Part shown: positions 1 through 64,000 of the stretch, in pieces
Position numbering within the stretch: the first letter of the stretch is position 1
Layout: every line of letters starts with the position of its first letter
NCBI RefSeq assembly: GCF_002019705.1
Contig: NZ_KV917377.1
Coordinates: forward strand, 3,631,649 to 3,695,648
DNA: 64,000 bases
Direction of reading: 5' to 3'
From: Shouchella patagoniensis
GTDB taxonomy: Bacteria; Bacillota; Bacilli; Bacillales; Bacillaceae_D
Notes under the pieces: model-generated
Seen by the model: the letters and a program-made list of their open reading frames with translations, nothing else
Told to the model about the DNA's origin: nothing
Database searches by the model: none
Position numbers and translations under genes: made by a program

Positions 1-1410
1 AACACGTATAATCCGGCTACTGGAGAGAAGCTAGCAGAAGTTGCGAAAGCAAGTTCAGTTGATGCGGATCAAGCGGTTGCTGCTGCACGTCATGCATTTG
101 AAAATGGAAAGTGGAAGAAATATCCGATCGGTAAACGGGCAAAAGTTTTACATAAAATCGCAGATATCATGCGGGAACGATTTAATGAAATCGTCGAATT
201 AGAAATTTTAGACACAGGAAAATCCTTAGCTGCAGCGCAAGGGCAAGTTACTCAGGCGATTGAGAACTTCGAATTTTATGCAGGTGCGATTGTCGGCCAC
301 CGTGGGACAGTTAATCCAATGCCTGGGCAATTTCATAATTATACAGAAAAAGAACCAGTAGGTGTTTGTGCACAAATCATCCCATGGAATTACCCGATTA
401 TGATGGCTTCATGGAAGATTGCTCCTGCAATTGCAGTAGGGTGTTCAATTGTTGTTAAGCCTGCAAGCCTAACCCCATTGACAGCAATTGTATTAGGAGA
501 AATTTGTTCAAAAGCAGGTGTACCAGCAGGTGTTATTAATATCGTTCCAGGCTCTGGTTCAGAAGTAGGGAATTACTTAGTTGAACATCTAGATGTAGAT
601 AAAGTTGCTTTCACTGGTTCAACGCCAATTGGAAAAGACATCATGGCGAGTGCTTCGGAAACTCTAAAACGTGTCACACTTGAGCTTGGTGGGAAGTCGC
701 CAAACCTTGTTTTTGAAGATGCTGATATCGATGCAGCAATAGCAGGATCATTGTTTGGTATTTTCTATAATACTGGGCAATCGTGTGAGGCGCGTTCACG
801 TCTTTACGTCCATGAAAATGTGTATGAAGAATTTCTTCATAAGTTTGTTGAGAAAACTAAACAACTGAAGCTTGGAAATCCATTTGATGAAGGGACTCAT
901 ATAGGAGCCATTATCGATGAAAACCAGCTGAAGGTAATTGACGGATATGTGAAATCAGCGAAAGAAGACGGAGCAGAAATATTGGCTGGTGGCAAACCGG
1001 CAATGATTGAAGGTTTCGAAAATGGCTACTGGTATGAACCGACAGTGATATCTGGAGTTACACATGAAATGACGGTGGTTAAAGAGGAAATCTTTGGACC
1101 TGTAGTCATAATCATGCCGTTTAAAGAGGAAAAAGAAGCGATCAAGTTAGCGAATGATACGGAATATGGGCTTGGTTCAGCGATATGGTCTACAAATGAT
1201 GCTCGAATTAAACGAGTTGGTGGTGCGATTCGAGCGGGAATTGTCATGGTTAATTGTCCATTTTCTGCATTTCCTGGCACGCCGTTTGGTGGATATAAAC
1301 AATCAGGATTTGGTCGGGAACTTTGTATTGAAACGCTTGACCTTTACACTGAAACAAAGAGTATTTTATCGTACTATGGCCAGCGTCCAATCAATCCGTT
1401 TGGCATTTAA
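1..1410 (+). CDS. NAD(P)-dependent aldehyde dehydrogenase, 5' end cut by the window
   Basis: The reading frame is open from base 1, so the start lies upstream and about 469 codons are visible. It is a class I/II aldehyde dehydrogenase that oxidises an aldehyde to an acid with NAD(P)+ in the cytoplasm. Visible marks are the IIPWNYP cofactor-binding segment, the general-base Glu in LELGGKSP (visible residue 228), the catalytic Cys in GQSCEA (visible residue 262) and the C-terminal PFGGYKQSG. It precedes PaaH/PaaJ-like enzymes and PaaX. In phenylacetate catabolism the ring-opened semialdehyde-CoA must be oxidised; some bacteria use a stand-alone enzyme instead of the fused PaaZ, so that role is possible. 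Phenylacetaldehyde or a betaine-type aldehyde are alternatives. The family is certain, the substrate is not. Confidence 0.9.
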   Translation, partial: NTYNPATGEKLAEVAKASSVDADQAVAAARHAFENGKWKKYPIGKRAKVLHKIADIMRERFNEIVELEILDTGKSLAAAQGQVTQAIENFEFYAGAIVGHRGTVNPMPGQFHNYTEKEPVGVCAQIIPWNYPIMMASWKIAPAIAVGCSIVVKPASLTPLTAIVLGEICSKAGVPAGVINIVPGSGSEVGNYLVEHLDVDKVAFTGSTPIGKDIMASASETLKRVTLELGGKSPNLVFEDADIDAAIAGSLFGIFYNTGQSCEARSRLYVHENVYEEFLHKFVEKTKQLKLGNPFDEGTHIGAIIDENQLKVIDGYVKSAKEDGAEILAGGKPAMIEGFENGYWYEPTVISGVTHEMTVVKEEIFGPVVIIMPFKEEKEAIKLANDTEYGLGSAIWSTNDARIKRVGGAIRAGIVMVNCPFSAFPGTPFGGYKQSGFGRELCIETLDLYTETKSILSYYGQRPINPFGI

Positions 1411-1497
1411 ACTAAAGAGGGGCTGACCGAATGGTAGCTCATTTTTATTAAAGGTTAGCAAAGCTGGATGCGATAAATGGAGAGGACGGTGTAAGAA

Positions 1498-2364
1498 ATG
1501 AACGAAATTGTTGTAGTAGGTTCTGGTGTTATGGGGAGAGGAATCGCGTACGTTGCTGCAGCGAGTGGTTTTCCTACATCTGTTGTAGATGTTAGTGCAG
1601 ATGCTTTAAAAAGTGCAGAAGAGGCTATTCATCAATTTTTTAGAAAAGGTGTTGCACGAGGGAAGGTAAGTGAGGAAGAGGCGACGGTAGCTTTAAGAAA
1701 ACTGGCATTTACTCAAGATCTTGAAGCGGTTGCGAGATCTGCTGATCTCATCATTGAAGCAGTGCCTGAAAGGGCTAAATTAAAGCAACAAGTTTTTGAA
1801 ATAGTAGGGCGATCTGCGAAAGCATCGTGCATCTTCGCGACGAACACATCAACAATGAGTCCGACAGAAATCGCATCATTCGGAGGAAGGCCAGAACGAA
1901 CAATTGCCATGCACTTCTTTAATCCAGTTCATAAAATGCCTCTAGTTGAGATTGTTCGAGGGTTAGAGACTAGCGATGAAACTGTAAAATACATTGAGTC
2001 TATAGCACGATCGATGGGCAAAGAAACCGTCACAATTAAAGAGTTTCCAGGGTTTGTCACTAGCAGGATGAGTGCTCTTGTTGGAAATGAAGCTTTCTAT
2101 ATGTTGCAAGAAGGGTTAGGCACTGCAGAAGAAATTGATAAAGCGATTAAACTCGGCTTGAACTATCCTATGGGGCCATTTGAGTTAGCTGACCTCGTTG
2201 GACTTGATGCACGATTAAATAATCTCCGGTATCTTCATGAAAAACTTGGAGAAAAGTACCGCCCTGCGCCACTTTTAGAACAGTACGTAAAAGCAGGCCG
2301 ACTTGGAAGAAAGTCAGGCAAAGGCGTATATGAGTACACGAATGAAGGGGCGGTCTCGAAATGA
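1498..2364 (+). CDS. paaH: 3-hydroxyacyl-CoA dehydrogenase (PaaH-like)
   Basis: This 288-residue protein has the N-terminal Rossmann motif GSGVMGRG near residue 8, the [13 protein letters not shown] segment that carries the catalytic His, and the C-terminal helical domain with [12 protein letters not shown]. The length matches single-domain 3-hydroxybutyryl/3-hydroxyadipyl-CoA dehydrogenases. It oxidises a 3-hydroxyacyl-CoA with NAD+. Its stop codon overlaps the start of the PaaJ-like thiolase by four bases (ATGA), so the two are translationally coupled. Position between an aldehyde dehydrogenase and a 3-oxoadipyl-CoA-type thiolase, with PaaX downstream, points to 3-hydroxyadipyl-CoA of the phenylacetate pathway. 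A general beta-oxidation role cannot be excluded. The start ATG has a GGACGGTG-like ribosome site. Confidence 0.88.
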
Positions 2365-3569
2365 AGGAAGTTGTCATTATTGATGCCGTTAGAACACCAA
2401 TTGGACGATATAAAGGTGGTTTAAAGAATATTCGTCCCGATGATTTAGGTGCAGTCGTTATCAGGGCATTGCTTGATCGAAACAAATTATTAGACCCTCA
2501 TACGATTGAGGAAGTTGTGTTAGGGAATGCGAACCAGGCAGGAGAAGATAATCGCAATGTGGCACGGATGTCTGCGCTTCTAGCGGGATTGCCTGTTGAA
2601 AGTGCAGGAACAACAATCAATCGGCTGTGCGGATCAGGGTTAGATGCGATTTTATATGCTGCCAGAGCGATTGCCAGTGGTGATGGGGATGTGTTTATTG
2701 CAGGTGGTACAGAAAGCATGACCCGAGCTCCTTTTGTAATGGGCAAACCAGAAGTGGATTATCCCCGAGGAACGATGGAATTAATGGATACAACAATCGG
2801 TTGGCGTTTTACTAACAAAGCATTAGAGGAGCAATACGGTGCTGAATCAATGCCGAAAACGGCTGACAATGTCGCAGCAAGGTACGGTATCAAACGTGAA
2901 GATCAAGATCGATTTGCATTGTCGAGTCAAAAACGTGCAAAAGTCGCTATAAGTGGGAATCGCTTTACCGATGAAATCATACCTGTTTCCTATAAAGATC
3001 ACAAAGGAAACGAAATTGTGATTAATACGGATGAACATCCTCGTCCAGAATCATCAATTGATAAATTAGCAAAATTAAAGCCACTGTTTCCAAATGGTAC
3101 CGTTACTGCAGGGAATGCATCAGGAGTCAATGATGGTGCTAGTGCTTTGTTGCTCATGTCTGCGGAAAAAGCAAAAGAACTTGGCTTAAAGCCATTAGCT
3201 CGCTATGTGAGTGGGGGTGTTGCTGGAGTAGAGCCCACCGTGATGGGCATTGGACCGATTGATGCAACTGAAAAAGCCCTTTCTAGAGCTGGGTTATCCG
3301 TTTCTGATGTCGATCTCGTGGAATTAAATGAAGCATTCGCTGCACAAGCGCTGGCTTGTATAAATGAACTAGGGTTGGATCAAAACAAAGTGAATGTAAA
3401 TGGCGGCGCCATTGCATTTGGCCATCCACTTGGGGCAAGTGGAGCACGAATTGTTACGACTCTACTGCATGAAATGAAAAAGCAGAAATCTCGTTATGGT
3501 TTGGCGACGATGTGTATCGGTGTAGGCCAAGGAATTGCTGGAATTTTTGAGCGAATCGAGGAGGAATAA
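2361..3569 (+). CDS. paaJ: 3-oxoadipyl-CoA-type thiolase (PaaJ/PcaF-like)
   Basis: A 402-residue thiolase with the nucleophilic Cys in [10 protein letters not shown] (about residue 90), the NEAFAAQ motif, [10 protein letters not shown] and the C-terminal Cys in TMCIGVGQG. The [15 protein letters not shown] and TTIGWRF segments resemble the PaaJ/PcaF branch that thiolytically cleaves 3-oxoadipyl-CoA to acetyl-CoA and succinyl-CoA (and 3-oxo-5,6-dehydrosuberyl-CoA), rather than acetoacetyl-CoA thiolases. It overlaps the preceding dehydrogenase by four bases and lies three bases before the hydratase gene, so all are one operon. The branch assignment comes from remembered signatures and would need a phylogeny. 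Confidence 0.85.
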
Positions 3570-3572
3570 ACC

Positions 3573-4349
3573 TTGGAATCGGTTTTAGTTGAATATAAAG
3601 AATCACTAGCATACGTAACAATTAATCGACCTGACGTGTTGAATTGTTTTGATTATCAAACGTTAAAAGAGATGGATGACATAGTGAGTCGTCTAGCTAT
3701 GTCATCAGAAATTCATGCAATTGTGTTTACAGGGGCTGGTGAAAAAGCATTCTCTGCTGGAGCTGATTTAAAAGAGCGTAAAACATTAACGTTAGAGGAA
3801 ACAAGGAGAAACGTCGCATTCATTCAGCGAGTATTCCAAGCGATCGCAGAGTTGCCACAACCAACGATAGCTGCGGTAAATGGTTTTGCCCTCGGTGGTG
3901 GGTTTGAATGGATGCTTGCATGTGATTTTGCGGTTTGTACAGAAAATGCAGTGTTAGGACTGACTGAAACGAGCTGGGGCATTATACCTGGAGCTGGTGG
4001 TACACAACGTTTACCAAGAGTCGTTGGAGAAATGAAAGCAAAAGAATTAATTTTAACTGCTAAGCGGTTAGATGCTATGGAAGCCAAGGAGCTTGGGTTG
4101 GTTCTTTCTGTAGTTTCACAAAAACAACTTATGGATGAAGCAAGGGAATTAGCAATGGCGATGTTGAAGAACGCGCCGATCGCTTTGCGGCAAGCAAACT
4201 ATGCGATTAAACAAGCTGGGAACGTCGATCTGCAAACGGGTCTTGCGCTGGAAGCAAAAGCGTATGAACTTACACTTCAGAGTGAAGATCGGAAAGAAGC
4301 GCTTCTTGCTTTCTCTGAAAAAAGAAAACCAGTTTTTTCTGGAAACTAG
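3573..4349 (+). CDS. enoyl-CoA hydratase/isomerase (PaaF/PaaG-like)
   Basis: A 258-residue crotonase-fold enzyme. The CoA-binding AFSAGADLKE segment, the oxyanion-hole GFALGGGFE and a Glu in the LTETSWGIIPGAGGTQRLPR region are visible, with a catalytic-type arrangement as in 2-enoyl-CoA hydratases. It starts with TTG at 3573, three bases after the thiolase stop, behind GAGGAGGAA. In this operon it would hydrate 2,3-dehydroadipyl-CoA (PaaF) or isomerise the epoxide or oxepin intermediate (PaaG). The sequence alone does not separate these roles. It is followed by PaaX after about 75 bases, so it is probably the last enzyme of this transcriptional group before the regulator. Confidence 0.87.
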   Translation: MESVLVEYKESLAYVTINRPDVLNCFDYQTLKEMDDIVSRLAMSSEIHAIVFTGAGEKAFSAGADLKERKTLTLEETRRNVAFIQRVFQAIAELPQPTIAAVNGFALGGGFEWMLACDFAVCTENAVLGLTETSWGIIPGAGGTQRLPRVVGEMKAKELILTAKRLDAMEAKELGLVLSVVSQKQLMDEARELAMAMLKNAPIALRQANYAIKQAGNVDLQTGLALEAKAYELTLQSEDRKEALLAFSEKRKPVFSGN

Positions 4350-4424
4350 CATTGCGGATCGTCCCATAAGCGATATAATGAAATTGTATCAGCCGTTGAA
4401 AAAACGTTAGGAAGAGTGAGGCTT

Positions 4425-5306
4425 ATGGGTGCAAATACGCAATCAATGATTTTTACTATATACGGAGATTATATACGCCATTATGGCAGCAAAGTGTGGA
4501 TTGGAAGTTTAATTCAATTATTAAAAGAGTTTGGTCATAATGAGCAAGGCGTACGGGTTGCTGTTTCGCGTATGGTTAAGCAAGGGTGGCTCCAATCGGA
4601 AAGGCAAGGAGCAAAAAGTTTTTATTCCTTAACGCCACGTGGAGTCGACAGGATGGATGAAGCGGGCGATCGAATCTTTAAATTTGAAGAGCACGCCTGG
4701 GATGGAAAATGGCGTATGTTGCTCTATAAAATACCAGAAGAGCAAAGGCAAGTCCGTGATGAGTTGAGAAAGGAACTGTTATGGAGTGGATTTGGAAGTT
4801 TTTCAGCGTCGTGTTGGATTTCGCCAAATCCGTTAGAAAAACGGGTTGATGCGTTAATTGAGAAATACGAGATTGACGATTATGTTGATTTCTTTGAGGG
4901 TGTTTATAAATCCGAAAAGAATGACCAATTAGTAGAAAAAAGTTGGCCACTAGATGATATACAAGAAAAGTATGAGGCATTTATTATCCAATATAGCAGG
5001 TCATTTATTGCTCATCAAAGCTTAATGTATCGCAATGAGATGAGTGATGCAGAGTGTTTTGTCATTCGGACAAAACTTGTTCATGAATATCGAAAATTTT
5101 TATTTATTGATCCTGGTTTGCCAAAAGAGTTGTTGCCACCAAATTGGAATGGGAACGAAGCGATGCTTTTGTTTAAGCAGTATTATAAATTGTTAGCTGA
5201 ACCAGCGAGTCGCTTCTTTGAACATGTCTTTAAACAAGATAATGATATGTGTCAAAAAGAAGAAGCGTATGACGCAAGTGATCATCCGTTAATTGTAAAA
5301 GAGTGA
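4425..5306 (+). CDS. paaX: PaaX-family transcriptional repressor of phenylacetate catabolism
   Basis: A 293-residue protein with an N-terminal winged helix (TQSMIFTIYGDYIRHYG, then VRVAVSRMVKQGWL) and the long middle and C-terminal PaaX domains (WDGKWRMLLYKIPE, LWSGFGSFSASCWISP). This layout is typical of PaaX, which represses paa genes and is released by phenylacetyl-CoA. The in-frame GTG at 4416 sits inside the ribosome site AGGAAGAG, so ATG 4425 is the better start. Its presence after PaaH/PaaJ/hydratase-like genes is the strongest evidence that this block is for phenylacetyl-CoA breakdown. I could not identify its operator in this window. Confidence 0.92.
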   Translation: MGANTQSMIFTIYGDYIRHYGSKVWIGSLIQLLKEFGHNEQGVRVAVSRMVKQGWLQSERQGAKSFYSLTPRGVDRMDEAGDRIFKFEEHAWDGKWRMLLYKIPEEQRQVRDELRKELLWSGFGSFSASCWISPNPLEKRVDALIEKYEIDDYVDFFEGVYKSEKNDQLVEKSWPLDDIQEKYEAFIIQYSRSFIAHQSLMYRNEMSDAECFVIRTKLVHEYRKFLFIDPGLPKELLPPNWNGNEAMLLFKQYYKLLAEPASRFFEHVFKQDNDMCQKEEAYDASDHPLIVKE

Positions 5307-5320
5307 AAGGGGTGAAGGAG

Positions 5321-6271
5321 ATGTTGAAACGACTAAATATCAAGTACCCTATTATTCAAGGTGGAATGGGTAACGTTAGTGCCCCTTCATTAGTCGCAAG
5401 TGTCTCTGAAGCTGGCGGACTTGGAACAATTGGTTGTGGCACAATGGAACCTAAAGTAGTCGACAGGCTCATCTTAGAAACAAAGGATCGGACAGATAAA
5501 CCTTTTGCACTTAATATTCCTCTGTCAGTTAATGCACACTCTAAGGAACTAATGGATTTAGCGATTCAACATGATATTAAAGTGGTGTCTCTATCAGCGG
5601 GGAATCCGAATCCATATATTTCCATTCTGAAAGAAAAAGGGATTACAGTTATGGCTGTTGTAGCGAGTGTAGGTCATGCAACAAAGGCAGAAGCGGCAGG
5701 TGCTGATCTCCTTGTTGCAGAAGGATTTGAGGCTGCAGGCATTAACTCGCCAGTAGAGTTGACAACGTTTACACTTGTTCCGCAAATATGTAAGCATGTC
5801 AGTATTCCCGTGGTGGCTGCAGGAGGGATAGCTGATGGATATGGACTTGCGGCAGCTTTGATGTTAGGCGCCTCCGGTGTCCAAATGGGTACTCGTTTTA
5901 TCGCGACAGAAGAAGCTCCGTACCATGCACTGTATAAAGAGAAAGTATTGCAAGCAACAGAACTGTCTACCATAGTTCTTGGTCGTCCTCATGGTCAAGT
6001 GCGACGTGTACTTAAAGGGGTTTACTCTGAAAAACTGTTGCAAGTGGAGTCAAGTCTAGATGACAAAGCCTATCGGGAGCATACGTCTGAACACCAACAC
6101 CAACTTGGGGCGGTGAAAGGTGATGACACTAATGGATTTATGAATAGTGGGCAAATTGCAGGTTTAATAGATGATCTTCCTACAGTTAAGGATTTAATTA
6201 AATCGATGATGAATACAGCACGTCAACAGTTGGATAAAAAGCGAAAAGAAATAAGTGCGTTAACTGAATAA
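5321..6271 (+). CDS. nitronate monooxygenase / FabK-like FMN protein
   Basis: A 316-residue TIM-barrel flavoprotein of the 2-nitropropane dioxygenase/FabK superfamily. It shows the N-terminal YPIIQGGMGNVS, the EGFEAAGIN loop, PVVAAGGIADG and GASGVQMGTRF, which form the FMN phosphate site in this family. Members either oxidise alkyl nitronates or reduce enoyl-ACP; the second usually needs a FabK-specific cation-binding loop that I cannot confirm. ATG 5321 with AAAGGGG nine bases upstream is preferred over GTG 5303, which overlaps the PaaX stop. The spacing places it in the same operon as PaaX and the permease. A role in aromatic catabolism is unknown; detoxification of a reactive intermediate is only a guess. 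Confidence 0.8.
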   Translation: MLKRLNIKYPIIQGGMGNVSAPSLVASVSEAGGLGTIGCGTMEPKVVDRLILETKDRTDKPFALNIPLSVNAHSKELMDLAIQHDIKVVSLSAGNPNPYISILKEKGITVMAVVASVGHATKAEAAGADLLVAEGFEAAGINSPVELTTFTLVPQICKHVSIPVVAAGGIADGYGLAAALMLGASGVQMGTRFIATEEAPYHALYKEKVLQATELSTIVLGRPHGQVRRVLKGVYSEKLLQVESSLDDKAYREHTSEHQHQLGAVKGDDTNGFMNSGQIAGLIDDLPTVKDLIKSMMNTARQQLDKKRKEISALTE

Positions 6272-6281
6272 GGGGGAAACA

Positions 6282-7643
6282 ATGGCGAAAAAAAGAGAAT
6301 ATGGAAAGGTTCATCCAGGTGTTAAGTGGGGACCTTTTACAATGAGGTTACCGGGGATACACGTGGAATGGAAGCTTACACAGTTATTACAAGGTGGGTT
6401 ATTATTGCTTGCAACTTGTGGGTCTGTTACGCCACTTGCAATGAATTATTTTGATGTGTCATTTGAAGTGGCATGGACGCTCAGCTTGTTCTTTTTGTTT
6501 TTTGTTTTGGCTCAGACGATGTTTTTTGGTGATGTTTATGCGGGCGGAGGTATTACACCAGCTTTACCACTAACACTAATATTTATTGGAGCCTTTACAC
6601 CTGGAGTTGAGGTTATTCAAGCACTTACTGCTTTATTCATACTTTCATCTTTACTGTTTGTTTTCTTTGGAATTACCGGTCTAGGTGCTAAATTTAACGA
6701 AATGGTTCCAAATGTATTAAAAGCGGGAATCATTATGGGAGGTGCGGTTGCTGCCTTTCAAAGTGAGCTTAACCGAATGCCGCAAATGCCATATTCAATC
6801 ATTACAGCTTGGATTGTCGTCTTGTTTTTGTTTTATTCACTTCCATTTAAAAAAATGGCTGACACGAGGACGAAAATCTTTGTTGGAGGAAATGCTCTTT
6901 TGCTTTCATTAGTTGCAGCTGCTATTGTTGGATCAATTGCTGGGGAAGTGCACTTCGATATATCGTGGGGATTTTTTATTCCTCCTTTAGGAGAAACGTT
7001 TGCTGCCATGTCTGTATGGTCAATTGGTTTTCCTTCGCTTGGTCTGTTTATAAAGATGTTACCTCTCGGGTTACTTATTTACATTCTTGCTTTCAGTGAT
7101 CTATTAATTGGAGATACGTTGATGAAGGATGCTGACAAAGTTAGGATAGATGAGAAAATTGACGTAAATGCTACGCGTAGCCACTATGTTCTCGCGGCAA
7201 GAAATTTATTGCAAGCACTCACAGTTGGTCCGCTTCTGTGGTTACATGGTCCCATTTGGGTGGGAGTGCAAGTTTTTTTGATTGAACGATATAAGCAAGG
7301 AAGACATGTAATGGATTCAATCTTTTCCGGACCTATGAATTTTTATATATTAGCAATACCTTTAGGTTTACTTATGCCGATTATTGGTATTATTACTCCC
7401 ATGTTTCCTGTTGCATTGTCTGTCGCGCTTTTATTAACTGGATTTGCCTGTGCATATGTAGCTATGTCGATGATGGAAGATCAAACGACTGGTGGGATGA
7501 TCTTAGCAATAGGAATGGTAACTGCATTTTTAGGACCTGCATGGGGTATTGTATCAGGTATAATTTTATACATACTACTAATAGGTATTCGGGCTAAGAA
7601 ACATGAAGAAATTGAAGATAGCAATGGAAAAGAAATTTCTTAA
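6282..7643 (+). CDS. polytopic membrane permease of unknown substrate
   Basis: A 453-residue protein with about 12 hydrophobic segments, a short basic N-terminus (MAKKREYGKVHPG) and a hydrophilic C-terminus. The segment GDVYAGGGITPALPLT and the later FSDLLIGDTLMKDADK loop recall uncharacterised secondary transporters distantly like the SulP/NCS2 fold, but I do not recognise a named family with certainty. It starts ten bases after the flavoprotein stop with a GGGGGAA ribosome site and is the last gene before a new promoter with a cre site, so it probably belongs to the paa-like operon. Transport of phenylacetate or another aromatic acid would fit the neighbourhood but is inference only. Confidence 0.7.
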   Translation: MAKKREYGKVHPGVKWGPFTMRLPGIHVEWKLTQLLQGGLLLLATCGSVTPLAMNYFDVSFEVAWTLSLFFLFFVLAQTMFFGDVYAGGGITPALPLTLIFIGAFTPGVEVIQALTALFILSSLLFVFFGITGLGAKFNEMVPNVLKAGIIMGGAVAAFQSELNRMPQMPYSIITAWIVVLFLFYSLPFKKMADTRTKIFVGGNALLLSLVAAAIVGSIAGEVHFDISWGFFIPPLGETFAAMSVWSIGFPSLGLFIKMLPLGLLIYILAFSDLLIGDTLMKDADKVRIDEKIDVNATRSHYVLAARNLLQALTVGPLLWLHGPIWVGVQVFLIERYKQGRHVMDSIFSGPMNFYILAIPLGLLMPIIGIITPMFPVALSVALLLTGFACAYVAMSMMEDQTTGGMILAIGMVTAFLGPAWGIVSGIILYILLIGIRAKKHEEIEDSNGKEIS

Positions 7644-7652
7644 GTTAAGAAA

Positions 7653-7675
7653 TGTAAGCGTTTACTTGATATAAT
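7653..7675 (+). promoter_or_regulatory. extended -10 promoter with overlapping cre site
   Basis: TGTAAGCGTTTACT at 7653-7666 matches 13 of 14 positions of the CcpA cre consensus (TGWNANCGNTNWCA). An extended -10 element TGATATAAT follows at 7667-7675 with no good -35. The cre overlaps the spacer, a position where CcpA normally represses. It lies just before the NSS transporter and phenylalanine dehydrogenase operon. Confidence 0.6.
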
Positions 7676-7692
7676 GTGAAAGGAGGTGAAAA

Positions 7693-9045
7693 ATGGAAAA
7701 GCAGCAATGGACTTCAAAGTATGGATTTATTTTGGCAGCTGCTGGTTCGGCAATTGGACTTGGAGCGATATGGAAATTTCCATATGTGGCTGGAATAAGT
7801 GGGGGAGGAGCCTTTTTCCTTGTCTTTATTTTATTCACAGTTTTAGTTGGTTTGCCTTTATTAATCGGTGAATTTGTAATTGGACGAAGCACACAAAAAA
7901 ATGCAGTTGATTCATATCGATCAATTGCACCTGGTACGTCTTGGCACTTGCTTGGACGTCTTGGTATGGTGACTGCTTTTCTCTTACTTTCTTTTTATAG
8001 TGTTGTAGGTGGATGGATCTTAATTTATATCTGGAAAACGATATCCGGACAGCTTTCAGATCTGCATGGAACAGAGTATTCTGCTCTGTTGAACGAGACA
8101 ATTAGTGATCCGTTTATATCTGTATTCTTTCATTTACTCTTTATGGTAATGGTTATCGTCGTAGTGGCCAAAGGTATACAATCAGGAATTGAAAAAGCTA
8201 GTGTTGTCATGATGCCAGCACTATTTGTACTATTTATCATTATCGTTATTCGATCTGTTACGTTAGATGGTGCGATGGAAGGCATTTCTTTTCTACTTGT
8301 CCCAAATTTTGAAGGACTGACAAGTGAAGGTGTACTCTTTGCAATGGGGCAATCCTTTTTTGCTTTAAGTTTAGGAATTTCTGTAATGGTGACATACAGC
8401 TCCTATTTATCAAAAAAAGAAAACTTATTGCAATCAGCCGGAGCTATTGTTGTGATGAACTTTATTGTCGCATTACTGGCGGGTCTAGCTATTTTCCCGG
8501 CTGTGTTTTCGTTTGGACTCGATCCAGCAGATGGTCCAGCCCTCATCTTTGCGGTTTTGCCAACAGTATTTAATCAGATGCCCCTAGGAATGGTTTTCTT
8601 ACTCGCTTTTCTCATCTTATTTTTGTTTGCTGCATTAACGTCTGCATTTTCGATGTTGGAAATCATCGTTGCAGCATGGACAAGAGGGAAAGAAAGCAAG
8701 AGGAAGAAAACAGTGTGGGTTATTGGTTTATGTATTTTTCTTGTGGGTGTACCATCTGCTCTTTCTTATGGCGTTTGGTCTGATGTGTCCATCTTTGGAT
8801 TAATCATTTTTGATGCGGTTGACTTTTTGGTCAGCAATATTTTGTTGCCATTTGGAGCGTTATTAATTGCCATCTTTATTCCACTTAGGATGCAAAGAGA
8901 GGTACTTCTAGCAGAATTCACAACCGGTAATACGATAGGAAGAAAGTTGTTTGCTTCGTGGTTGCTTTTTATTAAGTACGTTGTACCAATCGCAATTTCA
9001 CTTGTATTTTTACATGCGCTTGGTGCATTTGACTGGCTCATATAA
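7693..9045 (+). CDS. neurotransmitter:sodium symporter (NSS) family amino-acid importer
   Basis: A 450-residue LeuT-fold transporter with 11-12 membrane segments. The first helix carries the family hallmark [17 protein letters not shown], which forms sodium and substrate sites, and GGGAFFLVF follows. Bacterial NSS proteins import amino acids with Na+, including aromatic ones such as tryptophan and tyrosine. It starts at ATG 7693 behind AAAGGAGGTG. It is the first gene after the cre promoter and 32 bases before phenylalanine dehydrogenase, so phenylalanine (or related aromatic amino acids) is the most likely cargo. Sodium coupling would suit an alkaliphile. Substrate is inferred from context only. 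Confidence 0.88.
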
Positions 9046-9077
9046 AACAATAGATAAGAAAAGAAGGGATGGTTTTA

Positions 9078-10235
9078 ATGAAGCTTAGCCCAGAGAAAGA
9101 AACAATAAAATGGGATGTATTTAATGAAATGTCGGAGCATGAACAAGTCGTCTTTTGTAATGATTCAAATAGTGGTTTAAAAGCAATCATTGCCATTCAT
9201 GATACAACACTTGGACCTGCTTTAGGAGGGTGTCGAATGTATCCTTATGAATCAACAGAAGATGCACTTGAAGATGTCTTGCGCTTATCTCAAGGAATGA
9301 CAAAAAAGTGTGCAGCAGCAGATGTTGATTTTGGGGGTGGGAAAGCAGTCATTATTGGCGATCCAAACACAGATAAATCACCAGAACTATTTCGGGCTTT
9401 TGGCCAGTTTGTTGAATCACTTCAAGGTCGATTTTATACAGGAACAGATATGGGAACAACAATGGATGATTTTGTTCATGCGATGAAAGAAACACGTTGT
9501 ATCGTTGGAGTTCCTGAAGAATTTGGCGGCAGCGGTGATTCTTCAGTTCCAACCGCGGAAGGCGTATTAAACAGCTTGCGAGCCATCAATTATATTTTGG
9601 ACGGAGAGGACACACTTGCTGGAAAAACATACGCAATCCAAGGTCTTGGCAAAGTAGGGTACAAAGTGGCTGTCCAATTAATAAAAGAAGGTGCCGATCT
9701 TTATGTGTCTGACTTGCAACCAGCTGTGTCACTAACTTTAAAAGAACAAGGAAAAGTCCTTGGGAGAGATGTACAAATCGTTGATGGTGATGCGATCTTT
9801 TCTGTGTCTGCCGATGTACTTGTTCCATGTGCAAGAGGAGGCATTCTAGACGATACAACGATCAAAGCGTTAAAAGTGAAAGCCATTGCAGGGTCTGCAA
9901 ACAATCAATTGAAAGAAGAGAGGCATGGAACGCTACTGCAACAAAGGGGTGTTTTGTACGCACCTGACTATATTGTGAATGGTGGTGGCCTCATTCAAGT
10001 TGCTGATGAATTGTATGGTGGGAATAAAAAAAGAGTAGTTGCGAAAACACAGGCGATTTATCATTCCGTCATTGAAGTGTTGCAGCTGGCGAGTGAGAAG
10101 AACATATCAGCTGTAAAAGCCGCAGATGAATTAGTGGAACGAAGAGTGGAGAGTCGTTCTACAAGGAATAGTTTTTATACAAATAGCGTAAAGCCTAAAT
10201 GGGCAATCCGCCGAGAGAAGGGGATGTATAAGTAA
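9078..10235 (+). CDS. pdh: phenylalanine dehydrogenase
   Basis: A 385-residue member of the Glu/Leu/Phe/Val dehydrogenase family. It oxidatively deaminates L-phenylalanine to phenylpyruvate with NAD+. Visible are the substrate Lys pair (K77 and K89 in [12 protein letters not shown]), the catalytic Asp in [11 protein letters not shown] (D124), the Rossmann motif GLGKVG (189-194) and NNQL further on. The stretches [27 protein letters not shown] and C-terminal RNSF are those I recall for Bacillus-type phenylalanine dehydrogenases; leucine dehydrogenases differ there. ATG 9078 is preferred because ATG 9069 lies inside the ribosome site. Its stop overlaps the E1alpha start, tying it directly to a 2-oxoacid dehydrogenase complex. 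Confidence 0.88.
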
Positions 10236-11296
10236 TGACAGATTATCCATTGTATCAGTGCATTGATAAAGAAGGTCATTGGGTGGGGGAGGATGAAAGA
10301 TCTACTCAAGAAGATCTGTTCACTTTTTATCGTCATATGCTTCGAATTCGTACATTTGATAAAAAAGCAGTTACACTCCAACGTCAAGGCCGATTAGGTA
10401 CTTATGCGTTATTTGAAGGTCAGGAAGCGGCCCAAGTTGGAAGCGCCCTGGCACTTGATGGGCAAGATTGGTTATTCCCGACATATCGCGACCATGGAGC
10501 TACACTTACGTTTGGAGCGGATATGGCTCGTACATTCCTTTATTGGAATGGTCGATTTGAAGGGTGTACTCCACCTGAAGGCAAAAATATCTTTCCACCT
10601 GCTGTACCGATTGCTACGCAAATTGTTCATGCAGTAGGTGTTGCGATGACTGAAAAACGCTTAGGATCTGGCAAAGCATCGATAGCTTATTTTGGTGATG
10701 GAGCGACCTCTGAAGGAGATTTTCACGAAGGGCTTAATTTTGGAAGCGTATTCAAAACACCTACAGTTTTCTTCTGTCAAAATAATGGTTTCGCGATATC
10801 GGTGCCAATGGAGAAGCAGATGAATTCAAAAACGATTGCTCAAAAAGCGGTTGCTTATGGCATTCCTGGTGTGCGTGTAGATGGGAATGATTGTATCGCT
10901 GTTTTTAGAACAGTGCAAAAAGCACTTGAACGAGCTCGGGCGGGAGAGGGACCGACATTAGTTGAAGCAGTTACTTGGCGTTATGGTGCTCATACAACGG
11001 CAGATGACCCAACAAAATATCGTGATCAAGCACAAAGTATTGAGTTCCGGAAAACAAATGATCCACTCACTCGTTTAGAGAAGTATATGAAAGAGACAGG
11101 TGTTTGGGATGAGGAGTGGTTTGCTCAGCTACAAACGGATCTTTCAAATGAAATCAATCAAGCGGTTGAGGAAATGGAGGCATTCCCTAAACCAGACGTA
11201 AATAATTTATTTGACCATGTATTTGCAGAGCCGGTATGGCCAATAGCAGAGCAGAAATCTCATTATATGGATCATTTAAAGGGAGTGATTTCATGA
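10235..11296 (+). CDS. 2-oxoacid dehydrogenase E1 component, alpha subunit
   Basis: A 353-residue thiamine-diphosphate subunit. The cofactor motif begins GDGATSEGDFHEG at about residue 154 and ends in QNN near 184; YRDHG and RYGAHTTADDPTKYRD, the conserved phosphorylation-loop region of E1alpha, are also present. With E1beta it decarboxylates a 2-oxoacid and transfers the acyl group to the E2 lipoyl arm. It overlaps the phenylalanine dehydrogenase stop by one base (TAATG), so the likely substrate is phenylpyruvate. Branched-chain oxoacid E1 is the closest family, and branched-chain substrates may also be used. No ptb, buk or bcd genes accompany it as in a classical bkd operon. Confidence 0.9.
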   Translation: MTDYPLYQCIDKEGHWVGEDERSTQEDLFTFYRHMLRIRTFDKKAVTLQRQGRLGTYALFEGQEAAQVGSALALDGQDWLFPTYRDHGATLTFGADMARTFLYWNGRFEGCTPPEGKNIFPPAVPIATQIVHAVGVAMTEKRLGSGKASIAYFGDGATSEGDFHEGLNFGSVFKTPTVFFCQNNGFAISVPMEKQMNSKTIAQKAVAYGIPGVRVDGNDCIAVFRTVQKALERARAGEGPTLVEAVTWRYGAHTTADDPTKYRDQAQSIEFRKTNDPLTRLEKYMKETGVWDEEWFAQLQTDLSNEINQAVEEMEAFPKPDVNNLFDHVFAEPVWPIAEQKSHYMDHLKGVIS

Positions 11297-12297
11297 TTAA
11301 CTTAGAAAAACAAAGCAAAACAAAACAGATGACGCTTGTGCAAGCTGTAAATGACGCATTGAGAGTAGCGTTAGAATCAGATGCGAATGTACTTTTACTT
11401 GGAGAAGATATTGGCCGAAATGGTGGTGTGTTCCGCGCAACAGACGGCTTACAAGAAGCTTTTGGCGAAGATCGAGTCATTGATACACCTCTTAGTGAAT
11501 CAGGTATCGTTGGTACTGGGGTAGGTCTCGCTATTTCGGGGTCAAAGCCAATTGTTGAGATGCAGTTCATGGGTTTTATTTATCCTGCATTTGAACAGAT
11601 TATGACCCACGTCACACGCATCCGCATGCGTTCGATGGGCACTTACTCTGTACCAATAGTTATTCGTGCCCCATATGGTGCAGGCATTCGTGCGCCTGAA
11701 ATTCATTCTGATTCTGTTGAAGCGTTTTTTACACATATGCCTGGGATAAAGGTGGTTTGTCCGTCTAGTCCAGCTGATGCGAAAGGATTATTGCTCGCCT
11801 CTCTTGCTGATCCTGATCCTGTTTTATTTATGGAATCTTTACGACTGTATCGTGGTGAGAGAGAAGAAGTACCAGTGGAGGGGTATGAAATAGAAATAGG
11901 AAAAGGAAAAAAAGTTTTGGAAGGCAATGATGTAACGTTGCTTGCTTGGGGAGCGATGGTTCCGATTATCAAGAAGGCTGCATCCACAGTCGCTAAAGAA
12001 GGTATTTCCTGTGATGTGATCGACTTACGGACGCTTTTTCCTCTTGACCGCGATATGATTGCCGAATCTGTTCAAAAAACTGGAAAAGCAGTTATCGTTC
12101 ATGAAGCCCATTCTACAGGCGGTTTAGGCAATGACCTTGTTACTTTAATCAATGACACGTCGTTTCTTTATATGAAAGCACCAGTAGAGCGAGTAACTGG
12201 ATTTGATGTACCGCCTCCACTCGGTTCCCTTGAAGATCATTTTCTGCCAACAGAATCGCGTGTTATTGCTGCCATAAAACGAGTGATCCAGTTTTAA
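11293..12297 (+). CDS. 2-oxoacid dehydrogenase E1 component, beta subunit
   Basis: A 334-residue transketolase-like beta subunit with GEDIGRNGGVFRAT near the N-terminus, DTPLSESGIVG, the conserved EMQFMGFIYPAFEQ segment and the C-terminal VHEAHSTGGLG and ERVTG motifs. It completes the E1 heterotetramer. The start ATG at 11293 overlaps the E1alpha stop (ATGA) and has GGGAGTG upstream; a longer frame from 11236 would overlap E1alpha by about 60 bases and has no ribosome site. The coupling suggests fixed stoichiometry with the alpha subunit. Substrate is inferred from the operon, as above. Confidence 0.9.
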   Translation: MINLEKQSKTKQMTLVQAVNDALRVALESDANVLLLGEDIGRNGGVFRATDGLQEAFGEDRVIDTPLSESGIVGTGVGLAISGSKPIVEMQFMGFIYPAFEQIMTHVTRIRMRSMGTYSVPIVIRAPYGAGIRAPEIHSDSVEAFFTHMPGIKVVCPSSPADAKGLLLASLADPDPVLFMESLRLYRGEREEVPVEGYEIEIGKGKKVLEGNDVTLLAWGAMVPIIKKAASTVAKEGISCDVIDLRTLFPLDRDMIAESVQKTGKAVIVHEAHSTGGLGNDLVTLINDTSFLYMKAPVERVTGFDVPPPLGSLEDHFLPTESRVIAAIKRVIQF

Positions 12298-12311
12298 AAG
12301 GAGGGATTAGG

Positions 12312-13571
12312 GTGATTGAAGTCAAGCTTCATGATATTGGGGAAGGTATGTCCGAAGGAGAAATTCTCCATTACTTTATAAAAGTCGGCGATACAGTCAA
12401 AATGGATCAACCATTAGTTGAAGTGCAAACGGATAAGGTAGCAGCTGAACTTTCTGCGCCGAAGGCAGGAATTGTTAAAGAAATACTTGCTGAGCCAGGA
12501 GAAACAGTAAAAGTGGGAACGACACTAGTTATAATTGAAGAAGAAGGATCAAACAGTCTACAGTCAAAGAAACCTGTTCAAATTGACAGAGGTAAAGAGA
12601 AGGTTCTAGAAACTGGGGGAAAGGCACAAGTAGCTACTGTAGCAATGGAAGATCGAACTCACTTACGACGAGTGCTCGCGTCTCCATATACAAGGAAAAT
12701 TGCGCGAGAAAATGAGATTAATATTGAAGAAGTTGTAGGGACTGGACCAAATGGACGTGTGCTTGATCAGGATTTATATGCCATTTTAGAGGGGACTAAA
12801 CAGCCATCTAGGCAAAAGAAAACAGAAAAATTAATGCCAGAGTTACGCTCAAGTTCTTATTTTAGTGAGCCGAAAGTGGAAGTACGGACAATTCCATTTA
12901 TAGGGCGACGAAAACAAATCGCCGTCAAAATGACTGAATCAGTGTATACGATTCCTCATGTAACTCACTTTGAAGAAGCAGAGCTTACATCATTAATCGA
13001 TTTGAAGAATTTGAGTAAAAAAGACGGGGTCTCCTTTTCTTTAAGTGCTTACTTTATAAAAACGCTAGTTATTGCATTAAAAGAACACCCTATCTTTAAT
13101 TCTACTCTTGATGAGAAAAATGAAGTTATCCGGTTACACGATGATTACCATATTGGTCTTGCTACGAATACACCTGATGGGTTAATCGTTCCTGTTTTAA
13201 AGCATGCTGATCAAAAGTCTATCTTGCAGATTGATGAAGAGATGAAAAAATTGACTCGTCGAGCACAAAACAATGAATTAAAAGGCGAGGATTTACGTGG
13301 GGGTACATTTACCATTAGTAATGTAGGACCACTTGGTAGTACTGGAGCAACACCAATTATTAATGCTCCACAAACAGCGTTGCTTGCCATTCACAAAACA
13401 AAGCGTAGACCAGTCGTAACAAAAGACGATCAAATTGCGATTGGTGAAGTGATGACGATGTCGATGTCGTTTGATCACAGGATAGCGGATGGTGCTCAAG
13501 CTGTTGCTTTTACAAATCGGTGGGTTGAAATGCTTGAGGACCCAAAACGGCTAATAATGGAGTTGGTTTAA
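12312..13571 (+). CDS. dihydrolipoamide acyltransferase (E2)
   Basis: A 419-residue E2 core protein with one N-terminal lipoyl domain (lipoyl Lys in VQTDKVAAE, K42), a peripheral subunit-binding domain around 124-157 (SPYTRKIARE ... GPNGRVL) and a C-terminal catalytic domain ending with SFDHRIADG (catalytic His389). It accepts the acyl group from E1 and passes it to CoA; with phenylpyruvate as the E1 substrate the product is phenylacetyl-CoA. It starts with GTG at 12312 behind AAGGAGGG. The E3 gene begins on the very next base after its stop. Single-lipoyl E2s are usual for branched-chain complexes. Confidence 0.9.
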   Translation: MIEVKLHDIGEGMSEGEILHYFIKVGDTVKMDQPLVEVQTDKVAAELSAPKAGIVKEILAEPGETVKVGTTLVIIEEEGSNSLQSKKPVQIDRGKEKVLETGGKAQVATVAMEDRTHLRRVLASPYTRKIARENEINIEEVVGTGPNGRVLDQDLYAILEGTKQPSRQKKTEKLMPELRSSSYFSEPKVEVRTIPFIGRRKQIAVKMTESVYTIPHVTHFEEAELTSLIDLKNLSKKDGVSFSLSAYFIKTLVIALKEHPIFNSTLDEKNEVIRLHDDYHIGLATNTPDGLIVPVLKHADQKSILQIDEEMKKLTRRAQNNELKGEDLRGGTFTISNVGPLGSTGATPIINAPQTALLAIHKTKRRPVVTKDDQIAIGEVMTMSMSFDHRIADGAQAVAFTNRWVEMLEDPKRLIMELV

Positions 13572-14996
13572 GTGGTTGTAGGAGAGCTTGCACAGGATCG
13601 GCAACTTGTCGTTATTGGAGGTGGACCAGGAGGATACCACACAGCAATTCGCGCAGCACAACTTGGATTAGAAGTTACATTAATTGAAAAGAAACAGCTC
13701 GGTGGTGTTTGTTTAAACAAAGGTTGTATTCCATCAAAAGTTCATACGCAAGCGGCGGATGTATGGCAAAAAACAAAAAAGGGAAATGTTTTTGGAATTC
13801 CAGTGCAGAACAACCAGTTTGATTGGGAACAACTCCAAAAGCATCAATCAAAAGTCGTTAAACACTTAAGGCAAGGTGTTGAACAGCTTTGCAAAGCACA
13901 TAAGATTGAATTCGTTACAGGTGATGCCTCGTTTCTATCTAATGATCGGATCGGTGTTGAAAATGGCCATCAGTTTGATGTATACCGATTCAAATATGCA
14001 GTTGTAGCAACTGGTCATCAACCTGTGTCTTTACAAGAAAAAAATGAGCGAGTGCTCAGTGCCCATTCCCTTTATCAGCAAAAAGAGCAACCAGAAACAC
14101 TTATTGTGATTGGAACAGATTTGTATGCACTGGAGGCTGCTTTTAGTTACCAGGTTTTAGGAACTAGTGTAACGTTGCTTATGAACGATGTTCTAGAACT
14201 CGAACCTGAAATCGAAAAAGAACTTTGGCGATCAGCAAAAAAAGCAGGAATCACGGTTAAGAAAAATGTGGTAGTCCAAGGGTTTGAACCAAGTGATGAA
14301 GCAGTTACTGTTCTTTATGAAAAAGGCGGTAAAACAGATAGTATTGTTGCTAGCCATGTGTATGCCTCTTCCGAATGGAGAGGAAATACGGATGACATTG
14401 GTTTGGAGCGAATTGGTGTAAAGCTGAATGAATCTGGCTATATTTCAGTATCAACCACCCTGCAAACCAACATCTCTTCTATTTATGCGATTGGTGATGT
14501 CATAGGGATTTCACAGCTCGCTACAACTGCAATCAGACAAGGGAAAGTACTTGCAGAGCTATTGGCGGGGAAGAAGTCTGAATGGGACGGCACTTTTTGT
14601 CCAATTGTATACCGGACGCAACCTCCAATAGCTACTGTTGGTTGGACATCGATACAAGCACAAAATGCGGGACGTGATGTTGTTATTAGTACATCACCAT
14701 TTCGGAGTAATGGGTACGCAACAGTGAATGGTTCGACTGATGGTATTTGTGTTCTAGTGAAAGATGAAAAAACAGATGAAGTTCTTGGTGTACACATGAT
14801 GGGTGAAGGTGCAGCAGAACTAATTTTTGCTGGTACATTAGGACTTGAAATGGGGGCACGTGATGAAGACTTCGTCTTTCCGATGTATCCTCACCCAGGG
14901 TTCGGTGAGGTTATGATGGAAGCCGCGGAAGGGTGGCAAGGACTTGCTATTCACCAAGCTCCGGTAAAAACAGCGAAGCAAGCGAATCCTAATTAA
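13572..14996 (+). CDS. dihydrolipoamide dehydrogenase (E3)
   Basis: A 474-residue flavoprotein disulfide reductase that reoxidises the E2 lipoyl group with NAD+. The FAD-binding GGGPGGYHTA (16-25), the redox-active disulfide GGVCLNKGC (C47 and C52), a second nucleotide fold, the FAD motif YAIGDV, and the C-terminal base region MYPHPGF are all visible. The NAD-binding fold reads VIGTDLYALEA, slightly unlike the usual GxGxxG pattern (position of the third Gly is replaced), which is a small oddity. It starts with GTG directly after the E2 stop. It makes the complex self-sufficient rather than dependent on the pyruvate dehydrogenase E3. Confidence 0.88.
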   Translation: MVVGELAQDRQLVVIGGGPGGYHTAIRAAQLGLEVTLIEKKQLGGVCLNKGCIPSKVHTQAADVWQKTKKGNVFGIPVQNNQFDWEQLQKHQSKVVKHLRQGVEQLCKAHKIEFVTGDASFLSNDRIGVENGHQFDVYRFKYAVVATGHQPVSLQEKNERVLSAHSLYQQKEQPETLIVIGTDLYALEAAFSYQVLGTSVTLLMNDVLELEPEIEKELWRSAKKAGITVKKNVVVQGFEPSDEAVTVLYEKGGKTDSIVASHVYASSEWRGNTDDIGLERIGVKLNESGYISVSTTLQTNISSIYAIGDVIGISQLATTAIRQGKVLAELLAGKKSEWDGTFCPIVYRTQPPIATVGWTSIQAQNAGRDVVISTSPFRSNGYATVNGSTDGICVLVKDEKTDEVLGVHMMGEGAAELIFAGTLGLEMGARDEDFVFPMYPHPGFGEVMMEAAEGWQGLAIHQAPVKTAKQANPN

Positions 14997-15013
14997 ACGA
15001 TGGGAGGAATAGG

Positions 15014-15427
15014 ATGTCACATCACTTAATGGACGTGATAGTAGAAGGTAAAGAGCCTCCTCCGTGTGATACGATGATCGGGGTAGAAATGGGAGAAGTT
15101 CACGGGGGTAGAGCAGTTGGTATTTGGAAGCCAACAAAGGAAATGCTTAATGGGAATGGCGTTATAATGGGAGGGTTTGTTTCATCGGCCGCAGATGTTG
15201 TTATTGCCTATGCCATTTCATCAATGGTCAATGATAAGCAAACATTTGCTTCAGTGAATTTAACTGTATCCTTTCATCGTCCCGCTTTGCCAGGGGAAAT
15301 TATGATCGAAGCAATAGTTGGAAAATTCGGTAAGACAATGAGTTATGTAACAGCTGAACTTTGGCAGAATGAAAAATTTGTTGCAAGCGCAGTTTCGTCT
15401 ATTCTCGTTCAAGAAGTAAATGACTGA
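15014..15427 (+). CDS. paaI: hotdog-fold thioesterase, PaaI-like
   Basis: A 137-residue hotdog thioesterase with the LNGNGVIMGGFVSSAAD segment that holds the catalytic acid and CoA-binding region in the PaaI family, and SVNLTVSFHRPALPG on the second long strand. PaaI-type enzymes hydrolyse hydroxyphenylacetyl-CoA or ring-intermediate dead ends and free trapped CoA. It starts 17 bases after the E3 stop with GGGAGGA, and a strong terminator follows, so it is the last gene of this operon. Its presence supports phenylacetyl-CoA as the product of the upstream dehydrogenase complex. The exact acyl substrate is not fixed by the sequence. Confidence 0.8.
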   Translation: MSHHLMDVIVEGKEPPPCDTMIGVEMGEVHGGRAVGIWKPTKEMLNGNGVIMGGFVSSAADVVIAYAISSMVNDKQTFASVNLTVSFHRPALPGEIMIEAIVGKFGKTMSYVTAELWQNEKFVASAVSSILVQEVND

Positions 15428-15441
15428 TTTATGTAATCTAG

Positions 15442-15476
15442 GCGCTTTTTCTGTTATCAGGAAGAGCGCTTTTTCT
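15442..15476 (+). terminator. rho-independent terminator of the phenylalanine operon
   Basis: GCGCTTTTTCTG (15442-15453) pairs with CAGGAAGAGCGC (15458-15469) through two G-U pairs and a TTAT loop. A T-run follows at once. Confidence 0.85.
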
Positions 15477-15529
15477 ATAAAAAGCAGGAATAGAGTCGTC
15501 TGAAGCGAATGACGTTTGAAGGGCTTTGC

Positions 15530-15720
15530 ATGATCGTCGTAGTAAGGCACGGTGAAACGGATTTAAATATAAAGGTAGACTAGAGGGGGCCTTTAAATGA
15601 TGCAGAAATTGCTCAACAGATCTGGATATACAGTTGAGCGATCAGACATTTGAATACATCTTTTTTCTCCACAAGAAAGTGCTGTTCAGAGGGCGGGGAT
15701 TATTACTAGGAAACAAGAAA
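15530..15720 (+). pseudogene. histidine phosphatase (phosphoglycerate mutase-like) remnant
   Basis: From ATG 15530 the frame reads MIVVVRHGETDLNIK, the RHGE phosphohistidine motif of the histidine phosphatase superfamily. It then hits a stop. Resuming in neighbouring frames gives GRLEG, PLNDAEIAQQ, and later FSSPQESAVQRAGIIT, all expected at these places in a phosphatase of about 190-200 residues. At least two frame changes and the loss of the C-terminal half make it non-functional. The boundaries at the 3' side are approximate because homology fades into noncoding sequence. Confidence 0.7.
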
Positions 15721-15760
15721 CAAGTAATAGTTGATTTGGAATAGACAATAGAAATAGAAA

Positions 15761-16296
15761 CCTCTTGAAGCTTATCATAAAGGATTAGGTAAGCGGGTAA
15801 TTGTGACGGGTGGAACAAGTTCGGCAGGATTGAAACATACAGCATGGCAGGGTGGAATCAAATCAGAAGCAGCATTCATTGTGGAGAATCTAATGAAGTT
15901 TGGTGTACCTGACAGCCGTATTGTTTCAGAGCAAAAATCAAAAAGTTCGATTGAAAACGTTAAAGAAGCGCTAAAGATAGTTGATTTTTCTACAATGCAT
16001 AGCCTCCTTTTTGTTTGTAAAAATTATGCAACGGGTAGACAACTGCGCGTATTAAAAAAATATCTACCAGCAAAAATTGAACTAATTCCCTATCCATTTG
16101 TTACATGTTTTGTCAATGCATCCTTGCTTACTGAAGCTCTTGGATGAAAACAGATAAAAACAAGTCGATTGTTTTTGGTGAGTACTTGCGCAACGTTATC
16201 TATGGAAGGATTGGAGTCATTGAGTCACCTAAAGAAACAGCCAAAGGTCTTGAAATGTATGAAGCGTATTATTTTGAAAAGATGAGTTGGAGGTAA
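15761..16296 (+). pseudogene. DUF218/YdcF-like protein remnant, truncated and frameshifted
   Basis: Codons from 15761 give GKRVIVTGGTSSAG, GGIKSEAAFIVENLM, FGVPDSRIVSEQKS and SIENVKEA, the order seen in DUF218 (YdcF/SanA/ElyC) proteins, where SEA, GVP and the E-x-x-S-x-x-T/I-x-x-N motif line the fold. The frame ends at 16147, but a one-base shift to 16144 continues as VFGEYLRNVIYGRIG to a stop at 16296, matching the usual C-terminus. The N-terminal third is missing. It is therefore a decayed gene. Its direct neighbour is also a remnant, so this interval appears to be eroding. Confidence 0.7.
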
Positions 16297-16384
16297 GGGG
16301 TCCGGTATATTTCTAATTGATGATAGAGCTTATTTGTTTAGTCATGGTAAACTGAATGAATGATTTTAGACATAGGAGTTTAAC

Positions 16385-17527
16385 ATGACAAAAAACATAG
16401 ACAAGTATCTCATATTATTACTAGTACTTTTTTTCTTTACGGGTTGTACCCCGGAACATGTTCAAGAAGATCTTTCAGTTAAAAAGCAAGAAAAGAACGA
16501 GCAGGAATTAGAAGATCTTCGCGCCCATTTTATTGATGTTGGTCAAGCTGATGCGACTTTCGTAGAATACGTGGAAGGCAATGAAGAATATCGAATTTTA
16601 ATTGACACCGGCGATTGGAACGTAACAAATGTTGTGGACTATTTGAAGGCTCAAGAGGTAACAGAAATTGATTTGGTTGTTGCGACTCACCCTCACGCAG
16701 ATCATATTGGTCAGCTAGCAGACGTGATTGAAGAATTTGAGGTATTAGAGGTATGGATGTCGGGTGATTTAGCAGAGACACAAGTGTTTGAGCGGGCTTT
16801 AGACGCGATTGCTGCAAATGATATAGATTATCACGAGCCTCGCTCAGGAGAAAGGTATGAGATGGGAACCGTCAGTATAGAAGTCATTCATCCAACCGAG
16901 GTGACTGGTAACCTAAATAACGGTTCGATTTCAATAAGGCTTGAATATGGCGACGTTTCTTTCTTGTTTACAGGGGACGCGGAAATAAGTGCTGAAGAAG
17001 AGATGATTGCTAGAGAGCATGAATTGGCTTCAACGATTTTAAGCGTTCCACATCATGGTTCCGATACCTCTTCGTCTATAGCATTTCTTGAAGCCGTTGT
17101 TCCAGAAATCGCTGTTTATTCAGCGGGAAAAGATAATTCTTACGGTCACCCTCATGAAGAGGTTTTAACTAATTTAGAGGCGAGTGGCGCGATTATATAT
17201 GGAACAGATCGAGATGGAACAGTCTTGGTTGAAACAGATGGAGTCAATTATGAAGTTCTTACGAAAACAGAACAAACGATAACCCCTGATGCAAAGCCAA
17301 ATGATGAACGTGCAAGTGAAGAAATTATGCCTGATAGGTGCATCGATATTAACAGTGCTTATGCATCAGAATTAGAAGAGATAATTGAAATTGGACCAGA
17401 GCGTGCCTTGGAATTAATGGAACTTAGGCCTTTTGTGTCAATCGATGATTTAAAGAAATTAACAGGCATAGGTGAGGCGCGCATTGGAAAAATAAAAGAA
17501 CAAGGACTTGCATGTATAGGGGGATAA
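16385..17527 (+). CDS. secreted lipoprotein: ComEC-like metallo-beta-lactamase domain plus helix-hairpin-helix tail
   Basis: A 380-residue protein. It has a lipoprotein-type signal (hydrophobic core, then FFTGC with Cys21). Residues about 45-290 form a metallo-beta-lactamase domain with HPHADH (102-107), TGDAE and SVPHHGSDTS, the pattern of the ComEC C-terminal hydrolase. The C-terminus (about 320-378) is a ComEA-like double helix-hairpin-helix (INSAYASELEEIIEIGPERA, LTGIGEARI), which binds DNA non-specifically. A surface nuclease acting on extracellular DNA is a sensible inference; competence-type uptake is another. The next gene encodes a DUF3006 protein, a common companion of such hydrolases. 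It starts at ATG 16385 after CATAGGAGTTTAAC. Confidence 0.85.
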   Translation: MTKNIDKYLILLLVLFFFTGCTPEHVQEDLSVKKQEKNEQELEDLRAHFIDVGQADATFVEYVEGNEEYRILIDTGDWNVTNVVDYLKAQEVTEIDLVVATHPHADHIGQLADVIEEFEVLEVWMSGDLAETQVFERALDAIAANDIDYHEPRSGERYEMGTVSIEVIHPTEVTGNLNNGSISIRLEYGDVSFLFTGDAEISAEEEMIAREHELASTILSVPHHGSDTSSSIAFLEAVVPEIAVYSAGKDNSYGHPHEEVLTNLEASGAIIYGTDRDGTVLVETDGVNYEVLTKTEQTITPDAKPNDERASEEIMPDRCIDINSAYASELEEIIEIGPERALELMELRPFVSIDDLKKLTGIGEARIGKIKEQGLACIGG

Positions 17528-17533
17528 ATAGAA

Positions 17534-17821
17534 ATGATGGCACTTGGAATCATTGATCGTTTTTCAGATCAAAAAAAAGCAGTGGTGTTAGTTGACGAAT
17601 TAAATAAGCAATTTATTATAGACCAGAGTGATCTCCCTCAAGGCTGTCAAGTAGGAAGTAGACTTAATTTAGAGTTAACTGATGACCAATCTGAAATCCG
17701 TTTGATACGTATGAATCGTAATCAAACGGATGCTAAAAAACAAGCGATTAAAGATAAGATGGAAAAACTGCAATTGAAGGGAAGAGAAAACGGGAAATTA
17801 AAGCGAAGAGATAAAAGATAG
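17534..17821 (+). CDS. DUF3006-family small protein
   Basis: A 95-residue protein beginning with a short beta-rich domain (GIIDRFSDQKKAVVLVDE, then SDLPQGCQVGSRL) and ending in a strongly basic, helical tail rich in Lys and Arg. The N-terminal part matches what I know of DUF3006, short proteins often encoded beside ComEC-like hydrolases. ATG 17534 and ATG 17537 are both possible, with GGGGG ten to fifteen bases upstream. It follows the hydrolase by only six bases and is almost certainly co-transcribed. Function is unknown; the basic tail might contact nucleic acid. Confidence 0.72.
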   Translation: MMALGIIDRFSDQKKAVVLVDELNKQFIIDQSDLPQGCQVGSRLNLELTDDQSEIRLIRMNRNQTDAKKQAIKDKMEKLQLKGRENGKLKRRDKR

Positions 17822-18224
17822 CCGTGTTCTTTTCGTTTTAATCACTTAATGATTTTGTCTATAGAATGTTACCTATATAAAAAAAGAGATTGGGAAATTG
17901 GAGCATTGTTTTTCTTGAATATGAGAGTTTTGACTTGTTTTCTTGAAAGGGAATGGGTTTTAAGGCATATTTAGTTGGGAAACAGTAAATGTTCAACGAC
18001 CAGACTTCAGTACTAGGGGAGAATGAATCGGTTTCATTTAGCTGTTATCATTTGAAATATATCCATCAAAAAGCATAGGTTTTGCTATTATTCTTGGTTA
18101 TTTTACGGAAAATGACAGGATTCTATTAATTTAGTGGTGACTTGCTTCAAGTACCTTGTTCCACTCGTTTCTTTCTCTTAGACTAGTTTTAATTAGAGGC
18201 TAATCGTGAGAAGGAGTCGAGCGT
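17822..18224. other. intergenic region without recognisable gene
   Basis: About 400 AT-rich bases separate the DUF3006 gene from the amidase. All frames are broken by stops, and I found no convincing hairpin, riboswitch, tRNA or repeat. The amidase promoter must lie near the right end, but no clear -35/-10 pair stands out. Confidence 0.5.
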
Positions 18225-18851
18225 ATGTACATAAAAAAAAGAGTAGCAATATGTGGGATAGCTTTAATAGCTACTTTAAGTAGTTGGTCTCTATCAAATT
18301 CGATTGCTAAAGCAGATGTATCTGGAAAGACGATCGTGATCGATCCAGGGCATGGTGGCAATGATCCTGGGGCTGTAGCAAACGGTTTGGAAGAAAAAGA
18401 AGTTGTCCTAGATGTTGCGGTGCAAACTAAGCAAATGCTAGAAGCAGCTGGGGCAGAAGTGTTAATGAGTAGACAAGCAGATACGTATATTGGTTTAAAT
18501 GAGCGGGCTCAAATGGCAAACGCTAATCAAGCGGATACGTTTGTTAGCATTCATGCAAATGCGTGGGAACAACCAAGTGCAAATGGCACAGAAACGTATC
18601 ATTTCCCATCGAGTGTACAAGGAAGAGCGCTTGCAGAGTCACTTCAAAATGAGTTAGTTGTTGAATTGGGTCGAACGGACCGAGGCGTCAAATCAGCTAA
18701 TTTTAATGTGTTAAAACAAACAGTAATGCCAGCAGCTCTAGTGGAATTAGCATTTGTGACAAATGTTGAGGAAGCAGAGCTAATGAAGACGGCAGCTTTC
18801 AGGGAGCAAGCAGCAGAAGCGATTTATCAAGGTTTAATGAGCTATCATTAA
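18225..18851 (+). CDS. secreted N-acetylmuramoyl-L-alanine amidase (Amidase_3)
   Basis: A 208-residue exported enzyme. A signal peptide occupies about residues 1-31 with cleavage after AKA. The remaining domain is a zinc amidase with DPGHGG (zinc His), LEEKEVVLD (zinc Glu), SIHANA (zinc His) and the catalytic Glu in VELAFVTN. It cleaves the bond between MurNAc and L-Ala in peptidoglycan. There is no SPOR or SH3 cell-wall binding repeat, so it is a single catalytic module, similar in size to CwlC/CwlD-type enzymes. A role in sporulation or mother-cell lysis is possible but not shown. It is monocistronic, with a strong terminator right after the stop. Confidence 0.9.
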   Translation: MYIKKRVAICGIALIATLSSWSLSNSIAKADVSGKTIVIDPGHGGNDPGAVANGLEEKEVVLDVAVQTKQMLEAAGAEVLMSRQADTYIGLNERAQMANANQADTFVSIHANAWEQPSANGTETYHFPSSVQGRALAESLQNELVVELGRTDRGVKSANFNVLKQTVMPAALVELAFVTNVEEAELMKTAAFREQAAEAIYQGLMSYH

Positions 18852-18860
18852 TCACGAAGG

Positions 18861-18896
18861 GAGGAAGCAGTTAGCTATGCTTCCTCTTCTTTTTTA
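18861..18896 (+). terminator. rho-independent terminator after the amidase
   Basis: GAGGAAGCA (18861-18869) pairs perfectly with TGCTTCCTC (18878-18886), followed by TTCTTTTTTA. It also sits at the 3' end of the convergent membrane-protein gene. Confidence 0.85.
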
Positions 18897-19607
18897 CCAA
18901 TTAAATATAGCTTTAAGTGTAACCAATGTGATTGCATATAAAATGGAAGAAAGCAAGAATGTAGGTAAGTGTGCATACTTTTCTTCTGGCAACTCTTTGC
19001 TAATCACGTTAAAAATCATTGCACCAGAACTAAATGCAATCATTGAGTCAACAAATAGACCTGAAGATGGTCCAAAAAATCCGGCAATTGAACCAATTAA
19101 AGTGGCTGAAGCCAGTACCCAACGCCCTAAACGGTGATGGAGAGCCTGACTATCAATACCTAAGTGATAAGAGATTCCAATAAAGTGAAGTCCGATTGCT
19201 AATCCATAAAATAAAGCTTCTATTGTTTTTACATCAGATGAGAAGACAATATAAGAGATCATGAATGCATAAAAAGCAAAGAAGCCAACTTGAACTAAAT
19301 AAATGGTTTCTGGCGTCATTTTCTTAGCGCGTTTTGTTTTGGCGAATTTATAAACAGTGTAATAAACAAGCAAACCAATTAAGCCTAAAAAATAAAGCTC
19401 TGAATCAAGTGCAAGGTTTCCTCCAAGTTTATCTTGTTCTTCGTGCATCGTAGGCAAAAGATAGACAAAAACATAGGAAATGGCGACCCCGCCTGATAAA
19501 GAAAGCAATTTCTTCTCACCAATTGGTGTATTTATTACGATTTTTAAGGCATATAGCTGAATAGTAATGAGAGTTATGCCAATAATGAATGATTCTATTG
19601 TCATCAA
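18894..19607 (-). CDS. polytopic membrane protein, distantly ZIP-like
   Basis: A 237-residue protein with about seven or eight hydrophobic helices. Helices near the middle and end contain GLAIGLHFIGISYHLG and DSMIAFSSGAMIFNVISKELPEE. The paired His in a membrane helix and the GA-x-I-x-N motif recall ZIP-type metal transporters, but the similarity is weak and I would not assign a substrate. The start at 19607 is supported by an AGGAGG on the minus strand just upstream. It is convergent with the amidase and divergent from the DUF421 gene, so it is expressed alone. Confidence 0.65.
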   Translation of the reverse strand: MMTIESFIIGITLITIQLYALKIVINTPIGEKKLLSLSGGVAISYVFVYLLPTMHEEQDKLGGNLALDSELYFLGLIGLLVYYTVYKFAKTKRAKKMTPETIYLVQVGFFAFYAFMISYIVFSSDVKTIEALFYGLAIGLHFIGISYHLGIDSQALHHRLGRWVLASATLIGSIAGFFGPSSGLFVDSMIAFSSGAMIFNVISKELPEEKYAHLPTFLLSSILYAITLVTLKAIFNW

Positions 19608-19808
19608 GTGTCCTCCTACAGTACGTAAAACGTGATGTTGTTATATACCCGGAGCAAGACAAAGAGCAACATGAAAGTTTTGTTAAGGAAGTGTGTAAAA
19701 GTAAGACTCATTTTTAATGGGGAATTGGTTGATATAAATGGATTTTCTTGTTTTAAATGGCTTCCTTTTGACCAAGCTAAATGAGAGAACGTAATTAGGA
19801 GGATACTC

Positions 19809-20486
19809 TTGGCTAACTTACTCCAAACAACAGTTGAGTTAACAATAGGACTTTTTGCATTGCTTATACTCACTAAGGTAATGGGTAAAACATCATTTGC
19901 ACAAATCACACCATTTGATTTTATTTCTGCCTTAATTTTAGGTGAGCTTGTAGGAAACGCGATTTATGATAATGAAACTCGAATTGGGACTATTCTATTT
20001 TCCATATGTATTTGGGGGCTGCTCCTTTATATTATCGAATGGTCAACACAGAAATTCCGTAAAACGAGGAAATTCTTTGAAGGAAATCCATCAATTATTA
20101 TCCAAAATGGGCATCTTAATCGTAAGGAAATGAAACGGAATAAACTTGATATGAACCAATTACAACATTTATTAAGGCAGAAAGATGCGTTTTCTGTACG
20201 GGAAGTCGCCTTTGCGATTCTAGAAACGGATGGAACAGTAAGCGTAATGAAAAAGCAAAAATATGATAAACCAACTTATGAAGATATGAAGATTAAAGAT
20301 AAACCTGTTTATTTACCAGTAACGTTTATAAATGACGGCATCGTTGATTGGGAAAACGTAAAAAAAGCAGGACTTGATGAGCAGTGGATGAAAAAGCAGC
20401 TAATTGAGCACCGAATTGATCATTATCGTGAAATCTTTTACTTAGAGTGGAAGTATGATGAAGGTGTGTATATTGAGAAAATGTGA
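19809..20486 (+). CDS. DUF421/YetF-family membrane protein
   Basis: A 225-residue protein. Three N-terminal membrane helices (about 5-25, 35-55, 60-80) carry LTKVMGKTSFAQITPFDF, a hallmark of the DUF421 family; the rest is a cytoplasmic domain with FFEGNPSIIIQNG, REVAFAILETDG and VTFINDG. Relatives in Bacillus (YdfS, YetF, YrbG) are of uncertain function and some affect spore germination or envelope properties. It starts with TTG 19809, five bases behind AGGAGGA, and the terminator overlaps its stop codon. It is monocistronic. Confidence 0.85.
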   Translation: MANLLQTTVELTIGLFALLILTKVMGKTSFAQITPFDFISALILGELVGNAIYDNETRIGTILFSICIWGLLLYIIEWSTQKFRKTRKFFEGNPSIIIQNGHLNRKEMKRNKLDMNQLQHLLRQKDAFSVREVAFAILETDGTVSVMKKQKYDKPTYEDMKIKDKPVYLPVTFINDGIVDWENVKKAGLDEQWMKKQLIEHRIDHYREIFYLEWKYDEGVYIEKM

Positions 20487-20514
20487 GGAGAACAATTACT
20501 CCTCACATTTTTTT
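20482..20514 (+). terminator. rho-independent terminator overlapping the DUF421 stop
   Basis: TGTGAGGAG (20482-20490) pairs with CTCCTCACA (20499-20507), followed by a seven-T run. The left arm includes the stop codon. The hairpin also lies at the end of the opposing metallophosphatase remnant. Confidence 0.88.
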
Positions 20515-21464
20515 ATGTGTTTCTTTTGGAATCCAGCCAAATTCTCCATTTTGTTTTACTAAATCATATCCGTTACAACTCGAATCCATCATATAAACAA
20601 ATTCACCTTCGACAACATCAAGCAAGGTTGTACTAACATCATTAACACAATAAGTACGTCCATTTTCTTGGCATATGTATTCATTCTTTACCCATTGAAT
20701 TGTTCCTAGACCTATGTTTTTACAACGTGTAAAGTAGGTAGATCGCTCATGTATTTCTAGTGCATAATGAGGCCATACAATCATGCCGAGTCGTTGTCCC
20801 CCACTAAGAAATGGTTTTGTAATTAGTCTTTTTTCTGATAAGCAATCAACATAAGAAGTCGTATAAGTATCTGTTTCAATCGTAAGTGCATTTAATTGAC
20901 CACTCTGTTTTAATTGATTGCCACCATCAATGCAAATAATCCGCTTGTCTGTATCAATAATTGGGTTATTATGACTTTGGGTTGTATGCGTGTAGTTGCT
21001 GATGGGCCAATGTCCAACAATCACAATCTTGTCTGCTTGGTGTTTTTTTTCATAAAAAGATGAAATGGATATAGCATCACTGACACTAGTCTCACGCCAG
21101 TTTAGTTGATCGGTAAGCCCTGCATGAACAATAATATGCTCCTCTGTTTCGTATGCGTGGGGGAGAGAAGATAACCAGTTGAGTTCGTCACTGTAGTGAG
21201 TAAATAGAAAGTGGAGAGTTCATCAATCGAAGGGAAATAATTAAGGCTGACACCTTGTTCTCGAAGCATTTCATTAAAAATTGAATTTGGTTGTTTTTCT
21301 AAGTAAGGGATGAGATTCCATAGATCACCGTTTATAAAGAGGAAATCGTTTTTCCGATAATCAATTTCTCGTAACAAGCGTTTAAATTGATTTAATTCAC
21401 CATGGATATCAGAAATGACATGGGTACGTTGACCGTTAATTGGAATAAACATAGTAGTAAGCAT
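20503..21464 (-). pseudogene. metallophosphoesterase (Ser/Thr phosphatase-like), frameshifted
   Basis: The upstream part on the minus strand reads THVISDIHGELNQFKRLL and NDFLFINGDL, the DxH and GD metal motifs of calcineurin-like phosphatases. Around 21205-21217 the frame shifts by one base; the continuation is THYSDELNW, EEHIIVHAGL, KIVIVGHWPISN, and IICIDGG, exactly the remaining metal-ligand order. The usual GNH(E/D)/GDxxDRG segment after GDL is altered (GDLWNLIP), suggesting further damage. ATG 21464 is the likely original start because ATG 21470 abuts the AAAGGAG. Two open frames remain (21470-21102 and 21024-20503). It is either a pseudogene or a sequencing error plus divergence. Confidence 0.75.
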
Positions 21465-21556
21465 TCGCATCTCCTTTCCTAATAAGGTTAGATTATTGTA
21501 ATTATTCGTTTTTAACTATAGCATAGGTTTAAGATGGCTGGTTACAAAAGACAAGA

Positions 21557-21587
21557 GGCACCTAGCAAGGTTCGCTCGCTAGGTGCC
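21557..21587 (-). terminator. strong hairpin, likely terminator of the YjcZ-type gene
   Basis: GGCACCTAGC (21557-21566) is perfectly complementary to GCTAGGTGCC (21578-21587) with an 11-base loop. Read on the minus strand it follows the small YjcZ-like gene and precedes TCTTGTCTTTTG, an imperfect T-rich tail. Confidence 0.65.
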
Positions 21588-21622
21588 ACAGTTTGTTTTA
21601 ATAATGAACGAAAAAGATTTTT

Positions 21623-21745
21623 TTAGTAACCGTAACCGCCACCTACATAAGAAGCTCCGATGATGATAAGCAAAATGAATAGAACAACAACTAATGCAAA
21701 TCCACCGCCAGCTCCATAACCGCCTGCTCCACCTGCGTAAGACAT
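21623..21745 (-). CDS. YjcZ-family sporulation peptide, 40 residues
   Basis: A 40-residue peptide starting MSYAGG, with a Gly/Tyr-rich N-terminus, one hydrophobic helix ([18 protein letters not shown]) and a Gly/Tyr C-terminus (GGGYGY). This matches the YjcZ/SscA-type family of very small Bacillus proteins made in sporulation and associated with the coat or membrane. The start ATG 21745 has AGGAAGGGGG about ten bases upstream on the minus strand. It is too short for usual gene finders. It stands alone between two decayed genes. Function beyond coat assembly or germination effects in relatives is unknown. Confidence 0.85.
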
Positions 21746-21915
21746 TTGGCATGCCCCCTTCCTGCGTTTCTCCATAACAAGGTATGCAGCTACCTAGAAA
21801 AAGGTTTGTATTTTTTTCGAGAAATTAAAGTTGAGGATGTTTCATTTCTAATCAACATAGCTACAGCCTGATTAGAAATGGTAAAATGAAGAGTGTTTCT
21901 GAAAGGGGACGAAAG

Positions 21916-22326
21916 GTGACTTTGTTCTTTTTTATCTGCATTGTACTAGCAGCATCTATTTTGCAAACTAGTACAGGGTTTGGATTCTCAATTATTGCCA
22001 CACCTTTATTATTATTACTATTTGCACCGGAAACAGCTATCCAATTAAATTTGGTCTTATCCATTATGATATCACTTGCCTTGGTTTTTAAACTGTTTGC
22101 TGATATCAATCTTACTATTGTAAAACGATTAGTTTTAGGAAGTCTAATGGGCGCACCGATTGGGGTTGCGTTTTTAACATTGGTTGCTGCTGATGTACTA
22201 AAAATCGTAGTTGGTCTATTATTAATTGGTGTTACCGGTGTCCTTATCAAGCAACTAACATTAAGGCAATCGTCAAAGCGAGATGGGGTTGTTGGTTTTT
22301 CTCGATTATGTATATTCTTTCTTTAA
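21916..22326 (+). pseudogene. TauE/SafE-type (TSUP) permease, truncated to its N-terminal half
   Basis: The visible 136 residues hold the N-terminal repeat of a sulfite/organosulfonate exporter-type permease: ILQTSTGFGFSIIATPLLLLL, then four hydrophobic helices and KRLVLGSLMGAPIGV. Full-length members have about 250 residues and a second repeat with GGP, which is missing here. The frame ends in a divergent tail (GFSRLCIFFL) that overlaps the 3' end of the opposite acetyltransferase. GTG 21916 with AAAGGGG upstream is the likely start. The loss of the second half makes a working transporter unlikely. Confidence 0.7.
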
Positions 22327-22833
22327 TAATCCCATTTGAACGATATCTTGCCATTTGCCTTGCCTGTATAATGCTTCTCTACTCGATCCTTCATGCTTAA
22401 AACCTAGCTTTTCGTAAAGCCGAATGGCTTTATGATTAGCGGAAAATACTCTTAGAAAAACACGATGTAAATTTAATTCTAAAAAAGCATAGTTAAGAAG
22501 TAATGTGAATGCTTCTGTCCCGTATCCTTTACCCCAACTGTTCTTATCGCCAATATCAATGATACATTCCGCGTTACGGTTTTTCATATCGATATGAATA
22601 AGTGATGTAAGACCAATCGGTTGATTGGTCTCTTTTTCTTCAATGATATAGCTTTTTGACGTTTCGGTACTAAGAATAACTGATTCAACAAACAGTTTAG
22701 TTTCTTCGTATGTATACAGGTCAAGAGCAGGGCTCGTTGAATACATGACATCAATGTCATTACGCCATGTATGGTAGACTCGAATATCTTCATCACTCAT
22801 CTTGCGCAAGCGTAATCTGTCAGAAACAAACAT
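22306..22833 (-). CDS. GNAT acetyltransferase, RimJ/RimL-like
   Basis: A 175-residue GNAT protein. The acetyl-CoA-binding segment is IGDKNSWGKGYGTEAFTLLLNYAF (about 95-118; RxxGxG-like), followed by LHRVFLRVFSANHKAIRLYEKLGFKHEG, typical of the RimJ/RimL branch that acetylates N-termini or small amines. The start is supported by AGGAGG seven bases upstream on the minus strand. Its last bases overlap the truncated TSUP gene on the other strand, so the break in the TSUP gene may have arisen at this junction. Substrate unknown. Confidence 0.85.
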   Translation of the reverse strand: MFVSDRLRLRKMSDEDIRVYHTWRNDIDVMYSTSPALDLYTYEETKLFVESVILSTETSKSYIIEEKETNQPIGLTSLIHIDMKNRNAECIIDIGDKNSWGKGYGTEAFTLLLNYAFLELNLHRVFLRVFSANHKAIRLYEKLGFKHEGSSREALYRQGKWQDIVQMGLLKKEYT

Positions 22834-23008
22834 AGAGAACCTCCTAAGGAATAAATGATTAGTGATAGTTTACCATATTCAAAAAGTATAATTGGTAAGA
22901 AGCAAAATGATTTGCTGTAACACGTTTAAAGTTGGAACCTCCCATATTCTATAAAAGAATAAACCTGCATGCCGTTTTTAAAACATGACGGTTTTTTGTT
23001 ATGAAAAC

Positions 23009-23053
23009 TTGTGTTTGAACACTAAATATTGTAATATGAGCATATAATCATAT
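23009..23053 (+). promoter_or_regulatory. czrA promoter with ArsR/SmtB-type operator
   Basis: TTGTGT (23009) and TAATAT (23032) are 17 bases apart. ATATGA (23034-23039) and TCATAT (23048-23053) form an inverted repeat with an eight-base centre, overlapping the -10. This arrangement resembles CzrA/SmtB operators and suggests autoregulation by the next gene. Confidence 0.6.
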
Positions 23054-23070
23054 ATAAGGGGAGTGCTGCC

Positions 23071-23376
23071 ATGATGGAGAACTATTTTGATCTTGATGAA
23101 GAGACGTTGTTTATTGTATCGCAAACATTTAAAGCGCTAAGTGATCCAACGCGGATTCGAATTCTTCACTTATTAGCAGAGAAAGAGTGCGCGGTTGGCG
23201 AAATTGTTGATGAGTTATCGCTTGGGCAATCAACGGTGTCCCACCAGCTACGATTCTTAAAAAATTTAAGACTTGTAAAATCACGTAGAGTTGGTACATC
23301 GATGTATTATTCTCCGGAAGATGAACATGTGATGGCTCTTTTGGAAACAACAATTAAACATGCGAAGCACGATTAG
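23071..23376 (+). CDS. czrA: ArsR-family zinc/cobalt-sensing repressor (CzrA-like)
   Basis: A 101-residue winged-helix repressor. The recognition helix region is [14 protein letters not shown]. The C-terminal helix carries Asp84, His86, His97 and His100, the four ligands of the alpha5 metal site of CzrA-type sensors, so Zn(II)/Co(II) is the expected signal. It lies 11 bases before the CDF exporter gene, behind an operator-like palindrome. In related bacteria CzrA represses czcD and is released by zinc. The two ATG codons at 23071 and 23074 are both usable, with AAGGGGAG upstream. Confidence 0.92.
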
Positions 23377-23387
23377 GAGGGAGTATT

Positions 23388-24313
23388 ATGGGAAAATTAC
23401 ATGATGATCACGATCATCATCATGGTCCCGGTCACAGTCATATACACACGAATAATAAAAAAGTGTTATTGATTTCGTTTCTTTTAATCACAGTCTTTAT
23501 GCTAGTTGAGTTTGTTGGTGGATTATTGACGCAAAGTCTGGCATTGCTTGCTGATGCAGGTCACATGTTAAGTGATGCAATTGCGCTTGGACTTGCTTTA
23601 TTCGCATTTAAATTTGGTGAGAGAGCGGCGAGTTCCTCGAAGACATTTGGCTACAAACGGTTTGAAATATTAGCCGCTTTCTTAAATGGATTAACCTTAA
23701 TTGGTATATCGCTTTTTATTATTTGGGAAGCAATTAATCGGCTAGCCAATCCACCCGAAGTTGCAAGTATTGGTATGCTAACAATCGCAACAGTGGGGTT
23801 ACTTGTTAATATGTTCGTTGCTTGGATCTTAATGAGAGGTTCTGATGTGAAAGGAAACTTGAATATGCGAGGTGCCTTTCTCCACGTGTTAGGTGATTTG
23901 CTTGGTCAGTTGGTGCCATTGTCGCAGGTTTGCTCATTTTCTTCTTTGGTTGGGCGATTGCCGATCCAATAGCAAGCATGCTCGTGGCTATTTTAATCCT
24001 TGTGAGTGGTTACAGAGTAACAAAAGACTCGGTTCATGTATTAATGGAAGGGAACCCTGAAACAATTCAAGTGAATGAAGTAAGGAGGAAGTTTCAAGAA
24101 TTACCGGGAGTGCTTCAAATTCATGACCTTCACTTGTGGTCAATTACATCTGACTTTCCAGCATTATCAGCGCATTTGGTTGTATCTGAAGAAACCAAAC
24201 GTGATCAGTTGTTAAAAGAAGCAAAGGATTTATTAGAAAAAACCTTTCATATTGAACACTCTACGCTACAACTTGAAGGTGAAACGGTGCAATGCAGAAA
24301 TGGCTGTAATTAA
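23388..24313 (+). pseudogene. czcD: CzcD-type CDF zinc/cadmium exporter with a one-base frameshift
   Basis: The first frame (23388-23972) has the His-rich N-terminus (DDHDHHHGPGHSHIH), LADAGHMLSDA with the transport-site His and Asp, and four helices. It breaks at about 23906, where one T seems missing after CTTGG(T). The second frame then continues with LIFFFGWAIADPIASMLVA, the second transport site region, and the cytoplasmic C-terminal domain to CRNGCN at 24313. Restoring one base gives a normal protein of about 308 residues. The repressor gene upstream is intact. Either the exporter is newly inactivated or the base is a sequencing error. Confidence 0.85.
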
Positions 24314-24328
24314 AAAAAGGAAACAAAC

Positions 24329-24372
24329 GAACAGTGGGGAGCGATTAATAAATCGGGTCCTGCTGTTTATTA
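24329..24372 (+). terminator. probable terminator after czcD
   Basis: An interrupted hairpin: AACAG (24330-24334) with CTGTT (24363-24367), GGGA with TCC(T), and CGATT with AATCG around an AAT-type loop. A moderately T-rich tail (TATTATT) follows. Termination strength is uncertain. Confidence 0.5.
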
Positions 24373-24593
24373 TTCGAGTGGCTCTGACTTGAGATTATGA
24401 TTAGCATTCTTATTTTTATCGGATTGTTTACAGAAGAACATGGATAAAAGAGAAATGGATGCACATCCTAAAATGTGAATTTACAAAAATGGCGGACAAA
24501 TTGATTATTTCTACTCTTTTTTGTTCGGATATAGAGGATGAGATGTGCAAATAAAAGAGTATATGTGGTAAAATAAACACGAAAACGTAAAGA

Positions 24594-24664
24594 ACCTATG
24601 TGACTGGCGCAAAATGTGGATAACCACGAGGGAGCATAGGAACAAATGCCGTGCGCCTGGGCAG
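24594..24664 (+). promoter_or_regulatory. ZTP (pfl) riboswitch aptamer
   Basis: The conserved core strings GTGACTGGCG (24600-24609) and GCGCCTGGGCA (24653-24663) are those of the ZTP/ZMP-sensing pfl RNA. The outer stem CCTATG (24595-24600) pairs with CATAGG (24635-24640), and an inner GTGG/CCAC hairpin (24616-24619, 24623-24626) lies between them, followed by GAGGGAGC. Such RNAs sense AICAR phosphates that accumulate when 10-formyl-THF is short, and turn on folate and purine genes. The next gene is folD, the expected target. Confidence 0.85.
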
Positions 24665-24665
24665 A

Positions 24666-24697
24666 GGGAAGATGGCTTATGTGACGTCTTGCCTTTT
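24666..24697 (+). terminator. riboswitch expression-platform terminator
   Basis: GGGAAGA (24666-24672) pairs with TCTTGCC (24687-24693) with one mismatch, followed by TTTT. The left side begins immediately after the aptamer's conserved GGGCA, so ligand binding could compete with this hairpin. Confidence 0.55.
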
Positions 24698-24726
24698 AAA
24701 CGTTCAAATAAGAGAGGGTGGTTTGA

Positions 24727-25569
24727 ATGAAGGAGCCCATGATTTTAGACGGACAGGAAGTATCAAAAAGCATAAAAGAACAATTAGCTCTACAAGTTGA
24801 GACGTTAAAAGAAAAAGGCGTAACTCCGTGTCTGGCGACAATTCTTGTTGGTGAAGATCCTGCATCGGCTACGTATGTACGCATGAAAGGAAACGCTTGT
24901 AGACGACTCGGTATTGAGTCGAAGAAAATTGAATTGCCGATAGATACGACAACTGAGCAGTTGCTAAAAACGATTCGCGAGCTAAATGAAGATAAAGCAA
25001 TACATGGTATATTGCTGCAGCATCCTGTACCAGAACAAATTGATGAACGTGCAGCATTTGATGAAATTGCAATCGAGAAAGACGTAGACGGTGTGACAAC
25101 ACTCGGCTTTGCTCAGAATGCGTTTGGATTCGCTAACTATCCATCGTGTACACCAGCGGCAATCATGGCTATATTAGATCATTATGATCTTCCGATTGAA
25201 GGAAAGCATGCAGTTGTAGTTGGACGAAGCCCTATCCTTGGAAAACCTGTTTCACAAATGTTATTAAACAGAAATGCTACAGTCACAACATGCCATTCGC
25301 GTACTTCAAATCTTAGTGAGCATGTAAAGCAGGCAGATATTGTTGTTGCTGCTGTTGGAAAACCTGAATTTATCCAAGGTGATTGGATTAAAGCAGGGGC
25401 TGTCGTACTTGACGCTGGTTATAATAAAGGGAATATTGGTGACTGTGAGTATAATGGGTGTGCCGAACGTGCGTCTGCCATTACTCCAGTTCCAGGCGGG
25501 GTTGGTCCAGTTACCATTTCAATGTTGTTAAAACATACGGTTGAATCAGCAGAACGTTCTGCGCAATAA
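24727..25569 (+). CDS. folD: bifunctional methylene-THF dehydrogenase / methenyl-THF cyclohydrolase
   Basis: A 280-residue FolD. Visible are the catalytic region YVRMKGNACRRLGI (Tyr and Lys of the active site), GILLQHPVPE, the DKDVDG-like EKDVDGVT, the NADP-binding VVGRSPILGKPVSQML, and PVPGGVGPVTISMLL. It interconverts 5,10-methylene-THF and 10-formyl-THF for purine synthesis. It is controlled by an upstream ZTP riboswitch and ends in a strong terminator, so it is a single-gene unit. The usual Bacillus folD sits in an exo-purine-synthesis context without this RNA, so this may be a second copy; the window cannot show that. Confidence 0.93.
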   Translation: MKEPMILDGQEVSKSIKEQLALQVETLKEKGVTPCLATILVGEDPASATYVRMKGNACRRLGIESKKIELPIDTTTEQLLKTIRELNEDKAIHGILLQHPVPEQIDERAAFDEIAIEKDVDGVTTLGFAQNAFGFANYPSCTPAAIMAILDHYDLPIEGKHAVVVGRSPILGKPVSQMLLNRNATVTTCHSRTSNLSEHVKQADIVVAAVGKPEFIQGDWIKAGAVVLDAGYNKGNIGDCEYNGCAERASAITPVPGGVGPVTISMLLKHTVESAERSAQ

Positions 25570-25581
25570 GGAATAAAACGT

Positions 25582-25613
25582 TCCATCTATCCACGGATAG
25601 ATGGATTTTTTTT
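25582..25613 (+). terminator. rho-independent terminator of folD
   Basis: TCCATCTATCC (25582-25592) pairs with GGATAGATGGA (25595-25605) with a very short loop, followed by eight or nine T residues. Confidence 0.9.
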
Positions 25614-25729
25614 AATGGCAGGAAATGAAACAAACGTAACGTATTACTTAACAGTAAGCATTTAGTAAAAGATTGGGGAGTTTAATTTTCTTTTAGTCAC
25701 AGCTAAGCATGATAAGGAGTGAGAAAACA

Positions 25730-26599
25730 GTGCGTACTGAAAAAGAAATGATGGCATTGATCTTAGAAGTGGCAAAGCAAGATAAACGTGTGCGTGCTGT
25801 TGGATTAAATGGTTCAAGGACAAATCCTAATGCTAAAAAAGACCCTTTTCAAGATTACGATGTGGTGTTTGTTGTAAAAGACATGGACCCATTTATAAAA
25901 AATGAACATTGGATTGATGTGTTTGGGGAACGAATGATCATGCAAACACCAGAAGATATGGACTTATTTCCACCAAGCCTTGGAGGGCGTTTTTCGTATT
26001 TAATGTTGTTCAAAGATGGGAATCGTATCGATCTTACACTTGTTCCGATTGAAGAGCGAGACCAATGGAATGGGGGCGAACGATTAGCTGTTGTTTTGTT
26101 AGATAAAGATGGAGATTTACCAAAATTACCACAACCAACAGATCAAGATTATTGGGCGAAACAGCCAACTTACGCACTCTTTTCCGATTGCTGCAATGAA
26201 TTTTGGTGGGTAGCTACTTATGTTGCTAAAGGTCTATGGCGTGGCGAACTAATTTATGCAATAGATCATCTTTCGATTATGCGTACAATGCTCTTGCAAA
26301 TGCTTGAATGGCAAGTTGGTGAGAAGACTAATTATAAAGTAAGTATTGGAAAGAGCGGCAAATATTTAGAAAGGTACATAAGAAAGGAAGACTGGGAAAA
26401 ATTAGTAGAAACGTATTCTAAACTTGATAAAAAAGGGATATGGAGTGCTTTCTTTGTAGCGACTGATTTATTTGATGATATAGCTATTTCCGTAGCAAAG
26501 ATTTTAGAGCTTGAATACCCATTCCCTTATGTAAACAAAGTGCGCGCATATATAGAACATGTATGTAAATTGCCCCAAGAGGCAAAAGAAATCTATTAA
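25730..26599 (+). CDS. aadK: aminoglycoside 6-adenylyltransferase (AadK-like)
   Basis: A 289-residue ANT(6)-type nucleotidyltransferase. The metal/nucleotide motif is LNGSRTNPNAKKDPFQDYDVVF (about residues 28-49; Gly-Ser, then Asp-x-Asp), with a third acid in GNRIDLTLV. C-terminal helices resemble the kanamycin-nucleotidyltransferase-like domain. Chromosomal AadK homologues in Bacillus adenylylate streptomycin at position 6 and give low-level resistance. GTG 25730 with AAGGAG nine bases upstream is the likely start; ATG 25709 lies upstream of that ribosome site. It is a lone gene between two terminators, so it looks like an intrinsic gene and not a mobile cassette. Confidence 0.87.
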   Translation: MRTEKEMMALILEVAKQDKRVRAVGLNGSRTNPNAKKDPFQDYDVVFVVKDMDPFIKNEHWIDVFGERMIMQTPEDMDLFPPSLGGRFSYLMLFKDGNRIDLTLVPIEERDQWNGGERLAVVLLDKDGDLPKLPQPTDQDYWAKQPTYALFSDCCNEFWWVATYVAKGLWRGELIYAIDHLSIMRTMLLQMLEWQVGEKTNYKVSIGKSGKYLERYIRKEDWEKLVETYSKLDKKGIWSAFFVATDLFDDIAISVAKILELEYPFPYVNKVRAYIEHVCKLPQEAKEIY

Positions 26600-26606
26600 T
26601 GAAAAG

Positions 26607-26646
26607 AAAGACTGTCCGGTATCATGCGGACAGTCTTTTGTTTTTC
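26607..26646 (+). terminator. bidirectional terminator between aadK-like and sodC genes
   Basis: AAAGACTGTCCG (26607-26618) is perfectly complementary to CGGACAGTCTTT (26627-26638), followed by TGTTTTTC on the plus strand and by A/T-rich sequence on the minus strand. Confidence 0.88.
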
Positions 26647-27245
26647 TAAGATGCTTCCACAACACCACAAGCAATTCGATCACCAGCATCACCGGTTGTA
26701 GCCGTTTCTTCGTCTGGTCCACTTGTCTCTTGTTCATCTGACGTATAGCGATCCGGGATATGACCGAAATTATCTGGATCTTCATGAATCATTACAGAGG
26801 TCGTTTCAATAAGGTCCTCTGTCGAAAAAGCATCTGTAGTAAACGAGAGTTGAGCTGTGCCGTCTTCAATTACAAATAATGAAGGCATATCACCAGTATG
26901 AGAGCCGTGTTCATCATCATCGCTATGATAATGACCGCCTGCAGATTCAAAAGGATCTTCTTCTTCGTTTACTTCACACATGCTTTCTTCATGAAGATGA
27001 AAGCCATGATAGCCAGGGGAAAGTCCTTCAACCGTCGCAGAGACTCTTGTAAGGTTACCTTCCTCATAAAAATGCACTTCCCCAACGGAGTCACCATTCG
27101 TGTCATTCATTTGGGCAACAGCTGAGGGTTGTCCGATGGTACTGTCGGCGTTTTCTTCGAGAGGTGCTTCAATTTCCCCGCTGTCCCCACATGCAGTGAG
27201 AAGGGCGGATGCTGCACAAAGCCCTAAGACGTTCCGCATTCTCAT
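26646..27245 (-). CDS. sodC: Cu/Zn superoxide dismutase-like lipoprotein
   Basis: A 199-residue exported protein with a lipoprotein signal (SALLTACGD; lipobox Cys near residue 19). The mature part has copper ligands in GFHLHE, the zinc-loop GGHYHSDDDEHGSHTGDMP, the MIHEDPDN segment and the C-terminal GDAGDRIACGVV with its disulfide Cys, the order expected for SodC/YojM-type dismutases. It would dismutate superoxide at the outer face of the membrane. A Glu/Asp/Thr-rich insert (about 165-180) precedes the GDAGDR motif. ATG 27245 is chosen because GTG 27254 sits in the ribosome site AAAGGTG. Some Bacillus homologues lack full activity; here the visible His set looks complete. Confidence 0.88.
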   Translation of the reverse strand: MRMRNVLGLCAASALLTACGDSGEIEAPLEENADSTIGQPSAVAQMNDTNGDSVGEVHFYEEGNLTRVSATVEGLSPGYHGFHLHEESMCEVNEEEDPFESAGGHYHSDDDEHGSHTGDMPSLFVIEDGTAQLSFTTDAFSTEDLIETTSVMIHEDPDNFGHIPDRYTSDEQETSGPDEETATTGDAGDRIACGVVEAS

Positions 27246-27326
27246 TTTAATCACCTTTCTAATTTTGGCTTCTACTAGCCTATTTCACAAAAGGATAGAT
27301 TTAAAACCTATTTTACATTGGGAAAA

Positions 27327-27697
27327 TTAATGCGGGAGAGATGTAATCTCTTGTTTTGTACAGTTATCTAAAAAGGTGAGGACGTGTGGCCAATTGTCAG
27401 ATGCAGCTTGAGCGTTGGTATTTTTTGAACCTCCTAAATCCATAATCATCCCACCACCAATTTGCATTTGAACATTTGCAGGCATACCTGGTAGAGCGTA
27501 AGGGAAGGAAAGAAAATGGCCAGCTTTTGGGTAGTATAGGTGTTTTTTTGCACAGTTGTTTTGTGCAATCGTTTCTCTGTCATTCGAGCATAATCAGCAG
27601 CTGGCCACATCTGATCTTCCTCGCCTGCAATCGTCATAAGCGGCACATTAATCTTTTCGACTGGTATACGGGCTAGCATTAAAGCAATATTTGACAA
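27327..27697 (-). pseudogene. acyl-CoA thioesterase (BAAT C-terminal)-like fragment, frameshifted
   Basis: Minus-strand codons from 27697 give IPVEKINVPLMTIAGEEDQ and WPAADYARMTEKRL, the region holding the catalytic Asp of BAAT-type alpha/beta hydrolases. Near 27565-27575 the frame shifts; continuation reads IAQNNCAKKHLYYPKAGH (catalytic His) and FPYALPGMPANVQ, MDLGGSKNTNAQAASD, to a TAA at 27327. The N-terminal two thirds, including the nucleophile, are absent. This is a clear remnant. Downstream is sodC, upstream the ileS leader. Confidence 0.75.
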
Positions 27698-27740
27698 ATC
27701 AGTCTTAACGAGATATGATTAAGCACAATTTCATAGTAAT

Positions 27741-28012
27741 TCAATGACGAGAACGAGTAGTTTCTTATCCTTATCCCCAGAGAGTTGGCGTCTTGCTGAA
27801 AAGCCAATGATAAGACCGGAATGAAAATCCTCTCCGAGAAGCAAAGCTGAACAGTGGTTTTAAGCTTTGACGGCATTCTACCGATATCTTGAACGCGTAT
27901 GATTGTACGTAGTGAAAATTTATGAGTAAAGCGATTCCCGTGGCATTCGTCTCGGCAGTTGATATAGCGTTACATAAACTCGGTCCCTACGTAAATGGAT
28001 CGGGTTTTTTTA
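27741..28012 (+). promoter_or_regulatory. T-box leader of ileS
   Basis: The leader has a stem-I-like start (AATGACGAGAACGAGTAG), an apical TTGGC...GCCAA hairpin region, and GAAAATCC near 27824-27830, where ATC (27827-27829) is a suitable isoleucine specifier. It ends in a terminator: CTCGGTCC (27979-27986) pairs with GGATCGGG (27997-28004), then seven T. The usual antiterminator string GTGGNACCGCG appears only as GTGGCATTCG (27940-27949), so that part has diverged. Uncharged tRNA-Ile would be the expected inducer. Confidence 0.7.
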
Positions 28013-28039
28013 TATTAATCAAGAATGAGGTGAGCTTTA

Positions 28040-31000
28040 ATGACAAAAGAAACCGTATACGAAAGAGAACTTCGCATTCGTAAGAAGTGGGATGCAGACG
28101 ATACATTTAAGCGCTCTGTGGAAAATCGAAATGGAAAAGAGCATTATGTTTTTTACGAAGGCCCTCCGACGGCGAATGGAATGCCGCACGCAGGTCATGC
28201 GCTTGGTAGAACAATGAAAGATTTTGTAGCTCGTTATAAAACGATGTCTGGTTATCAGGTTTTACGTAAAGCAGGATGGGATACACATGGATTGCCAGTC
28301 GAGTTGGAAGTGGAAAAGCAATTAAATATCCGTGGAAAAGATGAAATTGAAGCGTATGGAATTGAGAATTTCATTGAGAAATGTAAACAAAGCGTATTTG
28401 CGTATGAGCATGAGTGGAAGCAATTTACCGAAGCGCTTGGTTATTGGGTTGATATGGACCATCCATACGTCACTCTTCGTAATCCATATATTGAATCCGT
28501 CTGGAATATCCTCTCTAGTATTCATGAGAAAGGCTATTTGTATAAGGGACATCGAGTTGTTCCATACTGTCCTCACTGTGAAACATCGTTAAGTTCCCAT
28601 GAAGTTGCCCAGGGTTATAAAGATGTTACTGACTTATCGGCAACAGCTAAATTTCAATTGGTGGATACAGAAAACGAATATTTGCTTGGCTGGACAACAA
28701 CACCATGGACATTACCAGGAAATGTAGCAATTGCTGTTAATCCAGAACTTATTTATGTAAAAGCGAAACAAAGTGACGCTGTATATGTTGTGGCTGAATC
28801 GCTTGCTACGACTGTTTTAGGAGAAGAATGTGAAATTCTAGAAAAAGTAAAAGGTAGTGAACTTATTGGTCTTTCATACAAAGCTCCTTTTGAATATGTA
28901 GAAGTGGATAAAGGGCACCAAGTAATTGCTGCTGACTTTGTAACTGATACAAGTGGAACAGGACTTGTCCATCTTGCGCCTGCATACGGGGAAGACGATT
29001 ATCATGCTGTAAAAGACAATGGATTTGATTTTATAAATGTTGTGAACACAAAAGGGCAATATGTAAATGCTGTAACACCACTTGCTGGAAAGTTTGTTAA
29101 AGATAGCGATGTGGATATTATTAAAATGCTTGCAGCAAGGGGCCTATTGTTTTCAAAACAAAAATACGAACATAGTTATCCCCACTGCTGGCGCTGTGAC
29201 AGTCCGCTCTTGTATTATGCAATGGAAGGTTGGTTCATCCGGACCACGGCCGTAAAGGAACAGATGCAAGCAAATAACAAGGAAGTCGAGTGGTTTCCTG
29301 GCCATATGAAGGATGGTCGCTTTGGTAATTTCCTCGATCAAATGGTGGATTGGAATATAGGAAGAAATCGCTATTGGGGCACTCCTCTTAATGTATGGAC
29401 GTGCCAAGAATGTGAGAAGGAGAAATCCCCGCGTTCGATTAGCGAGTTACGAGAGTGGGCAATAGATGAAGTACCGGATGATATAGAGCTTCACAAGCCA
29501 TATGTGGATGCCATTCAGTTTTCATGTACTTGTGGAGGGACAATGAATCGAACAAGTGAAGTGATCGACGTCTGGTTTGATAGTGGATCAATGCCATTTG
29601 CCCAGTATCATTTCCCGTTTGAAAATAAAGCACTGGCAGAGCAACAATTCCCTGCGGATGTCGTTATTGAAGGGGTTGACCAAACAAGAGGTTGGTTTTA
29701 CAGTTTGCTAGCTGTATCCACACTCTTTACAGGCAAGGCTCCATATAAACGGGTTTTATCCCTTGGGCATATTTTAGATGAGCATGGGCGCAAAATGTCT
29801 AAAAGTAAAGGGAATGCGTTAAGTCCCACAGAGCTAATTGAAGAATTTGGTGCTGACTCTCTTAGGTGGGCGCTACTTGCTGATAGTGCACCATGGAATA
29901 ATAAGCGCTTCTCAAAACAGACAGTGAGTCAAACAAAATCTAAAGTAATTGATACTTTGTCAAATGCACATTCGTTTTATTCGATGTATGCACGAATCGA
30001 TGGTTTTGAACCCGACCGAGATTTCCAAGTAGCAGAAGTCACAATGGATCGATGGGTATTATCTCGGCTGCATACTGTAGTTAAAGAAGTAAAAGAAGCA
30101 TTAGATGCATATGATGTTACGAGAGGGGCTCGGACACTTGCTCTCTTTCTTGATGAACTCAGCAATTGGTATATTCGTAGATCACGACAACGTTTTTGGG
30201 CAAGTGGGATGACCAGTGATAAAAAGGCTGCTTTTAGTACCCTATATACGGTCCTCACAAAAACGGCACAACTAATGGCACCCTTTGCACCATTTGCAAC
30301 AGAAGATCTTTACTCAGACCTTACTGGAAGAAGTGTTCATTTAACTGATTTTCCTACCGTTGATGAGTCGATGATTGATGAAGTACTTGAATCAAAGATG
30401 GAAACTGTGCTTTCTATTGTAGAACAAGCTCGTTCAATTCGAAATACTGTGGGGATTAAAACGAAACAGCCTTTAAGTCGACTAGTGGCAATCGCAAACG
30501 CAAACGCAGAGGCTCTGGATCTCAAAGAATATGCGTATATCATTCAAGAGGAAACGAATGTAAAAGAAATCAGTTTTCAAACTGAATGTAATGAAGGCTT
30601 GGAGTTAGAATTGAAATTGAATTTCCAAGCAGCTGGACCTAAGCTAGGGAAAGCACTTGGTGAAGTGAAGCAGAAGCTAGAGCAGACAAGTCAGGAAGAG
30701 AGGTTGTCTTATTTAGAAACAGGAACGTTTTCGATCACTTTGTCATCAGGTGAGAAAACGATACTCACAAAAGAAGAGCTTCTTTCAGAGTGGAAGGCGA
30801 AAGCTGGATTTGCTGTTTCTGATGGGCCGGTGTTTACGGTTCTTATAGATACAACGTTAACGGATGAATTAAAAGACGAAGGCATTATGCGAGAGCTCAT
30901 CCGTGCGGTGCAAACGTATCGAAAAGAACTCAACCTTCCAGTAGAACAGAGAATTAAACTGTATCTTGATGGTGGCGAAGTGTTTAATCGCTTGATTCAA

Positions 31001-31120
31001 TCATTCGAGGGACTCTTGCAAAAGAGTCTTGTGTTGGATTCATTAAATATTGGAGATGGATCAAATCTAAAAAGAATTCAAGTGGAAGACTATGAAGTAA
31101 GCATTGCTATAGGTGAATAA
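28040..31120 (+). CDS. ileS: isoleucyl-tRNA synthetase, type 2 (long, eukaryote-like)
   Basis: A 1026-residue class I synthetase that charges tRNA-Ile. The HIGH-type motif is HAGH (50-53) and the KMSKS motif is intact (585-589). [11 protein letters not shown] marks the editing-domain border, and WFDSGS the catalytic domain. The N-terminal [17 protein letters not shown] and WDTHGLPVE, and the length of about 1030 rather than 920 residues, fit the type-2 IleRS branch, which is often less sensitive to mupirocin. The HxGH order is normal and not the swapped motif reported for hyper-resistant enzymes. Cys pairs (CPHC, CWRC, CQEC, CTC) suggest zinc sites. It has a T-box leader and its own terminator. 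Whether a type-1 ileS exists elsewhere cannot be seen. Confidence 0.93.
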
Positions 31121-31125
31121 TAAAG

Positions 31126-31163
31126 AAACGAGCTTCTGCATTTCTCGCAGAAGCTCGTTTTAT
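31126..31163 (+). terminator. bidirectional terminator after ileS
   Basis: AAACGAGCTTCTGC (31126-31139) pairs perfectly with GCAGAAGCTCGTTT (31147-31160) around ATTTCTC. A-rich and T-rich flanks on both sides serve ileS and the convergent coat-like gene. Confidence 0.9.
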
Positions 31164-31168
31164 TTCTA

Positions 31169-31483
31169 TTATACTTCTACCGCAACGATGTCGTCACAGC
31201 AGATCGTAGTAATTCGAACTTTGTGTTTCTTACATTTACACTCATCATGTTTTTCGTGACATTCAGCTTTAGCGATTTCAACAACATTTCTTTTTACATT
31301 CACAAAACTACCTTTGACGAAATCTCCGCCTTTTAAAATAACTTTAACGTCTTCACCACGAGAGATGTGTTTAAAGAAGCTATCACAATCACAATCTGAA
31401 GAGTAGTGTTTGTTGTTATTATTATTACTATAGTTGTAAGAGTTGTCACACCCACAACCGTAAGAATCTTTTCCCCAACTCAT
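31169..31483 (-). CDS. small Cys-rich protein, putative spore coat, Sm-like core (copy 1)
   Basis: A 104-residue protein with three parts: a Tyr/Asn/Ser-rich N-terminus (YNYSNNNNNKHYSS), a CDCDSFFKHISRGEDVK linker with Cys pairs, and a beta-rich core (VKVILKGGDFVKGSFVNV ... TTICCDDIVAVEV). The core's pattern of hydrophobic-x-L-x-x-G-x-x-hydrophobic-x-G, then a final IxxDxIxxVxV, looks like the Sm1 and Sm2 motifs of LSm folds. It is one of three paralogues in tandem. A sigma-K-like promoter lies upstream, so mother-cell expression and a coat role are inferred. I do not recognise a named family. Confidence 0.8.
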   Translation of the reverse strand: MSWGKDSYGCGCDNSYNYSNNNNNKHYSSDCDCDSFFKHISRGEDVKVILKGGDFVKGSFVNVKRNVVEIAKAECHEKHDECKCKKHKVRITTICCDDIVAVEV

Positions 31484-31512
31484 GTTTGTTTCCTCCTTTC
31501 TTTTATATGATT

Positions 31513-31541
31513 TATACTATGAAACAAACCTCTCACCCGTA
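31513..31541 (-). promoter_or_regulatory. sigma-K-like promoter for coat-like copy 1
   Basis: On the minus strand CATAGTATA (plus 31513-31521) fits the sigma-K -10 consensus CATANNNTA, and an AC dinucleotide -35 (plus 31539-31540) lies 17 bases upstream, within ACGGGT. AGGAGG follows before the start codon. Confidence 0.6.
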
Positions 31542-31602
31542 TAGGCAAGCTTACTGAGTGATCTGAATCAATTATTTAGCAATTTGAAAACTTGTTTAAA
31601 TA

Positions 31603-31914
31603 CTAAACTTCTACCGCTGTAATGTCGTCACAGCAAATGGTAATAATTCTTGTTTTTTTACAATGTGAATGACAGTCCGCGTTTGCTAAGTTAACGACGT
31701 TGCCACGTACATCAACGAATTCGCCTTCAACACGACCGCCGCCTTTTAAGAAAACTTTAACGTCTTCGCCACGAGAGATGTGTTTAAAGAAAGTATCGCA
31801 ATCACACTCTGATGATTTATTGTTATTGTTGTTGTAATTGTTGTAATTATTGTAATTGTTGTAAGAATAATTACGCTCACAACCGTAAGAATAAGAATCT
31901 CTTCCCCGACCCAT
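31603..31914 (-). CDS. small Cys-rich protein, putative spore coat, Sm-like core (copy 2)
   Basis: A 103-residue paralogue of the neighbours. Its N-terminus has a run of Tyr-Asn repeats (YNNYNNYNNYNNNNN), encoded by a short TAATTG-like tandem repeat. The linker ECDCDTFFKHISRGEDVK and the core VKVFLKGGGRVEGEFVDV ... ITICCDDITAVEV are nearly identical to copy 3. No clear sigma-K promoter precedes it; only about 64 bases separate it from copy 3 upstream, so it is probably read from that promoter. GGAGTG is seen upstream of ATG 31914. The repeat-rich N-terminus is likely to be unstructured and cross-linkable through Tyr. Confidence 0.8.
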   Translation of the reverse strand: MGRGRDSYSYGCERNYSYNNYNNYNNYNNNNNKSSECDCDTFFKHISRGEDVKVFLKGGGRVEGEFVDVRGNVVNLANADCHSHCKKTRIITICCDDITAVEV

Positions 31915-31978
31915 AATTTCACTCCTATAAACTGTTTTTTATTTCTCGGGGCTCTAGGAAACTAAAGCCATTGTGTTT

Positions 31979-32245
31979 TTACACTTCTACAGCAGTGATA
32001 TCATCACAACAAATAGCAATGATTCTCACTTTTTTACAATGTGAATGACAGTCAGCTTTTGCTAGGTTAACGATGTTACCACGTACATCTACGAACTCGC
32101 CTTCCACGCATCCACCGCCTTTTAAGAAGACTTTTACATCTTCTCCGCGGGAGATGTGTTTGAAGAAAGTATCGCAATCGCAGTTTTTTGATCCAGAATT
32201 ACCGTATGAGTAATCAGAGTAACTTCCACCGTATCCATAACCCAT
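31979..32245 (-). CDS. small Cys-rich protein, putative spore coat, Sm-like core (copy 3)
   Basis: An 88-residue paralogue, first in the tandem. The short N-terminus is Gly/Tyr/Ser-rich (GYGYGGSYSDYSYGNSG) and leads into NCDCDTFFKHISRGEDVK and the shared core VKVFLKGGGCVEGEFVDV ... IAICCDDITAVEV. ATG 32245 with AAGGGGGTC six bases upstream is the start; the longer frame to 32326 lacks a ribosome site and would run over the sigma-K-like promoter. Copies 2 and 3 share a CHSHCKK segment, while copy 1 has a longer CHEKHDECKCKKH. The Cys and His could bind metal or form disulfides in the coat. Confidence 0.8.
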   Translation of the reverse strand: MGYGYGGSYSDYSYGNSGSKNCDCDTFFKHISRGEDVKVFLKGGGCVEGEFVDVRGNIVNLAKADCHSHCKKVRIIAICCDDITAVEV

Positions 32246-32277
32246 TTTATTGACCCCCTTTCTCGTTGCTATGCTAT

Positions 32278-32307
32278 TACTGTATGTACAAGGATTAGAG
32301 ATGCGTA
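32278..32307 (-). promoter_or_regulatory. sigma-K-like promoter for coat-like copies 3 and 2
   Basis: On the minus strand CATACAGTA (plus 32278-32286) fits CATANNNTA. An AC -35 (plus 32305-32306) is 18 bases upstream, slightly longer than the usual 16-17. Confidence 0.55.
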
Positions 32308-32546
32308 GGCTGAAAGAGTGGTGCATACGCTCGTTTTTCTATGATTGATCAAAACGCTGATAATTCATGCCCTTTTTGTTACTACTAATGAGTGAATTCT
32401 AACTAGAGAATCATTATAGACGGAACGATTAAAAGGTTATCAGTCGGAGGTCGTAGATGAAATTCGATCTGTAGCTCGTTTCTTGAAAATCAACAAAATC
32501 ATACAATAAACATGTAAACAAAAGACAATTAAGGAGGTGAAGCATA

Positions 32547-32843
32547 ATGTCAAAGAAAACATGGCTAATTGTTGGTGCAATTGTACTCGGGCTTATTGTC
32601 GTCTCATCACTTGGTGCAATGATTGGATTAGCTGCGGGAGCGTTGCTTAGTTATTTCGGCTGGCGCCAAGCGGCGTTAAGTGAGCACGTGATGATGAAAG
32701 TCCTTTGGTGGGTGATCCTACTCATTGGTGTTTGCCTAGCAATTGGAAGTTTGCCTGGAATTATTGGACTTGGGGCTCTTTACTTGCTTGTAAAGCTTTA
32801 TGAACGTTGGAAAGAAAACAAAGACTACACGTACGATATGTAA
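32547..32843 (+). CDS. liaI: LiaI-like small membrane protein
   Basis: A 98-residue protein with two or three hydrophobic helices (LIVGAIVLGLIVVSSLGAMIG, then VLWWVILLIGVCLAIG) and a charged C-terminus (YERWKENKDYTYDM). Directly followed by a PspA/LiaH-like gene and liaFSR, it occupies the position of liaI, the membrane anchor for LiaH under cell-envelope stress. Start ATG 32547 has AAGGAGGTG. Upstream (32466-32520) a weak promoter can be drawn, TTTCTT and TACAAT 17 bases apart, as expected for an activator-dependent promoter. A LiaR box could not be identified with confidence. Confidence 0.8.
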   Translation: MSKKTWLIVGAIVLGLIVVSSLGAMIGLAAGALLSYFGWRQAALSEHVMMKVLWWVILLIGVCLAIGSLPGIIGLGALYLLVKLYERWKENKDYTYDM

Positions 32844-32864
32844 ATAAAGAAATGAGGGAATGAG

Positions 32865-33506
32865 ATGTCTATATTCAAACAGATTAAAGACCAAGTAACA
32901 GCGGACATTGAGTCCATATTAGAAAAGAATGAGAAACCTTTTGGTCAACATGAAACAAAGTATGAAGTAGAATCAAAGAAATTGGATAAGCAGATGAAAC
33001 AATGGAAACAGTCGATTGAAAAACAACGAAAGTTGGAACACTACTTTTATAAAGAGTGGCAAGATTCAGCACAAATGGCGGAAAAACGTCAAAAACAACT
33101 GGAAATTGCACAAGAGGCAGACGCAGACGAGTTAATTGAACAAGCAAGCAATGAGCTTGCAGGTTATGAAGAGCTTGCTAGAGAGTATGAGGAATCTTAC
33201 AACGAACAAAAAGAACGAGTGAAAAAATTGGAAACGCGTGGCCAAGAATTGCAATTTCTCCGCAAAAAAATTCGCCGGATGCAATTGAATGTGATTGCTC
33301 GAGAAGAGGAAAGCAAGCTTGAGAAAGGCGCGGCGAAGTGGACCTATTATTCAGAGGAAAATGGAGTATTAGAAGAAGAGATCGAAGAAGAAGCTCAAGT
33401 TAGTCAAAAAGAAGAACATACAGGTGATTTTGACACCCGTATTGCTGAATTAAAGAAAGAAATTGACAATAAACGTAAAGACGAAGGAAAAGAACCTATA
33501 GTATAA
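32865..33506 (+). CDS. liaH: PspA/LiaH-family envelope stress protein
   Basis: A 213-residue, mostly coiled-coil protein with high Glu/Lys/Gln content, beginning MSIFKQIKDQVTADI, as in PspA/IM30/LiaH (an amphipathic N-terminal helix and long coiled coils). Such proteins form large rings and protect a damaged membrane. It lies 21 bases after liaI and is followed by an intra-operon hairpin. Its C-terminus is acidic (EEEIEEEAQ) and differs from typical PspA. Function is known from the family; the operon context makes LiaH the better name than PspA. Confidence 0.9.
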   Translation: MSIFKQIKDQVTADIESILEKNEKPFGQHETKYEVESKKLDKQMKQWKQSIEKQRKLEHYFYKEWQDSAQMAEKRQKQLEIAQEADADELIEQASNELAGYEELAREYEESYNEQKERVKKLETRGQELQFLRKKIRRMQLNVIAREEESKLEKGAAKWTYYSEENGVLEEEIEEEAQVSQKEEHTGDFDTRIAELKKEIDNKRKDEGKEPIV

Positions 33507-33510
33507 TGAT

Positions 33511-33546
33511 AAGCGGGCTCGTCTAAAAAGGCGGCGCCTGCTTTTA
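33511..33546 (+). terminator. attenuating hairpin between liaH and liaF
   Basis: AAGCGGGC (33511-33518) pairs with GCCTGCTT (33536-33543) with one G-U pair. The T-run is short (TTTTAG), so termination is probably partial, which would give more liaIH than liaFSR transcript. Confidence 0.6.
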
Positions 33547-33566
33547 GCGAAAGGAGGGGCAAGGGA

Positions 33567-34286
33567 ATGAAAAGAAACCGGACAGATATAGCAGCATACA
33601 TTTTCTTTGCCTTGCTCGCTGCTACCTTTCTGGAGTTGTTGTTAGCGGTAGGGCCATTTATTGTGATGGTTGGTTCCGCAGCGATGATTTATTATGGTCT
33701 AAAACGGATGGATCGTAAAAAAGGGAAATGGCTTTTTTACTCTGGGCTTGTGTTTTTTATATTAGCTCTTTTGTCTTCAACCTTTTTTATGCTCACTTTG
33801 TTTGGCTCGTTGTTTTATTCCATGTACTTATTTTGGGAAAAAGCCCGAAAACCTCATGTTTTTAATGTAACAATTGATGACGATGCCCTTTCAGAGAAGG
33901 CAACTTTTCGAAAAGCCTTCTTTTTCCGAAACATCATTTTTGGCGATCAGCGGGCTGAAGAACAAGTATTTTCTAGTGACAATATTAATATCCAGACAGG
34001 TATTGGTACAACAAATATTCACTTTGAAAATACTGTCCTGCCAAAAGGCGACACAGTTGTCATTATTCGTGGTTTTATTGGCCGCATTCAATTATATGTA
34101 CCGTATGATGCAGGTGTTTCAGTGGAACACTCGACTTTTTTTGGTCATTCAGATGTGTTTGATCAGGAAAAAACAGGTTTTAATCAGAATATAATCGTTA
34201 CAAATAACCAGTATGAAGATGCTCCTAGGAGATTACGGATTTATACGTCCCTTGTGGCTGGAGATATAGAGGTGATGTATCGATGA
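33567..34286 (+). CDS. liaF: LiaF-type membrane inhibitor of the LiaRS system
   Basis: A 239-residue protein with about four membrane helices in the first 90 residues (LLAATFLELLLAVGPFIVMVG and others), then a beta-rich extracytoplasmic or cytoplasmic domain with DINIQTGIGTTNIHFEN-like segments (DNINIQTGIG), RGFIGRIQLYVPYDAG and SLVAGDIEVMYR. These match the LiaF/DUF2154 C-terminal domain. LiaF keeps the sensor kinase LiaS off without envelope stress. It starts at ATG 33567 behind AAAGGAGGGG and overlaps liaS by four bases, so the sensor and inhibitor are coupled. Confidence 0.92.
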   Translation: MKRNRTDIAAYIFFALLAATFLELLLAVGPFIVMVGSAAMIYYGLKRMDRKKGKWLFYSGLVFFILALLSSTFFMLTLFGSLFYSMYLFWEKARKPHVFNVTIDDDALSEKATFRKAFFFRNIIFGDQRAEEQVFSSDNINIQTGIGTTNIHFENTVLPKGDTVVIIRGFIGRIQLYVPYDAGVSVEHSTFFGHSDVFDQEKTGFNQNIIVTNNQYEDAPRRLRIYTSLVAGDIEVMYR

Positions 34287-35332
34287 AAGCAATGCGATCA
34301 ATAGGGTTAGTTACCTTTTTATTATTAGCTGTACCTATAAGTCTTTTTGCTTGGTATCTTGTTAATCAAGGCCTGGTTGAGTGGGATTTCTTTATTGGAG
34401 TAGAACCCATTTTCTATAATATTCCAATTGTGGTTTGGTTGTTTGCATGGTTTTTCTTTATTTCTGTACTTATTTATTTCATTGCCGCTTCTAATTGGAA
34501 GCGTGGTGTAAAGGTTTTTCGACGGGCGTTGCAAAAATTAAATGAAGGACATTTAAAAGCTGGGAAAAAGGAAGCTGAAGAGTTAACGTCAGATTTTAAA
34601 GAAGCAACTGCATTGATTGTCGATATGGAAGAGAGAATGAATAAACAAGCGGATCGCTCACAAAAGCTAATGGATCAATGGGCTGAAAAGGAAAGTCAAT
34701 TAAAAAATGAGCTTGTTTTTCAAGAGAGGAATCGAATCGCTAGGGAGCTACATGATTCGGTATCTCAGCAGCTCTACGCAGCATCCATGTTATTATCGGC
34801 TGCGGTTAATCAAAAAAATGCGGACATAGATGGATTACGGAATCGCTGCGAACAAATTGAGAAAGTAGTAAATGACGCACAAAATGATATGCGTGCGTTA
34901 CTTTTACAATTGCGACCCATTCAGCTTGAGGATCAAACGTTTAAAGAAGGGATCGAACAGTTAGTCGAAAGTCTAGCCGAAAAACACCCCATTACTTTTT
35001 CCGTCCGAATTGAAGATTCACCACTTTCTGCCGGGATTGAAGATCAGCTATTCAGGATCGCCCAGGAAGCAATTGCCAATACTCTTCGCCATGCAGAAGC
35101 AAGGGAGATTAGTTTATACTACGCGCGGCTTCATAATTTTGCAGTCTTAAAAGTAACAGATGATGGTATTGGTTTTGAGCGCAAAGAACAATCAGGTGGT
35201 TATGGACTAAATGGAATTGAAGAACGAGCGGAGGAAATTGGGGCAACAGCGCGTATTGTTAGTGTTCCTGGTCAAGGAACAAGTGTGGAAATCAAAGTGC
35301 CAATTGTGAAAGGAGAACAGCCCAATGATTAA
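34283..35332 (+). CDS. liaS: LiaS-type sensor histidine kinase
   Basis: A 349-residue NarL-type kinase. Two N-terminal membrane helices (about 7-28 and 48-70) enclose a very short extracellular loop, the intramembrane-sensing layout. A linker coiled coil leads to the HisKA_3 box RIARELHDSVSQQ with His157, and the ATPase domain has ANTLRHAEA (N box) and DDGIGF (G1), then GYGLNGIEERA. It phosphorylates LiaR on envelope damage by antibiotics such as bacitracin or vancomycin in relatives. It overlaps both liaF and liaR by a few bases. Confidence 0.95.
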   Translation: MKAMRSIGLVTFLLLAVPISLFAWYLVNQGLVEWDFFIGVEPIFYNIPIVVWLFAWFFFISVLIYFIAASNWKRGVKVFRRALQKLNEGHLKAGKKEAEELTSDFKEATALIVDMEERMNKQADRSQKLMDQWAEKESQLKNELVFQERNRIARELHDSVSQQLYAASMLLSAAVNQKNADIDGLRNRCEQIEKVVNDAQNDMRALLLQLRPIQLEDQTFKEGIEQLVESLAEKHPITFSVRIEDSPLSAGIEDQLFRIAQEAIANTLRHAEAREISLYYARLHNFAVLKVTDDGIGFERKEQSGGYGLNGIEERAEEIGATARIVSVPGQGTSVEIKVPIVKGEQPND

Positions 35333-35954
35333 TGTGTTGATTGTTGATGATCATGAAACGGTAAGGATGGGGGTTTCTGCTTTTCTATCTACACAAGATG
35401 ATTTAGTTGTTGTTGGTGAAGCAAGGAATGGATTAGAAGGTGTTGAAAAAGCATTTGAATTAAAACCAGATGTTATCGTGATGGATTTGGTTATGGATGG
35501 AATGGATGGTATTGAAGCTACAAGAACAATTAAATCAAAATGGAAAGAGGCAAGAATTGTTGTTGTAACAAGTTTTCTTGACAATGATAAGCTTCGTCCG
35601 GCCTTAGAGGCGGGGGCTGTAAGCTATGTGTTGAAAACGTCAAGTGCCATGCAAATCGCTGATGCGATTCGAAAAACCCATGCAGGTGAGTCGGTGCTTG
35701 ACGCAAAAGTACAAGGGCAAATGATTTCCGCATTTACGGCTAATGTCCCATTACATAATGCGTTAACGAAGCGAGAATTAGAAATCTTAAAGTTAATGTC
35801 ATTAGGAAAGACGAACCAACAAATTGGCGATACGTTATATATAACAATTAAAACAGTCAAAACACATGTGAGTCACATCCTAGCAAAACTAGAAGTAGAG
35901 GATCGAACACAGGCAGTCATTTATGCGCTAAACGAAAAGTTATTTACGAATTAA
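35325..35954 (+). CDS. liaR: LiaR-type response regulator
   Basis: A 209-residue NarL/FixJ regulator. The receiver domain has the acidic pocket VDDHE, the phospho-acceptor Asp54 in VIVMDLVMDG and the Lys in SYVLKTSS. The C-terminal LuxR-type HTH reads LTKRELEILKLMSLGKTNQQI, then KTVKTHVSHILAKLEV. It would activate the liaI promoter upstream. It overlaps liaS by eight bases and a terminator-like hairpin follows. The operon is liaI-liaH-liaF-liaS-liaR; no liaG is present between liaH and liaF. Confidence 0.95.
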   Translation: MINVLIVDDHETVRMGVSAFLSTQDDLVVVGEARNGLEGVEKAFELKPDVIVMDLVMDGMDGIEATRTIKSKWKEARIVVVTSFLDNDKLRPALEAGAVSYVLKTSSAMQIADAIRKTHAGESVLDAKVQGQMISAFTANVPLHNALTKRELEILKLMSLGKTNQQIGDTLYITIKTVKTHVSHILAKLEVEDRTQAVIYALNEKLFTN

Positions 35955-35980
35955 ATGCTAGATTTAACAAAGGACTGAAT

Positions 35981-36022
35981 AAGAACTGCCAATCAGGTAG
36001 TTGAATTTAGTTCTTTTTATTT
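35981..36022 (+). terminator. probable terminator of the lia operon
   Basis: AAGAACT (35981-35987) can pair with AGTTCTT (36009-36015), followed by TTTATTTTT. An alternative inner stem AACTGCC/GGTAGTT (35984-35990/35996-36002) competes with it. Confidence 0.6.
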
Positions 36023-36084
36023 TTATAGCTAGTAATTCTAAGAAGATTTTAGTAAACTAATCGAAATATTAAGGAGGGATAAAT

Positions 36085-36870
36085 GTGATTAGGCAACTAA
36101 GTGCAAATGATCAAGAGATTTGTCTTCAACTAGTAAAACAGAAACCCGCGGAGAACTTGTTCATTATCGGCGATATTGAAGCTTTTGGAATGGAAACAGA
36201 TTTCCAAAGGGTGTGGGGAGATTTTAATGAGCAAAATGAATTGATTGCTGTCTTATTAAAGTACCAAGAGAATTACATACCGTACGCAAATTCGTTATTT
36301 GATTCAGTTGGTTTTGCAGAAATCATGAACAATGACCCTTCTTTTAAAGCGATGTCTGGATTAAAAACGGTTACAGAACAAATCGAGCCACATTTGCGGC
36401 CATTCCGATCAAAGCGTGAAACATACTATGCGAAAGGGAGTTCATTAAAGGGGCTTAAAGTGAACACAGATGTTACTGAAATAGCCACTGTTGCTGATGC
36501 TCAAAACTTACTTGCTTTTTTGAAGGAAATACCAGAGTTTAAACACTCGGTTCCGCAAACGGTCGAAAAAAAACAACGTGATATAGAAAGTGGCTTCTCA
36601 CGCGCAGTTTTGGTTAAATCAAATGGGGAAATTGTTGCAAGCGCCTCCACAACTGCAGAAAATTCAGCTTCTGCAATGATCGTGGGCGTAGCGACTCTAG
36701 AAGCATATAAGCATAACGGCTATGCAACGGCCTGTGTATATAGACTCTGTTCTGACTTGCATCTAGAAGGAAAAGAACCGTGTTTGTTTTATGATAATCC
36801 CGCTGCCGGTGCTATTTATAAGAGAATTGGATTTGAAGATATTGGTTTGTGGATGATGTATGGGTATTAA
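36085..36870 (+). CDS. two-domain GNAT-like acetyltransferase
   Basis: A 261-residue protein. The C-terminal half has a GNAT core: GEIVASASTTAENSASAMIVGVATLEAYKHNGYATACVYRL (acetyl-CoA-binding Y-K-H-N-G-Y-A loop) and LFYDNPAAGAIYKRIGFEDIG. The N-terminal half is less conserved and may be a degenerate second GNAT domain, as in FR47-like proteins. GTG 36085 with AAGGAGGG upstream is the start. It is monocistronic. The substrate is unknown. The pattern of an N-terminal half without a loop for CoA suggests a dimer-like fusion. Confidence 0.8.
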   Translation: MIRQLSANDQEICLQLVKQKPAENLFIIGDIEAFGMETDFQRVWGDFNEQNELIAVLLKYQENYIPYANSLFDSVGFAEIMNNDPSFKAMSGLKTVTEQIEPHLRPFRSKRETYYAKGSSLKGLKVNTDVTEIATVADAQNLLAFLKEIPEFKHSVPQTVEKKQRDIESGFSRAVLVKSNGEIVASASTTAENSASAMIVGVATLEAYKHNGYATACVYRLCSDLHLEGKEPCLFYDNPAAGAIYKRIGFEDIGLWMMYGY

Positions 36871-37256
36871 ATGATTAGAATAGGTCATGTTAGAACTTAC
36901 TTGTCAGCTTAATCATACTCAGTCAAAAAGAGGGTGTCTAATGTCCTGATTTTTGTTATAATAAATTGCTGTTTTTATCATTTTATGAACGGATTGATTT
37001 TGTTTTATTGCATGTTGCTTTTAATGATCGTAAAAAAAGGTTGAATGAACGTATACTTTTCAGACAGGAAAAGCTAAATATCCATTGTTAATTAATAGCG
37101 GGATTACTACCTATTTGTCTTTTAAGTATTCTTATTTAGGGACATGTTCTGTCACATATTTAAATGTGAGTGGAAGTAAACCAAGGAGACAAAATGTGTT
37201 CATAAAATGATAGAACGGTTTATTAGAAATAAGGGAGAAGGAGTGTAATTAATAGC
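36871..37256. other. intergenic region without recognisable gene
   Basis: About 390 AT-rich bases. No frame above 30 codons has a ribosome site. A small palindrome CACAT-ATTTAA-ATGTG (37154-37169) is the only symmetric element noted. The promoter for the TPR gene should lie here, but I cannot place it. Confidence 0.45.
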
Positions 37257-38948
37257 GTGAGTAAATTAAGGAGCGTAGGTGGACGACTGGATAAAGTCAA
37301 TGCGCTGGAAGATCAGAAAAAATGGGAAGAGGCACTTATTATTTATAATAACTTATTTGCCGACTACTCTACGCATGCAAAGGAGTTTTCTTCAAGAGCA
37401 CACCGCTTACTCTTAAAAAGGAAATTTAAAGCAGCTGTCCAAACCTCAGTTATTGGAGGTACAATTTACCCAGCTGATTTTTTACTAAGACTTCAGCGAA
37501 CAACTTTCTATTTTATAGGATTAAAATGGGGAAAGTTATTGGACGTATGGCGGGAAAAAGATCATTATCATGAGAAGCATATAAATCTTATTCTTGCCAG
37601 GTTTGAGTGCTTAAAGCAATTAGGTAAAGAAAAGGACGCGGAAGAGGCTTTAATTTCGGGGCATCACTTATATCCTAAAAATCCAAAACTAAATTTAGTA
37701 GTAGGTAAACATTTTTTTGTGAAAGAACAATGGGATCGAGTTCCTTCCTTTTATAAAAAGGCTATGGAGTATGGTCAAATACTAAAGACTAAGGAATATG
37801 TTGAATTAGCTACTGCTGAATTAAACAAAGGGAATGTTGAGGGTGCAAATGAGGCAGTACTCTCGGGTTTAACTTTGTACCAAAATGATAAAGATTTATT
37901 ATTGATGGCAATTGAATTTGCTAAAGAAAAACAGGAATGGAAAGATGTTATTGAACAATGTTCAAAGGCAGAGTCGGTGCTGCAAGGAGAAACGAAATAT
38001 AACGAAGTGCTTCTAACGAGGTCCATTGCTCTGCAATTCTCTGGTAAGCACAGAGAAGCGAAAGATTGCTTTAATCTGTTTATGAAAAATAATCAAGCTG
38101 GAAACGAAAGGCATAAAAAATTCATACTGTTTGATAATGGAGAGAGTCGAATTGAGTTCTATAAACATTTAGGTGAAACAAATGCCATCATACTTACATT
38201 TGATTCAATTAATTTAACTTGGCGCAATGATCCATTTGGCTATAAATTATTGGCGAAGCAAAATATTGACATCTTATCACTTAGGCGCCGAAAAGTGGAA
38301 CTATGTCATCAAGATCTTACAGCAGATAATTATTACAAAATGGTGGGAAAACTCGTAAGCGGTTACGAGAAAAAGTTCGCTTATGGATTTAGTTTAGGGG
38401 GATATACATCTCTTTATTACGCTTCAGCTTTGAAATGTGACATTTTGTCCCTTTCACCAAGGCTATCTGCACATCCGATTTTCGGCAAAGGGAAATACCC
38501 GAAAGAACTTTTTACCCATGGTCTAAACTTTCCATACAATGAAGAAATATCTCCTGTAATCATTTATGATCCTAAAGATAGACGAGATAATCGTTTTATA
38601 GAAGAAAATATAAAACCGGCATTTCCACATGCACGATACATAAAAACGGATTATTCAGGACATGCTACTGCTCCTTACTTGTTAAAGATTGGTATGCTGA
38701 AAACGTATGTTTACTGCCTGCTTGATGGAACAGATTATCCTAGTTTGAAGAGAGAAAACAATTATCTTTCTCCTAATTATCTTCGTATCTTAGCCTCCCA
38801 TTGCTATAGAAGAGGAAAACTAAAATGGGCAAATGTGTTAGTTGAAAGGGCTCTTGCCATTGATCCTAACAACAAACATGGACTAAAATTAAGAGAGAAT
38901 ATTCAAGAAAAAATAAAGCATGAAAACAAAGTGCTTTTACCTGTTTAG
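37257..38948 (+). CDS. TPR-repeat protein with an alpha/beta-hydrolase-like C-terminal domain
   Basis: A 563-residue cytoplasmic protein; no signal peptide or membrane segment is evident. Residues 1-260 hold helical TPR-like repeats (ALEDQKKWEEALIIYNNL, AKEFSSRAHRLLLKRKFKAA, KEKDAEEALISGHHLYP). Residues about 290-500 look like an alpha/beta hydrolase fold with a nucleophile elbow YGFSLGGY (Ser379), an Asp in DPKDRRDN and a His in SGHATAPYL. Another TPR-like helix pair closes the protein (LKWANVLVERALAIDPNN). GTG 37257 follows GGGAGAAGGAG. It lies upstream of a TagGH-like teichoic-acid exporter, so modification or handling of a surface glycan is a fair guess, but I do not recognise it. Confidence 0.75.
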   Translation: MSKLRSVGGRLDKVNALEDQKKWEEALIIYNNLFADYSTHAKEFSSRAHRLLLKRKFKAAVQTSVIGGTIYPADFLLRLQRTTFYFIGLKWGKLLDVWREKDHYHEKHINLILARFECLKQLGKEKDAEEALISGHHLYPKNPKLNLVVGKHFFVKEQWDRVPSFYKKAMEYGQILKTKEYVELATAELNKGNVEGANEAVLSGLTLYQNDKDLLLMAIEFAKEKQEWKDVIEQCSKAESVLQGETKYNEVLLTRSIALQFSGKHREAKDCFNLFMKNNQAGNERHKKFILFDNGESRIEFYKHLGETNAIILTFDSINLTWRNDPFGYKLLAKQNIDILSLRRRKVELCHQDLTADNYYKMVGKLVSGYEKKFAYGFSLGGYTSLYYASALKCDILSLSPRLSAHPIFGKGKYPKELFTHGLNFPYNEEISPVIIYDPKDRRDNRFIEENIKPAFPHARYIKTDYSGHATAPYLLKIGMLKTYVYCLLDGTDYPSLKRENNYLSPNYLRILASHCYRRGKLKWANVLVERALAIDPNNKHGLKLRENIQEKIKHENKVLLPV

Positions 38949-39046
38949 CAAAAGTAGTTATTAGAAAGAATAAGTAAAATAAAGTTTATATATATTAAAG
39001 CTATATTAGATTCGTTTTATGTACAAATAGAACTTAATAATGTTTC

Positions 39047-39076
39047 AAAAAGCACCCGACTTTGGGTGCTTTTCTA
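39047..39076 (+). terminator. rho-independent terminator after the TPR gene
   Basis: AAAAAGCACCC (39047-39057) pairs with GGGTGCTTTT (39064-39073) around GACTTT. It separates the TPR gene from tagG, so they are not simply one operon. Confidence 0.85.
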
Positions 39077-39202
39077 ATTGCTATAAAAGTGATATCTTTC
39101 ACTAAAATGTCCTTGATCAAAATGGCGAAACGCGTTAGTTAGTGATATGATATAAAAGATGTAATGGACATTTCTTGGCACCTTAAAATTTGGGGAACTC
39201 AT

Positions 39203-39310
39203 ATGTCTAATGAGTTTAACCCAAGTGTTATGCCTAATAATGTTGAGAGTTATTATGATTGGATATTGAATTTCAGTGTAAATTATTTAGAAGGAACTCC
39301 TCATCATTAA
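39203..39310 (+). CDS. possible 35-residue peptide
   Basis: An open frame of 35 codons begins MSNEFNPSVMPNN and ends GTPHH, with GGGGAAC eight bases before the ATG and the tagG start 41 bases downstream. The composition looks protein-like, without a membrane segment. It could be a leader peptide or chance. Nothing known resembles it. Confidence 0.25.
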   Translation: MSNEFNPSVMPNNVESYYDWILNFSVNYLEGTPHH

Positions 39311-39351
39311 ACATTACAAGTAAGAATTTATCTCATCAAGGAGTACAAGCT

Positions 39352-40155
39352 ATGAAAGCCGTGTTACAACTGCTTAGAGAGCAGTACGAGAACAAGCACT
39401 TGATTTTTCGGCTTGCTGCGTTTGAACAACGAAGCAAGTTTCAGCTGCATTATTTAGGCGCGCTATGGCAATTATTTAGCCCGCTAATGCAAGTAATCGT
39501 CTTTTTTGTGATTTTTGGTTTAGGCATTCGTTCAGGAGCTCCTGTTGGAGACACACCTTTTTTTGTCTGGTTGCTATGTGGGTTAATTCCCTGGTTTTTT
39601 ATCAGCCCAACTGTATTACAAGGTTCAAATAGCATTCATCAAAAAATAAAAATGGTATCGAAGATGAAATTTCCAGTCAGTGTGCTGCCTTCGATTGTGA
39701 TAGTCGGAAATTCAATTAGTTTTTTTGTTATGCTCGGGGTTCTTTGTATCGTATTAGCAATTTACTCCATATTTTCCGGCGTTTATTTGTTGCAGTTACC
39801 GTATTATATGCTTTGTATGTATGCATTTCTGTACGTATTTGCTTTATTCAGTGCGACGATAGCAACTGTTGTACGTGATTATTACCAGTTATTGCAAGCA
39901 GGGATGCGGATGTTGTTTTTTCTTAGCCCAATCATTTGGGTACCTAGTTCTATGCCAGAGTATTTACAACCAATCTTGCAATTGAATCCGTTGTACTATA
40001 TTTTAAATGGGTTCCGTGATTCATTTATTGGTGGAGCCTGGTTTTATGAAGATATCCCATATATGATCTATTTTTGGGCAGGAATTCTATTGCTTAGCTT
40101 TATAGGAGCTTACGTATTTAATAAGTTTAAAAATAGCTTCGTGGATTATCTATAA
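39352..40155 (+). CDS. tagG: ABC-2 type permease, teichoic acid/polysaccharide exporter (TagG-like)
   Basis: A 267-residue permease with six hydrophobic helices and the N-terminal amphipathic region QHYLGALWQLFSPL (here LHYLGALWQLFSPL) typical of ABC-2 polysaccharide exporters. FLSPIIWVP and LNPLYYILNGFRDSF are also characteristic. It pairs with the ATPase encoded 14 bases downstream to export lipid-linked wall teichoic acid or a similar glycan. ATG 39352 with AAGGAG eight bases upstream is the real start; the longer frame from 39259 has no ribosome site. Confidence 0.88.
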   Translation: MKAVLQLLREQYENKHLIFRLAAFEQRSKFQLHYLGALWQLFSPLMQVIVFFVIFGLGIRSGAPVGDTPFFVWLLCGLIPWFFISPTVLQGSNSIHQKIKMVSKMKFPVSVLPSIVIVGNSISFFVMLGVLCIVLAIYSIFSGVYLLQLPYYMLCMYAFLYVFALFSATIATVVRDYYQLLQAGMRMLFFLSPIIWVPSSMPEYLQPILQLNPLYYILNGFRDSFIGGAWFYEDIPYMIYFWAGILLLSFIGAYVFNKFKNSFVDYL

Positions 40156-40169
40156 AAGGGAGCTTGAAT

Positions 40170-41228
40170 ATGAACCCTAAAATTAAATTAACAGGCGTAT
40201 CGAAAAAGTATACGCTCTACCATAATAACGTGGAAAAACTAAAAGCCATGTTTTTGCCGAAAACAAGAGAAGAAAATCGAGATTTCTATGCTCTGAAAGA
40301 TATTTCTTTGGAAATTTTTGAGGGAGAAACAATTGGAATTGTCGGTATTAATGGATCAGGAAAATCAACGATATCCAATGTATTATCAAGCGTTATCCCT
40401 CCAACAGAAGGAGAAATCGACATCCAAGGCGAGACATCATTGATTGCCATAAATGTTGGTTTGAACAATAACTTAAACGGCTACGATAATATTGAACAAA
40501 AATGTTTAATGCATGGCTTCGATCAAACGAAGATCGAAGAGCTTATGCCATTAATTGAAGAGTTTGCTGATATAGGTGATTTTATCGATCAGCCGGTGAA
40601 AAATTATTCATCGGGTATGAAATCAAGATTAGGGTTTGCAATATCAGCTCACACAAACCCGGATATCATGATAGTTGATGAAGCATTATCAGTGGGCGAC
40701 AAAACGTTTTATCAAAAATGTAAAGATAAAATTACGGAATTCAAAGCACAGAACAAAACAATCATTTTTATTAGCCACAATGTTGGGGAGATAAAAAACC
40801 TATCTGACCGTGTGCTTTGGCTTCATAATGGCGAAGTACGGGCTTTTGGAGAAAAAGAAAAAATCGTAAAAGAGTACGAGGATTACATTAAATGGTTTAA
40901 TAAACTTTCACATCAAGATAAGCAAGCCCATAAAGAAGACTTAAAAGAAAAAAGATCACTTGCGCCAGATAAGCAAAATAGTGAAGGTAAGAAATACAAA
41001 GTGAAGAAAGATTCAAAAAGCGTTAAACAAGCTTCTTTGTTTTTTATTCAGCTTGCTGTATACAGCGCGATCTTCTTGACAGCCACTTATTATATCGCTG
41101 TTCCTTCGTTAATAGAGGCATTTAGTAACGAAAGCGATATGGAAGTAGAAGAGGAAGATGGTTCAGCACATGTGGAGATGAAGGAAGATGACGGCCTTGA
41201 TCATTATGAGTTAAACATAAGATTTTAG
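40170..41228 (+). CDS. tagH: ABC ATPase of a teichoic acid/polysaccharide exporter (short TagH-like)
   Basis: A 352-residue protein. The ATPase has Walker A GINGSGKST (59-67), signature YSSGMKSRL, Walker B IMIVDEAL and the switch His in FISHN. It carries a linker, then one membrane helix near residues 283-305 (ASLFFIQLAVYSAIFLTATYYIA) and an acidic extracellular tail of about 40 residues (EEEDGSAHVEMKEDDG). TagH in B. subtilis is longer, with a large extracellular SH3-like part; here that part is missing. ATG 40170 is chosen over TTG 40164 by ribosome-site spacing. A terminator follows. Confidence 0.87.
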   Translation: MNPKIKLTGVSKKYTLYHNNVEKLKAMFLPKTREENRDFYALKDISLEIFEGETIGIVGINGSGKSTISNVLSSVIPPTEGEIDIQGETSLIAINVGLNNNLNGYDNIEQKCLMHGFDQTKIEELMPLIEEFADIGDFIDQPVKNYSSGMKSRLGFAISAHTNPDIMIVDEALSVGDKTFYQKCKDKITEFKAQNKTIIFISHNVGEIKNLSDRVLWLHNGEVRAFGEKEKIVKEYEDYIKWFNKLSHQDKQAHKEDLKEKRSLAPDKQNSEGKKYKVKKDSKSVKQASLFFIQLAVYSAIFLTATYYIAVPSLIEAFSNESDMEVEEEDGSAHVEMKEDDGLDHYELNIRF

Positions 41229-41259
41229 CAATGTGAAATTGATACTCTTTCCTTATAGT

Positions 41260-41292
41260 AAGCAATTCTCTTAATGGGAATTGCTTCTTTTT
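41260..41292 (+). terminator. rho-independent terminator after tagH
   Basis: AAGCAATTC (41260-41268) pairs with GAATTGCTT (41278-41286), followed by CTTTTTAT. The next 260 bases up to 41553 hold no recognised gene. Confidence 0.82.
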
Positions 41293-41553
41293 ATGTCTAC
41301 AGCGTGGTACGCTTTTTTTAGTCATTCACATGGTGGTGATAAACATGAAAATAGTGAATGAGTTTAAAGAGTGAGTGGTACAGTAAGATGAGAACAGAGA
41401 TTAGTTGTCGTTTTAATAGTGGTTTCCTTGCAAAAAAAGTGATCAATGAGAGTCAAAACTTGCGAGGGTCAATCAGATTTTTATCCATAAAGAGTTCTAT
41501 CGGAAAAGGATTGAGAAGTATTAAATAAGTTTATTGTAAAGGTGGTTTATTGG

Positions 41554-42615
41554 ATGATAAATGATACATTCTTAATGGATTTGCTTAAGATCCCTTCCCC
41601 TTCAGGACATGAAGCGGAAATACAGAAGAAATGGCTCCAATATGTAGAACCATTTGCTGATAATTTATCTGTAGATTATTCAGGAAATGCAATAGCCACA
41701 CTAAATCCTGATGCACCGTTTAAGGTTCTTTTAGCGGGCCATTGCGATGAGATCGGTTTCTTAATCAAATCAATTGATGAAAATGGTTACCTCTATGTTG
41801 AAAAGCTTGGGGGAATTAGCCATAAACCAGCGCTTGGCATGGAAGTTCAAGTACTGGGTCATGGAGGAACAATTCATGGTGTCTTTGGGACAAATGCAGA
41901 ACATCATGGGGGGGCAGATGATAAATTCTCGATTGATGATCTTTTTATCGATTGTGGGGCAAGTTCAGCTCAGGGAATAAAGGAATATGTTCGGGTTGGT
42001 GATCCTGCTGTTTATCAGGTGGAACCAAAAAGATTAATGGATAAACGCTTTAGTGCCAGGGGTCTTGATAATAGGACAGGCGCTTTTATTGTTGCAGAGG
42101 TATTGAAACGTTTACATAAAAAAAGGCTGGATGTTGGTGTGTATGCTGTAAGTACAGTGAATGAAGAAACGAATATGGGAGGTGCTTATTTCGCAGGCGC
42201 TGGACTACAACCAGAACTGGCCATTGCGCTTGATGTGACGTTTGCCACTGATTATCCAGCAGTTAGTGCCCGCAAACATGGAGACATCAAAGTTGGTGGA
42301 GGCCCGGTTCTAGCAAAGGGTGCTCCAATTAATCTAAAAGCAAATGCACTGTTAGAGAAAGCGGCGAAAAGGTTAAAGATGGCTATCCAGTATGAACTAA
42401 CACCTCGCACTACGGGCACGGATGCGGATCGAATTCGTTTAACTGGAAAAGGGGTTCCAATAGCACTTGTTTCGTTGCCACTTCGCTATATGCATGCACC
42501 ACGTGAAGTTGTGTCGTTAATAGATGTGCAACAAGAAATTGAATTATTGGTTGATTTTATCCAGAACCTAAGTGGAACAGAAAACTTACGTCCGGTCGTT
42601 TGGCCATTAAGGTAA
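41554..42615 (+). CDS. M42-family glutamyl aminopeptidase / cellulase-like peptidase
   Basis: A 353-residue M42 peptidase. Metal and catalytic motifs are LLAGHCDEIGF (His and Asp ligands), SARGLDNRTG (bridging Asp), STVNEETNMGG (catalytic Glu and ligand), AIALDVTFATD and the C-terminal SLPLRYMHAPREVV (His ligand). Such dinuclear metal aminopeptidases form large tetrahedral complexes that finish the breakdown of cytoplasmic peptides. ATG 41554 behind AAAGGTGG is preferred to GTG 41542. It is monocistronic with a strong bidirectional terminator. Confidence 0.92.
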   Translation: MINDTFLMDLLKIPSPSGHEAEIQKKWLQYVEPFADNLSVDYSGNAIATLNPDAPFKVLLAGHCDEIGFLIKSIDENGYLYVEKLGGISHKPALGMEVQVLGHGGTIHGVFGTNAEHHGGADDKFSIDDLFIDCGASSAQGIKEYVRVGDPAVYQVEPKRLMDKRFSARGLDNRTGAFIVAEVLKRLHKKRLDVGVYAVSTVNEETNMGGAYFAGAGLQPELAIALDVTFATDYPAVSARKHGDIKVGGGPVLAKGAPINLKANALLEKAAKRLKMAIQYELTPRTTGTDADRIRLTGKGVPIALVSLPLRYMHAPREVVSLIDVQQEIELLVDFIQNLSGTENLRPVVWPLR

Positions 42616-42648
42616 AGAAAGCTGCTTTTATTGAGCAGCTTTCTTTTT
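42615..42648 (+). terminator. bidirectional terminator between M42 peptidase and membrane-repeat genes
   Basis: AAGAAAGCTGCT (42615-42626) is fully complementary to AGCAGCTTTCTT (42634-42645), followed by TTTAT; the opposite strand also ends here. Confidence 0.88.
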
Positions 42649-43401
42649 ATAGTAAAAAAAGTACATGGATAGTGGCCACCAAAGGATGGCGAAAATCGGA
42701 TAAACCGCCCAAACGGTATGAGGAGAAGTTAAAACGTTGATCGTAATAAAAAACAAGGAAAAAAGCACTGTGGCAATAATGGAAAAAGCAAATGGTTTTG
42801 GTCCAAATTTGATTGATAATGGCCACCAAAGAACGGCAAAGATTGGGTAAAGTGACCAAGGTGTTTCTGGTGTTGTTAGTACATTAAGTACAATCAAAAA
42901 AGTTGACAAGAGTGTTGTTCCAAGAATTGAGAATAAGAAATGCTTCTTTGCATAAGTAACTGATAAGGGCCACCAAAGTACAGCAAAAGTAGGGAAAATC
43001 GCCCAAGGAAACCCGGGTTCCATATACATATTTAATATGGTGTAGTATGCAATGATCGATAAGGCCGCTACCGTAGCAAAAAAGGGCTTGGTAGCAGTTC
43101 TTCCAGCGATTGCAGATAATGGCCACCAGATGATAGGAAACCAAGCGTACATGAACCAAAAGTAATTAGGTGATTCGATCATATTAATGATAAACAATAT
43201 CGCAATAATGGCACCAGACATTGTCAGTGAGTATAAAATGTAGCCACCTTTTTTGTTCAAAAGAAGCGATAAAGGACCAAGCAATAAAAATAAAGTAGGG
43301 TAAAGAGCCCACCACTCACTAGGAGTGGTTAGAAAATTAATTAGTAAAAGGATGACTATTAATACGAGGGTGAATGGAAAGGCATGATACTCTACTTTCA
43401 T
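42628..43401 (-). CDS. membrane protein built from five two-helix repeats
   Basis: A 257-residue integral membrane protein. Five copies of one unit are visible: hydrophobic helix, N-x-x-x-x-P-x-x-x-W-x-x-Y/F-P turn, hydrophobic helix, WWPLS (for example NVLTTPETPW then FAVLWWPLS). The first copy has LLLGPLS in place of WWPLS and the second YAWFPIIWWPLS. The start ATG 43401 overlaps the stop of the upstream gene (TAATG), so a longer frame to 43485 is rejected. It is co-transcribed with a protein that carries one such unit and with a PadR regulator. Function is unknown; the repeats recall short 2TM domains. Confidence 0.75.
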   Translation of the reverse strand: MKVEYHAFPFTLVLIVILLLINFLTTPSEWWALYPTLFLLLGPLSLLLNKKGGYILYSLTMSGAIIAILFIINMIESPNYFWFMYAWFPIIWWPLSAIAGRTATKPFFATVAALSIIAYYTILNMYMEPGFPWAIFPTFAVLWWPLSVTYAKKHFLFSILGTTLLSTFLIVLNVLTTPETPWSLYPIFAVLWWPLSIKFGPKPFAFSIIATVLFSLFFITINVLTSPHTVWAVYPIFAILWWPLSMYFFYYKKKAAQ

Positions 43402-43820
43402 TACGCGTTTCCTTTTTTTCGACGCCAGTAAAAAAACATCGATAATGGCCACCATAAAATGGCGAAGGTCGGATAAACAAACCATATTGTATCAGGTGTG
43501 TAGTAAATATTAATAAAAAGAAAAAGACCGATAACGAGTGCGCTACCCCATAATGAATACCAAAGATTTAAGCGCAAATTTGTTGCTGATGAAGGGTGAA
43601 TATGATTTGGTTGAGGTGAAAATTCCGCTTTAATCTCATCAATGTCACCAAAGTCAACAATTGCTTTATTGATTGCATCTTCTTCCTTTTTGCCTGCTGT
43701 TATTAAGTCTTGGACTTTTTCTTCTAGATTTTCAATTATTTCTTCTTTTATCGATTCGGTTTGACGTGATTGAGGCACGTTACGAAACAAATGGTTTACA
43801 TGCGATTCGATCGTTTTCAT
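43401..43820 (-). CDS. PadR-linked membrane protein with a cytoplasmic helical prefix
   Basis: A 139-residue protein. Residues 1-70 are soluble and helical (VNHLFRNVPQSRQTESIKEEIIENLEEKVQDLI, then GDIDEIKAEF), like the small prefix domains often found on membrane proteins encoded after PadR regulators. Residues 85-135 hold one two-helix unit with NIYYTPDTIWFVYPTFAILWWPLS-type sequence (shown here in parts), the same unit repeated five times in the next gene. It overlaps the PadR gene by four bases and the next gene by one, so the three are tightly coupled. Likely a partner or regulator of the repeat protein. Confidence 0.75.
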   Translation of the reverse strand: MKTIESHVNHLFRNVPQSRQTESIKEEIIENLEEKVQDLITAGKKEEDAINKAIVDFGDIDEIKAEFSPQPNHIHPSSATNLRLNLWYSLWGSALVIGLFLFINIYYTPDTIWFVYPTFAILWWPLSMFFYWRRKKGNA

Positions 43821-44155
43821 TCGCTGATCTCCCCCAAAAAAATTTCAAGTATCGTTTTTAGTTCCTGCCATTCAGAAGCCGTGGTATGCAAATATGCTTT
43901 TCCTTGTGTTGTAATCGTATAGTATTTCCTTTTACCTCCATGTGAACGTTCCCCATAAAAAGAGCTAATGAATGCCTTTTTCTCTAAGCGTTGAAAAACG
44001 GCATAAAGTGTACCTTCTTTAATTTCAAACATGCCATTGGTACGAATTCCAATTTCTTTTGAAATTTCATAGCCATAACTATCTTTTTCAGCAATTAAGC
44101 TTAAGATAATGGAGTCGACATGACCTCTTAAAATGTCACTGCGAATATGAGTCAC
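43817..44155 (-). CDS. PadR-family transcriptional regulator
   Basis: A 112-residue winged-helix protein starting LRGHVDSIILSLIAEKDSYGYEI, with the recognition region FEIKEGTLYAVFQRLEKKAF and the wing GGKRKYYTITTQGK. This is the standard PadR layout (subfamily 1), with a C-terminal dimerisation helix. It lies first in a three-gene operon with two membrane proteins, a common arrangement in which PadR represses its own operon. Three copies of an ACTCTATC element lie just upstream. The start at 44155 has GGAGGTGAC on the minus strand. Confidence 0.88.
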   Translation of the reverse strand: MTHIRSDILRGHVDSIILSLIAEKDSYGYEISKEIGIRTNGMFEIKEGTLYAVFQRLEKKAFISSFYGERSHGGKRKYYTITTQGKAYLHTTASEWQELKTILEIFLGEISE

Positions 44156-44170
44156 CTCCGACTAAAAAGT

Positions 44171-44228
44171 ACTCTATCTGCATGAGTACTATCTGATAGA
44201 GTAATCATATCTTCAATTACTCTATCTG
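44171..44228 (-). promoter_or_regulatory. candidate PadR operator cluster
   Basis: ACTCTATCTG occurs at 44171-44180 and 44219-44228, and its inverted partner TGATAGAGT at 44194-44202. The first copy also forms AGTACTC...GAGTACT with 44184-44190. The cluster covers the expected promoter of the PadR operon. Confidence 0.5.
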
Positions 44229-44418
44229 TCAAAGTAATTTTCGAAAAAGACTTAGATGCGGTATCATTTATAATTAAATCGATGTATTGGGCCTTATAAC
44301 AATAAGCTATGTACTAGAAATAAATGAAGCATCTTCGCTTGTTAAGAAGAGAATGGTTAGAAAAAGAGAAAACTAAATGAATAGAGAAAATAGAATTTTA
44401 GGAATACGATTATCTCTA

Positions 44419-44448
44419 TTGAAAAAGCGCTTACACCTAAACTATAAT
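44419..44448 (+). promoter_or_regulatory. sigma-A promoter with overlapping cre for the LacI/TRAP operon
   Basis: TTGAAA (44419-44424) and TATAAT (44443-44448) are 18 bases apart. AAAAAGCGCTTACA (44422-44435) matches 12 of 14 cre positions, with a perfect right half, and overlaps the -35 and spacer. CcpA repression is the simple prediction. Confidence 0.65.
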
Positions 44449-44457
44449 GCAAGTAGA

Positions 44458-44501
44458 TAAACCGATTTAGTAAACGTTTTTTTATATTCTAAATCGGTTT
44501 A
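44458..44501 (+). promoter_or_regulatory. paired LacI-type operators
   Basis: TAAACCGATTTAG (44458-44470) and its exact reverse complement CTAAATCGGTTTA (44489-44501) lie 31 bases apart centre to centre, about three helical turns. Each half is itself a near-palindrome with a central CG, as LacI-family operators are. They sit just after the predicted transcription start and before the LacI gene. Confidence 0.7.
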
Positions 44502-44523
44502 GTATGTATGTGGAGGAGTAACG

Positions 44524-45528
44524 ATGGCTGGAATAACAATGTTGGATGTGGCGAAAAAAGCGGGGGTTTCAAAAAGTACAGTATCGCAATATTTAAATAA
44601 ACGTTACAACTATATGAGCGGAGATACAAAAGAGCGAATCTCCTCTGCAATTAAAGAGCTAGGTTATAGTCCAAATGGGGTAGCAAGGAGCTTACGCCAG
44701 AAGAAGACCCAAACGATAGGCGTTATTGTCGCCAATATCCTACATGCATTTTCTACAGAGGTGATTCGAGCGATAGAAGACACATGCCATAAACATGACG
44801 TCCATGTCATTGTTTGTAATGCTGACGATGATCCAGAAAAAGAAAAACGCTATGTAGAAATGTTACGAGCTAAGCAAGTAGATGGCATGATTGTACTACC
44901 GACAAGTGCGAATGCGGAACTGTTTAATGAATTGATTGAACAAGCGTACCCGCTCGTGTTTTTAGATCGAATCCTTGCCGATGTACCAGTTAATACAGTC
45001 TTATCAGATAATGAGAAAACGGTTCGACTTGCTGTAGATGCATTGGTCGAAAGAAATTATAAAAGGATAGGAATGATTCTTCCTCCTATTTCAGAAGATA
45101 TTACCCCACGTTTGGAACGAAAGGTGGCTTTTGAAAAAGCACTAACAGAATTATGTCTTGAAGAAAATGGATCGCGGGTTGAAGCTGTGCCTATCACAGG
45201 GGTCAAACAAGCATTAATAGAGATGCTAACTCTTGAACAACCGATCGATGCGGTGATTGCAGGAAATGATTTAGTGTTGAATGAAGTGCTTCGCTTCGTA
45301 AATGAAAAGGAGATTAACATTCCGGAAAACCTTGCACTGATTGGGATTGATGAAGTTGATTTTGCTGAATTTTTAAATCCCCCATTAACAACGGTTGCTC
45401 AACCAACCTTTGCGATGGGACATAAGGCTGCAGAACTTCTTTTGTCTGAGATTAATAAAGGTGGCCTCAAGCAAAAAGCCGCAATTTACCGATTTGAACC
45501 AACACTAAACAGACGTAGTTCGTTTTAA
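44524..45528 (+). CDS. LacI-family regulator of the TRAP/hexulose-phosphate operon (KdgR-like)
   Basis: A 334-residue LacI/GalR repressor. The HTH is MLDVAKKAGVSKSTVSQYLN at residues about 6-25 and the hinge helix SPNGVARSLRQKKT follows. The periplasmic-binding-like core begins TIGVIVANI and includes FLDRI and DAVIAGNDLVL. It is first in the operon, 17 bases before dctP, behind two inverted operators and a cre, so it likely represses the whole cluster and is released by the pathway's sugar, sugar acid or phosphate. It resembles KdgR in overall look, but the ligand cannot be read from the sequence. Confidence 0.88.
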   Translation: MAGITMLDVAKKAGVSKSTVSQYLNKRYNYMSGDTKERISSAIKELGYSPNGVARSLRQKKTQTIGVIVANILHAFSTEVIRAIEDTCHKHDVHVIVCNADDDPEKEKRYVEMLRAKQVDGMIVLPTSANAELFNELIEQAYPLVFLDRILADVPVNTVLSDNEKTVRLAVDALVERNYKRIGMILPPISEDITPRLERKVAFEKALTELCLEENGSRVEAVPITGVKQALIEMLTLEQPIDAVIAGNDLVLNEVLRFVNEKEINIPENLALIGIDEVDFAEFLNPPLTTVAQPTFAMGHKAAELLLSEINKGGLKQKAAIYRFEPTLNRRSSF

Positions 45529-45545
45529 GGAAAGGGGACATCGAT

Positions 45546-46553
45546 GTGAAAAAAAAGAATGTACTTATAGTTGGAACGTTGGCACTAATCATTAGCGGAT
45601 GCTCGAATACTAAAGTGGTGTCTGAGAGTGATCCAGGCGATCCTCAGAAATTGATTTTAGCAACGCAACTTGATGCAAACAGTCCATATGCTGTTGGTTT
45701 TGAGGCTTTCAAAAATGCTGTTGAAGAAGAAACTGGGGGCACGGTAACTGCAGAAATTCATACGAACGGCTCTCTTGGTGGAAATGAAGATGCTCTTTTG
45801 CAAAGTATCGCAACAGGTGGAGTTGATATGGCAGTTGTTTCTCCTGGTTTCATGACCCAAGTATTAAGAGAGGTTGATTTGTTTTCACTACCTTATTTAT
45901 TCACAAGTTATGACCACTGGGAACGTGTTGTAGATGGGGAAATTGGTATAGAGATGAGCAATATGATTGAACAAGGTACCAATTTGCAAGTACTGGGGTA
46001 TTGGACAGCTGGAGTTCGAAATTATTATGGTGCAGAACCAGTTAATGAGGTGGCTGATTTACGTAACGTCAGTATTCGCACTCAAGATTCTCCAGCGATT
46101 CAAGATAGTTGGTCAGCACTTGGAGCAATTCCAACTAGTGTCGCATGGGATGAGATGTATCAAGCATTGCAAAACCGAGTTGTTGATGCTTCGGAGAATG
46201 ATTTTACAAACATTTATCAATCAAGCCACCATGAGGTAACGCCTTACCTTACTTTAACGGAACACGATTTTACGACTCGCTTCTTCTTAACATCGGATAT
46301 TGTCATGGAACGTTTTTCAGAAGATGAACAAGCAGCGATTTACGCGGCTGCGGAAATCGCAACGGAAGCCGCGCGGGAAGCGGATAAAGAACTTGCAGAA
46401 CAGTCTTTGACACGTCTTGAGGAAGAAGGAGCCATAGTAAATGAAATTGATACAACACCATTTATTGAACAAACAGAACCCATTCGTGAAGAGGCAGCCC
46501 TTCATTTAGAAGCAAAAGATTTGCTTGAAGCAATCCGTCATTTAAGTGATTAG
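45546..46553 (+). CDS. dctP: TRAP transporter substrate-binding lipoprotein (DctP-like)
   Basis: A 335-residue exported binding protein with a lipoprotein signal (LALIISGCSN, Cys19). Family motifs are HTNGSLGGNEDALLQSIATG, GVDMAVVSPG, LRNVSIRTQDSPAIQDSW (the Arg that contacts a substrate carboxylate in DctP proteins) and VVDASENDFTNIY. The conserved Arg suggests an organic or sugar acid as ligand. GTG 45546 is the start, behind AAAGGGGAC; an ATG two bases earlier is out of frame. It feeds the DctQ/DctM pair encoded next, which uses an ion gradient, usually Na+. Confidence 0.92.
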   Translation: MKKKNVLIVGTLALIISGCSNTKVVSESDPGDPQKLILATQLDANSPYAVGFEAFKNAVEEETGGTVTAEIHTNGSLGGNEDALLQSIATGGVDMAVVSPGFMTQVLREVDLFSLPYLFTSYDHWERVVDGEIGIEMSNMIEQGTNLQVLGYWTAGVRNYYGAEPVNEVADLRNVSIRTQDSPAIQDSWSALGAIPTSVAWDEMYQALQNRVVDASENDFTNIYQSSHHEVTPYLTLTEHDFTTRFFLTSDIVMERFSEDEQAAIYAAAEIATEAAREADKELAEQSLTRLEEEGAIVNEIDTTPFIEQTEPIREEAALHLEAKDLLEAIRHLSD

Positions 46554-46568
46554 AGAGGAGAAATCAAA

Positions 46569-47063
46569 ATGAAAACGTTATTAAATGGAATCGAATACGT
46601 CTTTATGCGCGTAGCTACTGTTTTTTTTGTTGGTTTTGTGGCTTGCATCTTTTTGCAGCTTCTTTCGCGTTATGTACCAAATATAACGATTTTATGGGCA
46701 GCTGAAGTAGCGACCTATGCGTTTATCTGGACCGTTTTTTTAGGAGCAGCAGTGATGGTAAATCAGCAGGAACATTTTAAAATTGATTTTCTATTTGATA
46801 AAATGGAAGGGTTTTCTTTATTGGGCGTTAAAATGATCAGCCATGTATTAATAGGTGCATTTGGATTAATGATGGTCATCAATGGTGCGAAACTCGTTCA
46901 ACTATTCTGGGATTGGACGGTTAACACATTGCCAGAACTTCAACAAGGCTTTTTATGGTTAGCGTTACCTGTGTCCGGTCTTGGCATATTATTGTTTTCG
47001 ATTGGGAATGCAGTTGATGATATTAGGTCGTATAGAACGGATAAAAGGGGGAAAGCACTTTGA
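46569..47063 (+). CDS. dctQ: TRAP transporter small membrane subunit (DctQ-like)
   Basis: A 164-residue protein with four membrane helices. The central LLSRYVPNITILWAAEVATYAFIWTVFLGAA contains the conserved W-x-x-E in the second helix pair typical of DctQ. It links the binding protein to DctM. It starts 15 bases after dctP with GAGAGGAG and overlaps dctM by four bases. The length and helix count are normal. Confidence 0.9.
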   Translation: MKTLLNGIEYVFMRVATVFFVGFVACIFLQLLSRYVPNITILWAAEVATYAFIWTVFLGAAVMVNQQEHFKIDFLFDKMEGFSLLGVKMISHVLIGAFGLMMVINGAKLVQLFWDWTVNTLPELQQGFLWLALPVSGLGILLFSIGNAVDDIRSYRTDKRGKAL

Positions 47064-48337
47064 CTGGCGTAATTCTTGTTGCTCTTTTTATCGGACTCTT
47101 ATTTTTAGGTGTTCCAATTGCATTTACATTAGGAATTGTTGCATTTATAGGTATTTGGCTGCTTGATTCGTTGCCAATGCAAGTGGTCGTACAGAGTATG
47201 TTCACAGGACTTGAATCATTTATTTTGTTAGCGGTTCCACTCTTTATTCTTGCAGCAAATATTATGAATCAAGGACAAATTTCTGAGCGGTTAATTAAAT
47301 TGGCCGTTTCCATGGTCGGGCATATTCGAGGTGGTTTGGCGCATGCGAATATTGTTGTTTCCATGTTTTTTGGAGGCATTTCAGGTTCGGCACAGGCTGA
47401 TACAGCAGGTGTAGGTAAGATATTAATACCAAGCATGGTAAAAGAAGGTTATTCGAAAGGAACAGCCGTTGGCACAACCGCTGCCTCATCAACCATGGGA
47501 ATGTTAATCCCTCCAAGTATTCCAATGGTTGTGTATGGCAGTGTGACAAGCGTATCGGTTGGACAAATGTTTTTGGGCGGTGTTATTCCTGGTTTATTAA
47601 TGGGGGTAGCGATGATGGCGCTCGTTGGTTTTGTTTCTCGCAGACAGAATTACCCTCGTCACACGAGAGTAAGTATAAAAGAAATTGGACGTCAATTTTT
47701 AAAATGTGTGCCGCCTCTTTTGACACCTGTTATTATTCTTGGAGGCATCATTGGTGGTTTTGTTACTCCAACGGAAGCTGCTATTATTGCTTGCATGTAT
47801 GCCCTCATTTTAGCCATGTTCGTGTATCGGACAATTAAATTAAAAGATTTGCCTGATATTTTATTTGATACGATTAAGCTTAGTTCTCTAACATTGTTTG
47901 CACTTGCGACAGCTAGTGCCCTTGGACGTTTATTCAGCTATTACCGCGTTCCAGATATGATCGCTGGTTTCTTTGAAAGTACATTCTCGAGTATTGGGTT
48001 ATTCTTATTAGCAGTCATCTTACTGTTTCTATTTGTGGGTATGTTTTTAGATGCAATACCCGCGATGATTTTATTTGTTCCAATTGTCCTGCCAGCCTCA
48101 CAAGCACTTGGTGTTGATCCAGTCCATTTTGGGATCGTTATTGTTATGTGTCTCGCGGTTGGAATGATTACACCACCATATGGTCTATGCATGCTACTAG
48201 CAAGTTCAATTGCTAACCTTACGGTAAGTCGTTCAATTGTCGCGTTATTACCGTATGTTGCAGTTATCATTGTAACGATTATTATCGTTGCATTTGTACC
48301 TAGTTTGGCGTTATGGTTGCCAGGATTTTTAGAATAA
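47060..48337 (+). CDS. dctM: TRAP transporter large membrane subunit (DctM-like)
   Basis: A 425-residue protein with about 12 helices and the family motifs LFLGVPIAFTLGIVAF, GGISGSAQADTAGVGKILIPSM, FVTPTEAAIIA and MFLDAIPAMILFVPIVLPA. It forms the ion-coupled channel of the TRAP system. It starts with TTG at 47060, overlapping the DctQ stop, behind GGGGGAAAG. The isomerase gene follows 20 bases after its stop, so import and metabolism genes are in one operon. Confidence 0.92.
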   Translation: MTGVILVALFIGLLFLGVPIAFTLGIVAFIGIWLLDSLPMQVVVQSMFTGLESFILLAVPLFILAANIMNQGQISERLIKLAVSMVGHIRGGLAHANIVVSMFFGGISGSAQADTAGVGKILIPSMVKEGYSKGTAVGTTAASSTMGMLIPPSIPMVVYGSVTSVSVGQMFLGGVIPGLLMGVAMMALVGFVSRRQNYPRHTRVSIKEIGRQFLKCVPPLLTPVIILGGIIGGFVTPTEAAIIACMYALILAMFVYRTIKLKDLPDILFDTIKLSSLTLFALATASALGRLFSYYRVPDMIAGFFESTFSSIGLFLLAVILLFLFVGMFLDAIPAMILFVPIVLPASQALGVDPVHFGIVIVMCLAVGMITPPYGLCMLLASSIANLTVSRSIVALLPYVAVIIVTIIIVAFVPSLALWLPGFLE

Positions 48338-48357
48338 GATGGAATGGAGGTGTTGAA

Positions 48358-48909
48358 ATGGATACATATAAAAAAACGGCGCTCCTTTGTATTGAAGAAG
48401 TGAGGACTGTGTTAGATCAAGTAAATGAGCATGAACTTTCGGCATTTGCAAAAGCGTTAACGGAAGCAAATCGGATTTTTATAAGTGGAGATGGACGATC
48501 TGGACTTATGGGTAAAGCGATTGCTATGCGTCTAATGCACGCGAACTATATCGTATTTGCGTTAGGCGAAACCATTACACCAAGCATTAAGGAAGGGGAC
48601 TTGCTTGTGCTTATATCTGGTTCAGCAACTGGTAATGCGCCATCGGATCTAGTTCATAAGGCAATCAAGGCAGGGGCTCAGGTTTCTTTAGTTACCGCAA
48701 ATCCGGACAGTAAAATGGGGGAGTTGTGTAAGTCAATATTGTTCATTCCGGCTGCGACAAAACAGAGGAAACAGCATGAACCAGTTACCATTCAGCCATT
48801 AGGCAATCAGTTTGATCAAAGTGTTCATTTGTTGCTTGATTCAATTATCGTAAAATTAACAGATAAACAACAGGATGCGATGCGGGCTAGACATGCCAAT
48901 TTAGAATAG
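48358..48909 (+). CDS. hxlB: 6-phospho-3-hexuloisomerase-like SIS protein
   Basis: A 183-residue SIS-domain isomerase. GDGRSGLMGKAIAMRLMH (about 41-58), ALGETITPSIKEGDLLVLISGSATG and VTANPDSKMG are the sugar-phosphate pocket of PHI enzymes, and the length matches. Known PHI moves a carbonyl between C3 and C2, turning 3-hexulose 6-phosphate into fructose 6-phosphate. ATG 48358 behind GGAGGTG is the start; the longer frame from 48313 would overlap dctM. In the usual ribulose-monophosphate arrangement it sits next to hxlA, but here rpiA and a kinase gene lie between them. Confidence 0.88.
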   Translation: MDTYKKTALLCIEEVRTVLDQVNEHELSAFAKALTEANRIFISGDGRSGLMGKAIAMRLMHANYIVFALGETITPSIKEGDLLVLISGSATGNAPSDLVHKAIKAGAQVSLVTANPDSKMGELCKSILFIPAATKQRKQHEPVTIQPLGNQFDQSVHLLLDSIIVKLTDKQQDAMRARHANLE

Positions 48910-48919
48910 GGGGTTTACA

Positions 48920-49606
48920 ATGGCAAATTTAAAGCGGGTTGCTGCATTAGAGGCAGTTAAATATGTACAAGACGGAATGAAAATAGGACTTGGCTCTGGT
49001 TCGACAGTAAATGAATTTATTCAAGTACTTGGAGAAAAAGTTGCTAATGGTTTAAACGTTCAAGTGGTGCCCGCATCGAATGCAACAGAAGCACATGCAG
49101 TAGAATTAGGGATCGAATTGATTGAACTCTCACAAGGCGAACAACTTGATTTGGCTTTTGATGGCGCTGATGAAGTGGATGAGAGATTGGACTTATTAAA
49201 GGGCGGTGGGGGTTCCCTTGTAAGGGAAAAGATTGTTGCAAAAGCAGCAAAAGAGCTAATAATTATGGTTGATGAACGTAAGGTAGTAGACAAATTGGGC
49301 GCTTTTACTCTGCCCGTGGAAGTTGTTCCGTTTGGTTGGAAATCAACTGTAGATCGAATAAAAGAACTAGGGGCTTTACCTGCGTTACGGATGGAGGGGG
49401 ATGATCCATTTGTTTCAAATAACGGAAATTTTATAGTTGACTGTGATTTTGGGATCATTTCTAAACCAGATGAATTACATCAGGCGTTGAAGCAGTTAGT
49501 AGGAGTTGTTGATACAGGTTTGTTTGTAAAGATGGCAAATAGGGTCTTCGTTGCAGGAAAAAATGGAGTCCGCCAATATATGTTGGAGGAATTGGAAAAT
49601 GAATGA
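48920..49606 (+). CDS. rpiA: ribose-5-phosphate isomerase A
   Basis: A 228-residue RpiA. The sequence has GLGSGSTVNEF (phosphate loop), FDGADEVD (catalytic Asp region), LLKGGGGSLVREKIVA (general-base Glu and Lys) and VDERKVV. It interconverts ribulose 5-phosphate and ribose 5-phosphate. Being inside this inducible operon suggests that the pathway makes a large flux of ribulose 5-phosphate. Housekeeping isomerase genes in Bacilli are elsewhere, so this is probably an extra copy. It overlaps the kinase gene by eight bases. Confidence 0.93.
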   Translation: MANLKRVAALEAVKYVQDGMKIGLGSGSTVNEFIQVLGEKVANGLNVQVVPASNATEAHAVELGIELIELSQGEQLDLAFDGADEVDERLDLLKGGGGSLVREKIVAKAAKELIIMVDERKVVDKLGAFTLPVEVVPFGWKSTVDRIKELGALPALRMEGDDPFVSNNGNFIVDCDFGIISKPDELHQALKQLVGVVDTGLFVKMANRVFVAGKNGVRQYMLEELENE

Positions 49607-50549
49607 TGTCATTACAATAGGTGATGCAATGATTTCATTTAGCCCTAGTACAACGGGACCAATGAAATTCGTCCAATCCTTTGAACGTCGGGTTGGAGGT
49701 GCGGAATTAAACGTAGCGATTGGTTGTGCCCGACTTGGATTAACATCGGGTTGGATTAGCAGGTTAGGTAGGGATGAATTTGGTCAGCACATAAAGAACT
49801 TTGCTCGAGGCGAAGGCATTGATACGAATGAAGTGAAACGTGTTGATGGTTATGCAACATCCCTCAATTTTAAAGAGATTATGGCAAATGGGGCTGGGCG
49901 TACTTTTTATTATCGGTCCCCTTCTCCGACGGAGACATTGTTGCCAGAAGATCTAGACCCGCATTTTTTTCAGCAAGCTAAAATTTTGCATCTTACTGGA
50001 GTATTCCCTGCTGTTTCTGCAACGAATATGGACGTGACGAAGCGTGCGATTCAATTAGCTAAAGAACATGACGTTAAAATATCGTTTGATCCAAATATTC
50101 GTCTAAGACTTTGGGACAAAGAAGATGCTCGTCGTGCTCTGTACCCGCTGTTAAAAGATGTGGACCTATTACTCGCAGGTGATGAGGAAATGGAAATGAT
50201 ATTGGGAACCAAGGATCCAGAAGATGTTCTAAAACGAACAGCAGAACTAGGCATTGAGCTTGTTGTTATTAAACAAGGAGAGCACGGGTCAATCGGTTAT
50301 TATAAAGGCGAAACAGTTCAAGCGAATGCAGTGCCTGTCGATAAGGTCGCTGATACGGTTGGAGCTGGTGATGGGTTTGATGCTGGCGTGCTTTACGGCT
50401 ATTTGCAAGGTTGGGGACTTGAGCGAATGCTTGCTTTTGCTAACACAATAGGCTCAATGGTTGTTCGAGTTGTTGGTGATAATGAGGGGCTGCCTTATTT
50501 AGAAGAAGTACGTGCGCAAATGGGTGAGCTTGAACGTATTGAACGTTAA
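49599..50549 (+). CDS. PfkB-family sugar or sugar-acid kinase (KdgK-like)
   Basis: A 316-residue ribokinase-fold kinase. RVGGAELNVAIGCARLG lies near the N-terminus, FYYRSPSPTE in the lid, KISFDPNIRLRLWDKEDARR in the middle, and the signature DTVGAGDGFDAG with catalytic Asp258 near the C-terminus. The DPNIRLRLW segment is typical of 2-keto-3-deoxygluconate and 2-ketogluconate kinases rather than fructokinases or ribokinase. ATG 49599 overlaps the rpiA stop; a longer frame from 49551 lies in rpiA. It likely phosphorylates the imported compound at C6. No KDPG aldolase gene accompanies it, so a standard KDG route is not complete here. Confidence 0.87.
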   Translation: MNDVITIGDAMISFSPSTTGPMKFVQSFERRVGGAELNVAIGCARLGLTSGWISRLGRDEFGQHIKNFARGEGIDTNEVKRVDGYATSLNFKEIMANGAGRTFYYRSPSPTETLLPEDLDPHFFQQAKILHLTGVFPAVSATNMDVTKRAIQLAKEHDVKISFDPNIRLRLWDKEDARRALYPLLKDVDLLLAGDEEMEMILGTKDPEDVLKRTAELGIELVVIKQGEHGSIGYYKGETVQANAVPVDKVADTVGAGDGFDAGVLYGYLQGWGLERMLAFANTIGSMVVRVVGDNEGLPYLEEVRAQMGELERIER

Positions 50550-50568
50550 CTAGGAAGGAGTTAGAACG

Positions 50569-51183
50569 ATGAAGCTTCAGCTTGCCTTAGATCGGCTTGA
50601 TTGGGATCAATGTTTTCAACTGGCTGATGAAACAAAAAAATATGTTGATATTATTGAAATTGGCACAGGGGTTATTAAAGAATATGGCATGGAGATTGTG
50701 CGTGAAATGCGGGAAGTCTTCCCCAATCACAGCTTGCTCGCAGATATGAAAATTTGTGATGCTGGTAAGCATGAAGCGAAGCAAGCATTTGCGGCAGGTG
50801 CAGATATTACTACTGTGATGGCTTTTGCTCCCGATGCGACAGTGCGTGAGACCATTCAAACAGCAAATGAAATGGGAAAAGAAATGATGATAGACTTACT
50901 TGGTGTGCAAAAAAGCAGGCTGATGGAGTTAAGACAGCTTGGAGCAAGCTATGTTGGCTTACACATTGGCAAAGACCAGCAAAAAAATAAAGGACTTACC
51001 TCTACAACTTTTCAATTAATTGAAGGATTTCATTTTAGAGTAGCTGTAGCTGGTGGTGTGACTTTTGAACAGTTGCCAACTATTATGCAGGATGCCCCTG
51101 ACATTTTGATTGTCGGAAGTGGAATAGTGAAAGCTGAACAGCCAATTTTTGCGGCAAAAAAATTTAAGGAAACGATAAGCTAG
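50569..51183 (+). CDS. hxlA: 3-hexulose-6-phosphate synthase / 3-keto-gulonate-6-phosphate decarboxylase homologue
   Basis: A 204-residue OMP-decarboxylase-suprafamily barrel. Metal and catalytic residues are present: ALD (Asp8), IIEIGT (Glu30), LADMKICDAG (Asp59, Lys61, Asp64). At three places that distinguish the two known activities, it has Asp109 and Ala161 as in hexulose-phosphate synthases, but Lys135 (in LHIGKD), where the decarboxylase has Arg and the synthase an uncharged residue. HPS splits 3-hexulose 6-phosphate to ribulose 5-phosphate and formaldehyde; the decarboxylase removes CO2 from a 3-keto-6-phosphohexonate. The mixed residues leave the reaction open. It is last in the operon. 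Confidence 0.85.
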   Translation: MKLQLALDRLDWDQCFQLADETKKYVDIIEIGTGVIKEYGMEIVREMREVFPNHSLLADMKICDAGKHEAKQAFAAGADITTVMAFAPDATVRETIQTANEMGKEMMIDLLGVQKSRLMELRQLGASYVGLHIGKDQQKNKGLTSTTFQLIEGFHFRVAVAGGVTFEQLPTIMQDAPDILIVGSGIVKAEQPIFAAKKFKETIS

Positions 51184-51246
51184 CTTGGTTCCACACTGCA
51201 TGCTTTGTTCTTATTTTCATTTTAACGTCCGGTTTTTGAGTGCTCT

Positions 51247-51363
51247 ATGCTTATCTTTGGAGCTCTCATTGACTTAATTAATGTGTTAGGTGCTACCATC
51301 CTCATGTTTTCTATCTTGCACTACTTTGCAAAAACAGACTCAAAGAAGGACATGTCGCTTTAG
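51247..51363 (+). CDS. possible 38-residue membrane peptide or permease remnant
   Basis: The frame begins MLIFGALIDLIN and has one hydrophobic helix, then KTDSKKDMSL. Its 3' end lies in the terminator hairpin that follows. There is no good ribosome site. It may be a fragment of a lost permease tail or chance. Confidence 0.2.
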   Translation: MLIFGALIDLINVLGATILMFSILHYFAKTDSKKDMSL

Positions 51364-51380
51364 AGCGCATGTCTTTTTTT
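51349..51380 (+). terminator. terminator after the hxlA operon
   Basis: GACATG (51349-51354) pairs with CATGTC (51368-51373), extended by CGC/GCG with one bulged base, followed by seven T. Confidence 0.8.
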
Positions 51381-51444
51381 ACTCTAATCGATTGTCATGG
51401 TAGCATATTATTAAGATGATCGTTAAGAACAGGGGGCGGCAGAA

Positions 51445-52362
51445 ATGGAGTTTACGTTTAAAGAAAAAGATTCTCATAATCAACATGACTTAACAAGAAA
51501 CTTCACTATCGAAGAATTTATGTATCCGTACATGAAAACAGAATTTGAAGTTTTCGGTATGCACATTCGGCAAGTGAATGGGAACTGGACCTACCCTCTA
51601 CATGCGCATCCAATCTATGAAATGAATTTTTTGATAGAAGGAGAACAGCATTTTACGCTAGGCGATCAACTTTTAGAACAAAGGAAAGGGGATTTAATTT
51701 TAATTAGACCAGGAGAGTCTCATGGGAGTAAAGCCGTTAATCAATTAGGTTTCACGTATGCCTGTATTCATTTTAATATTGATGACAAACTCTTTTTGCC
51801 TTATTTAAATGAAACGGAAAAAACGTTATTCGCAACTGATAGTGAAGTTATGGCTAAATTAATGCCTTATTTAGAGCGAATCATTCAAATGATAAAACAA
51901 GGCGAGCGAGGTCTCACCTATAAATTGCGAATGCAGGCGGCTCTTATTGAAATGTTATCCGTACTCGTTGTGGCGTTAACGGAAACCAAACAACAGCATC
52001 TATCAGGGCGGACAATTGAACTCGCTTATAAGATTGCAAAGAAAATGGAAGATAAGATGGCTAGTTCATTTGAAAACAGGCTATTAAATGAACAGTCATG
52101 GACGATTGAAACAATCGCTAAAGAGTTAAACATAAGCCCATCTTATTGTAATAAATTATTTAAGCAAGTATACCATATGTCCCCAAGAAAATATCTTTCC
52201 TTAAAGAAAATCAACCATGCAAAAGCGCTTTTGCTGGAATCAAGTTTAACGATTGAATACGTCGGCGAACAAGTTGGGTATTATGATTCTGCTCATTTTA
52301 GTAGGCAGTTTAAAAGGTGGACAGGTTTGTCGCCGACTCAATATCGCAAAAATCAACGCTAA
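51445..52362 (+). CDS. AraC-family transcriptional regulator with cupin sensor domain
   Basis: A 305-residue regulator. The N-terminal cupin has YPLHAHPIYEMNFLIEG and LILIRPGESHG. The C-terminal double HTH begins WTIETIAKELNISPSYCNKLFKQ and ends SLTIEYVGEQVGYYDSAHFSRQFKRWTGLSPTQYRKN, the AraC signature. It starts after a GGGGGCGG site. It lies between the hexulose-phosphate operon, which ends in a terminator, and a convergent nucleotidyltransferase gene, so its target is not obvious. Sugar sensing is usual for this class. Confidence 0.88.
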   Translation: MEFTFKEKDSHNQHDLTRNFTIEEFMYPYMKTEFEVFGMHIRQVNGNWTYPLHAHPIYEMNFLIEGEQHFTLGDQLLEQRKGDLILIRPGESHGSKAVNQLGFTYACIHFNIDDKLFLPYLNETEKTLFATDSEVMAKLMPYLERIIQMIKQGERGLTYKLRMQAALIEMLSVLVVALTETKQQHLSGRTIELAYKIAKKMEDKMASSFENRLLNEQSWTIETIAKELNISPSYCNKLFKQVYHMSPRKYLSLKKINHAKALLLESSLTIEYVGEQVGYYDSAHFSRQFKRWTGLSPTQYRKNQR

Positions 52363-53402
52363 CTTGAGTGTATAATAGTAGAGTTTTGTTGCAAGATTGT
52401 TAGAACACCGCTCCACATATTAGGCATTTCTAATAGAGTCGCTTCAGCCCGTGAATATAAGTCAGAACTTGAGAGAATACCAATATCGGAAAGTAGGGCT
52501 TCAAAAGCGTAAAAGCGATCTTGATGCAACGTTGGAGCATCCACGTTCAAAATAATATGACAGCGACAAAAGGTAGCAAGAAGCCAAAAAACACTCTCGC
52601 GATGAAAACCTTGGCTGATTAAAGATTGACTTCCATCAATGGAGATGGGGCGAGCTTGTTTCGTTATATCACTTGAGAAGAAGAATGGCGTTTTTGCTAC
52701 TTGTGTAGTTAAATCAAAGGTCATTGCTAGCTCTTTTAGGTGGTGAGCTACTTTTTCAGCAGACAAGTTCCGACAACCGATCTGGTGCAATAATTGTTCG
52801 TAGATGGGCGATTTGTTGTAGTGCGTGAGCATTTTTCTTACAGCGTAGTAACGAAGGCGGACCGTTGGGTTTTGTAGGGCAGCTGTTAGGTACATATGTG
52901 TGGTAACACCAGTCGGAAAAAGCCAACTCATGACTTGCTCGTGGTAAGGTAGATCCGTAGGAATTTGTTTAAGACCATTTATTGCTTTTTCCTTTGCGTC
53001 GAGACAGCGTTTATAGACCCATTGATACTGAGAAAAGTTTTGTGAAACAAGTTGTTGTAAAGGCTTTAACTTATGGTCTGGGTCTGAAATAATTTCTGTA
53101 TGGTGAAAGCTATAAGCTAAATGGTAGTTACTTAAAATAACTTCTGACGATGAAAAGAGATTAACTGGTAAGTAAGAAACTTCAAGCAAGACATCTTTAT
53201 AAAGGAACTTCCCTAATTTTAATGAGGGAGCTTTCTCAGAAGTAACAACCATAATATCGATATCAGAATATAAGGGTAATTCACTATTGGCTTCTTTTAT
53301 TAAGGAGGAACCACTAAAATAAGCCCCTTTAAACCATATTTCTTTACATGCATATCGGTTAACCCACTCACGAGCAATCTTTAAAGCATCATGAACAATC
53401 AT
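52359..53402 (-). CDS. nucleotidyltransferase-domain protein
   Basis: A 347-residue protein with an N-terminal nucleotidyltransferase fold: GAYFSGSSLIKE (Gly-Ser motif) and LPLYSDIDIMVVTSE (Asp-x-Asp metal pair), with a possible third acid in LLEVSYLP. The rest is helical, with no known motif. It resembles uncharacterised Bacillus proteins distantly like aminoglycoside or streptomycin adenylyltransferases, but the substrate is unknown. The start at 53402 has GGAGGGGAG on the minus strand. It is convergent with the AraC gene, overlapping its stop by four bases. Confidence 0.78.
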   Translation of the reverse strand: MIVHDALKIAREWVNRYACKEIWFKGAYFSGSSLIKEANSELPLYSDIDIMVVTSEKAPSLKLGKFLYKDVLLEVSYLPVNLFSSSEVILSNYHLAYSFHHTEIISDPDHKLKPLQQLVSQNFSQYQWVYKRCLDAKEKAINGLKQIPTDLPYHEQVMSWLFPTGVTTHMYLTAALQNPTVRLRYYAVRKMLTHYNKSPIYEQLLHQIGCRNLSAEKVAHHLKELAMTFDLTTQVAKTPFFFSSDITKQARPISIDGSQSLISQGFHRESVFWLLATFCRCHIILNVDAPTLHQDRFYAFEALLSDIGILSSSDLYSRAEATLLEMPNMWSGVLTILQQNSTIIHSS

Positions 53403-53644
53403 TTGCTCCCCTCCTTCTTCAGAAGTTCTTGTTTTGTTACAAAATTCCTTCTTCTGTTAGTTGAATCATGCTTTGGATAAATAGTGTCTCTGTTCGTACA
53501 TGGAATGCAGAAAAATTGATTTGTAAAATAAGTTTATGAATATAAATAGATTGAGAGCATCTAGTCTTCAATATTGGGCTGAAAAGTTGTTTCTAAAAAA
53601 ATTAGGGTTCTATAGGACCTGGAAAATGGAGGGGGTAAAAAGCG

Positions 53645-54604
53645 ATGCCTCTACTCGATATGTCAATACCTCAGCTAAATAACTATAGGGGAAGAAATCC
53701 AAGACCAAAAGACTTTGATCAATATTGGGAGAATGCACTGCAGGAGCTAGACCAAATTGACCCAGAGGTGACTTTTGAGAAAGCAGATTTTCAAACGAGT
53801 TATGCGGAATGCCAGCATTTATATTTTAATAGTGTAAATGGAGCAAGAATTTATGCGAAATACGTAAGTCCTATCCAACCAAAAGCAACTGGACAGGCAA
53901 TCCTCTTGTTTCACGGCTATGGAGGACAGTCGCACGAATGGACAGAAATGTTAAAATTTGCAGCGGCGGGAGCAAGTGTGTTTTTCTTAGATGTTCGAGG
54001 GCAAGCTGGTCGATCAGAAGATCCCGGTGGTGTTAAAGGAAATACATTACGCGGACATATCATTCGAGGCATTGAAAGTGGCAGCTCTGCTCTTTTTTAT
54101 CGGAGCGTCTTTCTTGATACTGTGCAGCTTGCGCGAGTCGCACAGTCTTTTCCAGATATTGACCCAACTCGCATTTTGACAAGTGGTTGGTCTCAAGGAG
54201 GAGCCTTGGCACTTGTCTGCGCTGCTCTTGTACCCGAAATCGAGAAAGTAGCTACAGTTTATCCTTTTTTAAGTGACTATCAGCGAGTTTGGGAAATGGA
54301 CTGCGTAAATGATGCGTATAAGGAATTAAAGGAGTATTTTCGGATTTACGATCCACAGCATCAACAAGAAGCTCATTTCTTTCAAACCCTTGGTTATATC
54401 GACATTCAACATTTAAGCAATAGGATTAAGGCAAAAGTAATGATGGGGACAGGTTTAATGGATTCGTCGTGTCCCCCATCTACTCAATTCACAATCTATA
54501 ACAAGTTAACTTGTGATAAGCGAATGAAAATCTTTCCTGACTTTGGTCATGAGGTATTACCTGGAATGAAGGATCATATCTATCAATTTCTTTTCTGTGA
54601 ATAA
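53645..54604 (+). CDS. CE7-family acetylxylan esterase / cephalosporin-C deacetylase
   Basis: A 319-residue alpha/beta hydrolase without signal peptide. It begins MPLLDMSIPQLNNYRGRNPRP, typical for CE7. Motifs are the oxyanion-hole FHGYGGQSHEW, DVRGQAGRSED, the nucleophile GWSQGG (Ser183), the acid in GTGLMDSSCPPST and the base in DFGHEV. The family removes acetyl groups from short xylo-oligosaccharides and other small esters in the cytoplasm. GGAGGG precedes ATG 53645. It is alone, with a terminator. It may serve plant-biomass use together with the sugar operons nearby. Confidence 0.93.
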   Translation: MPLLDMSIPQLNNYRGRNPRPKDFDQYWENALQELDQIDPEVTFEKADFQTSYAECQHLYFNSVNGARIYAKYVSPIQPKATGQAILLFHGYGGQSHEWTEMLKFAAAGASVFFLDVRGQAGRSEDPGGVKGNTLRGHIIRGIESGSSALFYRSVFLDTVQLARVAQSFPDIDPTRILTSGWSQGGALALVCAALVPEIEKVATVYPFLSDYQRVWEMDCVNDAYKELKEYFRIYDPQHQQEAHFFQTLGYIDIQHLSNRIKAKVMMGTGLMDSSCPPSTQFTIYNKLTCDKRMKIFPDFGHEVLPGMKDHIYQFLFCE

Positions 54605-54614
54605 TGAAGTAATA

Positions 54615-54649
54615 AGAGTTCTGGCATAAGGTGCCAGAGCTCTTTTTTA
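54615..54649 (+). terminator. rho-independent terminator after the CE7 esterase
   Basis: AGAGTTCTGGCA (54615-54626) pairs with TGCCAGAGCTCT (54632-54643) with one G-T-type mismatch, followed by TTTTTTAT. Confidence 0.85.
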
Positions 54650-54741
54650 TAGAAAAGAATAATCGTCTTCCTATTGTTATTTATCTGATAAAATAGATGT
54701 GAATGTAAGTGGAAGGCTCACTTAGATTGGAGGATGAGTAA

Positions 54742-55260
54742 ATGGAGATACGTCAGCTAAGGGATTCTGATTATAAACAGGTTCGCGCAATTATGAATGA
54801 CTGGTGGGGCGGGCGCCAGATGGCAGATATGCTGCCGAAATTGTTTTTTACACATTTTTCATCTACTAGTTTGATTGTAGAGCAGAATAATAAACTAATT
54901 GGATTCTTAATTGGATTTTATTCTCAAACGAAAGCGAACGAAGCCTATATTCATTTTGTGGGTGTTGCTCCTCATTATCGAAAGCAACAGCTTGGAAAAA
55001 AGATGTATACGCATTTTTTTAATCAAGCCATAGAAGATGGGATAAACACCGTAACGTGTATAACGTCACCAGTTAATCGTACATCTATTGAATATCATAA
55101 GAAAATGGGGTTTGAACTAGTAAACGGAGATAAGGAAATTGATGGTGTAACCGTACATAAAGATTATGACGGAGTAGGTAAAGATCGGGTGCTCTTTCTA
55201 AAGAGACTTGATAAAAAAGAAGAATATAGGAATAAGCAGCAAAAAGATAAGGAGGAATAG
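54742..55260 (+). CDS. GNAT acetyltransferase
   Basis: A 172-residue GNAT protein with EIRQLRDSDYKQV at the start, the acetyl-CoA loop VGVAPHYRKQQLGKKMYTHF (Q/R-x-x-G-x-G/K) and NRTSIEYHKKMGFELV. It starts at ATG 54742 behind TTGGAGGATG. It begins a run of small genes (another GNAT, Nudix, GNAT) with small gaps. The C-terminal tail is very Lys/Glu-rich (KKEEYRNKQQKDKEE). Substrate unknown; amine or antibiotic acetylation are common roles. Confidence 0.85.
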   Translation: MEIRQLRDSDYKQVRAIMNDWWGGRQMADMLPKLFFTHFSSTSLIVEQNNKLIGFLIGFYSQTKANEAYIHFVGVAPHYRKQQLGKKMYTHFFNQAIEDGINTVTCITSPVNRTSIEYHKKMGFELVNGDKEIDGVTVHKDYDGVGKDRVLFLKRLDKKEEYRNKQQKDKEE

Positions 55261-55262
55261 GC

Positions 55263-55658
55263 GTGATTGTTTATAAAAAGGATCAAACAATTTCAGCAAA
55301 GCAGTTAGGTCTTTTATTTAAGAGATCGGGGATTAATCGTCCTTATGAAGATACGGTTCGTTTAGAAAAAATGATTCAAACAGCTCCTTTGCTTATTACA
55401 GCATGGGAAGAGAAAGAGCTTATTGGGGTCGCGCGTTCACTTACAGATTTTGTATACTGTTGTTACTTGTCAGATTTGGCTGTTGATAAGAAATATCAAA
55501 AAGACGGCGTTGGTAAAGAGTTAATCAGACAAACTCAGGAAGTAATAGGGGAGGCTTGCAGCCTTATTTTGTTATCTGCACCTGAAGCAATGGAGTATTA
55601 TCCAAAAATCGGATTCGACCATGCCGATCATTGTTTTTTGATAAAACGGAAGTGGTAA
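55263..55658 (+). CDS. short GNAT acetyltransferase
   Basis: A 131-residue minimal GNAT. The core has WEEKELIGVARSLTDF, CYLSDLAVDKKYQKDGVGKELIRQ (acetyl-CoA loop) and LLSAPEAMEYYPKIGFDHAD. GTG 55263 follows two bases after the preceding stop, with AAGGAGGAA. This is the family of small GNATs with a C-terminal YPKIGF motif. It is coupled to the previous gene and followed by the Nudix gene six bases later. Substrate unknown. Confidence 0.85.
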   Translation: MIVYKKDQTISAKQLGLLFKRSGINRPYEDTVRLEKMIQTAPLLITAWEEKELIGVARSLTDFVYCCYLSDLAVDKKYQKDGVGKELIRQTQEVIGEACSLILLSAPEAMEYYPKIGFDHADHCFLIKRKW

Positions 55659-55663
55659 TACGA

Positions 55664-56074
55664 ATGAAAAAGTGGTATGGAGCTTCAGCCATTTGTATTA
55701 ATCCTCAAGGACAATTGTTAATGGTTTTGCAAGGCAAACCTGCTGAAGTGAAAACGTGGTCTGTCCCTTCAGGTGAGAGGGAAGAAGGAGAGACATTCGA
55801 ATCATGCTGTGAACGTGAAACGAAAGAAGAGACTGGTTGTATTGTAAAGGCAAAGCAGTTAGTGACGATAAAAAAACAGGTGTATCCAGAATTGGAAATA
55901 GAAGCAGAAGTTCGTTATTTCATAGTAGAGCTAATAGACGGTACAATTAAAGTGAATGACCCTGATCAATTAATTATCGAAGCAAAGTGGCAACCAAAGG
56001 CAGTGTTGGAGGAATTGCAACTGTCATACCCAGAGGATTTAATTATGCTAAAAGAGTGTTTAGAGAAAATGTAA
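55664..56074 (+). CDS. Nudix hydrolase
   Basis: A 136-residue Nudix protein. The Nudix box reads GEREEGETFESCCERETKEETG (about 37-58), matching G-x5-E-x7-R-E-x2-E-E-x-G. It hydrolyses a nucleoside diphosphate linked to another group; which one cannot be told. ATG 55664 is the start, because the longer frame from 55631 overlaps the GNAT gene out of phase; the ribosome site is weak, so coupling with the upstream gene is likely. Confidence 0.85.
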   Translation: MKKWYGASAICINPQGQLLMVLQGKPAEVKTWSVPSGEREEGETFESCCERETKEETGCIVKAKQLVTIKKQVYPELEIEAEVRYFIVELIDGTIKVNDPDQLIIEAKWQPKAVLEELQLSYPEDLIMLKECLEKM

Positions 56075-56245
56075 TTGTTTCAGGTGAACTAGTACGCCTT
56101 TATGGAGTCAACATTAACCGATTTATAGTACTTAGTGACGATATGAGGTATTGTTTTAGTAAACCAGAGGCTCTATCTGAAAAGTTTTTTCTTCTTTCAG
56201 AGAATGTTCTTTTTTAGTAGAATTAGCACTGGAAAGGGGTGGGCA

Positions 56246-56935
56246 ATGAGAAATAATAACACATTTCATATTCGTCTGCTTGAATTACAAGAATTAGCCT
56301 CCATTATGAAAGTTCAGGAACAAACGTATAGTCAATTGAGGGATAAGGTACGACTATCAACATTGGATCAACAAGAAGTGATTCATATTTTGGCGGGTGC
56401 AGGTTGGTTTGCAGGTGCATTTTTGGATACAAAGCTCGTTGCATTTCGAGCCTTTCTTATCCCGCAACTAGATGATATAGATCACTTAGGTAAGGATATA
56501 GGGTTAACAACAAAGGAACAGACAAGCGTGATTTATCAGGAAATTACAGTTGTCTTACCAGAATATCGAGGCCATGGTTTACAGCGTAAGCTAGGTGAGT
56601 GGTTAATGGACATGCTTATAAGGAGTAAGGACTCTTACCGCTTTATATGTTCGACTGTTGCTCCTTTTAATATTCCAAGTCTAAAAGATAAGTTTGCTCA
56701 GGGGATGCATATTGCGACATTAAAAGAGAAGTATGAAGGAAAACTTCGATATGTCTTTTTAAAAGATTTACAGCAACCTTTACACCCATCCTATGACAAG
56801 TGGATAGTAATGGCTGATATAAACGCTCAGCAAGATGCATTAAAACAAGGAAAGGTTGGACATGAACTGGTAAAACAGGGTGAAGAATATGGCATCTGGT
56901 ATGGGAAATATAATAGAAGTATAAAGGGTGACTAA
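56246..56935 (+). CDS. GNAT-like acetyltransferase, 229 residues
   Basis: A 229-residue protein with a GNAT core: GAGWFAGAFLDTKLVAFRAFLIP, YQEITVVLPEYRGHGLQRKLGEWLMDML (acetyl-CoA loop R-G-H-G-L) and ICSTVAPFNIPSLKDKFAQGM. The C-terminus (about 170-229) is an extra domain. ATG 56246 has GGAAAGGGG upstream; a longer frame from 56204 is possible but lacks a ribosome site. It overlaps the start of the hydrolase fragment by one base. Substrate unknown. Confidence 0.8.
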   Translation: MRNNNTFHIRLLELQELASIMKVQEQTYSQLRDKVRLSTLDQQEVIHILAGAGWFAGAFLDTKLVAFRAFLIPQLDDIDHLGKDIGLTTKEQTSVIYQEITVVLPEYRGHGLQRKLGEWLMDMLIRSKDSYRFICSTVAPFNIPSLKDKFAQGMHIATLKEKYEGKLRYVFLKDLQQPLHPSYDKWIVMADINAQQDALKQGKVGHELVKQGEEYGIWYGKYNRSIKGD

Positions 56936-57270
56936 TGAAGAAACTAGGAAATAGAATTAGTGAGCACCATGACCTCGCACAGGCGGCAAATCCTCTTACT
57001 TATATTACAGAAGATGCACCACCTTTTCTTATTTTGCACGGAGACCAAGACAAAGTTGTCCCCAAAAGCCAGAGTGAACTCTTGTACAATGCCTTAAGAG
57101 AAAGAGGGAATGAGGCGCAATTACATATCATTGAAGGCGCAGGTCACGCAACGCTTGAGTTTTATCAACCGGAAGTGAAGCGCATCATAAATGACTTTTT
57201 TGACGAGAATTTGAATAAAACTGCAAAGGGAAAGAAAGGCAGTATGATCTGCCTTTCTTTTTTATTTTGA
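56935..57270 (+). pseudogene. C-terminal fragment of an alpha/beta hydrolase (esterase)
   Basis: The 111-residue frame contains only the end of an esterase fold: NPLTYITEDAPPFLILHGDQDKVVPKSQSE with the catalytic Asp, and HIIEGAGHATLEFY with the catalytic His. The nucleophile half is missing, so it cannot be active. The last dozen residues (KGSMICLSFLF) are read through a terminator hairpin, and the original gene probably ended earlier. It starts TGACTAATGA after the GNAT gene. It is either a remnant or the result of a deletion that joined it to the GNAT gene. Confidence 0.75.
57231..57268 (+). terminator. terminator inside the 3' end of the hydrolase fragment
   Basis: AAAGAAAGGCAG (57231-57242) is complementary to CTGCCTTTCTTT (57249-57260), followed by TTTATTTT. 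It overlaps the open frame of the fragment. Confidence 0.85.
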
Positions 57271-57359
57271 TGAGTCTAAGGAGTGGAGTAATGTTGGATA
57301 TAAATGGAATCATAAATGTAAAACAAAATGATGTACAAGCATTGACCGTGAAGTTGGGA

Positions 57360-57398
57360 TGAAAGCGCATTCTTTTTGAATTTGAGCGATGCTACAAT
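57360..57398 (+). promoter_or_regulatory. candidate promoter with cre for the galactitol-type PTS operon
   Basis: TGAAAGCGCATTCT (57360-57373) matches 12 of 14 cre positions. TTCTTT (57370-57375) and TACAAT (57393-57398) are 17 bases apart. The poor -35 fits an activator-dependent promoter. AAAGGAGGG and a TTG start follow. Confidence 0.45.
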
Positions 57399-57421
57399 AA
57401 ATATAGAAAGGAGGGATTGCA

Positions 57422-59488
57422 TTGGCACTGAATGATCGGAGCCAAAAAATACTCAATGAAATAGCGAGTAACCGCCAGATTACAAGTGGGACAATTGAAA
57501 AGAAATACAATTTGACCCGCAGGCAATTAGGATATACCATTCAAAAAATTAATGAATGGCTCCAATCAGAAGATATAGCCGAAATTGAGCGGACGAGGCA
57601 AGGTCGTTTCATTGTTGATCAATCTGTTTTTTCAAAACTATCAAGAGAAGAAGTTCCAGCTCAAAAGAGTGTTCAAGGTTTCTTAACCGAAGAACAACGA
57701 GTGCACGTTATCTTGTTTATGCTGCTCACGAGCAAGGAAGAGTTATCTCTGCTACATTTTCATTCCGAGTTAGGCTATAGCAAAAATACGGTATTAAGTG
57801 ATTTAAAACAGGTGCAAGCTTTTGTGAGTACGTTTGAGTTAATAGTACGTTATTCAAGACGGTCAGGGTATTTGCTCGAAGGAAAAGAGTTGCAAATCCG
57901 CAAGTTATTAATTCATTTAGTCGAATCAGCTCTTCAAATGCATGAGGGGAAGTCACATATTGAAAAAGTGACAGTAGTTGATGCAAGCGAAGTGAGTGAT
58001 TTTCAGAAGCGAATTGAAAGAGTGGAACAGAAGCTTGGGATTCAGTTTACCGATGAGAAGCTAGTTGCAATGCCCTATATCTTCATGCTGATTTTGAAAC
58101 GAATTGAAAGAGGCTATGTGCTTGATCCGTTTTCAATTGAGTATGAAGAGTTATCCGATACGAAAGAGTATCAGGCAACAGAGTATATTTTTCATGAGAT
58201 GGTTGAAGTCCCTAAACAGGAGCGGTTATTTGTTGCACTTCACCTATTAGCGGCAAACGTCCACTGGTCTGAATTAATGTCTGAAGATGAAGCTCTGCCT
58301 GACTTAATACCAGCTTTATCTACGATGCTTCAACTATTTGAGAGAAGCGCATGTATTTATTTACAGGAACGAGAGCTGTTGCTAAAAAAACTTGTTCAGC
58401 ATACAAAACCTGCTTATTATCGTATCAAATATCAATTAACAGAAATCGAAACGGTGGAGAATCCTTTTAGCACTGAATATCGAGAATTGCATCATTTAGT
58501 AAAAAGAAGTCTTGGACCACTTGAAAAACTGTTTGGTAAAGAAATTCCGGAATCTGAAATGATGTATTTGACGATGTTAATTGGCTCATGGATGACAAGA
58601 CAAGGTGAGAGTCTTGACAAGAAAATAAAAGCAATCGTTGTTTGTCCACAGGGTGTGTCAGTTTCACGGTTAATGCTTAAAGAATTAACAGAGATATTTC
58701 CGGAATTTATCTTTTTGGATTCCCTATCTGTAAGGCATTTTCAATCCTATGAACTCTCGTATGATTTAGTTTTTTCACAAACGCCGTTGGAAACATCGAA
58801 ATTACTTTATATTACAAAGGCGTTCTTAGGAAAAGAAGAAAAATATCGCTTAAAGCAACAAGTAATGCAAGATGTGCATGGTTATAAACCGACTGAAATT
58901 AATCTAGACCATGTACTTGATATGATTAAAGGTCATGCAGATATTGTAAATGAAGAGGCATTGCGTACAGAGCTTTATCAATATTTTTTTCCAGAATCAG
59001 ATAATAACAAGGGCGGTCACGATTGTGAACAAGGACGCAGTTTAAATTCGTTTATTTATCCCGAAGTAATTACTCAAATCAAATCAGCGCAATCGTGGGA
59101 AGCTGCTCTCTCAATAGCGGCCAAGCCACTTGTTGAACAAGGAATGATAGAAGAACGATATATTGAAGCCCTTGTAGCTAATAAAGAACGTGATCCTTAT
59201 ATCATTATTGGTCCTCACCTGGCAATTCCTCACGCCGCGCCAGAAGAAGGAGTTATCCAGTCTGGAATAAGTTTGCTCCAGTTAGAGGAGCCGGTACAAT
59301 TCTCTGAAGAAGAATATGTCCAGTTAATTTTTGTCATAGCCGCAAAAGACAAGCATCAGCATTTCCGGGCGTTGAGGCAATTGATTAAATTGGCCGGATC
59401 AAAGAATGACCGAATCAAACTTCAACACGCACAATCAGATAAAGAGATTATGGAAATAATTGATCTCTATTCAGTGGATGAGGAGTAA
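57422..59488 (+). CDS. PRD-containing transcriptional activator (MtlR/LicR type) of a PTS operon
   Basis: A 688-residue regulator. N-terminal HTH domains (about 10-65 and 85-130), two PRD domains with His sites (about 170-390), an EIIB-like domain with Cys408 in VVCPQGVSVSRLM, and a C-terminal EIIA domain with His604 in GPHLAIPHAAPEEG. PTS phosphorylation at these sites tunes activity with sugar supply. TTG 57422 is behind AAAGGAGGG. It lies 20 bases before the PTS EIIA gene, so the operon codes its own activator. The substrate is inferred as galactitol from the neighbouring enzymes. Confidence 0.92.
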   Translation: MALNDRSQKILNEIASNRQITSGTIEKKYNLTRRQLGYTIQKINEWLQSEDIAEIERTRQGRFIVDQSVFSKLSREEVPAQKSVQGFLTEEQRVHVILFMLLTSKEELSLLHFHSELGYSKNTVLSDLKQVQAFVSTFELIVRYSRRSGYLLEGKELQIRKLLIHLVESALQMHEGKSHIEKVTVVDASEVSDFQKRIERVEQKLGIQFTDEKLVAMPYIFMLILKRIERGYVLDPFSIEYEELSDTKEYQATEYIFHEMVEVPKQERLFVALHLLAANVHWSELMSEDEALPDLIPALSTMLQLFERSACIYLQERELLLKKLVQHTKPAYYRIKYQLTEIETVENPFSTEYRELHHLVKRSLGPLEKLFGKEIPESEMMYLTMLIGSWMTRQGESLDKKIKAIVVCPQGVSVSRLMLKELTEIFPEFIFLDSLSVRHFQSYELSYDLVFSQTPLETSKLLYITKAFLGKEEKYRLKQQVMQDVHGYKPTEINLDHVLDMIKGHADIVNEEALRTELYQYFFPESDNNKGGHDCEQGRSLNSFIYPEVITQIKSAQSWEAALSIAAKPLVEQGMIEERYIEALVANKERDPYIIIGPHLAIPHAAPEEGVIQSGISLLQLEEPVQFSEEEYVQLIFVIAAKDKHQHFRALRQLIKLAGSKNDRIKLQHAQSDKEIMEIIDLYSVDEE

Positions 59489-59508
59489 AGAAAGAGACGA
59501 GGTGAACC

Positions 59509-59985
59509 ATGCGATTAAATGAATCGACAATACTACTTAATGTAGAAGCGGGCACAAAGGAAGAAGTCCTACGAGTAATGGGGAATAATTTAATTTCTTT
59601 AGGACTGGTAAAAGATAGCTTTGTACCAGCGGTAACTGCAAGAGAAAAGGAATATCCAACTGGTTTACCAACGGCGGGGGTAGCTGTAGCAATTCCTCAT
59701 ACAGATGTTGAACATGTACTGAAAAAAACAATTAGTATTGCCACATTAAAAGAACCCGTAACGTTTGGTGTGATGGGTGGGGACAGTTCAGAGAGCGTAA
59801 AAGTTAAAGTGGTATTTATGTTAGCAATGGAAGAAGCCCATTCTCAGCTCTCACTACTACAACAATTAATGCAGTTATTTCAAGATGAGAAGAAGTTAAT
59901 GACCATTGTCAATGCAACGAAAACAGAAGAAGTAACAGAACTTTTATATAATAATTTAGGATTAAACACTCAAGGAGGAGATTGA
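59509..59985 (+). CDS. gatA: PTS EIIA component, galactitol type
   Basis: A 158-residue EIIA with the phosphoryl His in VAVAIPHTDVEH (His64) and LKEPVTFGVMG, the pattern of the Gat/Fru EIIA fold. It takes phosphate from HPr and hands it to the EIIB encoded just downstream. It starts at ATG 59509 behind ACGAGGTG and ends three bases before the EIIB start. GatC-type EIIC next in line sets the family as galactitol. Confidence 0.92.
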   Translation: MRLNESTILLNVEAGTKEEVLRVMGNNLISLGLVKDSFVPAVTAREKEYPTGLPTAGVAVAIPHTDVEHVLKKTISIATLKEPVTFGVMGGDSSESVKVKVVFMLAMEEAHSQLSLLQQLMQLFQDEKKLMTIVNATKTEEVTELLYNNLGLNTQGGD

Positions 59986-59987
59986 TC

Positions 59988-60272
59988 ATGAAAAAGAAAA
60001 AGGTATTAGTCGCGTGTGGAGCTGGAATTGCAACATCAACAGTGGTAAACAATGCAATTGAAGAAATGGCAAAAGAGAATGGGTTGAAAGTAGATTTGGT
60101 TCAAATCAAAATCTCTGAAGTAGGAGCTCATCGTGATACAGCAGATCTTCTTGTTACAACGGCAATGACAAAAAACGAGTATCCATTCCCTGTTATTAAT
60201 GCACGTTCATTTCTAACGGGTATTGGAACAGGTCAAACAAAAAAAGAGATTCTAGAAGCACTCAAAGCGTAA
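59988..60272 (+). CDS. gatB: PTS EIIB component, galactitol type
   Basis: A 94-residue EIIB beginning MKKKKVLVACGAGIATST, with the phosphoryl Cys10 in the P-loop. It passes phosphate to the sugar at EIIC. ATG 59988 behind AAGGAGGA is the start, and TTG 59982 is rejected because it lies in the spacer. The length fits GatB. A hairpin of 12 base pairs without a T-run separates it from the EIIC gene. Confidence 0.93.
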   Translation: MKKKKVLVACGAGIATSTVVNNAIEEMAKENGLKVDLVQIKISEVGAHRDTADLLVTTAMTKNEYPFPVINARSFLTGIGTGQTKKEILEALKA

Positions 60273-60284
60273 AAAAGAATGGTA

Positions 60285-60321
60285 TCGTTTTCGGTGCCTT
60301 AATCTAAGACACCGAAAACGA
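60285..60321 (+). other. long hairpin between gatB and gatC
   Basis: TCGTTTTCGGTG (60285-60296) is fully complementary to CACCGAAAACGA (60310-60321), with CTTA/TAAG inside and a three-base loop. No T-run follows (AATAGAATAG), so it is not a normal terminator. An mRNA-stability or processing element is likely. Confidence 0.65.
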
Positions 60322-60343
60322 ATAGAATAGAGGAGGATCAAAC

Positions 60344-61603
60344 ATGGATGGATTTGTTGATTTCATTCAAGGATTCTTAGATTTAGGTGCAACCGTCATA
60401 TTGCCAGTTGCCATCTTTTTGCTAGGATTATTATTTGGTCAAAAACGAGGAAAAGCTTTTCGTTCCGGTTTAACGATTGGAATTGCATTAGTTGGTATTT
60501 TCTTAGTAGTTGACTTGCTTGTTAATAACTTAGGACCAGCTGCCCAAGGAATGGTTGATCGATTAGGGGTTGAATTAAACGTCATTGATGTTGGCTGGCC
60601 AGCGTCATCATCCATTGCCTGGGCATCGTTTGTAGCAGCATTTATTATTCCTCTTGGTCTTGCCGTTAACGTCATTATGTTAATGACGAAAACAACGAAA
60701 ACGATGAATGTTGATATTTGGAATTTCTGGCATTATACATTTACGGCTGCAATGGTTTATGCAGTTACAAATAACTTAGTTATATCTTTATTAGCAGCTG
60801 TTATATTCCAAGTAATCTGTTTAAAAATTGCGGACTGGACAGCGCCAATGGTTAGTGAATTCTATGACTTACCAGGAGTATCTATTGCTACAGGGAGTAC
60901 CATTTCTTATGCACCGGGAATATTCCTTGTTAAAGGGTTGCAAAAAATTCCTGGAGTAAAGAACTGGAATGCAGACCCTGAAACAATTGAAAAGAGGTTT
61001 GGTATTCTTGGTGAATCCATGTTTATCGGACTTGTTCTTGGCGCAACGATCGGAATACTAGCTGGGTACAGTGTAGGTGATGTCATTGAAATAGGGATTG
61101 CTATGGCAGCGGTTATGGTCCTGATGCCAAGGATGGTTAAGATTTTAATGGAAGGACTCTTGCCAGTATCAGAGTCAGCTCGTGAGTGGTTAAATAAACG
61201 TTTTGGTGATCGTGAGATTTATATTGGCCTTGATGCTGCAGTTGCACTTGGACATCCATCGGTTATTTCAACAGCACTTATTTTAGTACCAATTACTGTA
61301 TTGCTTGCTGTTGTGCTGCCAGGAAATGCTTTGCTTCCATTTGGTGATTTAGCAACAATTCCATTTATTGTAGCTTTTATTGTAGGAGCTGCAAGAGGGA
61401 ACATTGTTCATTCCGTTATTGTTGGTACAATTATGATCGCTATTTCACTTTATGTTGCAACAGATATGGCGCCAATCTTTACGCAAATGGCTCAAGATGC
61501 AAACTTTAATATGCCACAAGATTCGGCGATGATTTCAAGTATTGACCAAGGCGGAAATATTGTTAACTGGATTATAGTTAGATTATTCGGTTTATTCAGT
61601 TAA
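60344..61603 (+). CDS. gatC: PTS EIIC component, galactitol type
   Basis: A 419-residue integral membrane protein with about nine or ten helices. DLGATVILPVAIFLLGLLFGQ near the start, IDVGWPASSSIAW and NFWHYTFTAAMVY are characteristic of GatC (PTS galactitol family). It moves the polyol across the membrane as it is phosphorylated. It starts at ATG 60344 behind AGAGGAGGA. The usual product would be galactitol 1-phosphate, oxidised by the dehydrogenases downstream. Confidence 0.93.
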   Translation: MDGFVDFIQGFLDLGATVILPVAIFLLGLLFGQKRGKAFRSGLTIGIALVGIFLVVDLLVNNLGPAAQGMVDRLGVELNVIDVGWPASSSIAWASFVAAFIIPLGLAVNVIMLMTKTTKTMNVDIWNFWHYTFTAAMVYAVTNNLVISLLAAVIFQVICLKIADWTAPMVSEFYDLPGVSIATGSTISYAPGIFLVKGLQKIPGVKNWNADPETIEKRFGILGESMFIGLVLGATIGILAGYSVGDVIEIGIAMAAVMVLMPRMVKILMEGLLPVSESAREWLNKRFGDREIYIGLDAAVALGHPSVISTALILVPITVLLAVVLPGNALLPFGDLATIPFIVAFIVGAARGNIVHSVIVGTIMIAISLYVATDMAPIFTQMAQDANFNMPQDSAMISSIDQGGNIVNWIIVRLFGLFS

Positions 61604-61641
61604 AAATAACGAAAAGAGATAAGAGTTTGGAGTGAGCGGAA

Positions 61642-62679
61642 ATGAAGGCATTAGTCAAAACAGCTCATGGATTTGGGAATCTGGAAATTCAACAAAAGCC
61701 GGAACCCGTTCCAGCAGAGAAACAAGTTAAAATTAAAGTGAAATACGCAGGAATTTGTGGATCTGATATTCATACGTACGAGGGACATTACAAAGTAGGT
61801 GTCCCAGTAACACTTGGTCACGAATTTTCAGGTGAAATTGTTGAAGTGGGCCCGGGAGTAGAGTCCTTTAAAGTGGGTGATCGAGTAACATCAGAAACAA
61901 CATTTTATGTTTGTGGAGAATGCGACTATTGTAAATCGAATGATTATAATCTTTGTAACCATAGAAAAGGACTTGGTACTCAGCAAGACGGAGGATTCAC
62001 AAATTATTTGATTGCTCGCGAAGAAAGTGTTCACTTATTGCCAGAACAGGTAGATTATCGTTCTGCAGCAATGACTGAACCTCTAGCCTGCACCCACCAT
62101 GCTGTTGCAAAAACAAAAGTGAATGAAGGCGACTTAGCGGTTGTTATCGGGCCGGGTCCAATTGGCTTACTAACTGCTCAAGTAGCAAAAAGTCGTGGCG
62201 CGAAAGTTTTGATTACTGGCTTAACGAATGACCAAGTTCGTCTTAATAAAGCGAAAGACCTTGGTATTGATTATGTAATTAATTCACAAAAAGAAGACTT
62301 GAAGCAAGTCGTCGATGAATTAACAGATGGTTATGGCGCAGATATTGTCTATGAATGTTCTGGCGCGGTTCCAGCTGCTAGGCAAGGTCTCGACTTGCTT
62401 AGAAAGAAAGGGCAATATAGTCAAGTAGGTTTATTTGCTACTCCAGAGATTTCATTTGATCTTGAAAAAATTATTCAAAAAGAGATCCGTATTGTTGGGA
62501 GTAGAAGTCAAAAACCGGCGGATTGGGAGCCTTCACTTGCTCTTATGAATGAAGGGAAAGTAAATGCAAAAGCATTGGTGACGCATGAATTTGACATAAC
62601 AGAGTGGGAGAAAGCGTATCAAGCAATTAAAAGCGGGGAAGCAATAAAAGTGCTTTTAACCCCATTGATAGAAGGATAA
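61642..62679 (+). CDS. zinc-dependent polyol dehydrogenase (first of two)
   Basis: A 345-residue medium-chain zinc alcohol dehydrogenase. The catalytic zinc ligands are in AGICGSDIHTYEGH (Cys) and GHEFSGEIVE (His, Glu); four structural-zinc Cys are in CGECDYCKSNDYNLCN. The Rossmann motif is VIGPGPIGLL. It oxidises a secondary alcohol of a polyol or polyol phosphate with NAD+. The overall sequence is of the sorbitol/threonine dehydrogenase branch. It shares the operon with a second dehydrogenase; one may act on galactitol 1-phosphate and the other on a different polyol. GGAGTGAG precedes the ATG. Confidence 0.9.
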   Translation: MKALVKTAHGFGNLEIQQKPEPVPAEKQVKIKVKYAGICGSDIHTYEGHYKVGVPVTLGHEFSGEIVEVGPGVESFKVGDRVTSETTFYVCGECDYCKSNDYNLCNHRKGLGTQQDGGFTNYLIAREESVHLLPEQVDYRSAAMTEPLACTHHAVAKTKVNEGDLAVVIGPGPIGLLTAQVAKSRGAKVLITGLTNDQVRLNKAKDLGIDYVINSQKEDLKQVVDELTDGYGADIVYECSGAVPAARQGLDLLRKKGQYSQVGLFATPEISFDLEKIIQKEIRIVGSRSQKPADWEPSLALMNEGKVNAKALVTHEFDITEWEKAYQAIKSGEAIKVLLTPLIEG

Positions 62680-62743
62680 TTAGCGCCATTAAGGGAGTGA
62701 GGCTCCTTTAGGTGCTTCACTCTTACTAGGTGGAGGTGCAAAC

Positions 62744-62902
62744 ATGACGGATCTATTTTTAGACTTTATGCTCGGTCCAATACGTGGAATTGGAGACTTT
62801 TATTTTGAACATCAAATGATTTTTAATTCAATTGTTGTTGGTGTTGCTGCGTTCACACTGTTCTCTAAGAAGAAAGCGAAACAACCAAACGAACAATCGT
62901 AG
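62744..62902 (+). CDS. small membrane protein, 52 residues
   Basis: A 52-residue frame starting MTDLFLDFMLGPIRGIGDFYF, with a hydrophobic stretch IFNSIVVGVAAFTLF and a basic end (SKKKAKQPNEQS). It has a strong GGTGGAGGTG ribosome site and is set between two dehydrogenase genes in the same direction, with the next gene 11 bases later. It is therefore probably real and translated. A single or double helix at the membrane is predicted. It resembles no family I know; a PTS-associated small protein is a guess. Confidence 0.6.
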   Translation: MTDLFLDFMLGPIRGIGDFYFEHQMIFNSIVVGVAAFTLFSKKKAKQPNEQS

Positions 62903-62913
62903 GAGGAGTTCGG

Positions 62914-63966
62914 GTGGAATCACTAAAGCTATATGGCATTCAAGATCTCAGGCATGAAAAGGCGCCCATCCCTGTGATTGAAAATAACGATGATGTATTA
63001 ATAGAAATTACGGCCACTGGTATATGTGGCTCTGACTTATCCCGTTTTAAAAAGCTTGGACCTTATGTGAGTGGAACAACATTTGGTCATGAATTTGCGG
63101 GAGTTGTTAAAGAAATTGGTAGTGAGGTAACCGGGTTTGCACCGGGAATGCGAGTCGCTGCCTGCCCAACGTTTCATTGTGAAAAATGTATCTATTGTGA
63201 GGCAGGTGAACCTTCTCACTGTACTTCTCTTCATGTAATTGGGGCGAAACGTGACGGTGCATTTTCACAATACATTACATTACCAGAAAAACAACTCTTG
63301 GCAATTCCTGATGGAGTAAATGATGACTGCGCTGCATTGATTGAGCCAGCTGCTGTAGTCGCACATGGTTTTTATCGCACGAACATACAGCCTGGTGCTT
63401 CAGTGGCAATTATGGGGTGTGGTAGTATAGGTTTACTAGCCATCCAATGGGCTAAAATTTTTGGGGCGCAAACGATTTATGCGATTGACATAGATCCAGA
63501 TAAACTAGAGATCGCTCGAACAATGGGGGCTGACCATATTATTAACCCTATCGAATCTGCAGCACATGAGCAGATTTCGACATTAACCAAGGATGTTGGG
63601 GTTGATTTGGCAATTGAATCCGCTGGTTCTCCAATCACTTCTGCTCAAGTTTTAGCCTTACCTAAAAAGGGTGGAGAAGTTGTTTATATGGGAATTCCTT
63701 ATGGCGATGTGAACATTGAACGATTTTATTTCGAGAAGATCGTTCGGAATGAATTAACGGTTTATGGATCATGGAACGCACTCTCGGCACCGTTTCCAGG
63801 CAAAGAATGGGAATCGACAATTGCTTATATGGAAAAAGGATTAATTAATGTAAAGCCGATGATTAGTCATCGATTATCGTTAAGTGAAGGACCAGATGTA
63901 TTTAAAAAAATGGTTAGTGGTAATCCAGGCTACGTGAAAGTCCTTTTATATCCTTCAAATAAATAA
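62914..63966 (+). CDS. gatD: galactitol-1-phosphate 5-dehydrogenase-like zinc dehydrogenase
   Basis: A 350-residue medium-chain zinc dehydrogenase. Catalytic-zinc motifs are ATGICGSDLSRF and FGHEFAGVVKE; structural-zinc Cys lie in CEKCIYCEAGEPSHC; the cofactor motif is IMGCGSIGLL. The C-terminal FYFEKIVRNELTVYGSWNA segment is what I recall for GatD-type enzymes that convert galactitol 1-phosphate to tagatose 6-phosphate. GTG 62914 follows AGGAGG. A terminator follows, so tagatose-6-phosphate kinase and aldolase must be supplied elsewhere. Confidence 0.88.
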   Translation: MESLKLYGIQDLRHEKAPIPVIENNDDVLIEITATGICGSDLSRFKKLGPYVSGTTFGHEFAGVVKEIGSEVTGFAPGMRVAACPTFHCEKCIYCEAGEPSHCTSLHVIGAKRDGAFSQYITLPEKQLLAIPDGVNDDCAALIEPAAVVAHGFYRTNIQPGASVAIMGCGSIGLLAIQWAKIFGAQTIYAIDIDPDKLEIARTMGADHIINPIESAAHEQISTLTKDVGVDLAIESAGSPITSAQVLALPKKGGEVVYMGIPYGDVNIERFYFEKIVRNELTVYGSWNALSAPFPGKEWESTIAYMEKGLINVKPMISHRLSLSEGPDVFKKMVSGNPGYVKVLLYPSNK

Positions 63967-64000
63967 AGAAGCAAGGATCGTTATCGGTCCTTGCTTCTTT
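63965..64000 (+). terminator. rho-independent terminator of the galactitol-type operon
   Basis: AAAGAAGCAAGGA (63965-63977) is complementary to TCCTTGCTTCTTT (63988-64000). The window ends inside or right after the T-run. Confidence 0.85.

Follow-up and report, generated by a model that had tools for sequence, protein, structure and literature searches.

An operon in Shouchella patagoniensis may well form a LacI-controlled catabolic unit, in which a six-carbon keto-acid would be converted to ribulose 5-phosphate and CO2 by way of a PfkB kinase, an HxlB-like isomerase (B) and an HxlA-like enzyme (A). We put the probability of this reading at roughly 0.57. Despite their database labels, A and B probably do a job other than formaldehyde fixation, judging from their tree positions, their residues and the genes that surround them.

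An eight-gene operon with a TRAP transporter, a sugar-acid-type kinase and two RuMP-like proteins

The window (the whole stretch of DNA analysed, 64,000 nt of contig NZ_KV917377.1) holds an operon of eight genes, all on the + strand at 44524-51183, with intergenic gaps of 17, 15, -4, 20, 10, -8 and 19 bases in gene order. The gene set is LacI, DctP, DctQ, DctM, B, RpiA, the PfkB kinase (K) and A. Coordinates below are window positions.

44419..44448, + strand: promoter-like site TTGAAA-18-TATAAT, 11/12 matches
44458..44470, + strand: operator copy 1, TAAACCGATTTAG, one of two exact copies in the genome
44489..44502, - strand: operator copy 2, inverted copy of copy 1; the + strand reads CTAAATCGGTTTAG
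44524..45528, + strand: LacI-family regulator, family profile match
45546..46553, + strand: DctP, TRAP solute-binding lipoprotein
46569..47063, + strand: DctQ, TRAP small permease (PF04290, 91.8 bits)
47060..48337, + strand: DctM, TRAP large permease (TIGR00786, 411.5 bits)
48358..48909, + strand: HxlB-like SIS isomerase (B), proposed 2-keto to 3-keto hexonate 6-phosphate isomerase
48920..49606, + strand: RpiA, ribose 5-phosphate isomerase A, above the NCBIfam cut-off
49599..50549, + strand: PfkB kinase (K) of the KDG-kinase type, proposed 2-keto-hexonate 6-kinase
50569..51183, + strand: HxlA-like OMPDC-suprafamily enzyme (A), proposed 3-keto-hexonate 6-phosphate decarboxylase
51342..51380, + strand: intrinsic terminator-like hairpin and U-run, -19.6 kcal/mol, z -5.75

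Gene calls and family matches confirm the earlier note's description of a LacI-controlled DctPQM-isomerase-RpiA-PfkB kinase-HxlA-like operon, each gene falling in the family that had been named for it. The transporter has the three-part DctPQM composition of a TRAP system, with the conserved Arg present in DctP, and RpiA scores 269 bits against its NCBIfam cut-off of 192. The gene content likewise bears out the observation that neither a KDPG aldolase nor a 2-ketogluconate reductase is among the genes of this operon; two KDPG-aldolase-family genes and a number of KguD-like reductases (best 48% identity) sit elsewhere in the genome. The only exact copies of operator copy 1 genome-wide are the two inverted ones 3' of the promoter-like site. 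Promoter-like sites in the region number 19 against 17.6 by chance, which is not above chance, and the hairpin is absent from the consensus-scan terminator list.

A and B group apart from the RuMP enzymes

A and B belong to the same protein families as HxlA and HxlB of the RuMP pathway, and both pass the corresponding NCBI cut-offs: A matches TIGR03128 (3-hexulose-6-phosphate synthase) with 254.4 bits (cut-off 200), and B matches TIGR03127 (6-phospho-3-hexuloisomerase) with 200.8 bits (cut-off 160). The Mg-site residues are retained in A. In trees, however, each protein has its own group. The A proteins of TRAP-type and kgu-type loci are united with support 100/96, apart from 21 RuMP HxlA, and the B proteins of these loci are united with support 100/98, apart from RuMP HxlB. 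Two residues follow the same division, since R9 (96/96 TRAP-type and kgu-type A sequences) and K135 (95/96) replace the L and Y found at these positions in 23/23 RuMP enzymes. All 102 orthologues of A have K135, and all 102 have D8, E30, D59, K61, D64 and H132.

K135 aligns with Arg139 of KGPDC. At this position HPS enzymes have L or Y in place of the R of KGPDC (Table 1, PMC5980557), with L in 3ajx and Y in HPS1 (PMC5980557). The basic residue at this position supports the KGPDC-like decarboxylation that had been suggested for A, although it is only the basic charge at 139 that the window's A (D109, K135, A161, S184) has in common with KGPDC, and D109 and A161 are HPS-type residues in place of KGPDC E112 and T169. 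The genomic surroundings differ as well: kinase and importer genes adjoin A and B in 77-78 of 80 related loci (the best 80 of 538), whereas no kinase, TRAP or KguT gene lies within about 1.5 kb in 23/23 RuMP-type loci.

Kgu-type loci carry sister copies of A and B

The sister branches of both A and B are located in Bacilli kgu-type loci, where they adjoin homologues of a Klebsiella cluster annotated as PtxS, KguE, 2-ketogluconate kinase, an MFS gene and 2-ketogluconate 6-phosphate reductase. Counted out to seven ORFs from A, the 18 kgu-type loci carry B (18), LacI (16), a kinase (15; not seen in L218, L224 and L226), a KguT-like gene (13) and a KguE-like gene (9); the KguT name is given by position, the Klebsiella MFS gene itself being annotated as a tartrate transporter. 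RpiA occurs in 0/18 of these loci and KguD in 0/18 within seven ORFs of A. A KguD homologue of at least 47% identity is found elsewhere in 14 of the 18 genomes, and genomes G1089, G841, G526 and G663 have none above 40% identity.

In the kgu operon of Pseudomonas and Klebsiella (PtxS, kguE-kguK-kguT-kguD), the route through the KguD reductase runs to 6-phosphogluconate and on into the Entner-Doudoroff pathway (PMC11678583). Our loci resemble this operon in LacI-family control, predicted keto-acid uptake, a PfkB kinase, a similar operator core, and the presence of A/B sister copies among KguE, KguK and KguT-like homologues. They differ in that the A-B loci are without KguD, an isomerase and a proposed decarboxylase standing in its place, and the window differs further in having a TRAP importer rather than KguT, no KguD in the operon and a kinase that falls outside the KguK clade in the tree. 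Taken with R9 and K135, the sister loci without KguD favour the earlier note's keto-acid model, in which a C2 to C3 shift of the carbonyl would be followed by decarboxylation.

Gene content is conserved across TRAP-type loci, gene order is not

We counted gene content in the fetched stretches of 80 related loci, the best 80 of 538 by similarity to A. B is present in 79/80, DctP and DctM in 78/80 each, the kinase in 77/80 and LacI in 75/80, while gene order is variable. The earlier note had listed a lack of conserved gene order among the findings that would refute its proposal; order is indeed not conserved, but content is. A KDPG-type aldolase (Eda) occurs in 49 of these best 80 of 538, so its absence from the window operon is local and does not stand as a general trait. 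The kinase was not seen in loci L049 and L067, the best match elsewhere in the genome of L049 (G004) being 40% identical. Across 397 genomes of the order, A is found in 58 and the kinase orthologue in 82, and the two occur together in 58/58 where 12 would be expected. L272 and L273 carry B but no orthologue of A. In L275 and L277 the kinase and RpiA genes are neighbours with neither A nor B present, which weakens the suggestion that RpiA is a dedicated last step.

The best NCBIfam match of the window kinase is NF040938 (bifunctional KDG/KDGal kinase), with 227.5 bits, below the cut-off of 400. Of the 82 genomes having this kinase, 24 are without A, and in 20 A-less loci from these genomes Eda lies within eight ORFs of the kinase in 19 and UxuA in 13, with KduI and KduD accompanying it in L279. 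The kinases of these KDG clusters belong to the same orthologous group as the window kinase (49-62% identity, 20 loci), and in the tree the kinases found with A are mixed with those of A-less hexuronate/KDG clusters (K-Eda-UxuA, kduI-kduD-K-Eda); thus the window kinase may be a KDG kinase. Such Bacilli operons (LacI-K-Eda-UxuA-SDR; kduI-kduD-K-Eda) are also alike in the adjacent LacI, which where present is 45-56% identical to the window LacI, and Eda is often present. They differ in lacking A and B, except that L272 and L273 have B, and in ending with a KDPG aldolase. The window genome carries two other kinase-Eda pairs, one beside mannonate dehydratase and one beside galactonate dehydratase.

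A proposed route from a keto-acid to ribulose 5-phosphate

We infer the following reactions and substrate from what the analysis shows: the genes and how they are linked, the clades apart from the RuMP enzymes, the residues in common and the connection to kgu loci. The TRAP transporter would import the keto-acid, and the PfkB kinase would phosphorylate it at C6. B would then move the ketone from C2 to C3 of the 2-keto-hexonate 6-phosphate, in a mirror of the PHI reaction that makes fructose 6-phosphate. The resulting beta-keto acid would lose CO2 on A through a Mg-bound 1,2-enediolate, in the manner of KGPDC, and the ribulose 5-phosphate formed would pass to RpiA and the pentose phosphate pathway. 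The substrate is most likely 2-keto-D-gluconate or its C3 epimer, since only a D-erythro C4-C5 pair gives ribulose 5-phosphate; 2-ketogluconate is our best guess for the imported acid, and KDG is a likely co-substrate.

The yia and ula systems of E. coli also combine an importer (TRAP or PTS), a kinase and an OMPDC-suprafamily decarboxylase, the role proposed here for A; their KGPDC, SgbH or UlaD, yields a pentulose 5-phosphate and CO2. That decarboxylase acts directly on 3-keto-L-gulonate, and so a PHI-type isomerase is not involved. It also differs at the active-site positions, with E112, R139 and T169 where A has D109, K135 and A161.

We consider it an even bet that Bacilli possess a redox-free route from 2-keto-hexonates to the pentose phosphate pathway built on a recruited former RuMP enzyme pair, the isomerase making 3-keto-6-phosphogluconate and the former formaldehyde synthase serving as its decarboxylase. 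If this is true, the pair replaces KguD and 6-phosphogluconate dehydrogenase without NAD(P)H, and has become linked to two or more kinds of importer, one a KguT-like MFS carrier and another a TRAP transporter, while bearing RuMP names in databases. It would add a new enzymatic connection between 2-ketogluconate and ribulose 5-phosphate, and we found no description of such a pathway or operon in the open-access literature. It would also be a natural change from an HPS-type enzyme to a decarboxylase, opposite in direction to the change designed into KGPDC mutants (structures 1xbx and 1xby). Finally, the TIGR03128 and TIGR03127 models could overcall the RuMP pathway: because A and B both pass their cut-offs, genes for sugar-acid use could be read as signs of formaldehyde metabolism.

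Alternative explanations

The chemistry of A and B could be as proposed and the main substrate different. The TRAP transporter would then import KDG or a hexonate for a KDG kinase, a KDPG aldolase, encoded within the operon or outside it, would end the main route, and A and B would merely clear 2-keto-6-phosphogluconate, arising as a by-product of the kinase or from a second substrate. The intermixing of A-associated and A-less kinases in the tree, the company of Eda, UxuA, KduI and KduD kept by the A-less kinases and the Eda genes of 49/80 TRAP loci (best 80 of 538) all speak for this explanation. We nevertheless regard it as rather unlikely, given that the window operon is without Eda in a genome with two other kinase-Eda pairs, that B, kinase and importer are found in 77-79 of those same best 80 of 538 loci against 49 for Eda, and that in L095 a second kinase, which groups with the KDG-type kinases of its genome, adjoins this one.

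That A and B are an ordinary HPS and PHI, fixing formaldehyde set free from the imported compound or running backwards to release it, appears improbable to us. The tree groups, R9 and K135, and the kgu-type loci of the sister branch count against it, and none of the operon's eight genes was recognisable as a demethylase or methanol gene. The formaldehyde-releasing alternative raised by the earlier note is similarly disfavoured by a separate HxlR-hxlA-hxlB locus in this genome and by the 23/23 RuMP-type loci with no kinase, TRAP or KguT gene nearby. The retained HPS-type D109 and A161 would suit a retro-aldolase, and most partner aldolases show an unusual ET motif. A might then cleave some other sugar acid phosphate prepared by B, holding its additional carboxylate with K135, and the product split off would be glyoxylate or a different aldehyde instead of CO2. 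We think this a shade less probable again: if the kgu link points to the substrate, six-carbon 2-ketogluconate would leave only the carboxyl beyond the cleaved bond.

Regulation

CG-centred palindromes are found upstream of LacI in 66/76 stretches, against a shuffled mean of 3.2, and the operator core is similar to the PtxS site TGAAACCGGTTTCA. Upstream of kgu-type genes, operator-type palindromes are rare (8/53 stretches, shuffled 2.1), and for the LacI genes of kgu-type loci the figure is 3/18 stretches (shuffled 1.0). The window LacI is 29-36% identical to eleven of the LacI genes at kgu-type loci, and 45-48% identical to the LacI from seven others.

The operon and its signals

The operon proposed in the earlier note is confirmed, with all eight genes present between 44524 and 51183, small gaps and a terminal hairpin. 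It is single and tight, in the order LacI, DctP, DctQ, DctM, HxlB-like isomerase (B), RpiA, PfkB kinase (K) and HxlA-like enzyme (A), with intergenic gaps of 17, 15, -4, 20, 10, -8 and 19 bases.

44419-44448: near-consensus promoter (the number of such sites is not above chance)
Downstream of the promoter: two inverted copies of TAAACCGATTTAG, with no other exact copy anywhere in the genome
44524-51183, forward strand: the eight-gene operon
51342-51380: strong hairpin with U run, at the end of the operon

The imperfect palindrome AAAAAGCGCTTACA (44422-44435) overlaps the promoter and resembles a CcpA cre site; such a site would fit catabolite repression. Past the end of the operon, at 51445-54604, come genes for an AraC-family regulator and for an acetyl xylan esterase (AXE1); between the two, a 347-residue ORF runs on the opposite strand.

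Relatives of the operon

Of 41 genomes in the family, 15 have A or an orthologue. The 14 copies outside the window's genome are 52-89% identical to A, one being split in two, and stand well clear of the RuMP HxlA matches (32-41%). The closest copy, in G036 (locus L042), matches at 89% across 117 residues and is interrupted in that assembly. Across the order (397 genomes), 58 carry A at at least 246 bits, the next match scoring 201. Of 538 relatives found, we compared the 80 loci from named genomes whose similarity to A is highest. The fetched stretches contain B in 79, DctP and DctM in 78 each, the kinase in 77, LacI and DctQ in 75 each, the KDPG-type aldolase Eda in 49 and RpiA in 43; A, found as an ORF in 79, is uninformative, as the loci were picked by it. 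Eda and RpiA occur together in 28 of the 80 and are both missing from 16.

The neighbourhood comparison suggested earlier thus shows content to be kept, but not order: besides the window's arrangement (L-P-Q-M-B-Rpi-K-A, initials standing for the genes) there are, among others, L-B-Eda-P-Q-M-Rpi-K-A, L-K-A-B-Eda-P-Q-M and L-P-Q-M-K-A-B. A few loci add an Ldh2-type dehydrogenase, an RspB-like dehydrogenase, UxuA and a mannonate oxidoreductase; in the two of these whose DctP was aligned, that protein belongs to another type, at 26 and 29% identity. The common core is therefore importer, kinase, A and B. A small cupin gene, mostly 3' of DctM (e.g. L094:13765-14076), and a GFO/IDH/MocA oxidoreductase (e.g. 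L075:9800-10771) each occur in 17 of the 80. Eda of these loci (L048-L127; e.g. L075:3747-4379) mostly reads E[ILV]TxET at a stretch where the genome's own two have EVTLDS and EVTLNS and those of exu-type loci EVT[YF]TT; the operon-borne aldolase may have its own substrate.

A and B in 2-ketogluconate-like operons

An HxlA-model search of 299 genomes of the phylum revealed a second group with R9, and with K135 in three of four (RuMP enzymes have L and Y there), whose neighbourhoods look like a 2-ketogluconate operon. Our reference was a Klebsiella aerogenes record with annotated genes for PtxS (two CDS), KguE, 2-ketogluconate kinase, 2-ketogluconate 6-phosphate reductase and an MFS carrier; the MFS gene is labelled a tartrate transporter, and 'KguT' is a name by position only. 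Against it, KguE, KguK and carrier are 37, 54 and 65% identical in G120, and 33, 51 and 66% in G526. Extension to the class (398 genomes) gave 17 with a kgu-type A. In 18 of the 19 loci examined the A ORF is intact, and B adjoins it in all 18. Within seven ORFs on each side of A lie LacI (16), kinase (15), KguT-like (13), KguE-like (9) and Eda (4) genes, with neither RpiA nor KguD in any of the 18. In three of the nine (L193:5234-7213, L217:3353-5056, L221:4802-6736), the KguE-like domain is fused to a KguK-like one in a single ORF, which suggests that KguE and KguK act in sequence.

In Pseudomonas, KguD reduces 2-keto-6-phosphogluconate to 6-phosphogluconate, according to PMC11678583. The Bacilli loci have B and A but no KguD; on the simplest reading, B and A would act on this intermediate, 2-keto-6-phosphogluconate, in its place. 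One caution is that a KguD homologue of at least 47% identity lies elsewhere in 14 of the 18 genomes, while four (G1089, G841, G526, G663) have none above 40% genome-wide. The window's genome has one at 48%.

PHI, the RuMP-type HxlB, shifts the ketone between C2 and C3 of hexulose 6-phosphate, KGPDC takes CO2 off 3-keto-hexonate 6-phosphate, and a Mg-bound enediolate is common to KGPDC and HPS, the RuMP-type HxlA. This family chemistry makes natural a sequence in which B and A would, without any redox reaction, convert 2-keto-D-gluconate 6-phosphate to CO2 and ribulose 5-phosphate. We put the probability of such a keto-acid route at about 0.57. All the families are known; open papers yielded no description of the gene combination or of the proposed reaction pair.

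Regulators

Of 76 stretches upstream of LacI, 66 contain CG-centred palindromes, mostly of the CTAAAYCGRTTTAG type (3.2 in shuffles). Upstream of kgu-type genes they are much rarer (8 of 53 stretches, shuffled 2.1, in which a CTAAA or GTAAA form turns up five times; for LacI, 3 of 18, shuffled 1.0). The PtxS site TGAAACCGGTTTCA is like the core of the operator. The window LacI is 45-48% identical to LacI of seven kgu-type loci and 29-36% to eleven other LacI genes there.

Competing readings

The kinase bears on whether the operon is instead centred on KDG, with A and B carrying out those proposed reactions on a secondary substrate. The window kinase falls outside the KguK clade, and apart from the genome's two other KDG-type kinases, which adjoin mannonate dehydratase or galactonate dehydratase. 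Orthologues exist in 24 genomes without A; of the 20 such loci fetched (49-62% identity), 19 have Eda and 13 have UxuA no more than eight ORFs away, L279 reads kduI-kduD-K-Eda, and in the tree A-less and A-associated kinases are intermixed. Many genomes thus probably use this kinase group for KDG, and both KDG and 2-ketogluconate may be its substrates. A kinase orthologue is present in all 58 genomes with A (12 expected by chance), which fits a kinase feeding A and B. In G925, a LacI-KguT-A-B locus (L218) has no kinase, and a LacI-K-Eda locus elsewhere carries a window-type kinase (61% identity). We regard the KDG-centred reading as a tentative second choice.

Formaldehyde chemistry by A and B we consider unlikely, and another retro-aldol reaction slightly more so. 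That A and B are the genome's RuMP genes we reject, for a second hxlA-hxlB pair, adjoining an HxlR-family gene, sits at C1:2038653, its HxlA 39% identical to A. Among 23 RuMP-type loci, HxlR is a neighbour in 19 and HxlB in 21, with no kinase, TRAP or KguT gene within about 1.5 kb in any.

For the keto-acid route, RpiA is a weaker sign of ribulose 5-phosphate than the earlier note took it to be, since L275 and L277 have a K-RpiA pair but neither A nor B. In L272 and L273 (G192, G347), whose genomes lack an A orthologue at the 246-bit level, an HxlB-like gene adjoins the kinase and an Ldh2-type dehydrogenase; this B may function independently of A, or may be a remnant.
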